Below, in pieces: positions 1 through 37,703 of a DNA stretch of 37,703 bases. The DNA lies in the IMG/VR virus record IMGVR_UViG_3300025652_000204, positions 1 through 37,703 of that record; one strand, given 5' to 3'. Source of the DNA: a virus. Below the pieces are notes generated by a model. It worked only from the letters and a program-made list of their open reading frames with translations. It was not told where the DNA came from and did no database searches. The stretch's first letter is position 1; every line of letters starts with the position of its first letter. A program made the position numbers and the translations under genes.

Positions 1-1286
1 ACGCATTACAAATTCAAATTGATGGTGTTATTCAGAGTGGAAATTATACTTGCTCAGGCAGTCAAGTAACCTTTGATTTTACTCCTAGTGGTAGTTCAGT
101 ATGTAATGGTATTAGACATTTTGGGGTTGGATTATTAACAACAGTTTCAGATGGTGCAGTTACCGAAGCTAAAATTGGTAGTGGTGCAGTTACTTCTAGT
201 AAAATTGCTAGTGGTGTTATTCTTTCAAGATCTAATGCAAACCCATTAATTATAAATGGGTCAATGGATATATCGCAACGATATGGAACAACAGCTACGA
301 CTATTACAGAAGGTTATTCATTAGATAGATGGGAATTTGTAGAAGATACTGATGGCTCTGCAACAGTAGGACAAACTGCAACTGTACCAACTGGTAAAGG
401 TTTTGCTAAATCATTAGATGTGCAAGTAACAGGAACAGACAGTTCTATTTCCGCTTCACAAGATGTACGAATAGTTCAAAAATTTGAAGGTCAAGATTTA
501 CAAGTTTTAAAATATGGAACAAGTGATGCAGAAAAAGTAACTCTTTCTTTTCATGTAAAGTCATCAACAACAGGCACATATTCTGCAACTTTGCGTCATA
601 CTAATACAAGTGGCACAGCTTATGTCAATTCTTTAACTTTTTCTATTAGCTCTGCTAATACATGGGAACAAAAGGTTTTAGTATTTAATGGCAATACAGC
701 ACAAGATATTAGAAACACAAATACAGAAGGGTTACGCTTAGAAATATATTTAGCTGTTGGAAGTAACTTTACAAGTGGTGGAGGTGCTAATGCTAATTCT
801 TGGACAACAGGTAATACAAATAGAGCAAGTGCAAGTAATGTTAATTTAATGACAAGCACAGATAATGATTTTTTCTTAACAGGTGTTCAAATGGAAGTAG
901 GCGAATATACTTCTTCTACTATACCACCTTTTCAACATGAAAGTTATGGAGATAATTTACAAAGATGTATGAGATATTATCAAAACTCTTATAAGTTAGG
1001 AAATAATCTTACAAGCACAACTGGAGTTAATGCAGTTATAGTTACAAGTTGGAATGATGGTAATTGTCCATTTCCAAATATGTTTCCTATTCCTATGAGA
1101 GATGCACCAACAGTAACTTTAAGACCAAGAGGTAGTACAACAACAGGTCAAATTAACAGTAATGGAACAGATAGAAGTGCCACAGCAACAGATGTTTCAG
1201 AAAAAGGAGTTTCATACCTTACAGTTACGAGTGGTACTGCATTAACATATTCTGGTTTTACTTTTGAATTGGAGACAGAGTTATGA
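1..1286 (+). CDS. Tail fibre protein, C-terminal part of the gene that starts at 37583
   Basis: This is the open left end of the fibre gene described at 37583. The frame is open from base 3, upstream of the internal ATG at 264, so 264 should not be taken as the start. The early residues hold a repeated AKIGSGAV/SKIASGV motif, a common phage fibre module. The motif NPLIINGSMDISQRYGT near window position 240 opens a jelly-roll, carbohydrate-binding-like domain (known pattern: NGxmxVaQRGTS), rich in Thr, Ser and Asn up to residue 468. The protein probably contacts the host surface at the tail tip. Its stop overlaps the next start by 4 bases (ATGA), which implies coupled translation. Confidence 0.85.
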   Translation, partial: ALQIQIDGVIQSGNYTCSGSQVTFDFTPSGSSVCNGIRHFGVGLLTTVSDGAVTEAKIGSGAVTSSKIASGVILSRSNANPLIINGSMDISQRYGTTATTITEGYSLDRWEFVEDTDGSATVGQTATVPTGKGFAKSLDVQVTGTDSSISASQDVRIVQKFEGQDLQVLKYGTSDAEKVTLSFHVKSSTTGTYSATLRHTNTSGTAYVNSLTFSISSANTWEQKVLVFNGNTAQDIRNTNTEGLRLEIYLAVGSNFTSGGGANANSWTTGNTNRASASNVNLMTSTDNDFFLTGVQMEVGEYTSSTIPPFQHESYGDNLQRCMRYYQNSYKLGNNLTSTTGVNAVIVTSWNDGNCPFPNMFPIPMRDAPTVTLRPRGSTTTGQINSNGTDRSATATDVSEKGVSYLTVTSGTALTYSGFTFELETEL

Positions 1287-1465
1287 GTAATATAATACAA
1301 AGTGTTAAAAAATTTAATGACCCATACGAGAACAAATTAAATGGTTATATTTTAACTACAACAGACGGCATTATAAAAAATGTACCCCTTTCTGAAGGAA
1401 ACACAGACTATCAAGAAATTCAAGAATGGGTAGCAGATGGTAATACAATACAGGAGGCTGATTAA
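1283..1465 (+). CDS. Small tail-fibre-associated protein
   Basis: A 60-aa protein starting in an ATGA overlap with the fibre gene and ending one base into the next gene. The C-terminal pattern YQEIQEWVADGNTIQEAD resembles the short proteins, often described as tail-fibre assembly or XkdW-like, that follow fibre genes in many phages and carry a Y-x-x-W-x-x-x-GN-x-I/P signature. There is no signal peptide and no membrane segment. A chaperone or assembly role is inferred from family resemblance and position only. Confidence 0.7.
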   Translation: MSNIIQSVKKFNDPYENKLNGYILTTTDGIIKNVPLSEGNTDYQEIQEWVADGNTIQEAD

Positions 1466-1992
1466 TGGCACAGACATTTTTAAATTTAGCACAAGGTGTT
1501 ACAGGAACTTTGCCTACAAGTAATTATACAAGTGGTATTACTATGGCTGACCAGTATAGATTATCTTCCGACATATCTAATTCAAATGGAGATATTACCT
1601 CTAATTTAGAAAGAGTAGATGATGCAACATTTTCTCCAATCGGAACAGGAATGACAGAGAGTTCTGGTATATTTACATTCCCATCAACAGGAATATACAT
1701 GATTACTTCTATTGTATTTTTTGACAATATTTCAAGTGATGCAGATGCACATTTAGTTACTAATGTTTCTAGTGATGGTAGTAATTTTGACCAAATAATG
1801 ATGAATAGTGGTGGTAATTCCTCAGGTAGTAGAATGAAATTTACAACTTCTATGCAATCTTTTGTAGATGTTACTAACACATCAAATTTCAAAGTAAAAT
1901 TTACTACAGAAGATTTAAGTAATTGCACTATAAATGGCTCTTCATCAAAAAACCAAACAGCATTTACTTTTATTCGTTTAGGTGACACATGA
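1465..1992 (+). CDS. C1q/TNF-like jelly-roll fibre protein
   Basis: A 175-aa protein beginning MAQTFLNLAQGVTGTLP, an N-terminus seen on many phage fibre subunits. The middle contains FTFPSTGIYMITSIVFF at about residues 68 to 84, the classic C1q/TNF-type beta-sandwich signature (F-x-P-x-x-G-x-Y-x-I). The C-terminus TAFTFIRLGD matches the last strand of that fold. Such domains trimerise and bind receptors, so this is probably a tail-tip or receptor-binding subunit working with the two larger fibre proteins. It overlaps the upstream gene by one base. Confidence 0.7.
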   Translation: MAQTFLNLAQGVTGTLPTSNYTSGITMADQYRLSSDISNSNGDITSNLERVDDATFSPIGTGMTESSGIFTFPSTGIYMITSIVFFDNISSDADAHLVTNVSSDGSNFDQIMMNSGGNSSGSRMKFTTSMQSFVDVTNTSNFKVKFTTEDLSNCTINGSSSKNQTAFTFIRLGDT

Positions 1993-2036
1993 TTAATCCT
2001 TGTTGCGAAGATGGAAATTGTGTTTGTGGTAAATGA
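1989..2036 (+). CDS. 15-aa cysteine-rich micro-ORF
   Basis: ATG at 1989 overlaps the upstream stop as ATGA, and its TGA (2034 to 2036) overlaps the downstream ATG (2033) in the same way, so it bridges two genes in perfect translational coupling. The product reads MINPCCEDGNCVCGK, with four Cys in a CC-x5-C-x-C arrangement and no hydrophobic segment. It may be a metal-binding peptide or simply a coupling device. There is no independent evidence of expression; the precise overlaps at both ends are the argument for it being real. Confidence 0.45.
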   Translation: MINPCCEDGNCVCGK

Positions 2037-2590
2037 AAACATTATTTATTTTACTTACAGCAATAACTTTTGTTGCTGTTTCAACTGATATTAAAAGTGC
2101 AGACACCAACACAGTTTCATCAACAGTAGTTACTAACAATACACCTCCAACAGCTAATGCTCCTAGTGTTGTAGTTAATAATTCTGATATTTGTAAAACT
2201 GCAACAAGTGGAGCAGTACAAACTCAAATACTAGGAATAGCATCTGGCATTACTATTACAGATGAAAACTGTGAGAGAATTAAACTTGCTCGTAGTTTGT
2301 ATTCAATGGGTATGAAAGTTGCATCTATAAGTTTGCTATGTAATGACGAATATCGTGTTTTTGACAGTATGTTTATGGCAGGAACATATTGCCCTATAAA
2401 TGGATTAATTGGTAATGAAGCTAAAGAAGAATGGTTAAAACCAGAAAATAGAAACCTAATACCTCAAGGTAGTTTTTTATTAAACAAAGAAGTAATTAAA
2501 CCGAAGGAACAAACAAAAAGTGATGAAGAATTTGCGAAGTTTATATTTATGGCTATGGCTATGTATATCGGTTTCCCTATCCTTTTCTAG
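2033..2590 (+). CDS. Exported protein with signal peptide, unknown function
   Basis: A 185-aa protein. Residues 1 to about 23 form a clear signal peptide (MKTLFILLTAITFVAVS then TDIKSA). A Thr/Pro/Val-rich linker follows, then a more structured domain with four Cys (DICKT, DENCER, LLCNDE, TYCPI). The last 17 residues are hydrophobic. I do not recognise a named family. Position between the fibres and the lysis genes suggests a host-envelope or lysogenic-conversion role, or a late virion accessory. The 3' end overlaps the next gene by 71 bases in another frame, so both frames there encode hydrophobic peptide. Confidence 0.7.
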   Translation: MKTLFILLTAITFVAVSTDIKSADTNTVSSTVVTNNTPPTANAPSVVVNNSDICKTATSGAVQTQILGIASGITITDENCERIKLARSLYSMGMKVASISLLCNDEYRVFDSMFMAGTYCPINGLIGNEAKEEWLKPENRNLIPQGSFLLNKEVIKPKEQTKSDEEFAKFIFMAMAMYIGFPILF

Positions 2591-3956
2591 TCATGCTGTT
2601 GATTGTTCAACAGATACAATCGGTTTATGTTCGCCAACAGTAGAAGAAATAATAGACGAAGTTATTACAGAAACAACGGAACATGGTGCTGATGGTATCA
2701 CAATAACGACTACTACAGAAACAACAACTACAACAACCACAGTAACAAACGAGGACTCACTTGACTTGTTAGATGGTAATAATGACTACGTTACGACTTC
2801 AAAAGAAGGCGATATGGACTACGATTGGGGTGGAATTGGTAGTGCATCTATGCCAACAGGCACATATTGTAATGAATTAGGAACGGATAGATGTGCTGAA
2901 ATAACTGATCCTAATTTAACAACATTTGTTCAAACAGTTAATATATCTAAACTTAATATAGAGTATGGTGGTAGAACTAACTATACAATAAAAGTAGATA
3001 AACAAGACAGCCAAGACTCTATCTATATGAAAATTATAGGTCAAGATGGTAACACTAATGTTTTTAGTGGCACAGATGTTTTATCAGCAAGTGGTGTAGC
3101 AAGTGGGTATCAAGCCTATGAAGGTGGATTTGATTTTTCTGGTAGTCTTACAACAATTATTATTGAAGTAGGTGGAAGAGATATAAACCTTGCTGTCGGA
3201 GTTTTATTTGATGATGTTACTGTTAATGTTCTTTACAATGTAATTAACACAATAATAACACAGTCTATCACTTCGGTAGAAATGTTTATTGCGTTAAATA
3301 TAGATACACCAGAGGACATAATAGATGTTGTTGAAGATGTCTTTGAGTCTAATGATGCAATAGATACTGATGAAGGTTTTATTTTAGAGCCAATAGAAAT
3401 TGATGAGCCTACTTATGAAACTGTTGAATTAGAAATAGAAGAAATAGAAATTGCTGAAATAGAAATTGAAGTTGAAATAGAAGCAGAGATTGAAGCAGAA
3501 ATAGAAACTATAGAAGAGCCTGTTGAAGAAACTATTGAAGAAGCTGTTGAAGAAGTAGAAGAACAACCTGTAGAAGAAACAACAGAAGAAACAAAAGAAG
3601 TAGCAGAAGTTAAAGAAGAACAAAAAGAAGAGCCTAAACCAGAGCCTAAAGAAGTTAAGAAAGAAAGCTCTAAAGAAAAAGCTGTCAAAAAAATTATGAA
3701 AAAGATTGATGACAAGCAACGATATGACTCTACTAATCAAATGAAAACATTAATTGTAATGCAAGTATTAGGTAATACTAAAAGTTTCTTTGACTCACAA
3801 AAACAAATTAACGACAGAGTAGGATTTTTTACTAATGCAACACTGCCAGATAGTGTCATTAGCGATAACGATATAGCAAGTTATTTTTTATTTGCAGGAA
3901 GTGATGGATTAATGAATGATATGATAGATAGCCAATGGCAGACGGATTTGGATTAG
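2520..3956 (+). CDS. Large exported protein with acidic repeat domain
   Basis: A 478-aa protein. Residues 1 to 27 are a strong signal peptide with a hydrophobic WLWLCISVSLSFSSHA core ending at AVDC. Residues about 30 to 280 are a beta-rich domain with a Thr-rich patch near 63 to 75 and FSGTD, GGFDFSG and GGRDINLAVG motifs. Residues about 295 to 400 are an extremely Glu-rich, near-repetitive segment (EIE, EEV and VEE units) turning into Lys/Glu/Pro. The rest is a helical tail. ATG 2520 is immediately followed by a second ATG at 2523. I infer a periplasmic or surface protein; the function is unknown. Confidence 0.72.
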   Translation: MMKNLRSLYLWLWLCISVSLSFSSHAVDCSTDTIGLCSPTVEEIIDEVITETTEHGADGITITTTTETTTTTTTVTNEDSLDLLDGNNDYVTTSKEGDMDYDWGGIGSASMPTGTYCNELGTDRCAEITDPNLTTFVQTVNISKLNIEYGGRTNYTIKVDKQDSQDSIYMKIIGQDGNTNVFSGTDVLSASGVASGYQAYEGGFDFSGSLTTIIIEVGGRDINLAVGVLFDDVTVNVLYNVINTIITQSITSVEMFIALNIDTPEDIIDVVEDVFESNDAIDTDEGFILEPIEIDEPTYETVELEIEEIEIAEIEIEVEIEAEIEAEIETIEEPVEETIEEAVEEVEEQPVEETTEETKEVAEVKEEQKEEPKPEPKEVKKESSKEKAVKKIMKKIDDKQRYDSTNQMKTLIVMQVLGNTKSFFDSQKQINDRVGFFTNATLPDSVISDNDIASYFLFAGSDGLMNDMIDSQWQTDLD

Positions 3957-4438
3957 CAATGGCAGAATTAGAATTTGCAGGTGCTAAGTTTCGTGGTGGA
4001 AAAATATTTGTTATTCTCACAGCCTTAACTACTCTTGGTGGTGGTCTATGGGGTGGCTTTGAATTTTACAAAGATTACCTAGACATGAAAGATCAAATAC
4101 AAAACTACACAGCACCAGACCTTAGTGGTTTTGATAAACGATTAGATTTAATTCAACAAGAAACAGAAATGATTACGCAAGAAATGAGTATGATTATTCA
4201 AGAAGTACAGCTTGTTTCTGATGTAGCTAACGAATTAAAAAATGATCTTAGACAAGATGTAAGACGCATTGAAAAGATTGTTAATGATGTAGAACAACAA
4301 GTTAAAGAAGATAGCAGAGAAAACGCAAGAGATTTAAAAGAAGCTATAACTAATATAAAAGATGACATGAAAGCATTAGAAGAAAAAACAGATAAACAAA
4401 TTAAAAAGGCTTTAGATAATCCATTATCTAAAATGTAA
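3935..4438 (+). CDS. Membrane-anchored coiled-coil protein
   Basis: A 167-aa protein with one hydrophobic segment at about residues 24 to 42 (FVILTALTTLGGGLWGG), followed by a long heptad-patterned coiled coil with Glu, Lys, Asp and Ile at regular spacing through the C-terminus. The upstream overlap is 22 bases; a second in-frame ATG at 3959, just after the upstream stop, would give an 8-residue shorter protein and is equally plausible. The layout (cytoplasmic tip, membrane span, long helical rod) resembles holin-like or spanin-like accessories near lysis genes, but no family is recognised. Confidence 0.65.
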   Translation: MADGFGLAMAELEFAGAKFRGGKIFVILTALTTLGGGLWGGFEFYKDYLDMKDQIQNYTAPDLSGFDKRLDLIQQETEMITQEMSMIIQEVQLVSDVANELKNDLRQDVRRIEKIVNDVEQQVKEDSRENARDLKEAITNIKDDMKALEEKTDKQIKKALDNPLSKM

Positions 4439-4440
4439 TT

Positions 4441-4656
4441 ATGTTTAAAATATTTGCCATGATTTGTATGCTTAATGTAGGAGAGTTAGATCAAACACTT
4501 TGTTTCAAGAGTGAAGTACCTTTAAACTTTAATGATAATATAGAATGTAATTTAGCAAAAAACAACTTAGCTAATTATCTTGATGCTGATTTAAAAGAAA
4601 GAAAATTAACAGTCATATTTCAATGTGGCTCACATATAGGTAATACAAATGTCTGA
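4441..4656 (+). CDS. Small hypothetical protein, Cys-containing
   Basis: A 71-aa protein starting two bases after the previous stop. The N-terminal 13 residues (MFKIFAMICMLNV) are hydrophobic but short for a full signal peptide. Four Cys are present (ICM, LCF, ECN, QCG), which would suit a protein that reaches an oxidising compartment. It overlaps the next gene by 8 bases. No family is recognised. Confidence 0.55.
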   Translation: MFKIFAMICMLNVGELDQTLCFKSEVPLNFNDNIECNLAKNNLANYLDADLKERKLTVIFQCGSHIGNTNV

Positions 4657-4843
4657 TTGGGAAAAAGAAATTGCAGAATTAAAAACTGATGTCAAATATA
4701 TAAGAGAAGACGTTAATATCATGCAGAAACAAATTCGTGATATTAATAAAGTATCTAATATGGGTATCGGAGGATTAAAAGTAGCTTTGTTCATCGGAGG
4801 TATTTTAGGAGCAATCTATACGTTCTTTAGATTGATAGAATAA
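4649..4843 (+). CDS. Small coiled-coil protein with C-terminal membrane anchor
   Basis: A 64-aa protein. Residues 1 to 38 form an amphipathic helix or coiled coil (SDWEKEIAELKTDVKYIRED), and residues about 42 to 61 form a Gly-rich transmembrane segment (GLKVALFIGGILGAIYTFF). The organisation matches small hemolysin-XhlA-like lysis accessories, which also pair an N-terminal coiled coil with a C-terminal anchor, but the resemblance is one of architecture only. The next gene starts directly after its stop (TAAATG). Confidence 0.6.
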   Translation: MSDWEKEIAELKTDVKYIREDVNIMQKQIRDINKVSNMGIGGLKVALFIGGILGAIYTFFRLIE

Positions 4844-5548
4844 ATGAAAATATTGTGTATTTCAGATACACATTATCCTTACGCACATCCAGATCATTTA
4901 GAATTTTTAAAGGCTATAAAGTCTAAATATAAATTTGGAGCAAAGGATAAATATGTGCATCTAGGCGATGAGTGTGATTACTCTGCATTGAGCTTTCACG
5001 ACTCTGACCCAGACTTACCAAACAGTACCAAAGAATTAGATTTAGCAAAAGAAGATATACATAAATTAGAAAAAGTATTTCCTAAACTAGATTTGTTAAA
5101 TTCTAATCATGGTTCAATGGTTTATCGTAAACGTAAGTTTCATGGTTTTCCGCAACAAGTTTTAAAAGATTATGCGGATATACTAGAAGTAAATAAAAAA
5201 AATTGGAAGTGGCATGATAGTCTTATTATTAAAGATAAGTTTGGTAGTTATTACTTTACCCATAATATGAACGCTGATTGTTTAAAGTCAGCACAGGCAC
5301 TTAATTATGAGGGATATGTGCAATCACATTATCATTCTCGTTTTGAGTGTAAGTTTTTTAGTAGCCCAGAATCTCTTCGGTGGGGAGCTACAATAGGATG
5401 TTTAATAGACAAAGACTCTCTGGCTTTTGCGTATTCTCGAGTTAACATTAAAAGACCTGTTCTTGGTTGCATGGTTATCATTGATGGTGTTCCACATTTA
5501 GAACCCATGATACTTCGCAAGGGTAACAGGTGGGTAGGTAAACTATGA
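4844..5548 (+). CDS. Calcineurin-like metallophosphoesterase
   Basis: A 234-aa protein. The two-metal site of the family is visible: D8 and H10 (SDTH), D42 (GDECD), N88-H89 (SNHG), H140 (FTHN) and H162/H164 (QSHYHS). This order D-x-H, GD-x-x-D, NH, H, H-x-H matches the calcineurin-like superfamily. Substrates in phages vary (phosphodiester or nucleotide), so the reaction is not assigned further. It sits in the late operon next to a MazG-like small protein and the lysozyme. The start is set by the TAA-ATG junction, and the TGA overlaps the next ATG. Confidence 0.82.
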   Translation: MKILCISDTHYPYAHPDHLEFLKAIKSKYKFGAKDKYVHLGDECDYSALSFHDSDPDLPNSTKELDLAKEDIHKLEKVFPKLDLLNSNHGSMVYRKRKFHGFPQQVLKDYADILEVNKKNWKWHDSLIIKDKFGSYYFTHNMNADCLKSAQALNYEGYVQSHYHSRFECKFFSSPESLRWGATIGCLIDKDSLAFAYSRVNIKRPVLGCMVIIDGVPHLEPMILRKGNRWVGKL

Positions 5549-5778
5549 AAACAAAAGACCCATTAGTACAACGAGTATTAGATAGAATGGCAGACAGATC
5601 GGAGTCTGGTATTAAAAAGTTTGGTGTAACAATGGAAGATGCTGAACAAAGTTTAGAACATTGGATAACAAACACGCAAGAAGAGTTAGCCGATAGTATT
5701 TTGTATCTCGAAAAACTTAAAGAAGAAATTAGGAAAAAAGAAACGTTATGGAATTTGAAACATTGCGAGAAGAAATAA
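5545..5778 (+). CDS. Small MazG-like or conserved phage protein
   Basis: A 77-aa protein starting in an ATGA overlap. The core pattern DRMADRSESGIKKFG..M...........W....QEELADSILYLEKLKEE resembles the short MazG-like or DUF550-like phage proteins, in which the E-E-x-x-D helix would bind metal and nucleotide. At 77 aa it is shorter than a full MazG (about 100 aa per repeat), so catalysis is doubtful. Its 3' end overlaps the lysozyme gene by 31 bases. Confidence 0.6.
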   Translation: MKTKDPLVQRVLDRMADRSESGIKKFGVTMEDAEQSLEHWITNTQEELADSILYLEKLKEEIRKKETLWNLKHCEKK

Positions 5779-6179
5779 AAGAACATGAAGGATATAGGAA
5801 TAAAGTTTACAAAGATACTTTGGGAAAACGTACCATTGGATATGGTCATTTGTGTAGAGATGATGAAAAATGGGAAGACGATAAACAATACGATCATCGA
5901 CACTTGGAAAAAACTTTTGAATATGATTTTTCTATTGCCTATCGTGGTGCTATGTCTTTGCACGATAATTTTGCAGAGTTGCCTAAACCTATTCAAGAAG
6001 TTTTTATAGAAGCGTGCTTTGTTATTGGCACAACAGGCTTTAGCAAATTTAAAAAGACATTAGAATTAATTAACAACAAACAATATACCGAAGCATCCGA
6101 AGAAATTAAAAATTCAAAGTGGTATCGTCAAGTGCCGCAAAGAGTAGAAATGCTTAGTAAGAAATTACAAGATGTTTAA
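5748..6179 (+). CDS. T4-type lysozyme (endolysin)
   Basis: A 143-aa muramidase of the T4 lysozyme family (glycoside hydrolase 24). The catalytic triad is visible: E14 in the EHEG motif, D23 in YKDT and T29 in RTIGYGH, with the same spacing as T4 E11, D20 and T26. It cleaves the MurNAc-GlcNAc bond of peptidoglycan at the end of infection. There is no signal or SAR segment, so release should need a holin, and a 3TM holin lies 88 bases downstream. The start overlaps the upstream gene; a weak AGGA lies upstream. Confidence 0.92.
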   Translation: MEFETLREEIKEHEGYRNKVYKDTLGKRTIGYGHLCRDDEKWEDDKQYDHRHLEKTFEYDFSIAYRGAMSLHDNFAELPKPIQEVFIEACFVIGTTGFSKFKKTLELINNKQYTEASEEIKNSKWYRQVPQRVEMLSKKLQDV

Positions 6180-6273
6180 AACAATATTCATCTTGTTGTT
6201 TGCAACGTTAGTCACAATACAATTAGCGAATTTATTTATTTATTACGAACAAGTAGGTGGAAACATATGTTAA
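6172..6273 (+). CDS. 33-aa single-pass membrane peptide in lysis cassette
   Basis: A short ORF overlapping the lysozyme end by 8 bases and the holin start by 7. The product is one long hydrophobic helix (FKTIFILLFATLVTIQLANLF) followed by IYYEQVGGNIC. Tight overlap with both lysis genes supports translation. It could be a pinholin-type or antiholin-type peptide or a reduced spanin component; the C-terminal Cys is not a lipobox. Unknown function. Confidence 0.5.
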   Translation: MFKTIFILLFATLVTIQLANLFIYYEQVGGNIC

Positions 6274-6650
6274 ATTTATTAATAAAACCATTGTTAGGAG
6301 TAGCAGGCGAAGTTGTTAAGGGTGTTGTAGATACACGCAAAGCAAAAGCTGAACAAAAAGTTACAGAAATAAAAGCTAAAACTTCTTTAATGGAAAAACA
6401 GATTAAAGGAGAAGTTGATTGGGATTTAGAGGCAATTAAAAATACGCAAGATTCATGGAAAGATGAATGGTTAGTTTTGCTTTTTAGCATCCCATTAATT
6501 TTGTCATTCTGTGGAGACTGGGGCAGAGATATTGTTTACAATGGTTTTCAAGCATTAAGTCAAGCACCAGATTGGTACAAATATACTTTAGGTGTAATTG
6601 TATCAGCATCATTTGGTATCAAAGGTGCAACTAAATTTTTCAAAAAATAG
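6267..6650 (+). CDS. Holin, GTA/3TM type
   Basis: A 127-aa protein. The N-terminus (LLIKPLLGVAGEVVKGVVD) is amphipathic, followed by a charged helix (residues 22 to 68) and then the hallmark segment W..EWLVLLFSIPLILSFCGDW (about 69 to 90) plus a second hydrophobic stretch YTLGVIVSASFGIKGATKF at the end. This fits the GTA_holin_3TM family, in which the charged helix precedes the membrane segments. It would open the inner membrane for the lysozyme. It lies directly between the lysozyme and another small membrane peptide. Confidence 0.8.
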   Translation: MLNLLIKPLLGVAGEVVKGVVDTRKAKAEQKVTEIKAKTSLMEKQIKGEVDWDLEAIKNTQDSWKDEWLVLLFSIPLILSFCGDWGRDIVYNGFQALSQAPDWYKYTLGVIVSASFGIKGATKFFKK

Positions 6651-6658
6651 GAGGTAAT

Positions 6659-6778
6659 ATGAAATTATTACAAGACTTATGGAGTCACTTAAAAGAGTGG
6701 TCTGATTGGTCAATGAAAGATTGGATTAAAGCAGGAATTGTTGCGATAATCGTAATCGTAGTGATTGGTGCTATTTAA
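6659..6778 (+). CDS. 39-aa membrane peptide
   Basis: An ORF with a strong ribosome site (AGGAGG at 6650 to 6655). The product has a Trp-rich amphipathic N-terminus (LWSHLKEWSDWSMKDW) followed by a transmembrane helix (AGIVAIIVIVVIGAI). The good SD, the tight spacing after the holin and the clear membrane topology support it. It is probably part of the lysis module, perhaps a holin regulator; that role is inferred. Confidence 0.65.
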   Translation: MKLLQDLWSHLKEWSDWSMKDWIKAGIVAIIVIVVIGAI

Positions 6779-6781
6779 TTA

Positions 6782-7039
6782 ATGGCAGATCCAAGATTAA
6801 AAAGAGCAGGAGTAAGTAATTTTAATAAACCTAAAAGAACTCCATCGCATCCTAAAAAATCTCACATTGTTGTTGCCAAAGAGGGTAGTAAAATAAAAAC
6901 TATCCGCTTTGGTCAGCAAGGTGTGTCTGGAGACAAAAAAAATACGCCAAGAAGAAAATCTTTTATGGCTAGACATCGTAAAAATATTAACAAAGGTAAA
7001 ATGTCTGCGGCTTATTGGTCTGCACGTACAAAATGGTAG
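6782..7039 (+). CDS. Conserved basic phage protein (DUF6321-like)
   Basis: An 85-aa, strongly basic protein. It shows the conserved run of motifs KRTPSHPKKSHIVVAKEG, IRFGQQGVSG, SFMARHRKNI and KMSAAYWS..TKW, which recurs as a small conserved protein in many marine phages. The biochemical role is unknown; the charge suggests nucleic-acid binding. It starts four bases after the previous stop (TAATTAATGG) and belongs to the late operon. Confidence 0.7.
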   Translation: MADPRLKRAGVSNFNKPKRTPSHPKKSHIVVAKEGSKIKTIRFGQQGVSGDKKNTPRRKSFMARHRKNINKGKMSAAYWSARTKW

Positions 7040-7045
7040 GGGTAT

Positions 7046-7192
7046 ATGTCACTATATAGAAATATAAATAAACGTAAAAAAGCAGGAAAAAGTAGAAGTA
7101 AGAAGAACAGTACAATTAGCCCAGAGGCTTACGCTAATATGAAAGCAGGATTTCCAAAAAAGAAAAAGAAAAAGAGTAAAAAGAAAAAGTAG
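7046..7192 (+). CDS. 48-aa Lys-rich phage protein
   Basis: A short ORF after the DUF6321-like gene with an AGGGG element 7 bases before its ATG. The product begins MSLYRNINKRKKAGKSRSKK, has a middle STISPEAYANMKAGFPKK segment and ends in a polylysine tail. The non-repetitive middle suggests a real protein, possibly DNA-condensing. The last base of its TAG is the first base of the GTG start that follows. Confidence 0.6.
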   Translation: MSLYRNINKRKKAGKSRSKKNSTISPEAYANMKAGFPKKKKKKSKKKK

Positions 7193-7725
7193 TGAGGTCT
7201 ATTAGAGAAGACATCATTTCTTGGTCAAAAGACTTTTTAGAAATACCTAATAAACATTTAAACAATTTCCCTGTTTGCCCTTACGCAAAAAAAACAAGGC
7301 TAGACAATCACATAAACATAATAGAACACCACGACTCTAACACATACCTTGAGGCTATCACAAAAGAAGCTAATAAATTTACAGGTAAAATTTCAATCGT
7401 TGCTTGTTCTGATTTATCCATAACTGCTGATGAACTAGCCGACTATATTCATGCACTTAACTATGTGTATGTGCCAAAAGACGTTTACTTAATGGCATCA
7501 CACCCAGAAGATTTTGATGAAGAAATAGATTTCTTACAAGATACAACATGGGAAAGTCATAATGATTTTATGATGGTGTTAATACAGCCATTTGATGAAC
7601 TCGAAGAGGCAAGTAAGTCACTAAAAAAAATTGGCTATTACAATAATTGGGATGATGATTATTTTAATGGCACAGTAAAACAAAGGCAATACTATAAACA
7701 TTTGAGGAAACATGAAGATAGTTAA
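7192..7725 (+). CDS. Conserved hypothetical phage protein with CPYAK motif
   Basis: A 177-aa protein starting with GTG inside the previous stop (TAGTG). The N-terminal W...FLEIPNKHLNNFPVCPYAKKTRLDN is a distinctive pattern I associate with conserved but uncharacterised proteins. The rest is mixed alpha/beta with an acidic middle (EDFDEEIDF). No catalytic motif is assigned. It is followed with a 14-base overlap by the next small gene. Confidence 0.6.
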   Translation: MRSIREDIISWSKDFLEIPNKHLNNFPVCPYAKKTRLDNHINIIEHHDSNTYLEAITKEANKFTGKISIVACSDLSITADELADYIHALNYVYVPKDVYLMASHPEDFDEEIDFLQDTTWESHNDFMMVLIQPFDELEEASKSLKKIGYYNNWDDDYFNGTVKQRQYYKHLRKHEDS

Positions 7726-7954
7726 AGTTACTTGGTTGGACACTAATGAGAACTCTGTGGGGTCTTGGATAGAAAAAACAGACCTAGATAACTCTAAATG
7801 TTGCTCTATTGATTCACTAGGTTGGTTATATAAGGAGACAGATGACCTTGTTGTTATCCTAGCTGATAAAGATACTCACGATGAAGATGATCTATTTGGT
7901 AGATCGCAAGTCATACCCAAAGGAGTAATTAAAAAAATAGATTACTTAGGGTAA
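7712..7954 (+). CDS. Small phage protein, beta-barrel-like
   Basis: An 80-aa protein, MKIVKVTWLDTN to IPKGVIKKIDYL. The alternating hydrophobic pattern and the terminal motif (I-P-K-x-x-I-K-K-I) match a common small phage family with a predicted SH3-like barrel; no function is known. It is the last rightward gene. Its TAA at 7952 to 7954 abuts the 3' end of the minus-strand tRNA gene with no spacer. Confidence 0.6.
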   Translation: MKIVKVTWLDTNENSVGSWIEKTDLDNSKCCSIDSLGWLYKETDDLVVILADKDTHDEDDLFGRSQVIPKGVIKKIDYLG

Positions 7955-8031
7955 TGGCGAGAGTGAAGGGACTCGAACCCTCGACCTTCTGCGTGACAGG
8001 CAGACGTTCTAACCAACTGAACTACACCCCC
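7955..8031 (-). tRNA. tRNA-Asp (GUC), with encoded CCA
   Basis: Read on the minus strand, 77 bases fold as a complete cloverleaf: acceptor GGGGGTG with CACTCTC (two G-U pairs), D stem GTTC/GAAC, anticodon stem TCTGC/GCAGA with loop CTGTCAC (anticodon GUC), T stem GAGGG/CCCTT with loop TTCGAGT, then discriminator G and CCA. All invariant positions look intact. The gene lies 224 bases downstream of the integrase stop. It may be an expressed phage tRNA, an attachment site that restores a host tRNA gene, or both. Confidence 0.93.
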
Positions 8032-8255
8032 TCGCCAAAAACCCCAATATACAAAACTAATAATTTTATCAACCCCCTGTACAGCTATTGTACGGATTAT
8101 CTGTCTATAGCTGTCCAAGTATGCCATTAAAACGTAAGTTTTGTCTTTGTTTTGCATCGTCTGTCATACCTATATCAGCCCTGTCACGGCTTGTCCATAC
8201 CTTTTTTACCCCTAGTTTTCTGCGATAAAATTTTCTGTGTACGAAACTGTACGAA
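8032..8255. other. Candidate phage attachment region with short repeats
   Basis: 224 non-coding bases between the tRNA and the integrase stop. It contains a palindrome GTACA-N5-TGTAC at 8079 to 8093, the direct repeats TGTACGAA at 8238 and 8248 (exactly 10 bases apart), a third TGTACGGA at 8089, and TGTC..ATACC-type elements near 8112, 8161 and 8190. Clusters like this next to int and a tRNA are what arm-type integrase or excisionase sites look like. Assignment as attP is inference from the arrangement. Confidence 0.5.
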
Positions 8256-9368
8256 TTAAGGTAGCAAATTTATTTTCTTCGCTGTCTCTTCTGGTATTGT
8301 ACTTCCATAGACACTAATCATATCTCTCGTTTTCCAACCCCCCAAATCCATTAATTCACTATCATTCGTATCAGCATAACTAATTAAGTTAGTTGTCCAA
8401 GTATGCCTTCCTTCTCTTCTTTTCTTTTTATGGCTTATACCTGCATCATCTAACATTTTATTCCAACGATTAGATAATCCCCAATCTGATTTTTTTCTTT
8501 GATCTAAATTTTTCCAAGGAAACAACATATCTTCCCTATCATTAATTCTTACAAGCCATTCTCGTAGAGTAGGGTGTATTGATACTTCTCTTCCTTCTTG
8601 CTGTTTATTTTGCCATAAAAAAATAACATTATTTTCTAAATCTATTTGTGGTTTATTATTTTTATAATTTGTACCTTTCCAAGATACATTTAAGGCTTCT
8701 TGTAATCTAGCTCCTGTATAAAGAATAAAAACAAGCAATAATTTTATTTCATAATCAAGACAGGTTTTTAAACATCTTTTTACTTCTTCTAATGTAAAGT
8801 AATACTTAGGTCTATTAGCGTTAGATAAAGTAGGAAAGTGTTTTATACGAAGATAATTGCACCAATTATTATCTGACGCATAGTGCATTATCTTTGATAC
8901 AGCATTAATGAAATTACGATTAACTGTGGCGTGTTTAGATGATATTTCTATTTGTGTATCTCTATCTTGTTCGTTAAAACGTAAATCAGCATACTGTTTA
9001 ATATTTTGATAACACTCCATAGCTTTCTGACCAATAATTTTATTATTGATCTTGGATAAGGGAAACGAACCTAAATATACAACTGATCTTTGTAAGTTTC
9101 TTTTATCTTGTTTACTTGGTTTTTCATGGGGGTCAGATAATAATTCTTCATGTGCGTCTTTGTACTTTCGTATTTTATAACTACCATGTATTCTTTTATA
9201 ATCTTCCTTCCAATCCTCACAAAACTTTTCTTCGAATCTAGGTGTAATTTTTTTAGTATTTAATAAATCAGTTTTTGTCCAATTAACTTCAACTGTACTT
9301 CCTTCATATAGAAAAGAACCTCTTATATAGAGGTATCTACTGTTTTCTCTTGATTTAAGTCTAAGCAT
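8256..9368 (-). CDS. int: Tyrosine recombinase (phage integrase)
   Basis: A 370-aa integrase. Residues about 120 to 185 form the SAM-like core-binding domain, and residues about 190 to 365 the catalytic domain. Active-site residues: R221 (TGARLQEAL), K255 in the beta-hairpin, R321 (GRHTW), W345 (LGGW) and nucleophile Y354 (SVYGS). The first position of the usual H-x-x-R box is Arg (R318), a known variant. It should integrate and excise the phage, probably at tRNA-Asp. It is the last gene of the leftward operon and overlaps the HTH gene upstream by 46 bases. Confidence 0.93.
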   Translation of the reverse strand: MLRLKSRENSRYLYIRGSFLYEGSTVEVNWTKTDLLNTKKITPRFEEKFCEDWKEDYKRIHGSYKIRKYKDAHEELLSDPHEKPSKQDKRNLQRSVVYLGSFPLSKINNKIIGQKAMECYQNIKQYADLRFNEQDRDTQIEISSKHATVNRNFINAVSKIMHYASDNNWCNYLRIKHFPTLSNANRPKYYFTLEEVKRCLKTCLDYEIKLLLVFILYTGARLQEALNVSWKGTNYKNNKPQIDLENNVIFLWQNKQQEGREVSIHPTLREWLVRINDREDMLFPWKNLDQRKKSDWGLSNRWNKMLDDAGISHKKKRREGRHTWTTNLISYADTNDSELMDLGGWKTRDMISVYGSTIPEETAKKINLLP

Positions 9369-9544
9369 AGTTCCATAACCTTTCCCACATCTTCTTTAGT
9401 GAAGATTTGTGTACTCATTCTGAAACGATGCAATGCCTTTTCTTGAGGATTTTCTTTTCTCAATTTGGCTAATAACCTTCTACAACTTCTTTCACTAAAT
9501 TTCAAATCTTTTGCTAATTCTTTTACTGTAATTACTTCTACCAT
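9323..9544 (-). CDS. Excisionase-like winged-helix DNA-binding protein
   Basis: A 73-aa protein. VKELAKDLKFSERSCRRLLAKLR (residues 7 to 29) is a clear helix-turn-helix of the MerR or excisionase type, followed by a wing-like QIFTKEDVGKVM. Size, position directly upstream of int and the 46-base overlap fit a recombination directionality factor. It could alternatively be a regulator of int. It starts one base inside the previous gene's stop. Confidence 0.7.
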   Translation of the reverse strand: MVEVITVKELAKDLKFSERSCRRLLAKLRKENPQEKALHRFRMSTQIFTKEDVGKVMELCLDLNQEKTVDTSI

Positions 9545-10047
9545 TAGTATTTCCCCATTATTATATCTTGATTTTCTTCTTCATTTTTTGCATCTTCACT
9601 AATCTTTCTCCTAAATTCGTCTAGTTCTTTACGTTCTTCTTCCGTAGTAATACGTTTAGGATGAAATAAAGCGGAGTTCTCTGGTAATCTTTTCTTTGCT
9701 AGTTTCTCTTCTATTTCTTTATATTTCTCTTCATCTTTGCGTTGGTGTCCTAAATACAGCATATTACATAATTCATTCGTAGCTAATAAAACATCTTGAT
9801 AGTCTATAAAAACAACACACCATTGAATAATTTTACGATCATCGTGCAAAACACTAACTCTTTTATTAAAGTGATGTACTGTGTTATTATAGGCTTTTGA
9901 AAGGTACTCTTCCATTTTAGGTTTACCCAATATTCTAATACTTCCGTCTCCAAATTCTAATTCCCACAACGGTTTTTCAAATAAACCAGACTTAGGATTA
10001 TTACCGCCTTCTTCTAATTGTGTTAACTTGCTTATTTCTTTACTCAC
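9544..10047 (-). CDS. Hypothetical early protein
   Basis: A 167-aa protein in the leftward early operon, overlapping the upstream gene by 8 bases. The N-terminal half is mixed (LWELEFGDGSIRILG, then IIQWCVVFIDYQDVLLA); the C-terminal half is charged and helical with KLAKKRLPENSALFHPKR and an EEERKELDEFRRKI coil. No family is recognised and there are no membrane segments. Its place between recombination genes and excisionase suggests a DNA-metabolism or host-takeover role, which is unproven. Confidence 0.55.
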   Translation of the reverse strand: MSKEISKLTQLEEGGNNPKSGLFEKPLWELEFGDGSIRILGKPKMEEYLSKAYNNTVHHFNKRVSVLHDDRKIIQWCVVFIDYQDVLLATNELCNMLYLGHQRKDEEKYKEIEEKLAKKRLPENSALFHPKRITTEEERKELDEFRRKISEDAKNEEENQDIIMGKY

Positions 10048-10288
10048 TTATGATCTCCATTTCGCTAATAGGTATTACCCTTAACGCTGTATTATTCTTA
10101 GCGATCATACTTTGACACTTCATGGCATTTTCTTTTGATATTTTATAAGTGTGGGGATAGCGTTTATTTCCGTACTTATCTTTATCTAGTATTTCTACTA
10201 ATACCCCTTTGTCCGTAAAATTTTTTTCAGCAATTCCAACACTACCACCATTTTTCCACATAGCAGATTTTATAATTACTTTGTTCAT
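10040..10288 (-). CDS. Small hypothetical early protein
   Basis: An 82-aa protein, MNKVIIKSAMWKNGGSVGIAEKNF onward, mostly beta-strand-like with a basic patch KDKYGNKRYPHTYKI. It overlaps its neighbours by 4 bases upstream (ATGA) and 8 downstream, as part of the leftward operon. The type of small basic beta protein would suit nucleic-acid binding, but no family is recognised. Confidence 0.55.
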   Translation of the reverse strand: MNKVIIKSAMWKNGGSVGIAEKNFTDKGVLVEILDKDKYGNKRYPHTYKISKENAMKCQSMIAKNNTALRVIPISEMEIISE

Positions 10289-10653
10289 GTTTGATACCTA
10301 CTCATTTTCATTTCATGTCGCTTATTTACTTCGTCTGTTTGTTCTAAATCATCTAGCTTTTGTTTAGTGATGTAACGAACCTGTGAAATTAAAAACTTCT
10401 TATGTATGTCTTGTTTGGTTGTTGTATGTTCAATAAATTCTTTTTGATTTGCTATTAGTTCTTTTGCTGTAGTTGTATTATGTCCATTGTTTTTTAGCTC
10501 TTCAAAAATTTTACTTTTTAACGTAGCTTCTGTGTCTTTTAATGAATCAAAAGCTGTCTTGTTTTCAGCCCAATCTTCTCCAAGCTTTAATGTTTCATTC
10601 ATCATAGCAACAGGGTCAAACCTATTTCTTCTTTTAAAATATTCATCACTCAT
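10285..10653 (-). CDS. Hypothetical helical early protein
   Basis: A 122-aa, highly charged, almost wholly alpha-helical protein with little hydrophobic core: FKRRNRFDPVAMMNETLKLGEDW, then long Lys/Glu-rich helices ending in KRHEMKMSRYQT. It has 4-base overlaps at both ends, so translation is coupled to the HNH gene upstream. No family is recognised. Confidence 0.55.
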   Translation of the reverse strand: MSDEYFKRRNRFDPVAMMNETLKLGEDWAENKTAFDSLKDTEATLKSKIFEELKNNGHNTTTAKELIANQKEFIEHTTTKQDIHKKFLISQVRYITKQKLDDLEQTDEVNKRHEMKMSRYQT

Positions 10654-10928
10654 AAATATTCACTCTCCAATTTATCTGCTATATTTCTAAGATTGATAAC
10701 TCTGGCTTTAATGTTGTATTCTTTATTAGAATGACATTTATCGTGACAGCTTCGGCAGAGACAAATGAGATTTTCAATGTAATCTTTGCACTTACTCCCA
10801 CCTAAAGATTTTGCAGATAGGTGGTGTACGTCAGCACCCCAATCGCCACACATTGCACATTGTTCAGTTTGTGCTAGTGTTAATTCATCCCACCAAAATT
10901 GTCTGTATACGTCTATATGTTTTTTCAT
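10650..10928 (-). CDS. HNH endonuclease
   Basis: A 92-aa protein. The HNH motif is complete: C24-x-x-C27 (CAMC), the DVHHL pair at 34 to 38, N53 (ENLICLC) and C-x-x-C plus H (CRSCHDKCH) at 57 to 65. The two Cys pairs would bind structural zinc and the His/Asn/His residues the catalytic metal. In this operon it more likely serves recombination or packaging than homing. It follows a hairpin leader after a 244-base gap, so it may have its own expression control. Confidence 0.85.
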   Translation of the reverse strand: MKKHIDVYRQFWWDELTLAQTEQCAMCGDWGADVHHLSAKSLGGSKCKDYIENLICLCRSCHDKCHSNKEYNIKARVINLRNIADKLESEYL

Positions 10929-11172
10929 TTTAATTTAGTGGGAGGGAATCCTATAAAAAACCCTCCCTATTACTCACACTTTAAAAAAGATAAAAAATTA
11001 ATTTGTTTTATTGTTATAATCCAAAAAAACTTATCATCCTTTCCTTTGTTCCTTTTTGAATAACTGTCAGATAAGCGAACAATCTCTCTCCAACTAGCTT
11101 TTCTGCAACAACGCAGAAAACTGAATAACAATTATTGCAGTTAATTTTGCAACCTCATGCCGCAAAAACTTT
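10929..11172 (-). other. Non-coding gap in leftward operon with two hairpins
   Basis: No convincing ORF on either strand. Two perfect inverted repeats are present: TTTTCTGC-N6-GCAGAAAA at 11099 to 11120, and GGGAGGG-N14-CCCTCCC at 10940 to 10967. The second ends 11 bases before the HNH start codon. Neither is followed by a proper U-run on the minus strand, so I do not call them terminators. They may be leader structures, processing sites or a small RNA. Confidence 0.5.
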
Positions 11173-11433
11173 TTAAAATGGTATGTCTTCAAGTTTCTCT
11201 TCTTTAGTTACTGATTGTGTATCTGACTTAGGTTTCCAAGTGTTTACTTCCGTGTACCACTTGCCTTCCTTACTTTCTTTAACATCAAGATTAATCCAAT
11301 CTTCATCTTTGTTTTGTAATTTTTCTTTATACCATTGTGTAAATTCATCTTTCTTTATTGATATTTTAAATTTAACAAAATCAACGTTAGATTCTTTTAC
11401 AAATAATCCTTTAGCAAAATCTTTTTCTTCCAT
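11173..11433 (-). CDS. Small protein with SSB-like C-terminal tip
   Basis: An 86-aa protein with a beta-rich body (FVKFKISIKKDEFTQWYKEKL, then GKWYTEVNTWKPK) and an unstructured acidic tail ending E-D-I-P-F. That ending closely matches the D-D-I-P-F tip by which SSB proteins recruit replication and repair enzymes. Together with its position directly after erf and the nuclease, this suggests a phage single-strand-binding or host-recruiting protein. The body is too short and divergent for me to confirm an OB fold. Confidence 0.6.
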   Translation of the reverse strand: MEEKDFAKGLFVKESNVDFVKFKISIKKDEFTQWYKEKLQNKDEDWINLDVKESKEGKWYTEVNTWKPKSDTQSVTKEEKLEDIPF

Positions 11434-11442
11434 ATTATCTCC

Positions 11443-11916
11443 TTAACTTGCTAAGTTTCCGTCATCATCATCACTAGCTAATCCGTATAATGATTGTAAT
11501 CCATATCTCTTCGCATAGCTCACCGAACTCCCCATCCTTTGAGGATTTTCTTTATCATCGCCTTTAACTAAAACAGGTACACGACAAGAAAATTCTTTTT
11601 TATCAATATTGTGACGCATGGTTGTTGTTACATAAATATCTTTTGTAACGTCTTCCCATTTTTTTACTATTTGATTTCCTTCTTTATCAAACTGTGTTGC
11701 TTCTTTTTTTACTATCATATTTTGATAATCAACTGATTGCGTAAATGATAAACCAAACTTAGTTCCATAATTAACAGCATTAATGACACTTGTAAGATCA
11801 GAATATTTACTTTTAAAATGTGGGTTAACTGATTCTTTAATTGCCTTAACATTCATTTCTTGAAACTTTGTAAGAGCCTCTTTTATTGTTTGTATTTCTT
11901 CTGGTTTATCTTTCAT
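11443..11916 (-). CDS. erf: ERF-family single-strand annealing protein
   Basis: A 157-aa recombinase of the ERF family. It has the diagnostic N-terminal NPHFKSKYSDLTSVINAV (residues 31 to 48) and the QRMGSSVSYAKRYGLQSLYGLASDDDDG motif (about 126 to 153). ERF proteins anneal complementary single strands, helping phage genome circularisation and recombination. It overlaps the upstream nuclease ORF by 4 bases, matching the usual exonuclease-annealase pairing. It is somewhat shorter than P22 Erf (204 aa), lacking the extended C-terminal domain. Confidence 0.88.
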   Translation of the reverse strand: MKDKPEEIQTIKEALTKFQEMNVKAIKESVNPHFKSKYSDLTSVINAVNYGTKFGLSFTQSVDYQNMIVKKEATQFDKEGNQIVKKWEDVTKDIYVTTTMRHNIDKKEFSCRVPVLVKGDDKENPQRMGSSVSYAKRYGLQSLYGLASDDDDGNLAS

Positions 11917-12278
11917 TTCTTTTTTCTCATCCTTTTCTTTAATTCCTTATCTTTTTCAAAAGCAGTTAAATAAATCTTAAATTGTTTAAATGCTTCTTTT
12001 AGATCAGTTTTGTTAAACTCTTTAATCTCATATTCAGAGTTATCTTTTGGAAAACGAGCTACTAAAAATTGATCTATTTCTATCTTGTCATTTTCTTTAA
12101 CAAGCTGTGCGTAAGCTGAACCTTGTAAAAGATTATCAACATACACATTAGAAGATGACTTAAAATCAATCAGAATATGTTTTCCATTTTTTTTGACGAG
12201 CAAATCTGGTGTACCTCCGTATTTATACTTACGAGAGGTGTAATGTTTTTCTGTCCAAATAATTTCGGTGTTAGACAT
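11913..12278 (-). CDS. PD-(D/E)XK exonuclease, C-terminal part (split gene)
   Basis: 121 aa carrying the catalytic half of a RecB/Cas4-type PD-(D/E)XK nuclease: TEKHYTSRKYKYGGTPDLLV supplies the first acidic residue (D after G-T-P) and ILIDFKSSS the D-x-K pair. Helices follow, with a basic tail ending KKRMRKKK. The N-terminal half sits in the preceding ORF, shifted by one base; the two overlap by 8 bases (ATGTCTAA). Either two peptides associate, or this is a frameshifted single gene. It would make the single strands used by ERF. Confidence 0.75.
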   Translation of the reverse strand: MSNTEIIWTEKHYTSRKYKYGGTPDLLVKKNGKHILIDFKSSSNVYVDNLLQGSAYAQLVKENDKIEIDQFLVARFPKDNSEYEIKEFNKTDLKEAFKQFKIYLTAFEKDKELKKRMRKKK

Positions 12279-12555
12279 TAAATTCTTTCCACCATTTCAT
12301 AAAACCATTGAAACAACTTTGTACTTCGGGGTCATCCGATAATGTAAATTCTTTTTTATTAATGATACACTCTGCGTGATCGTGAAATGTAGTTCCTATG
12401 TCTTGAACTCGTTTCATTTCTTCCCAGTATTTAATACCACTTAATCCAAGTTTGTTTGACCATCCAGTTATTGCCCCACTATCTTTAAAACGAGATATAA
12501 TAGTTGTTACACTAGGTATTTTTTTATCATCAAGTTTATAAGGTTTAGTTGGCAT
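12271..12555 (-). CDS. PD-(D/E)XK exonuclease, N-terminal part (split gene)
   Basis: 94 aa with the N-terminal signature of phage RecB-like nucleases: IPSVTTIISRFKD near residues 13 to 25, and GTTFHDHAECII near 54 to 65, in which the His and Glu usually belong to the nuclease core. It ends at KWWKEFNV, exactly where intact homologues would continue into EIIWTEKH, now encoded in the next ORF in another frame. The 11-base overlap with the small ORF upstream indicates coupled translation. Confidence 0.7.
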   Translation of the reverse strand: MPTKPYKLDDKKIPSVTTIISRFKDSGAITGWSNKLGLSGIKYWEEMKRVQDIGTTFHDHAECIINKKEFTLSDDPEVQSCFNGFMKWWKEFNV

Positions 12556-12697
12556 TATCTGTTTCTATCAACTCTTCATTTTCTGCTTGTTCTAATTCCC
12601 ATTCTTTCTTAGGTTCTCTTTGTTCTACTAATGGGCTTGGTAATGGGTAAACTTCCCAACCATATCTTTCTGTTAATATTTTTCCTATCTTGTCCAT
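12545..12697 (-). CDS. 50-aa first ORF of the leftward early operon
   Basis: An ORF from ATG 12697 (MDKIGKILTERYGWEVYPLP) to the stop at 12545, overlapping the nuclease ORF. A weak AAGG lies about 7 bases upstream of the start. The product is acidic at the C-terminus (EQAENEELIETDNAN) and has no known motif. It is the first gene after the PL promoter and a long leader hairpin. The overlap pattern makes it likely real. Confidence 0.5.
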   Translation of the reverse strand: MDKIGKILTERYGWEVYPLPSPLVEQREPKKEWELEQAENEELIETDNAN

Positions 12698-12715
12698 GTC
12701 TGCCTTTCTGGAACA

Positions 12716-12755
12716 AGAGGGTAGGAAAAACTATTACGGAGGAAACCTACCCTCT
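12716..12755 (-). promoter_or_regulatory. Leader hairpin of the leftward operon
   Basis: A perfect 10-bp inverted repeat, AGAGGGTAGG with CCTACCCTCT, encloses a 20-base loop. On the transcribed minus strand the loop contains TTTCCTCC, an anti-Shine-Dalgarno-like sequence. The hairpin ends 18 bases before the first gene of the operon. There is no U-run after it, so it is not a plain terminator; a translational or antitermination control element is possible. Confidence 0.5.
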
Positions 12756-12836
12756 CTGTGCCATGTATCATCGACTACAAGAAGTAACCTTATGTCAAAT
12801 CTTGCAATTATTGACCATTTCTAGCCAATAGAGGAC

Positions 12837-12864
12837 AAAATATAGATTGAAATTAGTTTGTCAA
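12837..12864 (-). promoter_or_regulatory. PL: leftward early promoter
   Basis: On the minus strand the -35 box TTGACA (12864 to 12859) and the -10-like TATTTT (12842 to 12837) are separated by 16 bases. The -35 box is one half of the OL palindrome, so a bound repressor would block it. Transcription would begin near 12830 and read the nuclease-erf-int operon. The same -35 and -10 hexamers and spacing occur in PR. Confidence 0.65.
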
Positions 12865-12877
12865 GTTATTTTGACAA
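12858..12877. promoter_or_regulatory. OL: repressor operator, 20-bp palindrome
   Basis: TTGTCAA-GTTATT-TTGACAA, a perfect 7-bp inverted repeat with a 6-base spacer, just downstream of the repressor gene. The same palindrome architecture with identical half-sites appears at 13717 on the other side of that gene. Looser half-site-like elements (TGTCAA, TTGACC) lie at about 12793 to 12815. Confidence 0.75.
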
Positions 12878-12884
12878 TGTAAAG

Positions 12885-13649
12885 TTATATAGCGATTTGT
12901 TCGATTTTATAATCTTCGTCAAATAGGGTGTGTGTAGTTATTCGTGGATAAATAGCATTAAATTGACAATCTTTGATTAATTCAAACTCATTAACCCACA
13001 TATCTTTATAAGAAACCATTCTGCCGTTTTCTTTAAATTTTAAATCGTCTCTATTTATGTGTTTACTTTTCCACCATTGAAACACGCAAGAGCCATCTTT
13101 ATTAAATTTTAATACTTGACCAAAATAAAACATATTATTTTCTTTTCTTTGAAGAAATACATCTACATTAATTAATCTTTCTTTTAATTTACTATCATTA
13201 ACCCAATTTTTGTGATCAAAGTCTATAAGTGAAAATGCAGGAATGTGATTACCTTCGTGTATATCCCAATAAAATGCTTTTTGTGTTGGTTTTAAATACG
13301 CATTATTTAAAAAATAAATAACTTCTATTGGTTCATCATAATTTCTAGGCACAAAATGACATTTATTATAATCAAACTTTTCAATAATTTCTGCTTTAAC
13401 AATATTATCACTAATAATTTGATTTATTTTAACTTCTAAAACTCTTGCTAATTCTTGAAGCTGTGAAAACTTTACATCAGAACCTTTTAAAATTGATGCA
13501 ATAGTTTGATGAGACATTGAACCATAGCCAATAGGTTCATTATCAGTAAGCCTAGATAATGTTCTGCCAGATACGTCATGTCCTTTTTCTTTAACTAAAT
13601 TATTTAATCTAATTAAATATTTTTTGTGGTCTAACAATTTCATTTGCAT
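12885..13649 (-). CDS. CI-like phage repressor (HTH)
   Basis: A 254-aa protein. Residues about 40 to 90 form an XRE-type helix-turn-helix region (SMSHQTIASILKGSDVKFSQLQELARVLEV). The remaining 160 residues (FVPRNYDEPIEVIYFLNNAY onward, with GQVLKF and CVFQWWKSKH) show no clear S24 autoprotease signature: no Ala-Gly cleavage site and no Ser/Lys dyad that I can identify. A GAGG lies 8 bases before ATG 13649. Being between two matching operators and reading away from the right one identifies it as the lysogeny repressor. How it is inactivated is not evident. Confidence 0.78.
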   Translation of the reverse strand: MQMKLLDHKKYLIRLNNLVKEKGHDVSGRTLSRLTDNEPIGYGSMSHQTIASILKGSDVKFSQLQELARVLEVKINQIISDNIVKAEIIEKFDYNKCHFVPRNYDEPIEVIYFLNNAYLKPTQKAFYWDIHEGNHIPAFSLIDFDHKNWVNDSKLKERLINVDVFLQRKENNMFYFGQVLKFNKDGSCVFQWWKSKHINRDDLKFKENGRMVSYKDMWVNEFELIKDCQFNAIYPRITTHTLFDEDYKIEQIAI

Positions 13650-13694
13650 AGTTTTACCTCGTAAGTTTTTTTAGTCAAATTTATTGTGTGCTTA

Positions 13695-13723
13695 AAAATA
13701 TTGATATAATTTTACATTGTCAA
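13695..13723 (-). promoter_or_regulatory. PRM-like promoter of the repressor gene
   Basis: Minus strand -35 TTGACA (13723 to 13718) and -10 TATTTT (13700 to 13695) with a 17-base spacer. The -35 box is the left half of OR, opposite to the half used by PR, so the two promoters diverge from one palindrome. The transcript would start about 40 bases before the repressor ATG. Confidence 0.6.
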
Positions 13724-13736
13724 TAAGTTTTGACAA
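13717..13736. promoter_or_regulatory. OR: repressor operator, 20-bp palindrome
   Basis: TTGTCAA-TAAGTT-TTGACAA, with half-sites and 6-base spacing identical to OL at 12858. Each half contains a TTGACA -35 box, one for PR and one for the repressor promoter. Further half-sites (TTGTCAA near 13786, TTGACAG near 13815) lie inside the next gene, and another TTGTCAA lies near 16134. Confidence 0.75.
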
Positions 13737-13757
13737 ATGTATAAAAATATTTATTTT
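13730..13757 (+). promoter_or_regulatory. PR: rightward early promoter
   Basis: -35 TTGACA (13730 to 13735), 16-base spacer, -10 TATTTT (13752 to 13757). The predicted first transcribed base falls at or within a base or two of the ATG at 13765, so the first mRNA may be leaderless. The -35 box is the right half of OR. Confidence 0.65.
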
Positions 13758-13764
13758 ATATGAA

Positions 13765-14034
13765 ATGGAAGTCTTTTGTAATATTTGTCAAAAAACCAAG
13801 GAAATACGCAATAATTTGACAGTTAAGGAAACTAAGGTTTTAGAATTTATAATTAATTTTACTAAAATCGAGAGAAAATCGCCATCTATGAGAGAAATTG
13901 CCGATGGTTTAGGTTTAAAATCGCTATCAGGGGTCGATAGATATATCTACCGATTAAAAGATAAAGAATATATCGCTAAAACCCCTTACATTAAGAGATC
14001 AATAGTAGTCTTAAAGGATATTATTTGTGAGTAA
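13765..14034 (+). CDS. LexA-type winged-helix regulator (Cro position)
   Basis: 89 aa if begun at ATG 13765 (MEVFCNICQKT). A TTG at 13717 would give a longer frame but lies inside the operator and is rejected. Residues about 19 to 80 match the LexA DNA-binding domain: LTVKETKVLEFIINFTKIERKSPSMREIADGLGLKSLSGVDRYI followed by the wing. There is no LexA protease domain. An N-terminal CxxC (CNIC) is unusual. Position directly after PR suggests a Cro-like antagonist of the repressor. The stop overlaps the next gene's GTG start. Confidence 0.72.
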   Translation: MEVFCNICQKTKEIRNNLTVKETKVLEFIINFTKIERKSPSMREIADGLGLKSLSGVDRYIYRLKDKEYIAKTPYIKRSIVVLKDIICE

Positions 14035-14863
14035 AATCTTCAAAATGGGTGTCCATGTTGACAAATTTATAGCCGATACTGTGCATTTATCAGATGATGA
14101 AATAGGCAAATACTTTCGTTTTCTTTGTTATGCTTGGAAGTTACAAGCTAAACTACCAAGTGACCTTAAAAGAATAAATCAAATAGCAAAGAACCCAAAC
14201 ATTAAAAAAACACAGTATTTACTTGATACTTACTTTGATAAAACAGAGGAAGGATATACCAATACAGCTCAATGTGAAGAATGGAAATATGTTGAAAACG
14301 TATCTGAAAAAAATTCTAAAAACGCAAATTTGAGGTGGGATAAAGAAAAAGCTATGCCATCGCATATGCCTAATAATGCCAGTTATAGTAAGAGTAATAG
14401 TATTATATATAATAATATAATAGATAGTTGGAATAAGCATATTCCAACATCCCATATTAAAGTTTTTAATGAACCAAGAAAAAGATTGTTTAAATCTAGG
14501 TTTAAATCTTTTTTCAATGAGAGCTACGAGGAATGGGAACAGTTTTTACAACGCATTTCCAAAATACCTTTTTTATGGGGAAACAACGATAGAGGATGGA
14601 AAGCTGATTTTAATTGGGTGTTAAATGAAATTAACTATGCAAAGATTATAGAAGGTAACTACGAAAAAGATGAAAAAAAGCTAGAACCCGTAAAAGAAGT
14701 AAACAATGAAGAGATTGCTGAAAAATGGATAAAAGTTTGCAACAATCCAAGTGCATTTATGCTTTCCCAAGCAGAAAAAAACTTTCAAGAAATACGAGAC
14801 TTGTATCAACGAAAACTATTAACTGACGAACAAATTAAGGTGTTAGGTGTTAATGTCCGATAA
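14027..14863 (+). CDS. Phage replication protein (DUF1376-like)
   Basis: A 278-aa protein. The N-terminal VHVDKFIADTVHLSDDEIGKYFRFLCYAWK is the DUF1376/YdaU-like winged-helix signature of phage replication initiators. Residues about 130 to 200 include NNIIDSWNK and FLWGNNDRGWKADFNWVLN, the second signature of such organiser proteins. It probably recruits the host replicative helicase to the phage origin. AAAGGA lies 7 bases before GTG 14027, supporting that start over ATG 14045. No helicase loader or primase follows it. Confidence 0.75.
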   Translation: MSKIFKMGVHVDKFIADTVHLSDDEIGKYFRFLCYAWKLQAKLPSDLKRINQIAKNPNIKKTQYLLDTYFDKTEEGYTNTAQCEEWKYVENVSEKNSKNANLRWDKEKAMPSHMPNNASYSKSNSIIYNNIIDSWNKHIPTSHIKVFNEPRKRLFKSRFKSFFNESYEEWEQFLQRISKIPFLWGNNDRGWKADFNWVLNEINYAKIIEGNYEKDEKKLEPVKEVNNEEIAEKWIKVCNNPSAFMLSQAEKNFQEIRDLYQRKLLTDEQIKVLGVNVR

Positions 14864-14972
14864 AAAATGTTGTCAATGTCCTAACAAAGCTCACATCTTA
14901 CAGCATTATATTTATTATTGTGCTGATTGTTTTCTTAAAATTTTAAAAAATGACAAAAAAAAAGAAAAGTAA
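14853..14972 (+). CDS. 39-aa zinc-ribbon peptide
   Basis: An ORF overlapping the replication gene end by 11 bases and the next gene by 23. The product MSDKKCCQCPNKAH...YYCADCFLKILK has a C-x-x-C near the start and a second C-x-x-C about 17 residues on, a treble-clef or zinc-ribbon pattern, with a basic tail. Double overlap and Cys spacing support it. Probably a small nucleic-acid or protein-binding accessory. Confidence 0.6.
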   Translation: MSDKKCCQCPNKAHILQHYIYYCADCFLKILKNDKKKEK

Positions 14973-15456
14973 AAAAGCGATTGAACTTGGTAGCCAAGAG
15001 TTAATTTTAAATGAAGATCGTACTTTAACTCGTAAGGTTGATGGTGCTAAATTTCGTTTTGCTTTTTATGGCGAAGATCGTCATTTAGAAAAAGTACATA
15101 AATCCGTGTTAGAAAATTATCATGCGAGAGGTATGCTTTGTAGTTATGATCGAGGTACTAATGATAAACGTTTCTTTGCAGGCTCAAAGTTTGAACAAAT
15201 TTGTTATCATGCAGGCTTAGAGCAACGAGTAACAGCTAGTTTAAATGACATGGTGGTTGGAACAAAAGAAGATTTTATTTTAGATAACATAGACGCTCAT
15301 TCATACTTTCATCAAGTTTGTAAAGAGCTAGGCAAGTTTTGGCATATTTCTTGGTGGGTAATGGTACTAAACAGACCTGCTAACAAATATAAACGTAAAG
15401 GGATGGAAGACTTACAAGAGGCTTTAGATAGAATGGTAACTATCTTTGACTTTTGA
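14950..15456 (+). CDS. DUF6456-like protein, possible regulator
   Basis: A 168-aa protein with a basic N-terminus (MTKKKKSKKAIE). The C-terminal two thirds have the pattern ARGMLCSYDRG......FFAGSKFEQICYHAGLEQRV, then DAHSYFHQVCKELG..WHISWWVMVLN and LQEALDRMVTIFDF. This resembles the alphaproteobacterial DUF6456 domain of HTH-type regulators and phage proteins. The match is from memory of the family pattern and is not certain. It is the last gene of the PR operon. Confidence 0.5.
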   Translation: MTKKKKSKKAIELGSQELILNEDRTLTRKVDGAKFRFAFYGEDRHLEKVHKSVLENYHARGMLCSYDRGTNDKRFFAGSKFEQICYHAGLEQRVTASLNDMVVGTKEDFILDNIDAHSYFHQVCKELGKFWHISWWVMVLNRPANKYKRKGMEDLQEALDRMVTIFDF

Positions 15457-15474
15457 ATATGACCCTTTGGTTAA

Positions 15475-16101
15475 TTAATCAGCTAATCTGATTGTTAATC
15501 TTTTTAATTTAGTTCTATATTTTTTAATATAAGTTTTGGCTCTTTGTTCTTTAGTTTCCCAAGACTTAATTAATTTTTCTAAATTAATAATTTTAGTATT
15601 TTGTTTTTCATCTTTAGTTGGTTTTGGTTTAAGTTTTGTTTTTAACTTACCTTTTAACCAACCTTGATTAATAACATAGTCAGCCATTTCTTTTTCAATA
15701 ACAGCTTGAGCTAAATCGTGATTATTAGAATTTGGAAAACGAAAATCGTGAACATAATGTGAAACATCATGGACTAATCTTCGCCAACCTTTATGTAAAG
15801 TATTAGTATCGCCATTAAGACTTAACCAACATTTTCTAACTTTAACTTTCCAATATCTAGGATTAGCATTACCAAGTGGACAACCTTTTTTTCTAGTTTG
15901 TCTAACTTTCATTTTTTTAGTTATCCATTTATTAAAATATTTAGACCAAACTTTTTTAGTTCCAAATTTAACTACCAATTTTTTATAGGCTCTTTCAGCC
16001 TCATCTTTTTCTAAAATTGGTAATTGTTGAGGAAACATACGATTGACTTGACCATAAGTTTTTCGAGCAACTTGATCTATTTGTTGATGTAAAGTTTGCA
16101 T
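15475..16101 (-). CDS. Hypothetical protein with HDxSHxxH motif
   Basis: 208 aa, started at ATG 16101 (MQTLHQQIDQVARKTYG), because the ribosome-site motif ATGGAGTGTATT lies immediately upstream; the longer frame from 16140 would read through that motif. The centre contains W-R-R-L-V-H111-D-V-S-H115-Y-V-H118, then N-H128-D and E-K-E (136 to 138), a His-rich arrangement reminiscent of a zinc site. The rest is very basic, and the C-terminal 60 residues are a Lys-rich helix. It lies antisense to its neighbours. Unknown function. Confidence 0.6.
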   Translation of the reverse strand: MQTLHQQIDQVARKTYGQVNRMFPQQLPILEKDEAERAYKKLVVKFGTKKVWSKYFNKWITKKMKVRQTRKKGCPLGNANPRYWKVKVRKCWLSLNGDTNTLHKGWRRLVHDVSHYVHDFRFPNSNNHDLAQAVIEKEMADYVINQGWLKGKLKTKLKPKPTKDEKQNTKIINLEKLIKSWETKEQRAKTYIKKYRTKLKRLTIRLAD

Positions 16102-16140
16102 AATACACTCCATTGATTGCGGGTCATATTCACTTGTCAA

Positions 16141-16586
16141 AGAACAGTATCTAATTCATAACTAATGAAGTTATTTTTTAATACTCGACCATTATAACAT
16201 ATGGGTTTTTGAGATTTGGCTGTTTTTAGGGATTTTAGGAAATTGCTCTAGGTATTCCGCCAAAAATTAGGTGTTTTACCCTAAAAAGAAATCGCTTTTC
16301 CGCCAAAAACTAGACCTTAAATGGCTTGTTTTCAGCATTTTATTAAAATTAATGGCTGTTTTCTGGGCTAAACTTATTCACATTTTTTTTTATGGCATCT
16401 TTAGGTTATTTTTTTGACCGCAAGAACCAACAGATATTTTTTAATAAATATGAAACTGTAAAGGACAAAAGATTCTAAACTTTACGAAGCATTCGTCCTA
16501 TTTATATGTTCACGTTTTGTTCCCTTACAGAGTGCGAGGTAAATAGTCTAAAACAATTAAGATTCAAATTACTACGCAAGCAACAG
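16141..16586. repeat. Non-coding region with iteron-like repeats
   Basis: About 450 bases without a convincing gene. Direct repeats TTCCGCCAAAAAYTAG occur at 16255 to 16270 and 16298 to 16313, 43 bases apart (about four helical turns). A 9-bp inverted repeat TTTTTAGGG (16223) / CCCTAAAAA (16279) flanks the first copy. Three copies of a TGGCTGTTTT-like element lie near 16217, 16322 and 16352. The stretch is T-rich on the plus strand and precedes terS. A replication origin, pac site or cos region are the main possibilities. Confidence 0.5.
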
Positions 16587-16608
16587 CCCTCTCAATGAGG
16601 GTTTTTTT
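16587..16608 (+). terminator. Rho-independent terminator
   Basis: CCCTC-TCAAT-GAGGG followed by seven T residues on the plus strand. It stands just 5 bases before the ATG at 16613, and its GAGGG arm could double as a weak ribosome site for that gene. Confidence 0.75.
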
Positions 16609-16612
16609 ATTT

Positions 16613-16900
16613 ATGCAAACAGAAACAAAATTGTTTGTGGCTGTAATTATTCAATCACTAATGGATAGTCTTAACAAGTTTATTGATATTGAAAGTAGGA
16701 ATAGTTATTACCACATCACAGCAAAAGAATGGTTAGGGACAGATGATTTTCGATATATTTGTGAGCTTGCTAGTTTACACCCTAAAACAGTTATAAAGAT
16801 TTACAAAAAATTTAATCATTACAAAGATTACTTAACACCAGAAACAACAAAGATTTTATTACATGAAGCATTTAGCAGACATAAACAATTATCAATGTAG
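16613..16900 (+). CDS. Hypothetical protein upstream of terS
   Basis: 95 aa from ATG 16613; the ATG at 16595 lies inside the terminator stem and is rejected. The middle, AKEWLGTDDFRYICELASLHPKTVIKIYKKF, has the W-x-x-S/T-x-D-F-x-x-[IV]-C-x-x-A pattern of a small protein that I associate with the terminase region of alphaproteobacterial phages. Function unknown, possibly DNA-binding. The next ORF overlaps its end. Confidence 0.6.
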   Translation: MQTETKLFVAVIIQSLMDSLNKFIDIESRNSYYHITAKEWLGTDDFRYICELASLHPKTVIKIYKKFNHYKDYLTPETTKILLHEAFSRHKQLSM

Positions 16901-17051
16901 TTTATACATGGTTAAAAATCAGCAAACAAACAAAACAGAAATCGTTGTTAAGTTTGCAAATTTTGATACAGATGAAGAGGCATTAGAATTTGCTGAATTA
17001 TTTCAATTACAATCGAGTATAAATGACATTGAACAATCAACAATACATTGA
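16863..17051 (+). CDS. Small hypothetical protein
   Basis: 62 aa from ATG 16863, or 47 aa from ATG 16908, which would lie 7 bases after the previous stop. Neither start has a clear ribosome site. The segment MVKNQQTNKTEIVVKFANFDTDEEALEFAELFQ reads like a small beta-alpha fold and looks like real coding sequence. No family is recognised. Confidence 0.45.
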   Translation: MKHLADINNYQCSLYMVKNQQTNKTEIVVKFANFDTDEEALEFAELFQLQSSINDIEQSTIH

Positions 17052-17166
17052 AAAGTTAAAAGAAATATTAGAGGTACTAAGTGGCGAGTTCAGAATTGGA
17101 AACGATAAAGACAGATACATCATCAACAGAGATAAAAACAAAAAAAGGGGCAAGAGGAAAGTATAA
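17023..17166 (+). CDS. Possible overlapping 47-aa ORF across the terS start
   Basis: ATG 17023 opens a frame that overlaps the end of the previous gene and the first 86 bases of terS. The product begins MTLNNQQYIEKLKEILEVLSGEF, a plausible amphipathic helix, then becomes basic (NRDKNKKRGKRKV). The second half shares DNA with the Lys-rich start of terS, so its composition may be a by-product. Low confidence. Confidence 0.25.
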   Translation: MTLNNQQYIEKLKEILEVLSGEFRIGNDKDRYIINRDKNKKRGKRKV

Positions 17167-17548
17167 AGGTTCGCTTGTTAAAAAGATTCTTGAAGAGGTA
17201 TCTTTAGGCGAGGCAATTACTAAAATTTGCAAAAACAATAAAATTTCATGGAATACATGGAACACATGGTGCAAAAAAGACCCTTCACTTGATGATGAAT
17301 ACCAAAAAGCAAAAGAGCGATCAATTTATTACACAATAGATTCTGTTGAAACTTTAACTAGAGACGCAATAGATAAAGCTAGAAAAGGCGAATACAACAT
17401 GACCACAATTAAGGCTTTAGATATTCATGTTAAGCATAAGCAATTTATGGCTCAAAAAATGGCAGGAAAAGTATTTGGTAGTGATAAAGAGAAATTGACC
17501 TTAACAAGTAGTCAAGGTCAAAAACTAGAAATTGAGTGGTTAAAGTAA
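17081..17548 (+). CDS. terS: Terminase small subunit
   Basis: A 155-aa protein starting at GTG 17081 with GAGG 12 bases upstream. Residues about 30 to 62 (SLVKKILEEVSLGEAITKICKNNKISWNTWNTWCKKD) form the helix-turn-helix DNA-binding domain of Sf6-type small terminases. A long helix follows (DEYQKAKERSIYYTIDSVETLTRDAIDKA), which would build the oligomeric ring, ending in MAGKVFGSDKEKLTLTSS. It recognises the packaging site and activates TerL. Unusually, the large subunit lies 2.8 kb away, beyond a cluster of small genes. It ends convergently, directly against the next gene's stop. Confidence 0.8.
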   Translation: MASSELETIKTDTSSTEIKTKKGARGKYKGSLVKKILEEVSLGEAITKICKNNKISWNTWNTWCKKDPSLDDEYQKAKERSIYYTIDSVETLTRDAIDKARKGEYNMTTIKALDIHVKHKQFMAQKMAGKVFGSDKEKLTLTSSQGQKLEIEWLK

Positions 17549-17800
17549 TTAATAATATTCGTAGGTAGGGCTTTTAATTTCTACGTTTAAATCTGTTTCT
17601 TGACCCCAACCTGTTAAATGTTTTTCAATATTAAATTTTAATGTTTCATAAAATTCGCCTATATCGTAACAATGACCTTCAAATACAATTCTTTTTGTAA
17701 TTTTAGGCTGTTTATACTTTAATCTTTTTTTCTTTTTTTCATCGTAATAATCTTTTTCAGTTTTTACTTTAGTGATTTTTATATCGCCAATGTTTAACAT
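17549..17800 (-). CDS. Hypothetical small protein of the accessory cluster
   Basis: 83 aa started at ATG 17800 (MLNIGDIKITKVKTEKDYY); the longer reading from 17812 (MECK...) simply translates the ribosome-site motif ATGGAGTGTAAA. The product is Lys/Tyr-rich with IVFEGHCYDIGEFYETLKFNIEKHL in the middle, alpha/beta in character, with no known family. Its stop touches the terS stop, with no terminator between the two convergent genes. Confidence 0.55.
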   Translation of the reverse strand: MLNIGDIKITKVKTEKDYYDEKKKKRLKYKQPKITKRIVFEGHCYDIGEFYETLKFNIEKHLTGWGQETDLNVEIKSPTYEYY

Positions 17801-17850
17801 TTTACACTCCATGTGTTATAGTTAATTCGTCAATAGATTTTACACTCCAT
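17801..17850 (-). promoter_or_regulatory. Tandem ATGGAGTGTAAA leader motifs
   Basis: Two identical 12-base motifs on the minus strand, at 17801 to 17812 and 17839 to 17850, 38 bases apart. The first is the ribosome site of the 83-aa gene. The second leads only into a 6-codon frame and is an orphan, which may mark the start of a lost or swapped gene cassette. Confidence 0.6.
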
Positions 17851-17857
17851 TGACAAT

Positions 17858-17896
17858 CCCTTACTCTACTAAACTAGGGTAAGGGAAACTTTTTTT
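17858..17896 (+). terminator. Terminator-like hairpin
   Basis: CCCTTAC and GTAAGGG at 17858 to 17864 and 17879 to 17885, extended by a T-G and CTA/TAG pairs, followed on the plus strand by AAAC and a run of seven T. It would stop rightward transcripts that read past terS. On the minus strand it separates two small genes. Confidence 0.6.
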
Positions 17897-18089
17897 AATC
17901 ATCTTTATTGTAAGAGAATCCATAAAACTCTTGAAAATCTTTTAATGACCAAGATTTCATTTGTTTTTTATAATCATCATCAGATAAAATGTTTCCTCTT
18001 TTATCTTTTATTTTATTGCTTTCTAAATCAAATGTGTAATCAAATGCTGTGGCATAATCTAAAAAATCTTTTTTAGTATATTTTTTCAT
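17895..18089 (-). CDS. Small hypothetical protein, acidic/basic
   Basis: 64 aa with a GAGAGG ribosome site; its start overlaps the upstream stop by 4 bases (ATGA). Sequence: MKKYTKKDFLDYATAFDYTF, then KIKDKRGNILSDDDYKKQM and WSLKDFQEFYGFSY. It is a regular helix-rich small domain. No family is recognised. It is the third gene of a three-gene leftward cassette driven from near 18430. Confidence 0.55.
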   Translation of the reverse strand: MKKYTKKDFLDYATAFDYTFDLESNKIKDKRGNILSDDDYKKQMKSWSLKDFQEFYGFSYNKDD

Positions 18090-18316
18090 TGTTTACCTCT
18101 CTTAATATTCATTAAAGTTAATTCTGCTTCTGGATAAAAAATAGTATCATCTGGCATACAAGTTAACGTGCCTTCTGCAAAATCACAATCATAACAATAT
18201 TCAAGCGGTTTACTCTTTGTTTGTTTAATTTGATTTTCTTCTATGTTTGCACTTCCACAGCTAACACAAACAGCAATGCCAAGTTCAAGAAATTCTCTAT
18301 AAGAATAATCATTCAT
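18086..18316 (-). CDS. Small zinc-ribbon protein
   Basis: A 76-aa protein with two Cys pairs, CVSCGSANIEE (residues 17 to 20) and YCYDCDF (41 to 44), spaced as in a zinc ribbon. A hydrophobic/acidic C-terminus follows. Translation is coupled to a 25-aa peptide upstream (ATGA) and to the gene downstream (ATGA). Likely a small metal-binding adaptor; function unknown. Confidence 0.6.
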   Translation of the reverse strand: MNDYSYREFLELGIAVCVSCGSANIEENQIKQTKSKPLEYCYDCDFAEGTLTCMPDDTIFYPEAELTLMNIKRGKQ

Positions 18317-18390
18317 ACATTAACCCACTGAACAGTTAAAAAAATCATTGCATTAATAAACAATACAATAACAAATAATTCTTTACTCAT
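18313..18390 (-). CDS. 25-aa membrane peptide
   Basis: An ORF from ATG 18390 preceded by the ATGGAGTGTAAA motif (18394 to 18405). The product, MSKELFVIVLFINAMIFLTV then QWVNV, is essentially one transmembrane helix. Its TGA overlaps the next start as ATGA. The dedicated leader motif and promoter make it a believable gene even at this size. Confidence 0.55.
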   Translation of the reverse strand: MSKELFVIVLFINAMIFLTVQWVNV

Positions 18391-18421
18391 AATTTTACAC
18401 TCCATAATTATTTAATATAGC

Positions 18422-18448
18422 TTTATACAGGTAAAGACTTAAAGTCAA
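18422..18448 (-). promoter_or_regulatory. Promoter of the leftward small-gene cassette
   Basis: Minus strand TTGACT (18448 to 18443) and TATAAA (18427 to 18422), spacer 15 bases, upstream of the ATGGAGTGTAAA leader. The stretch TTGACTTTAA..CTTTAC recurs in the plus-strand promoter near 19482. It lies back to back with the promoter at 18461. Confidence 0.45.
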
Positions 18449-18460
18449 GATAAAAAATAC

Positions 18461-18488
18461 TTGTAATTAAAATTTATTTGTTTATAAG
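18461..18488 (+). promoter_or_regulatory. Promoter of RHH-like gene, possibly leaderless
   Basis: TTGTAA (18461 to 18466), 16-base spacer, TATAAG (18483 to 18488). The expected start of transcription coincides with the ATG at 18495, and no Shine-Dalgarno sequence lies before that ATG. Confidence 0.5.
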
Positions 18489-18494
18489 CTCATT

Positions 18495-18692
18495 ATGGCT
18501 AAACCAACAAAATATAATAACTCTATGCAACTAAAACTAGAGGATGATTTAAACGATTTTATAATGAATGAGCAAATGGCAAATTTTCAGACTAATAAAA
18601 CTATATTAAATAAATCTGAAACAGTAAGAAATTTATTATATCAAATAAAAGAAATAAAAGAAAAACAGAAAAAGAAAAAGCCCTCTAAATAA
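18495..18692 (+). CDS. Ribbon-helix-helix-like small regulator
   Basis: A 65-aa protein. NSMQLKLEDDLNDFIMNEQMANF followed by NKSETVRNLLYQIKEIKEKQ has the beta strand, helix, turn (NKSETVR), helix order of ribbon-helix-helix DNA-binding proteins, with a longer loop than usual. The C-terminal tail is KKKKPSK. It is probably a transcription regulator of the neighbouring cassettes. There is no ribosome site; see the promoter entry. It ends in a bidirectional-looking terminator. Confidence 0.6.
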   Translation: MAKPTKYNNSMQLKLEDDLNDFIMNEQMANFQTNKTILNKSETVRNLLYQIKEIKEKQKKKKPSK

Positions 18693-18700
18693 AGAGGGCT
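18674..18700 (-). terminator. Terminator between convergent small genes
   Basis: AGCCCTCT-N6-AGAGGGCT (18679 to 18700) followed on the minus strand by TTTTT. It ends transcription of the leftward gene 18709 to 18891, and its stem overlaps the 3' end of the rightward RHH-like gene. Confidence 0.75.
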
Positions 18701-18708
18701 AATATTAA

Positions 18709-18891
18709 TTAATTAAAAAATTTAGGGTCGTTTGACAAATTATTTTTTCTTAATTTGCTTTCTTTGTAATCTTTAATTTGTTTGATAACTGATTTATATT
18801 CTTTATCGGTCATATCATTAAATTGAACTGTAAAGCCTTGAGCCTCTTTTTGTATGATATGTTGTAATTCTCCTTGTGTTAATTTTATCAT
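18709..18891 (-). CDS. Small hypothetical protein
   Basis: 60 aa with its own promoter (18920 to 18948), leader motif AGGAGTGTAAA (18894 to 18903) and terminator, so it is a free-standing gene. Sequence MIKLTQGELQHIIQKEAQGFTVQ, then DKEYKSVIKQIKDYKESK: two helices and a hairpin, basic. No family is recognised. Confidence 0.6.
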   Translation of the reverse strand: MIKLTQGELQHIIQKEAQGFTVQFNDMTDKEYKSVIKQIKDYKESKLRKNNLSNDPKFFN

Positions 18892-18919
18892 TTTTTACAC
18901 TCCTTTAATTGTTTATAAG

Positions 18920-18948
18920 TCTATAACACTTTACGGAATAGATGTAAA
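18920..18948 (-). promoter_or_regulatory. Promoter of the 60-aa gene
   Basis: Minus strand TTTACA (18948 to 18943), 17-base spacer, TATAGA (18925 to 18920). Transcription would start near 18913, about 20 bases before the start codon. It diverges from a TTGACA/TATACA promoter (18955 to 18981, 15-base spacer) for the next gene. Confidence 0.55.
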
Positions 18949-19013
18949 TACTTATTGACATAAATATTTAAACATTATACAAGATTAATATTAATTATTA
19001 ATGGAGTGTAAAA

Positions 19014-19427
19014 ATGTTAGAAAAACAAGCGGCTTTAATCAAGCATTTAGAATTAAATTTAGAAGACGAAAAGCCAATATATCAAGAGGCTTACAATCGT
19101 TTTGAGTATGGAGATCAAGAGTATCTAGTTTGCACTGACGAAGAGGCTGACGAAGAGGCAAAAGATTATATAAAACAATCTGTTTGGGCTTTTAATAGCA
19201 GCTTTTTACAATGTCATACTGATATAGATTCTGAAATATTAGAGGCGGCTCAAGAGAAATGCGAAGGGGCTAATGAAATGATCTATAATAGTATAAAAGA
19301 TTTTGATGATTTTGTATCTGATGCAATTTCTAGTGATGGTAGGGGTCATTTTATGAGTTCTTATGATGGTTACGAGCATGAAGAGACAATAAACGATACA
19401 GAATATTATATTTACAGAACTAACTAA
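19014..19427 (+). CDS. Acidic hypothetical protein
   Basis: 137 aa with the ATGGAGTGTAAA leader (19001 to 19012) and its own terminator. It is strongly acidic (many Asp/Glu, e.g. CTDEEADEEAKDYI, DFDDFVSD) with conserved-looking QSVWAFNSSFLQ and SSDGRGHFMSSYDGYEHEE segments. I associate the EYLVCTDEEADE and GRGHFxSSYDGxEHE motifs with uncharacterised phage and plasmid proteins. The charge would fit a DNA mimic, but this is only a guess. Confidence 0.65.
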   Translation: MLEKQAALIKHLELNLEDEKPIYQEAYNRFEYGDQEYLVCTDEEADEEAKDYIKQSVWAFNSSFLQCHTDIDSEILEAAQEKCEGANEMIYNSIKDFDDFVSDAISSDGRGHFMSSYDGYEHEETINDTEYYIYRTN

Positions 19428-19444
19428 ATTATTACATAAAAGGG

Positions 19445-19470
19445 GGCTATATTAATTATAGCCTTTTTTT
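19445..19470 (+). terminator. Rho-independent terminator
   Basis: GGCTATA-TTAAT-TATAGCC followed by seven T, 18 bases after the stop of the 137-aa gene. Confidence 0.85.
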
Positions 19471-19540
19471 ATTTTTATCTATTGACTTTAAACCTTTACT
19501 GCTTTACAACTTTATTTATTAACAAATGGAGTGTAAACCA

Positions 19541-19744
19541 ATGACTAGAAAAAATTATATTAAATTAGCTAAAATGATACAGAAAAATACAACAGCCGCA
19601 AATTTGCGAAGAGGTTTTACTTGGGTAATTACTAAGGGTACTTTTATGAATGACTTATGCGATTATTTACAAGAAAATAATCCAAAGTTTGATGAGGTTA
19701 AATTTAGAGAGGCTACAGGCTCAATATTAAACAAAGAAGAATAA
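19541..19744 (+). CDS. Small hypothetical phage protein
   Basis: 67 aa from ATG 19541 (MTRKNYIKLAKMIQKNT); the upstream ATG 19526 is part of the leader motif. The C-terminal DLCDYLQENNPKFDEVKFREATG matches a frequent small phage pattern (L-x-x-x-NP-x-F-D-x-x-x-F-x-x-A). A TTGACT-N17-TACAAC promoter at 19482 to 19510 and a terminator at 19765 make it an independent unit. Function unknown. Confidence 0.62.
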   Translation: MTRKNYIKLAKMIQKNTTAANLRRGFTWVITKGTFMNDLCDYLQENNPKFDEVKFREATGSILNKEE

Positions 19745-19764
19745 CATATACAACTATATACTAA

Positions 19765-19790
19765 GCCCTTTATCATTAGAGGGCTTTTTT
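19765..19790 (+). terminator. Rho-independent terminator
   Basis: GCCCTTTA-TCAT-TAGAGGGC (one G-U pair) followed by six T, 20 bases after the preceding stop. Confidence 0.85.
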
Positions 19791-20224
19791 AATGCCAAAT
19801 ACACATGAAATAATACTAAACTATTATAAATAGTAATAGATCGTATAAGTAAGTAATGGGGTTAAATGGCTTATTGTAAGGGCTAATTACATAATATTAT
19901 AATAATCAGATCATTTTCTTATAAAGCACACTAACAAGGGCTAATATTGGCACAAAACAAGCAATAAACAAACAAAATCCGTACAGTAAGTGTACAAACA
20001 AGCAATAAATGGCACAATATAAGGGTTAACTACTGCCTAACTAATGCAAATACAGGCAAAACACAGGAAGACCCACCCCCATTGACTGTTAGAAATAAAA
20101 ATAGGAAGTGATTTTAACCCAAAACAAACTCTCTTAAGGCTTTTTTTAAGCCCCTAGAGAACAAAATGGCAACATCTGGTATTAATCGACATAAACAAGG
20201 TAAAAACTTGACTACGAGCTAAAT
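19791..20224. repeat. Non-coding region with direct repeats before terL
   Basis: About 430 bases without a firm gene; only an 18-codon frame at 20166 to 20222 is present. Repeats: AAGGGCTAAT at 19878 and 19936, with a variant at 20021; AAACAAGCAATAAA at 19955 and 19996 (41 bases apart); TGGCACAA at 19948 and 20010; and palindrome GTACA-N5-TGTAC at 19981 to 19995, the same layout as at 8079. It may hold the late promoter, a packaging site or a second origin-like region. Confidence 0.5.
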
Positions 20225-20395
20225 ATGAAGAAAAAAAAAGTAAAAAAGAAACAACCAAAAGACCCTTTTAAGGAGTTGGTTGATCTTATGCAGAAGAAAA
20301 CCCGTTACCCAGAGACAATGGGTAGAGGGCAAGTAAAAGGCAATGACGTAGCGAGAATACGAGATATTCTTAATGAAGATAACAATTCCGTATAA
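20225..20395 (+). CDS. 56-aa protein directly upstream of terL
   Basis: ATG 20225 opens MKKKKVKKKQPKDPFKELVDLMQ, then RGQVKGNDVARIRDILNED, overlapping the terL start by 23 bases. The DPFKEL...DLMQKK and VARIRDIL segments look like a small helical domain behind a basic tail. It could be a packaging accessory; the overlap suggests translational coupling with terL. Unknown family. Confidence 0.55.
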   Translation: MKKKKVKKKQPKDPFKELVDLMQKKTRYPETMGRGQVKGNDVARIRDILNEDNNSV

Positions 20396-21623
20396 ACCAA
20401 GACCGCATCAAGTTGATGTACACAATAAGTTACAACGATTTAATGTGTTAGTTTGTCATCGAAGGTTTGGCAAAACTGTACTGTGTATTAACGAGATACT
20501 TAAAAAGTGTTTAGAGAATAGACTTCCTAGACCCAGATACTACTATATTGCTCCAACATACCAAATGGCGAAACGTACCGCTTGGGATTATTTGAAAGAA
20601 TATACAAGTGTTTTACCAGACGTACAATACCATGAAACAGAGCTTAGAGCTGATCTACCGAATGGTGGAAGAATACAGCTTCTAGGATGTGAAAGACCAG
20701 ACAGTCTTCGTGGGTTGTATATGGATGGGGTAATCTTAGATGAGGTAGCACAAATGCCTACGAGGTTATGGACAGAGATTGTCCGACCTGCTTTGTCTGA
20801 TAGAGAAGGGTTCTTAATTGCCATAGGTACTCCGCAAGGACACAATGCCTTTTGGACTTTATACGATCACGCAAATCATCAAGACGATTGGTACGCAGAA
20901 ACATTTAAAGCTTCCGAGACAAACATTATTTCCGAGTTGGAATTAAATGAAGCAAAAGCATTAATGCCACCTGAAATATACGAGGCAGAATTTGAATGTA
21001 GCTTCGACTCCTCCGCCATAGGCTCAATCTATGCAAGAGGATTAAATAAAGCGGATGATGATAAAAGAATTACAAAAGTACCTTACGATGAAAGTATGAA
21101 GGTTAATACATTCTGGGATTTAGGAATGGCAGATAAAACCGCTATATGGTTTGTCCAACAAAAAGGAAGTGCTTTTCATATTATAGATTACTTGGAAGAG
21201 AGTGGCGAGAGTTTAGAATACTATGCCTCTGCTTTGCAAGATAAAGGCTATGTGTATGACACGCATTATCTACCGCATGATGCTAATGTCCGAGAAATTG
21301 GAACAGGGGTATCAAGGCTAGAGACTGCACAAAGTTTAGGACTGAGAACAGCTATTGTTCCTAAGTTAAGTATAGAAGACGGAATTAATGCAGTACGCAT
21401 GATTCTTGCTCGTTGTTGGTTTGACCATGAAAAATGTAAAGACGGATTAGACGCACTTCGTCAGTACAGATGGGCTACCACCGATAAAGGAGAAACAAAA
21501 AACAAACCCGTACATGATTGGACATCGCATAGTGCAGATGCCTTTCGGTACTTTGCAGTAGGAAAAAATCAATCAAGTGAGTGGAGTACAGAAATCGAGT
21601 ACCCACATTTAGGAATTATTTAA
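20373..21623 (+). CDS. terL: Terminase large subunit
   Basis: 416 aa. ATPase domain: Walker A C28-HRRFGKT, Walker B GVILDE (119 to 124) and coupling motif GTPQG (152 to 156). Nuclease domain: D249 in FWDLGMAD, D303 in LPHDAN and D389 in TSHSADAFRY provide the RNase-H-like metal site. It pumps DNA into the procapsid through the portal and cuts the concatemer. Its length is normal for compact terminases. The portal follows with a TAATG overlap. Confidence 0.95.
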   Translation: MKITIPYKPRPHQVDVHNKLQRFNVLVCHRRFGKTVLCINEILKKCLENRLPRPRYYYIAPTYQMAKRTAWDYLKEYTSVLPDVQYHETELRADLPNGGRIQLLGCERPDSLRGLYMDGVILDEVAQMPTRLWTEIVRPALSDREGFLIAIGTPQGHNAFWTLYDHANHQDDWYAETFKASETNIISELELNEAKALMPPEIYEAEFECSFDSSAIGSIYARGLNKADDDKRITKVPYDESMKVNTFWDLGMADKTAIWFVQQKGSAFHIIDYLEESGESLEYYASALQDKGYVYDTHYLPHDANVREIGTGVSRLETAQSLGLRTAIVPKLSIEDGINAVRMILARCWFDHEKCKDGLDALRQYRWATTDKGETKNKPVHDWTSHSADAFRYFAVGKNQSSEWSTEIEYPHLGII

Positions 21624-23602
21624 TGGCAAAATTATCAAAAACAAAATTATTGACGTTAATCTCACAGGAAGTACAAAACTCTTTAGGGTTTTACTCAAGT
21701 GAATTAGCCGAACAACGCAAAGACGCAATCAAGTATTACTTAGGCGAGCCTATTGGTAATGAAACAGAAGGTCGATCTAGTGTTGTTAGTCAAGATTTAT
21801 TAGAAGTTGTAGAGGCAATCCTCCCGAGCCTTATGCGAATGTTTACACAACAAGACAAAGTAGTAAACTTTGAAGCTACCCAACCGCAAGACGTTCCTTA
21901 CGCTGAACAAATTTCTGATTACTGCAATCATATTTTTACAAAAGACAATAATGGTTTTAACATTTTGCACTCAATGTTTAAAACGGCTCTTCTTCAAAAA
22001 AATGGTTTTTGTAAAGTCTATTGGAAAACGTCTAAAGAACAGAAAAAAGAAAGTTATAAAAATTTAACAGAAGCAGAATACCAAGCACTACAAATAGATA
22101 ATGAAGTAGAAATTATTGGTGTTGATAGTCGAGAAGAGGATATGATGGGGATGCCTCAAACATTGTATGATGTTGATGTTAAAAGAGTACAAGATTATTC
22201 CCGAGTACAAATAGACCCTGTACCCCCAGAGGAAGTTTTAGTTAGTAAGAGAGCTACTTCATTACAAGATTGTGATTTTATTGCACAGCGAGTAATGAAA
22301 ACTGTGTCTGAATTAATCGACATGGGTTACGATAGAAAACAAGTAGAAAGTTTACCAACTACCGAAGAACAAATTTATAATACCGAAGCAATTGTTAGAC
22401 GTAGCTACGATGATGAAACAACCGACATGGATGTTAGCATGGTTGACCCTGCACTTCGTGTAGTGCAAATTACCGAGTGCTACATGAAAGTTGACATGGA
22501 TGGCGATGGTATTGCCGAGCTAAGAAAAATTACTGTTGGTGGTAGTGGGTATAACAATTACGTTATTTTAGAAAACGAAGAAATACCGCTTATTCCTTTT
22601 GCGATGGTATGTGCTATTCCAATGCCTTTCCGTTTCTTTGGTTTATCTTTTTATGATTTACTTGCTGACTTACAGTTAGTAAAAACAACTATCCTTAGAA
22701 ATACATTAGACAATATGTATTTTCAAAACAACGCAAGAACGATTGTTGTTGATGGTCAAGCAAACCTTGATGATCTACTAACCAGTAGAGCAGGGGGAAT
22801 TGTTCGTGTTAAAAATCCTAATGCAGTAACACCACTTCAAACACCTAACTTTCTAAATGATGGTTTAGCGATGTTAGGAAAAATAGAAGAATTAAAAGAA
22901 CAACGATCTGGTGTACCAAAACAACATTTAGGATTAAACCCAGACACCATCAATAAATCACATACAACAGCAACATCAACTAATCAGATGATGCAAGCCT
23001 CTACGCAACGTATTGAGTTAATAGCGAGAAACTTTGCCGAAGGAGTAAAAGATATATTTAAAAATATTTTAGCGATTGTTTGCGAGTATCAAGATCAAGA
23101 ACGTATTATTCGTCTTCGTGGTAACTTTGTACCAATGAATCCAAGAGAATGGACAACACGATACGATGCAACAGTACAAGTAGGATTAGGAACAGGTAAT
23201 CAAGATCAACGCCTTCAAGTATTACAACAGGTACTTAACGTACAAGAAAAATTAATACAGGCAGGCGGAATGGGTACATTAGTGACTCCACAAAATGTCT
23301 ACAATACATTACAGAAATTTTTAGAAAATGCAGGATATAAGGATGCGAGTCAGTTTTTCGTAAACCCTGCTACTGTACCCCCACAACCACCTAAACAAGA
23401 AAAACCCGACCCTGCAATTCAACTAGCGGCACAACAAGTAGAAATGCAACGACAAAAAGCAATGGCAGACATAGACATCAAAAATAAAAAATTACAACTA
23501 GATGAACAGAAACTAGCGGCTCAACTTATTAAAGATCAAAATGTAGAGAACATAGAAAAAGAAAAACTAGCATCTAAAATTATAGAACAAGGATTAAATT
23601 AA
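21623..23602 (+). CDS. Portal protein (P22-like)
   Basis: 659 aa from ATG 21623 (MAKLSKTKLLTLISQEV), which follows AGGA by 8 bases and overlaps the terL stop; a longer frame from 21581 is unlikely. Features: N-terminal helix then EGRSSVVSQDLLEVVEAILPSLMRMFT, a typical P22-type portal wing; a central RVQDYSRVQIDPVPPEEVLVSKRA; and a C-terminal coiled coil rich in Gln/Lys (KQEKPDPAIQLAAQQVEMQRQKA). It forms the dodecameric ring at the packaging vertex and binds the adaptor and nozzle. Confidence 0.9.
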   Translation: MAKLSKTKLLTLISQEVQNSLGFYSSELAEQRKDAIKYYLGEPIGNETEGRSSVVSQDLLEVVEAILPSLMRMFTQQDKVVNFEATQPQDVPYAEQISDYCNHIFTKDNNGFNILHSMFKTALLQKNGFCKVYWKTSKEQKKESYKNLTEAEYQALQIDNEVEIIGVDSREEDMMGMPQTLYDVDVKRVQDYSRVQIDPVPPEEVLVSKRATSLQDCDFIAQRVMKTVSELIDMGYDRKQVESLPTTEEQIYNTEAIVRRSYDDETTDMDVSMVDPALRVVQITECYMKVDMDGDGIAELRKITVGGSGYNNYVILENEEIPLIPFAMVCAIPMPFRFFGLSFYDLLADLQLVKTTILRNTLDNMYFQNNARTIVVDGQANLDDLLTSRAGGIVRVKNPNAVTPLQTPNFLNDGLAMLGKIEELKEQRSGVPKQHLGLNPDTINKSHTTATSTNQMMQASTQRIELIARNFAEGVKDIFKNILAIVCEYQDQERIIRLRGNFVPMNPREWTTRYDATVQVGLGTGNQDQRLQVLQQVLNVQEKLIQAGGMGTLVTPQNVYNTLQKFLENAGYKDASQFFVNPATVPPQPPKQEKPDPAIQLAAQQVEMQRQKAMADIDIKNKKLQLDEQKLAAQLIKDQNVENIEKEKLASKIIEQGLN

Positions 23603-24492
23603 TGACACCTTTTATGCAAAGCACAGAGGCACAAAGTATTATTGATAATTACCTAACGAACCCTACACCTAAACAAAACACAGGTGTCTTTCGTAATCCT
23701 TTATTTGATTTACGAACAGAACAAGGTTTGCCTGCTGATGCGTTATATCCAAATCCACAATTAGATTTTTCCGCAGAAGATACACCGACTGACCCTTGCC
23801 CAGAAGGGTATATGTTAGTTGATGGTGTGTGTCAGCCAATAGAACAATTTGGTCAGTCATCATACCAACAAGATAATGGAAAATCTTTTGAAGAAGAACG
23901 AGCAGAAGAAAGACCTTATATGTCTATTGAAGATATGAAAAATGCAAGTGATGAAGATTTTCTTAATTACATGACAAGTGGTTTTTTAAAAAATAGTCCT
24001 CTTGGTTATCTTCCGAGTAAAGGCACAGAAGTTACAATGAGTAATATGTTTCTACCTTCACAGTTTCAATTACTGTTTGGTAAACAAAATGAAATGCGTA
24101 AAAATTTTATAAAAGATGAATTAACAAGAAGAGGTTATTTTACAGGTAATTTTGATAAAAATAAAAATCCTCTTTTTGATATTGGCAGTAAAAATGTCAA
24201 TACAAACACAGGTGGTATAGAAAGTTTACTTCCACAAAATGTTCAAGGACAACCTGTGACTGATGTATTCGGAGACACTTATCAGCAAGTAGCAAATGAT
24301 GGACAAGGTAATACAGGTTATACCTTTACCTCTGGCACACCATTACCAACTGTTTCACAGCAAACGCAAACAGGCGTTAATTATGGAACAGGTAGAGGTG
24401 GTACATCGGCACAACAAAGGCAAATGGATATTCAAGATACAAGAAAACCACCTAGTAGTGCGGCTGAATCTTTTAGAAGATACGGAAGATAA
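23602..24492 (+). CDS. Hypothetical head-region protein
   Basis: A 296-aa protein, mostly low-complexity Gln/Asn/Gly/Pro. It contains a CPEGYMLVDGVCQP motif (residues 63 to 76), a Cys-flanked signature I have seen in marine phage proteins, and a helical segment SIEDMKNASDEDFLNYMTSGF. Position between portal and scaffold suggests a virion or assembly protein. Function unknown. TAATG overlap with the portal. Confidence 0.6.
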   Translation: MTPFMQSTEAQSIIDNYLTNPTPKQNTGVFRNPLFDLRTEQGLPADALYPNPQLDFSAEDTPTDPCPEGYMLVDGVCQPIEQFGQSSYQQDNGKSFEEERAEERPYMSIEDMKNASDEDFLNYMTSGFLKNSPLGYLPSKGTEVTMSNMFLPSQFQLLFGKQNEMRKNFIKDELTRRGYFTGNFDKNKNPLFDIGSKNVNTNTGGIESLLPQNVQGQPVTDVFGDTYQQVANDGQGNTGYTFTSGTPLPTVSQQTQTGVNYGTGRGGTSAQQRQMDIQDTRKPPSSAAESFRRYGR

Positions 24493-24737
24493 TGGAAAAA
24501 GAAAAAGAAATACAAAAAGGAAATAGAGCCAAACAAATACTAGAAGATGAAATATTTGCAGAGGCAGTAAAAAGAGTTTCAGACGAGTTAGACTTAGAAT
24601 GGATTAATTCGCCTGTAAGAGACACGGAAGGGCGAGAAAAAATTTACATGATGAAAAAAATGTTAAATGTCCTTTTGGTGCAACTACGATCTGTTATGGA
24701 AACAGGTAAACTAGCATCCAAACAGATCAATCAATAA
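24492..24737 (+). CDS. Small conserved head-region protein
   Basis: An 81-aa helical protein: RAKQILEDEIFAEAVKRVSDELDLEWINSPVRDTEGREKIYMMKKMLNVLLVQLRSVMETGKLA. The I-L-x-[DE]-x-x-F-x-E-A start, the R-D-x-E-x-R-E centre and the E-T-G-K-[LI]-A end mark a common small protein found near phage portals and scaffolds. Unknown function, likely capsid assembly. Confidence 0.65.
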   Translation: MEKEKEIQKGNRAKQILEDEIFAEAVKRVSDELDLEWINSPVRDTEGREKIYMMKKMLNVLLVQLRSVMETGKLASKQINQ

Positions 24738-24755
24738 TCTTAATAAGGAGTTACA

Positions 24756-25772
24756 ATGGCAGACACGCCTCAAGAGGAATCTGCTGTTTCAAAACCAACC
24801 TATACAACAGATGAAACAGCAAAGGCTTTCGCTACCCTTTTAAATAACGAGACTGCAAGGAACGAAGAGCCTACAACGGAAGTATCAGAAAGTAAGGAAA
24901 GTGATCTTCAACAAGACACCACCGAACTTACGCCAGACGATATAGACGTCAACGACATAGTAGATAACGAAGAAACTATTTCAAACAGCGAAGAGACACT
25001 TTACGAAATTACTGTCAACGGACAGAAACAACAAGTTACCCTCGATGAGCTTATGAAAGGTTACTCTAGGGAATCAGACTATACCAAGAAAACAATGGAG
25101 CTAGGAGACAAGCGAAGAGAAATAGAAACTTTGCAAAGTGACTTAGCGAAAGAGTTAGAAGCAGTCAAAAATTCTAAAAGTCAATATGCACAACAACTAG
25201 ATGATCTAACACAACAGTTAGGCACTAAGGAACAAAATATAGACTGGGAAACTTTATATCAAGATGACCCTGCGGAGTATGTTCGCAAAAAAGCAGAGTC
25301 AGATAGACGTAAAGAAATGTTGCAACAAGCACAAATTGAAAAGCAACGTCTTCAAGAAGAACAACGAGCAGAGCAAGAGAAAGTATATAACGATTACATT
25401 GCAAAAGAACGTCAAATCTTAGAAGAAAAATTACCAATCTATAAGAATAAAGAAAAGAGAGAAGCATTTGTTAAGAACTTAACAAACTTTGCTAAAGAGA
25501 ATGGTTATACTGACCAAGAAATTGCAATGATGGTAGATCATCGTGCAGTTATGTTGTTAGCTAACGCTTACAAATACGATCAGTTAAAGAAAACTAAACT
25601 CTCTGGTAAAAAAGTAAATACTCCTCCTAGAATTGTTCGACCTAATGCGTCTAATGTGACGGAAGCATCTAATGATAAACAACGTATTGATCGCAGAATG
25701 AATAAACTGAAAAAATCTGGATCACTTCGTGACGCACAATCGGTGTTGAAAGAAATGATGCAAAACGAATAG
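24756..25772 (+). CDS. Capsid scaffolding protein
   Basis: 338 aa with an AAGGAG ribosome site. The N-terminal 90 residues are acidic and disordered. Then comes YEITVNGQKQQVTLDELMKGYSRESDYTKKTMEL (about 83 to 116), a pattern typical of scaffold proteins in this capsid class, followed by a long Gln/Glu coiled coil and a basic C-terminal helix-turn-helix (DKQRIDRRMNKLKKSGSLRDAQSVLKEMM) that should grip the coat protein. It directs procapsid assembly and is absent from mature heads. Confidence 0.8.
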   Translation: MADTPQEESAVSKPTYTTDETAKAFATLLNNETARNEEPTTEVSESKESDLQQDTTELTPDDIDVNDIVDNEETISNSEETLYEITVNGQKQQVTLDELMKGYSRESDYTKKTMELGDKRREIETLQSDLAKELEAVKNSKSQYAQQLDDLTQQLGTKEQNIDWETLYQDDPAEYVRKKAESDRRKEMLQQAQIEKQRLQEEQRAEQEKVYNDYIAKERQILEEKLPIYKNKEKREAFVKNLTNFAKENGYTDQEIAMMVDHRAVMLLANAYKYDQLKKTKLSGKKVNTPPRIVRPNASNVTEASNDKQRIDRRMNKLKKSGSLRDAQSVLKEMMQNE

Positions 25773-25781
25773 GAGTTAAAA

Positions 25782-26756
25782 ATGGCTGTACCTACAAATA
25801 CAGTAGAAACTTTTGATCGTGTTGGTATAAGAGAAGACTTGGCTGATGTTATTTACAATATAGCACCAACTGAAACACCTTTCATATCAAATGCGGCATC
25901 AGGTTCGGCGGCTCAAACTTTACATGAGTGGCAAACAGACGGATTAGCAAATGCGGCGGCAAATGCTCAAAAAGAAGGCGATGACTACACACTAGGTAGC
26001 AGAGCGGCAACAGTAAGACTAAATAACTACACACAAATCTCTGCTAAAACAGTAGGTGTGTCTGGCTCTGACCAAGCGGTAACAAACGCAGGTCGAGGAG
26101 ACGAACTTGCATATCAATTAGCAAAACTTGGTAAAGAGTTAAAAAGAGATATGGAGTTTGCAAACATCGGTGTAGAAAATGCAAAAGCGGCAGGTTCATC
26201 TGGTACTGCTAGAGAATCAGCATCAGTTGGTACTTGGTATGGTGGAAACATCGCAGGTACTGCTTCAAGTGCAGGAAACTTTTCTACTAATGGTTCTCCA
26301 AGTGCAAGCCCCGCAGGTACTGGAGCTACTGCAATCGCAGGTGGTACTAACAGAACTTTTACAGAAGCATTGTTAAAAGCAGGTCTAAAAAAATGTTACG
26401 AGCTAGGTGGAAACCCAGACGTAGTATTAATGTCTGCTTCACATAAACAATTAGCATCTGCATTTTCTGGTGTAGCAACACTATACAAAAACGCTGATGA
26501 CAAAACTGTTATCGGTGCGGTTGACGTATATGTGTCTGACTTTGGCGAAGTAAGTTTCGTACCAGACAGACATCAACAAGCTAACAGAGTTGATATTTTG
26601 GAAATGGATAAGTGGGAAGTATCTTACCTAAGACCATTCCAAACAAAAGACTTAGCATCAAGCGGAGACAACGATAAGAAACTACTCTTAACAGAGTGGA
26701 CTCTTACTGCAAGATCGCCAAATGCTAACTACGGAATATTTAACTTAACTGCATAA
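25782..26756 (+). CDS. Major capsid protein (SU10/DUF5309-like)
   Basis: 324 aa with AGGAG 6 bases before the start. It has the family landmarks: N-terminal MAVPTNTVETFDRVGIREDLADVIYNIAPTETPF, then LHEWQTDGLA, the RLNNYTQISAKTVGVSG strand, a Gly/Ala/Ser-rich insertion (about 150 to 190), NPDVVLMSASHKQLASAF and the C-terminal LRPFQTKDLA...WTLTARSPNANYGI. These match the HK97-fold DUF5309 group. A terminator follows, as expected for the most highly made protein. Confidence 0.88.
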   Translation: MAVPTNTVETFDRVGIREDLADVIYNIAPTETPFISNAASGSAAQTLHEWQTDGLANAAANAQKEGDDYTLGSRAATVRLNNYTQISAKTVGVSGSDQAVTNAGRGDELAYQLAKLGKELKRDMEFANIGVENAKAAGSSGTARESASVGTWYGGNIAGTASSAGNFSTNGSPSASPAGTGATAIAGGTNRTFTEALLKAGLKKCYELGGNPDVVLMSASHKQLASAFSGVATLYKNADDKTVIGAVDVYVSDFGEVSFVPDRHQQANRVDILEMDKWEVSYLRPFQTKDLASSGDNDKKLLLTEWTLTARSPNANYGIFNLTA

Positions 26757-26772
26757 TTGTAGTCATAGGATA

Positions 26773-26803
26773 AGGAGGGGGTTTACCCCTCCTATTTAAT
26801 TTT
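26773..26803 (+). terminator. Terminator after the capsid gene
   Basis: AGGAGGGG-N5-CCCCTCCT, an 8-bp GC-rich stem, followed by ATTTAATTTT. Partial termination here would let capsid mRNA accumulate above the downstream genes. Confidence 0.75.
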
Positions 26804-26820
26804 AACATGAGGATATAACA

Positions 26821-26919
26821 ATGCGTGGAATGAAAAAAAGAGCAAAAAAGAAAATGAAAAAATCTCCTGTATTTAACGAAGATACAAAGAAAAAAGTTAA
26901 AAAGAAAAAGAAAAAATAA
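26821..26919 (+). CDS. 32-aa Lys-rich peptide
   Basis: An ORF with GAGGAT 8 bases before ATG. The product, MRGMKKRAKKKMKKSPVFNED then TKKKVKKKKKK, is half lysine. It is placed directly after the capsid gene, and its TAA overlaps the next ATG. It probably binds DNA or the capsid interior; small basic peptides of this kind also occur at 7046 in this genome. Confidence 0.5.
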   Translation: MRGMKKRAKKKMKKSPVFNEDTKKKVKKKKKK

Positions 26920-27263
26920 TGTCAAAAAAACTTTGGATAGATAATCCAAATGACACCAATGTTGTTAAAACAAGGATGCACATTGACGAGTCAGAAAACA
27001 AATACCATTTTGAAGATGTGCAAGACGTTAGCCCAATATTGGAACGTAATAAGTTTGAGGCTAAGAATGATTTGTATAAAGTCAGAGGAATGCAAGATGC
27101 AAAAATGTATAAAGTAGCATCTATCCCTTTGATTGTTGTTCAACAGTTAGCACAAAAAGGAATTATGTCTAATGCAGGTCGCATTATAGACAAAGATCGT
27201 TTTAAAAAATGGTTAAACGACCCAAACAATAGACACTTTAGAGTATATCAAGGAAATGTATAA
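26919..27263 (+). CDS. Conserved head-region protein
   Basis: A 114-aa protein. Motifs ERNKFEAKNDLYKVRGMQDAKMYKVASIP, VVQQLAQKGIM and RFKKWLNDPNNRHFRVYQG form a pattern I associate with podophages, between coat protein and adaptor. There are no membrane segments or enzyme motifs. A head-completion or decoration role is inferred from position. It overlaps both neighbours by one base. Confidence 0.6.
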   Translation: MSKKLWIDNPNDTNVVKTRMHIDESENKYHFEDVQDVSPILERNKFEAKNDLYKVRGMQDAKMYKVASIPLIVVQQLAQKGIMSNAGRIIDKDRFKKWLNDPNNRHFRVYQGNV

Positions 27264-27889
27264 TGGCACTAGACACTTTTGCAAATTTAAAAACAACGAT
27301 AGCAAATTATCTCAATCGTGATGATTTAACTGCGTACATTCCTGATTTTATTTCTTTGACAGAAAAAAGACTTAATAGAGAGTTGCGTGTTAGAGAAATG
27401 ATTAACAGTGATACATCTACAACAACTGTATCGGGTACACAAAACTATACTGTACCAACAGGTTTTATAGAGGCAATAAGTGTTATTTTTCAAAGTGACC
27501 CATTTACTACTTTATCTTATATTAGTAATCACGACTTTTATCGTAGTTATAATTCAAGTGTTACATCTGGTACACCAACGTTTTTTACGATTGTTGGCGA
27601 TAAAATAAAATTAGGTGTAACTCCCGATCAAGCAGTAACATTACAAATAGATTTTTACAAAACTGTAACTGCTTTATCAGATAGTAATACAACAAACGAT
27701 ATACTGACTAACTACCCAGAATTATATTTATATGGTTCTTTAGCAGAGTCATCGCCATTTTTAATGCAAGATGAAAGATTACAAACATGGGCTAGTTTGT
27801 ATAAAGAAGCAGTAAGCAAAGCAAACGAGTCATCATCTAAAGGGTCTTCATCAACACCATTATTAATGTCTGCAAGATCGGTGGTCTAA
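27263..27889 (+). CDS. Head-tail adaptor (SU10 adaptor-like)
   Basis: A 208-aa protein. It has the common adaptor start MALDTFANLKTTIANYLNRDDLTAYIPDFISLTEKRLNRELR, where a helix carries the E-x-x-[IL]-x-R-x-[LV] pattern, then beta strands (YTVPTGFIEAISV, FFTIVGDKIKLGVTPD) and a C-terminal helix with a Ser-rich tail. This fits the SU10-type adaptor family that binds below the portal. Its stop is immediately followed by the next ATG. Confidence 0.75.
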   Translation: MALDTFANLKTTIANYLNRDDLTAYIPDFISLTEKRLNRELRVREMINSDTSTTTVSGTQNYTVPTGFIEAISVIFQSDPFTTLSYISNHDFYRSYNSSVTSGTPTFFTIVGDKIKLGVTPDQAVTLQIDFYKTVTALSDSNTTNDILTNYPELYLYGSLAESSPFLMQDERLQTWASLYKEAVSKANESSSKGSSSTPLLMSARSVV

Positions 27890-29374
27890 ATGATTAAGTT
27901 TGGCGATTTGCAAGCTGATCTACCTACGTTTCAAAACACAGGTGCGATTAAGGTTGATAATGTTATTCCTTTAAAAGATGGATACAAAAGTTTATCGGGC
28001 TTCCAAGCATTGAGTTCAACAGGTTTAACTAATCCTGCTGTTGGTTTGTTTACATCATTCTCTAGTAGTGGTTCAACAAATTATGCAGGCGATAGAACAA
28101 AACTCTATCAAATGGATAGTAGTCTTGTCTTTCAAGATAAATCAAAGTCTGGTGGATATAACAATTCTACTACGGAAAACGAAAGAGACTTTTGGGCATT
28201 TACACAGTTTGGTAGTAACATTATTGCGACTAACCACGCAGATAATATACAAAAATTTGAAGAAGGTGTTGATAGTGCATTTAGTGATCTAGTATCATTA
28301 AAAGCTAAATACATTGCTGTTATAAGAGATTTTGTAGTAGCAGGATATACAACAGAGTCATCAACAGCATATAACCAACGAGTTAAGTGGTCTGGTATTA
28401 ATAATAGTTCACAATGGACACCAAGCCAATCAACACAATCTGGTTTTCAAGACATTGTAGGTTCACATGGTAATTTACAAGCAGTTGTTGGTGGCGAAAG
28501 TTTTGGTATTATATTTTTTGAAAGAGCAATATACCGAATGGATTACGTTGGTACTCCTTTAGTATTTCAGTTTTCTAAAATAGCAGACAATGTAGGAGCA
28601 TTTTCTCCGAAAAGTGTTGCCTCATTTGGTAACATGATATTCTTTTTATCCCAAGATGGATTTTATAAATTAACAGGTGGACAACAGTTAGCACCAATAG
28701 GAAATGGTCGTATAGATAATTTCTTTTTTGATGATCTATCATCGAACTTAGATGGTATTTGTTCAGCAGTTGACCCCAACAATAGTGTTGTTGTTTGGTC
28801 TTATAGAGGTAGTGGTTCAACAGGTACTTCGGACATTAATAACAAACTGTTAATTTATAATTATGCTGTTGATAAATGGAGTACGGGGTCTGGTATGGAT
28901 TTACAATTTATATCTAGTGCCTCGCAGGAAGCATTTACAACATTAGAAAGTTTAGACGTATTAGGCGATTTAGATAATCTTCCTAAATCTTTAGACTCAT
29001 ACTTTTATAAAGAAGGTATTGTTGGTCTTGCAGGTTTTGATAGTAATAATAAGTTTGGAAAATTTATTGCGACATCATTAAATGCAACTGTTGACACAAC
29101 GGAGTTTGAAGGGGCAGAGGGAAGACGATCTACATTAATTAATTGCCGCCCTATTGTTGATGGTACAACTAATACATCAGTTACAGTAACACCGATATCA
29201 AGGTCTTCACAGTTAGACACGATAAGTACAGGTAGTGCCGTATCAACAAGAGATAGTGGCGATTGTCCATTACGTTCTACATCACGCTATCATCGTTTAC
29301 GAGTGTCCGTTAGTGGAAACTTTAATACAATGAGTGGCGTTGATATTGAGGCAAGACCCGAAGGCAAAAGATAA
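27890..29374 (+). CDS. Tail nozzle / stabilisation protein, beta-propeller-like
   Basis: 494 aa. The start IKFGDLQADLPTFQNTGAIKVDNVIPLKDGYKSLSGF is the conserved N-terminal motif of short-tail nozzle or gp10-like stabilisation proteins. Repeated beta-strand blocks follow (RTKLYQMDSS, DFWAFTQFGSNIIATNHAD, RAIYRMDYVGTPLVFQFSKIADNVG), consistent with a propeller. It would close the channel and seat the fibres; its presence, with no tape measure, points to a short-tailed virion. ATGATT directly follows the adaptor stop. Confidence 0.75.
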   Translation: MIKFGDLQADLPTFQNTGAIKVDNVIPLKDGYKSLSGFQALSSTGLTNPAVGLFTSFSSSGSTNYAGDRTKLYQMDSSLVFQDKSKSGGYNNSTTENERDFWAFTQFGSNIIATNHADNIQKFEEGVDSAFSDLVSLKAKYIAVIRDFVVAGYTTESSTAYNQRVKWSGINNSSQWTPSQSTQSGFQDIVGSHGNLQAVVGGESFGIIFFERAIYRMDYVGTPLVFQFSKIADNVGAFSPKSVASFGNMIFFLSQDGFYKLTGGQQLAPIGNGRIDNFFFDDLSSNLDGICSAVDPNNSVVVWSYRGSGSTGTSDINNKLLIYNYAVDKWSTGSGMDLQFISSASQEAFTTLESLDVLGDLDNLPKSLDSYFYKEGIVGLAGFDSNNKFGKFIATSLNATVDTTEFEGAEGRRSTLINCRPIVDGTTNTSVTVTPISRSSQLDTISTGSAVSTRDSGDCPLRSTSRYHRLRVSVSGNFNTMSGVDIEARPEGKR

Positions 29375-29703
29375 TGGCTGACAACCAATTTCCCGTTGTT
29401 CCTTTATCCATGCCCGATCATGGTCAACATTTACGTCTTGTATCAACAAGTTTAAATAATACGATTGATGGTAAACTTAACTCAACAGGTACAGTTACCT
29501 TAACAGCTAGTGCAACATCAACAACATTATCCGATGTTCGTATTGGTGGTAACTCTGTTATTTTATTTACTCCAACAACATCAAACGGAGCAACAGCTCA
29601 TGCTAACCTTTTTGTGTCAGCAAAAGCAAGTGGTACAGCAACACTAACACACGCTAGTTCATCGAACACAGATCAGACTTTTGATTATGTTGTTATTGGA
29701 TGA
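29374..29703 (+). CDS. Small beta-rich structural protein
   Basis: A 109-aa protein, Thr/Ser/Ala-rich, starting ADNQFPVVPLSMPDHG and ending ASSSNTDQTFDYVVIG. Regular alternation of beta residues suggests an all-beta decoration or fibre-attachment subunit, of the kind seen with marine phage tails. It overlaps its neighbours by 1 and 4 bases. Confidence 0.6.
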   Translation: MADNQFPVVPLSMPDHGQHLRLVSTSLNNTIDGKLNSTGTVTLTASATSTTLSDVRIGGNSVILFTPTTSNGATAHANLFVSAKASGTATLTHASSSNTDQTFDYVVIG

Positions 29704-30092
29704 TTACGCAAGTACCTCGAGAAGATATTAATTATGTATGGCAACAAGTAGAGCCATTAATAATAAGAGCTTTAGATGATTCGTACACAGCACGGGATGT
29801 GTTGGATGGTATTATTAGAAACAAGTTTCAATTATTTATTAGTTGGGAAAATGACAAAGTGGAAAGTGCCGTTGTTACAGAGGTAGCAGACTATCCACGC
29901 AAACGTATCTTACGATATGTCCTCGCAGGAGGAGACAATTTGGATAATTGGCTTGAGCCAATCCAAAACAAAATAGAAGAATTTGCAACTAACAATTATT
30001 GCCAAGCTATTGAGGTAGCAGGGCGTAAAGGTTGGTTGCGTAAACTTAAAGGGTTTGAACAAAAAATATACATAATGAGTAAAGAACTATGA
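29700..30092 (+). CDS. GNAT-like acetyltransferase fold protein
   Basis: A 130-aa protein. VWQQVEPLIIRAL...YTARDVLDGI, QLFISWENDKVESAVVTEVADYPRKRILRYVLAGG and CQAIEVAGRKGWLRKLKGFEQ follow the GNAT order of strands, although the acetyl-CoA loop (Q/R-x-x-G-x-G/A) is not obvious. Such proteins are common beside podovirus tail genes and are often labelled internal virion or GNAT proteins. Whether it still acetylates anything is unclear. Confidence 0.65.
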   Translation: MITQVPREDINYVWQQVEPLIIRALDDSYTARDVLDGIIRNKFQLFISWENDKVESAVVTEVADYPRKRILRYVLAGGDNLDNWLEPIQNKIEEFATNNYCQAIEVAGRKGWLRKLKGFEQKIYIMSKEL

Positions 30093-30907
30093 GTAAAGGT
30101 AGCAATCCAAGTAACGTAACAACAACAACAAGTGCAGAGCCAAGTGAATTTGTACGCCCATATTTATCACAGGCTTTCGATCAAGCACAAAACTTGTTTG
30201 AGTCTAGTGTACCTAATTATTATCCTAATCAAACATATGCTGATTTTTCCCCAGAAACAGAAACAGCATTACAATTAGCAACAGCTAGAGCTACGGGAGG
30301 TAATCCTCTTCTTGGTTCATCACAAAATGAAATAAATAATATCTTACAAGGTAACTATCTATCGCCAACATCGAACCCATACTTACAAGGTTTATATAAT
30401 CAAATGGCAGGCGATGTTACAGCAGGAGTTCAATCACAGTTTTCTAAAGCAGGAAGATTAGGTAGTGCGGCTAACCAACGAGTCTTAGCAGACGAGTTAG
30501 GAGAGCTTGCAAACAAAGTGTACGCACCTAACTACCAAATGGAAAGACAAAACATGATGGCGGCTACACAGTTAGCTCCACAGCTTGCACAGGCTGACTA
30601 TCAAGACATACAAGCATTAGCAGGTGTTGGACAACAACGAGAGGGTCAAGAAATGGCTCAAATCCAAGATTCAATTAATCGTTTTGATTTCGAAAATCAA
30701 AAACCATATTACAAACTTCGTGAGTATCTTGGTTCTATTGGTTCTCCTTACGCACAAACAGTTTCACAAACGCAACCTGTCTTTAGAAACACAGGTGCAG
30801 GATTACTTGGTGGTGCTATGGCAGGCTCACAAATTGCTAGTGGTATTCAAGGTATGAATCCGATGTATGGTGCAATCGGTGGTGGATTATTAGGAGGGTT
30901 CTTTTAA
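30089..30907 (+). CDS. Internal virion or DNA-ejection-like protein
   Basis: A 272-aa protein. The N-terminus is disordered (Ser/Thr-rich), then helices rich in Gln and Ala (FVRPYLSQAFDQAQNLFESS, QMAGDVTAGVQSQFSKAGRLGSAANQRVLADELG), and the C-terminus is a Gly/Ala-rich hydrophobic segment (LLGGAMAGSQIASGI...AIGGGLLGGFF) that could enter membranes. This helix-plus-membrane tail is typical of ejection proteins. Assignment is by architecture and position. Confidence 0.6.
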   Translation: MSKGSNPSNVTTTTSAEPSEFVRPYLSQAFDQAQNLFESSVPNYYPNQTYADFSPETETALQLATARATGGNPLLGSSQNEINNILQGNYLSPTSNPYLQGLYNQMAGDVTAGVQSQFSKAGRLGSAANQRVLADELGELANKVYAPNYQMERQNMMAATQLAPQLAQADYQDIQALAGVGQQREGQEMAQIQDSINRFDFENQKPYYKLREYLGSIGSPYAQTVSQTQPVFRNTGAGLLGGAMAGSQIASGIQGMNPMYGAIGGGLLGGFF

Positions 30908-32199
30908 TGGTAACTAGAAGCAATCCTTTTTATTATTCTAATCCGTATAGAGGCGATGAGTTTACAGGCTCGTATCAAAATGTTGGTGGTAATGCAAACA
31001 GCGTTTATGGAGGTGGCACTATTGCTAATCCTGTTTATCCTAATGCAAGATCACTTAACATAAAAGCTAGAAAAAAACCTTCATCAAATCCTTTGTTAGT
31101 CAATCCAGTATCTAACAGACAAAATATTTCAATGGCAAATAATAGACCTCCTACCCCACCTAATTATAGAGATAATCTTTTAAATTATATTTTATCTCCA
31201 AGTGGAAAAGGAATGGCACAGGGTTTATTAGAAGCAAGTGCATATTCAACAAAACCTGTTGGTATGGGCGAGGCTTTTGCAAGAGGTATGGCACGATCTA
31301 ATGAAGCACAAGCATTAGCAAATGAAAAAGCATACAAAGATGCTTTATTGGAATTACAAAAAGAAGAATTAGAAATTAAAAAAAATACTAAAACTCAAAC
31401 AAAAGCAAATACACAAACCTACGTTGATAAAAAAGGAAACACATTAACTTTAGATTTAAACAATCCTGACGATCAAAAAATAATGCAAACAGAAGGATTT
31501 AAAAATAATTTTGTTGAAATGAGTTTACAAACAGATGAAACTCCTACTGTTATTCCTAATAGTGTTAGCAATAATGTTTCAGAACAATTTGGTAATACAA
31601 AAACATTAGTACAAAATATTACTGATTATCAAACACAATTAACAAACCCAGAAGCATTAACATCAAGTTCATTAAGTAGTTTTGTTTTAACAGTAGATAA
31701 TATTAAAACATTAACAAAAGAAGCAGGCGGATTATTTAAAGATAATACAGGAAATGAACAATCCAATATAGATGATTTTTTTGCAAAAACAGAAAAAACT
31801 TTAGATAACAAAATACAAACGAATAATGCAGGAACAACAGGAATTTTAAAATCAACTGCCGTGCAAATAGCTTATGATTATGCAAAACAAAATAATCCTG
31901 ATGGCAGAATATCAGAAAGAGATTTTGACAATGCACTTAAAATTTTAACAGCAGGAGGAATATCTGATAAAAATGCACTAATTCTAAATGCTGAAAGATT
32001 AAAAAACAATGCTGTAAGAAGTTTTAAAAATAATGTTACAGGAATAAAAGGTGCAAATAATTTAGGAGAGAATACTTTTTCTAATTTGGTTTCAGATATA
32101 GATACTGAATTAAAAAATTCTCCTTTTGCAACTTTTAATAACAATGAAGAAAGCACAGAAAGTGCAACAAGTATAACAATAAATTTGGATGATTTATAA
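30907..32199 (+). CDS. Hypothetical virion protein
   Basis: 430 aa. The N-terminal 75 residues are Asn/Pro/Tyr-rich and disordered. Then comes a conserved-looking helix block (GKGMAQGLLEASAYSTKPVGMGEAFARGMARSNEAQALANEKAYKDALLELQKEELEIKK), and the second half is helical with Asn/Thr-rich linkers (DFDNALKILTAGGISDKNALI). The GxxxAxG patterns suit a membrane-active ejection protein. It starts one base into the previous stop; no family is recognised. Confidence 0.6.
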   Translation: MVTRSNPFYYSNPYRGDEFTGSYQNVGGNANSVYGGGTIANPVYPNARSLNIKARKKPSSNPLLVNPVSNRQNISMANNRPPTPPNYRDNLLNYILSPSGKGMAQGLLEASAYSTKPVGMGEAFARGMARSNEAQALANEKAYKDALLELQKEELEIKKNTKTQTKANTQTYVDKKGNTLTLDLNNPDDQKIMQTEGFKNNFVEMSLQTDETPTVIPNSVSNNVSEQFGNTKTLVQNITDYQTQLTNPEALTSSSLSSFVLTVDNIKTLTKEAGGLFKDNTGNEQSNIDDFFAKTEKTLDNKIQTNNAGTTGILKSTAVQIAYDYAKQNNPDGRISERDFDNALKILTAGGISDKNALILNAERLKNNAVRSFKNNVTGIKGANNLGENTFSNLVSDIDTELKNSPFATFNNNEESTESATSITINLDDL

Positions 32200-32202
32200 A
32201 TT

Positions 32203-35193
32203 ATGGGTTCAGCTACATTAAAACTTAATGGTAAAAATGTTTTAGACAATGATACTGGTTTGCCAATTAAAATTAAATTCAAAGGCGATAAACCTAATGA
32301 AGAACAAATTGAAAAGTTAAAAATTCTAAAAAATGATATACAACAAGACATAGATCAACCTGTCTCTGGTGCAGGTAGTGTTGTAGATCAACAACTAGGT
32401 ATGTTGTTTTCTTCGCCTACTATGGCATCATCAAGAATTACATATCAAGCAGGTAAAGATATTATTTCTAACATTGCATCTTTTGGGTTTGACATAGGTT
32501 CGTTTTTTGCAGAGTCAGACACACCTAATATTGCATCATTAGTTATGGGTACTCCAAGTCTAATGACTAATAAAACAGATGCAGAAAAAAAAGAAACTAA
32601 AGAATTTTTTGATAATACAGCAGAAAATATAAGAAACTTTTTACCAGATGTTGCAGACTTACCTGCTGGCGATGGTCAAACATTTGGTCAAGCTAACCCT
32701 CTTAGACAAAACATTGAAGATGCTATTGCAACAGGAGGTCAATATATAGCTCCTGCTGTTGGTGTAACAAGATTAACTAATGCTTCTCAATTACCTAAAG
32801 CATTAAAATATGGAACTAACTTATTAGGAATTACTGCATCTGATGTAGCGGTAACTGACCCAGAAAAAGCAATGACTGTAGCAGATGCTTTTGGAATAAA
32901 TATATCTCCAACAAAAATTAATGAAGATGATTCAGCATTAGAAAAAAGATTAAAAGTAGGAGCAGAAACTATACCTGCGGTATTAGGTGTTGATGCTATT
33001 GTTAAGGGGTTAAAACCTCTTATACCTGCTAGTATAAAAGAAAGTATATCAGCACCTTTTAGTAAAGAAGTACAAAAAAACCTTCTTGCTAAAAAAATGT
33101 CTAAAAATATTTACCAAGCAGACCCAGAGAAATTTCCATCATCACAATTTAACAGAGAAACAAAATTACCAGATGATGTTACAGATCAGTTAATAGCAAA
33201 TATTGATGAAGCTGTTGAAATTGGAAGTAAAGTAGGTGTAACTCCAACAGTAGGAACGTCTAGTAAAAATGTAGGTTTGATTGCTATGGAAAGAAATATT
33301 AGCACAGCTCAAGGAACAAGTAGTGCTATGACTAACAGAAAAATACAAAACATAGCTAGTATGACAAATGCTTTGCAAAAGTCATTAAAAACACAACCTC
33401 TAGCAACAACAGAATTTGTTGAAACAACAGCAACTAAATTAAGAGCAAGTGAAGATTTAAAAAATCAATTAAATATTAACTTACAAGAAGCAATAGATGA
33501 AACAGATAATTTAATTACAGGTTTTACAAAATACGCAAAAAAAGACCCATCTATTTTATCAAGCAATATAGATACAGCATTAAGAAAAGATTTACAAAGT
33601 TTAGTAAGTAATAAAAATAAATTATTTAATAGTATAGACCCTAATGGTACTGTTATATTAGACAGAGCTATACTTAGGGATGCACTTAACAATTCTACAC
33701 TAAGCAAAACTCCAAAACTTACTAGCTCATTATTAAATACATTAACTAAAAATGTTTTAAATGACAAAAAAACAGGAGCTATTTATAATACATTAAAAAA
33801 ATTAGCTTCTAATAAAACTAAAACACCATTAACGTATCAACAATTATCAGCTATTAGACCTATATTAACATCTAAAATTAATACATATTTAAAATCAGAT
33901 GAGGCTAATGGCGAAGTAGTTAAAAGATTAAGTGCAATAAAAAAATCTATTAATGATTACACAGAAAAATTAATTAATAAAACTGATAAATCAGTATCAG
34001 ATAGAGCAAAAGAGGCTTTAGTATATTATAAAGATACATTTACCCCTGCTTGGAAAGAAGGTGTAGGTAAAATATACAAAGATGGAATACAAAGAAATAA
34101 ACCATTTTTCCCTTCAGAAGTAGGCAATAAATTTATAATTGGCAAACCTGTTGGTGGTTCTAAAGAAACTATTAAACAACTCAACAACATGATTTCAAGA
34201 GCTTCAAAAGACGAAGTTTCTCAAGCAAAAATATTAGATGATGTTAATGATTATGTTTTATATCAATTTGCTAATAACGTAACAGGTAAAAATGCTAAAA
34301 CAAATTTAAACGCTGTTAAAAGATTTATTAGAAATTATAAACAAATATTAAAAACACCAGAATTTAGTAAATCTAATAAAATTATAGAAGGTGCTAAAAG
34401 AGAATTACAAATACAAGATAACAAAATATTATCTAACAATGCAAAATTAAAAGAATTGCAAAGTAATATTTCACAAAGACAAAAAGATTTATCTTACAAA
34501 GCACTTAATAATTTAATTGATTTAGATGCAAATAAATTTGCAAATGCTGTTTTAAAATTACCAATAGATAAAGCTCTAAAAACTATACAAGAAGCAAAGG
34601 CACTAACTAAAGATAATCCTTTAGCACAACAAGGCTTGAGAAATGTATTTATAGATTTTGCAGAAGAAAATTTAACTAAATTCAATGTTAATGCAATGGG
34701 TGGGGATTTAGTAACTACTGCTGTTGCTCGTTTTAATTCTTTTATGACTGATAATACAGCAAAAATTTATCAAGAAATTTTAGGTAAAAAAGGTTTAAAT
34801 ACAGTTAAAAATGTTCATAGTTTATTAAAAAATTTTGAAAACATAAATTTAAAAGCTGTTACGGATTCTGATGTAACAATGTTAGCTCAAACTTTGAATA
34901 ACTCAAGATTGTTTTTAGCTTCTATGTACGGAATAATTAGAGGAAGTGCAATTTTTAGATTATCAGAATTACTATCAAAAGCATTAGGTTTTCAACCACA
35001 AGCAACTATGGAAAGTTTAATGGTAAGAAGTTTTCTTGACCCAGAGTTGGGAAAAGAAATGTTAAGAAGAGCAAATCAACAAAACGTAAAACCTTTTGCA
35101 TTAAAAATAAAAGGGTACATCGCTAACAATCTTCCACAGATACAAAGTGAAGGAACAGAAAATAAACCAAAAAGATTTAGACTAGCAGAATAA
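32203..35193 (+). CDS. Large internal virion / ejection protein
   Basis: 996 aa, the largest gene. N-terminal region DQPVSGAGSVVDQQLGMLFSSP; then mixed helical stretches and a very long Lys/Asn/Leu-rich helical body (about 350 to 900). The C-terminal region contains LFLASMYGIIRGSAIFRLSELLSK. Size, helical character and location after the other internal proteins match the largest ejection protein of short-tailed phages (T7 gp16 position). I see no transglycosylase motif. Function inferred. Confidence 0.65.
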   Translation: MGSATLKLNGKNVLDNDTGLPIKIKFKGDKPNEEQIEKLKILKNDIQQDIDQPVSGAGSVVDQQLGMLFSSPTMASSRITYQAGKDIISNIASFGFDIGSFFAESDTPNIASLVMGTPSLMTNKTDAEKKETKEFFDNTAENIRNFLPDVADLPAGDGQTFGQANPLRQNIEDAIATGGQYIAPAVGVTRLTNASQLPKALKYGTNLLGITASDVAVTDPEKAMTVADAFGINISPTKINEDDSALEKRLKVGAETIPAVLGVDAIVKGLKPLIPASIKESISAPFSKEVQKNLLAKKMSKNIYQADPEKFPSSQFNRETKLPDDVTDQLIANIDEAVEIGSKVGVTPTVGTSSKNVGLIAMERNISTAQGTSSAMTNRKIQNIASMTNALQKSLKTQPLATTEFVETTATKLRASEDLKNQLNINLQEAIDETDNLITGFTKYAKKDPSILSSNIDTALRKDLQSLVSNKNKLFNSIDPNGTVILDRAILRDALNNSTLSKTPKLTSSLLNTLTKNVLNDKKTGAIYNTLKKLASNKTKTPLTYQQLSAIRPILTSKINTYLKSDEANGEVVKRLSAIKKSINDYTEKLINKTDKSVSDRAKEALVYYKDTFTPAWKEGVGKIYKDGIQRNKPFFPSEVGNKFIIGKPVGGSKETIKQLNNMISRASKDEVSQAKILDDVNDYVLYQFANNVTGKNAKTNLNAVKRFIRNYKQILKTPEFSKSNKIIEGAKRELQIQDNKILSNNAKLKELQSNISQRQKDLSYKALNNLIDLDANKFANAVLKLPIDKALKTIQEAKALTKDNPLAQQGLRNVFIDFAEENLTKFNVNAMGGDLVTTAVARFNSFMTDNTAKIYQEILGKKGLNTVKNVHSLLKNFENINLKAVTDSDVTMLAQTLNNSRLFLASMYGIIRGSAIFRLSELLSKALGFQPQATMESLMVRSFLDPELGKEMLRRANQQNVKPFALKIKGYIANNLPQIQSEGTENKPKRFRLAE

Positions 35194-35202
35194 GGAAAAA
35201 AA

Positions 35203-37248
35203 ATGACAATAAGTAACTTTAGTACAACAGCAAGCAATAATACCAGTATTAATGGTGTTTCTATTGCAGAGGGTATGTCTCCTAGTGACGTTAATAACGC
35301 ACTTAGAGAATATTCCAAAGATTTAAGGACTGTTTGGAATGACAAAGAATGGTTTTTACTTGGTAGTGGAAATCAAACAGTAACGTACACCAGAGCTTCG
35401 GCTACAAGTGTTACGATTAATGCTGATGTGTCTTCTACTTATCATGTTGGTCGTAGAGTTAAAGTTATAGGTACAGCGACAGGCACTTTGTATGGTAAAA
35501 TTGCTACGTCTTCTTATTCTTCTCCGAATACAACAGTTACTTTTACTTTTGATAGTGGGTCTATAAACTCTGGCGATACAACTGTATCAGTATTTGTTGG
35601 TAGTGTATTTAATAACCCTAGTGTTCCTGTAATAGACACAGACGCTATGACAGAGGATAGTGCAATACTTCCTCCTTCACAGCAATCTGTTAAAGCATTT
35701 GTAGAGTCTGGTAGTATTACCATGACAAACAAAACATTAACTAGCCCAACATTAACATCCCCTGTTCTTAACACATCATTATCTGGTACTGCTTTTAAAG
35801 ATGAAGATAATATGTCATCAGATAGTGCTACTGCTGTTGCCTCTCAACAAAGTATTAAAGCATATGTAGATAGTCAAGTTACTGCACAGGATTTAGACAT
35901 TAGTGATGGCTCTTCGACAATAGCTATTGATCTTGATAGTGAGACTCTAGGCATACTTGGTGGCACAGGAATAACGTCAAGTGCATCTGGTAATAATGTT
36001 ACTCTTGCTATTGACGGAACAGTAGTCACAGAAAGCTCAACCGATACTCTTACAAACAAAACTATTTCTGGTAGCTCTAACACGCTATCTAACATTGCTA
36101 ATTCAAGTCTTACTAATTCATCTATAACTGTAACAGATGGCTCTAACTCTACGGCAACTGCTCTTGGTGGTACAATTACTTATGCGGCAGGCGAAGGTTT
36201 AGATGTTGCAGAGTCTAGTGGAACAATTACTTATTCTGGCGAAGATGCAACCACTTCAAATAAAGGTGTAGCATCATTCTCTAGTTCTAACTTTGATGTT
36301 ACCTCTGGGGCAGTTTCTATTAAAACAGCAGGTGTTGGTAATACAGCAGTTGCGACAGGAATTGCGGCTACTAAAATTGCCGATGGTTCAGTTACCGATA
36401 CAGAATTTCAATACATTGGTGGTTTAACAAGTGATGCACAAACGCAATTAACTGGTAAACTTACTGCAAGTAATAACCTTAGTGATGTTTCCTCTGCATC
36501 TACTTCAAGAACAAATCTTGGTCTTGGCACAATATCAACACAGGCTAGTAATTCAGTTTCTATAACTGGTGGCTCTATAACAGGAATGAGTACGCCTTCA
36601 TCAAATTCTGATGTTGCTATAAAATCATATGTAGATGAAGCTGTAGCAGGATTAAGAACAAGAATTATTGCGGAAGCAGGAACAACAGCTAATATTGATC
36701 TTACTGCTGACTTACAAAACGGCGATACTATTGACGGAGTTACTTTAGTAACAGGCGATAGAGTTTTAGTTAAAGATCAATCAACTGCTACACAAAATGG
36801 TTTATACATTGTTGTTTCAAGTGGTACAGCATCAAGAGATCCAGAGTACGATACAATCGCAGAGATCAGCGGATCGCTAATAGTTGTAAATCAGGGTTCT
36901 ACTAATGATAACAAAATCTTTCTTTGCACGACAGATAGTGATGGTTCAATCGGTTCTACTAATATTACTTACACGCAAGTTACTCCAAGCAACACAGGTA
37001 CAGTTACGAGCATAGGATTAGCACAATCTGGTTCAGAGTTTACTATATCTAATTCGCCTGTCACATCAGCAGGAAATATAACACTTGATGTAAATAGAAT
37101 TTCGGCAACTAAGATTGGAGCAAACACTAACATTAGTGATACCGAATATGGTTACTTAAACGGAGTGACCTCAAATATACAAACGCAACTAGACAATTCA
37201 GCATCATTGGGCGATGCCATTAGTTTTGCAGTTGCTTTAGGCAGTTAA
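35203..37248 (+). CDS. Main tail fibre protein
   Basis: 681 aa with AAGGAAA before ATG. The N-terminal part (MSPSDVNNALREYSKDLRTVWND near residue 25) is a typical virion-attachment motif. The body is Ser/Thr-rich beta repeat, with recurring units: SQQS[VI]KA[FY]V, MTNKTLTSPT/LTNKTISG, and a duplicated module ATKI....SDTE[FY].Y..G[LV]TS..QTQL at about residues 388 and 635. Short trimerising fibre repeats of this kind are common in marine podoviruses. It binds the host receptor or holds the smaller tip proteins that follow. Confidence 0.85.
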   Translation: MTISNFSTTASNNTSINGVSIAEGMSPSDVNNALREYSKDLRTVWNDKEWFLLGSGNQTVTYTRASATSVTINADVSSTYHVGRRVKVIGTATGTLYGKIATSSYSSPNTTVTFTFDSGSINSGDTTVSVFVGSVFNNPSVPVIDTDAMTEDSAILPPSQQSVKAFVESGSITMTNKTLTSPTLTSPVLNTSLSGTAFKDEDNMSSDSATAVASQQSIKAYVDSQVTAQDLDISDGSSTIAIDLDSETLGILGGTGITSSASGNNVTLAIDGTVVTESSTDTLTNKTISGSSNTLSNIANSSLTNSSITVTDGSNSTATALGGTITYAAGEGLDVAESSGTITYSGEDATTSNKGVASFSSSNFDVTSGAVSIKTAGVGNTAVATGIAATKIADGSVTDTEFQYIGGLTSDAQTQLTGKLTASNNLSDVSSASTSRTNLGLGTISTQASNSVSITGGSITGMSTPSSNSDVAIKSYVDEAVAGLRTRIIAEAGTTANIDLTADLQNGDTIDGVTLVTGDRVLVKDQSTATQNGLYIVVSSGTASRDPEYDTIAEISGSLIVVNQGSTNDNKIFLCTTDSDGSIGSTNITYTQVTPSNTGTVTSIGLAQSGSEFTISNSPVTSAGNITLDVNRISATKIGANTNISDTEYGYLNGVTSNIQTQLDNSASLGDAISFAVALGS

Positions 37249-37260
37249 GGAGTAGAATAA

Positions 37261-37581
37261 ATGGCTAATAATTTTTCTGATGCTAGTGCTACAATTTCAA
37301 ATGCTTCTTTAACCGATATATTTACTGCATCTAATAAGTCTATGGTAATAGCAGGTACTCTGTCTAATACTGGAACAAGTGCAATAAATGTAACGATAAA
37401 GAAGTATGACAATTCAGCAACAGCAACTTTTACAATAATTAAAGATGCACCTTTACCTGTTGGAAGTAGTTTAGAAGTTCCTAAGATCGTTCTAAATACC
37501 TCTGATAAGGTACAGGCTCAATCTAGTAGTTCAAGTGGAACATTAGATGTAGCATTACAACTTTTAACAGATGTAGCATAA
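37261..37581 (+). CDS. Small beta-sandwich tail protein
   Basis: 106 aa with AAGGAG 12 bases upstream of ATG. MANNFSDASATISNASLTDIFTASNKSMVIAGTLSNTG, then INVTIKKYDNS...PLPVGSSLEVPKIVLNTSDKVQAQSSSSGTL. This is the pattern of a small Ig-like or cupin-like beta protein that usually sits beside fibres (K-x-x-L-x-x-G-D-K/D-x-[IV] near the end). It lies between the two fibre genes and is probably a tail-tip adaptor. Confidence 0.65.
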   Translation: MANNFSDASATISNASLTDIFTASNKSMVIAGTLSNTGTSAINVTIKKYDNSATATFTIIKDAPLPVGSSLEVPKIVLNTSDKVQAQSSSSSGTLDVALQLLTDVA

Positions 37582-37582
37582 T

Positions 37583-37703
37583 ATGGGATATGTAGGTGTA
37601 CCACCTCAGAGTGGATTTATAACAACAGCAAAACAAAGAGTAACATCAAGTACCAATAACTATGTGGACTTAGATCATTCTATTTCTTCTCTAGCAGATG
37701 TCA
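37583..37703 (+). CDS. Tail fibre protein, N-terminal 40 codons (gene crosses the map ends)
   Basis: This frame starts at ATG 37583, one base after the TAA of the preceding gene, and has no stop before the window ends. It leaves one base over, which joins with the first two bases of the window to make an Asn codon, and the frame then continues without interruption to 1286. The joined product is 468 aa. The start MGYVGVPPQSGF, followed by a stretch rich in Thr and Ser, is typical of the short virion-binding N-terminus of marine phage fibre proteins. The reading-frame continuity is seen directly; the tail-fibre role is inferred from composition and position after the main fibre gene. Confidence 0.85.
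   Translation, partial: MGYVGVPPQSGFITTAKQRVTSSTNNYVDLDHSISSLADV

Follow-up and report, generated by a model that had tools for sequence, protein, structure and literature searches.

A predicted phage immunity region with matching operators on both sides of an exchangeable repressor gene

A repressor gene lying between two matching operators very probably forms the immunity region of the phage analysed here, a 37,703-base IMG/VR virus contig with 32.8% GC (the whole of which is referred to below as the window). Judging from sequence, the repressor would act on both operators to block the early promoters PL and PR and would repress its own synthesis, and it has travelled between phages as an exchangeable block. 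The sites, their conservation, their linkage to the repressor gene, a third half-site, the boundaries of the block and a lineage with an inverted block are all evident from the sequence comparisons presented below. An initial annotation of the window had described two palindromic operators that contain the -35 boxes of the flanking promoters; this picture was right in outline, was too simple with regard to the operator, and missed both the exchange of the block and its inversion.

Gene layout, operator palindromes and the repressor

The record carries terminase and portal genes (the portal being ~41% identical to that of Pelagibacter phage HTVC106P), together with an integrase, a xis-like gene, ERF and a tRNA-Asp gene that adjoins the integrase (Table 1). 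The immunity region proposed in the initial annotation is borne out, as a lambda-like one, by this layout, in which matching operators surround the repressor gene, the int, xis, ERF and nuclease genes lie leftward, and a winged-helix gene and an O-like gene lie rightward. The assignment as the lysis-lysogeny region of a temperate marine phage is thereby supported on gene content. No DNA-level match to any named phage was obtained for the 10-18 kb region of the window, no named phage was found with a match to the repressor protein, and no prophage copy of the repressor was detected in GTDB species genomes.

Two further features of the leftward side were observed. The PD-(D/E)XK nuclease is encoded by two overlapping frames (12271-12555 and 11913-12278), which could represent a programmed frameshift, a split gene or a lineage frameshift; the contig L018 carries a single frame of 214 aa. 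The tRNA gene is a complete tRNA-Asp(gtc) gene (7955-8031, minus strand), which may mark the attachment site and could aid host identification.

Table 1. Positions of genes, operators and predicted promoters in the window
Feature	Position	Strand	Description and basis
Leftward early operon	8256-12697	-	ORF list, profile matches
Integrase	8256-9368	-	Leftward operon
xis-like gene	9323-9544	-	Label from sequence pattern and position
HNH-like gene	10650-10928	-	Label from sequence pattern and position
ERF	11443-11916	-	Leftward operon
PD-(D/E)XK nuclease	11913-12555	-	Leftward operon
PL (predicted)	12837-12864	-	TTGACA 12864-12859, N16, TATTTT 12842-12837; predicted start ~12830
Stop-side (left) operator palindrome	12858-12877		TTGTCAA-GTTATT-TTGACAA; outer half is the PL -35; exact match
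Third half-site of left operator	12878-12883	+	TGTAAA; adjoins TTGACAA on its inner side and separates the operator from the repressor stop codon
Repressor gene	12885-13649	-	254 aa; ORF list; weak Cro/C1-type HTH (residues 45-80) and, in low-confidence models, beta-rich C-terminal domain
Repressor promoter (predicted)	13695-13723	-	TTGACA 13723-13718, N17, TATTTT 13700-13695; predicted start ~13688
Third half-site of right operator	13711-13716	-	TGTAAA (TTTACA on the plus strand)
Start-side (right) operator palindrome	13717-13736		TTGTCAA-TAAGTT-TTGACAA; outer half is the PR -35, inner half the repressor promoter -35; exact match
PR (predicted)	13730-13757	+	TTGACA 13730-13735, N16, TATTTT 13752-13757; predicted start 13765
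First rightward gene	13765-14034	+	89 aa; LexA-type winged helix (PF01726, E=2.6e-09)
Replication-initiation protein (O/DnaD-like)	14027-14863	+	PHROGs

The palindrome TTGTCAA-N6-TTGACAA occurs exactly twice in the 37.7-kb record, at 12858 and 13717, once on each side of the repressor gene, just as the initial annotation had placed it; 300 dinucleotide shuffles of the record yielded no exact copy (mean 0, maximum 0). The genome-wide search that the annotation had proposed recovered these two flanking sites and no other at zero or one mismatch. When three mismatches were allowed, eight copies were found against 6.7 expected, which is no enrichment, and therefore only the exact sites are counted. 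Lone TTGACAA half-sites are likewise at chance level (13 found, 12.6 expected). A genome-wide set of 'stoperators' was considered and ruled out, given the lack of extra exact or one-mismatch sites and the chance-level frequency of lone half-sites. Used alone as a search key, the 20-bp palindrome was also discarded: it matches at least 120 viral contig stretches, the majority with only one copy and probably as chance matches, and is therefore unspecific without the repressor gene.

Within the repressor family, the Pfam domains HTH_3 and HTH_26 match six of 12 members (best E 0.0025-0.0038). The HTH score of the window's repressor, in bits, is below the curated Pfam cut-off, and the relative L164 gives an HTH_3 E-value of 0.15. 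The HTH segment reads MSHQTI in every complete member, L164 at 52% identity included. No Pfam S24 peptidase domain was matched in the family at E<=1. AlphaFold models of the repressor, built from shallow alignments, are poor (mean pLDDT 55 and 60), and the Sm/Tudor-like beta fold that they hinted at was set aside, with E-values no better than 0.01 and low TM-scores. The best BFVD match to the models, an HTH cro/C1 protein of a Pseudomonas phage (E 0.003, TM 0.27-0.33), is suggestive only, and a PDB sequence search with the repressor returned chance-level matches only.

Two variants of the gene were noted. Compared with L006 and L008, the contigs L018/L019 and L020 carry a shortened and replaced C-terminal segment, ~600-680 nt into the gene, the rest of which is nearly unchanged. 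Both operators are intact in L021, but its repressor frame (6001-6768) is interrupted after ~68 codons, possibly reflecting a clear (non-lysogenic) mutant or an assembly error.

Conservation of the operators and their likely reader

Scans of IMG/VR identified 24 other contigs with the repressor gene (52-100% amino acid identity), repeat scans converging on one set; some of these are near-duplicates, and about ten repressor lineages are independent. Every readable flank among the 24 loci carries a recognisable copy of the palindrome, so that a repressor gene kept without its palindromes, the observation that the initial annotation had named as counting against its proposal, was not encountered. 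The stop-side palindrome is found in each of the 23 relatives whose contigs extend that far (19 exact, two with one mismatch and two with two), at a constant distance just past the stop codon. The start-side palindrome is present in all 21 readable cases: seven copies are exact, one has a single mismatch, 11 have two, and two are degenerate, namely those of L018/L019, in which the outer half is intact and the inner half degenerate. The distance from gene to site hardly varies. Within the palindrome the arms are kept and the N6 spacer varies in sequence; as a comparison for the arms, the window and L164 agree at 43% of the 4-fold codon positions of the repressor gene.

Alignment of 14 distinct sites revealed that the conserved element is larger than the palindrome. 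From outside to inside it reads TTGTCAA-N6-TTGACA-W-TGTAAA, with arm columns mostly at ~1-2 bits and spacer columns at 0.2-0.5 bits. Almost all copies, at both sites, have TGTAAA on their inner side, where it is nearly as conserved as the palindrome arms. This third half-site is separated from the second by one or two bases (TGTCAA-N6-TTGACA-N1/2-TGTAAA), and on the stop side it is conserved where no promoter needs that sequence; at five type-C loci the third half-site of the left operator reads AGTAAA. The 20-bp palindrome that the initial annotation took for the whole operator is thus retained as part of it, but the operator extends to the conserved inner TGTAAA and is probably a three-half-site element. 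A further TTGACAA half-site just outside the start-side operator of types B and C was not counted, because it is absent from that place in L164.

The inner pair of half-sites, TTGACA-N1-TGTAAA, could instead be the true dimer site, with the N6 palindrome partly a by-product. The pattern TT[GT]ACA-N-TGT[AC]AA occurs in the record at 12871 and 13711 only, against 0.07 expected, and the inner half of type B is TTTACA, so that the second dyad, TTTACA-T-TGTAAA, is perfect there despite the decay of the first palindrome. We nevertheless consider this unlikely: two bases separate the second and third halves on the start side of type C, L018 has TTGCAA-T-TGTAAA, and across all sites TTGTCAA, the outer half, varies least. 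Furthermore, TCAA-N6-TTGA fits the 14-bp spacing usual for C1-type dimers.

Whether the 254-aa protein is what reads the extended operator can be judged against the other DNA-binding protein of the region. The first gene from PR encodes a LexA-type winged helix, a confident DNA-binding domain and a candidate Cro-like protein. A LexA-type winged helix occupies the same position in L018 and, as alignment indicates, also in types B and C, and so follows PR in all lineages examined. It is quite improbable, however, that this protein is the main reader of the palindromes and that the 254-aa protein has another role, since types A, B, C and L018 differ in sequence around its recognition helix yet have the same operator arms, and the HTH segment of the repressor is invariant. 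The closest flank-relative of L018, contig L180 (nuclease 87% identical), has an unrelated HTH_3 repressor, and no copy of the palindrome was found within its readable stretch. The sites are kept with the gene and absent from the readable part of L180; the palindrome therefore follows the repressor gene. With the repressor as the main reader, the winged-helix protein may bind the sites in addition. Its N-terminus carries a CxxC motif in types A and C (e.g., MEVFCNICQK) and CPNC in type B, an extension that is absent in L018 and is possibly metal-binding.

Predicted promoters and control of the switch

At the string level, each of the -35 and -10 boxes that the initial annotation had assigned to PL, PR and the repressor promoter is present at its position (Table 1). 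With only four of its six bases matching TATAAT, TATTTT makes a weak -10 box when taken alone. The arrangement TTGACA-N16-TATTTT, directed outward, recurs in flanks that are divergent in sequence (both sides in type A, the start side in type B and the stop side in L018), and such recurrence at exactly N16 makes chance less likely, though the flanks may share ancestry. In type C no good -10 was found, the TATTTT boxes not being conserved there. The evidence for the -10 boxes is moderate; every outward arm, for its part, is a consensus -35.

No -10-like hexamer lies beyond the inner half of the stop-side palindrome. It follows that two divergent -35 boxes are present at the 13717 site only, and the initial statement that one palindrome carries such a pair holds for this site but not for that at 12858, where only the PL -35 is usable. 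In relatives the inner half of the start-side site reads TTTACA, TTGACT or TTGCAA, two good TTGACA boxes being a type-A feature. Most relatives show drift in this half, so the sharing of -35 boxes is not a general rule. Their repressor promoters are weaker or shifted (TTTACA-N15-TATAAA; TTGACA or TTGACT-N15-AATAAT), so the exact overlap of -35 box and operator is type-specific.

In the window, TATTTT of PR is followed by seven bases and then by the ATG (13765) of the winged-helix gene; the predicted start falls on this ATG, and the mRNA is therefore predicted to be leaderless. A distance of 7-8 nt is also found in L164, L014, L011 and L015 (7 nt in type A and L164). The predicted +1 lies on or adjoins the winged-helix ATG in types A, C and L164, type B having a leader and then a GTG start, and no ribosome-binding site is present at the starts predicted to be leaderless. 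The repressor mRNA has a predicted leader of 39 nt, with GAGG ahead of the ATG at 13649.

The transcript past the stop-side operator (window 12690-12830, minus strand) is predicted to form strong hairpins. Stop-side hairpins of differing sequence were found in every lineage tested (z ~ -3 to -4.5), L164, L008, L011 and L018 included, and in the inverted L018 the hairpin is likewise on the stop side, just ahead of the winged-helix ATG. A terminator or an antitermination element is possible.

Under the proposed mechanism, a dimer of the 254-aa repressor would bind TTGTCAA-N6-TTGACAA at one operator on each side of its own gene. Because the outward arms are the -35 boxes of PL and PR, binding would block the recombination/integration and replication operons together. 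At the start-side operator, the repressor promoter shares its -35 with the inward arm, so that the same occupancy would lower repressor synthesis (negative autoregulation) and would leave no separate site for lambda-style activation of this promoter. From sequence we infer that the repressor binds the sites, that the promoters are active, that the repressor limits its own synthesis and that immunity is shared. That the palindromes are mainly promoter elements, with the dyad a by-product of back-to-back promoters, would agree with the consensus -35 in each outward arm but is very improbable, given that the inner stop-side arm, without a promoter downstream in the usual orientation, is no less conserved than the other parts of the site, that the TGTAAA beside it is equally conserved, and that the spacer length is fixed at 6 bp.

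Exchange of the repressor block and comparison with known systems

The repressors of types B, C and L018 are 78-86% identical to that of the window (72% in L020), against mostly 28-57% for their neighbours (nuclease ~39-57%, winged helix ~40% or undetected), and the large terminases of type B and L018 are 47-56% identical. The pattern is reversed in L164, with a repressor at 52% and most neighbours at 76-94%. The large terminase of L015, of type C, is 83% identical, which indicates mosaicism in the structural genes as well. Contigs L012 and L021 have a different repressor allele between flanks of type A. In L010 the right flank is of type B and the left flank of type A, with the switch lying in the later part of the repressor gene or in the stop-side operator. 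The identity profile falls from ~90% to ~40% at the repressor ATG and just past the stop-side operator, and the repressor thus moves as a block bounded by its start codon and the stop-side operator.

In the contigs L018 and L019, which are nearly identical (6689 of 6691 bases) and count as one lineage, the repressor reads toward the winged-helix/replication operon and not toward the nuclease/int operon. By sequence, then, the block is found in both orientations. A literature search on inverted immunity regions found nothing relevant. The unrelated repressor of L180 has the L018 orientation too, so that L018 looks like a replacement and not a flip; it is best read as a case in which the resident repressor was replaced by the block, in the orientation usual for the L018 group.

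The inverted lineage, the inverted repeats around the repressor gene, and block boundaries at or near the sites would also be expected if recombination acted on the sites to invert or move the gene as a cassette (programmed inversion), with control by the repressor secondary. This seems highly unlikely, however, as every contig of types A, B and C in which both flanks are present has the gene in a single orientation, L180 points to replacement, and the start-side boundary is the ATG and not the operator. Both operators are near-identical and mutually inverted, so the operator-repressor-operator unit, as an immunity block under repressor control, behaves as self-contained. We tentatively suggest, as one possible extension, that it is a portable and orientation-independent immunity module, and that phages swap repressors between shared operators and stay mutually immune. 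If so, the symmetric sites would let the block work in either direction, despite differing early genes and terminases.

Such a switch would be compact, with one site setting the use of both early promoters and the repressor promoter in uncultured marine temperate phages. The exchange of repressors between conserved operators, an inverted copy included, suggests an immunity common to phage groups, and the natural variants can serve as test constructs for how far the lysis-lysogeny switch depends on gene orientation.

In lambda, cI lies between OL and OR, PL leads into recombination and int genes, PR leads into a cro-like gene and a replication gene, each side has three operators, and the divergent starts are ~80-82 bp apart. 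The region described here is alike in its operators flanking the repressor, its operon contents and its start spacing. The initial view that it is simpler than lambda stands for the number of palindromes only: one palindrome per side, plus an extra half-site, takes the place of the multiple operators per promoter of lambda, but the predicted starts of the repressor promoter and PR are 77 bp apart, close to the ~82 bp of lambda. It differs further in that the repressor's own -35 lies inside the operator, leaving no free activation site, and in that the repressor is without a Pfam S24 peptidase match. The C repressor of the temperate Rhizobium phage 16-3 acts on palindromic OL and OR of the 4-N6-4 kind, with half-sites ACAA...TTGT. 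Both phages are thus temperate with operators of 4-N6-4 type, although, compared by description, the half-sites of 16-3 differ from the TCAA-N6-TTGA and its extensions found here. PMC10460002 cites the immunity work on phage 16-3.

Precedents exist for a single operator, for operators placed on -35 boxes and for leaderless mRNAs of a switch. In mycobacteriophage BPs, a palindromic operator lies in the divergent repressor/PR region and the full operator exceeds the visible palindrome (PMC4557955), as it does here. It differs in that its operator is between the PR -10 and -35, immunity is integration-dependent, and the genome has several operator regions. For ArdK of R388, TTGACA is both a -35 box and a repressor half-site, and inverted repeats with a 6-bp spacer exist in the ArdK/KorA family (KorA of pWW0) (PMC9723621); in contrast to the phage repressor these are plasmid regulators, the natural sites of ArdK are direct repeats, and no homology is claimed. 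The immB region of the telomere phage PY54 has one 16-bp palindromic operator between cI and cro, shown for Cro and adjoining cI, and its cI and cro mRNAs are leaderless (PMC4488713). The present region shares the single palindromic operator, here with an added half-site, between the repressor and the gene in the cro position, and its PR mRNA may be leaderless as well; unlike PY54, it has sites at both ends of the repressor gene, and the place of Cro is taken by a winged-helix protein.
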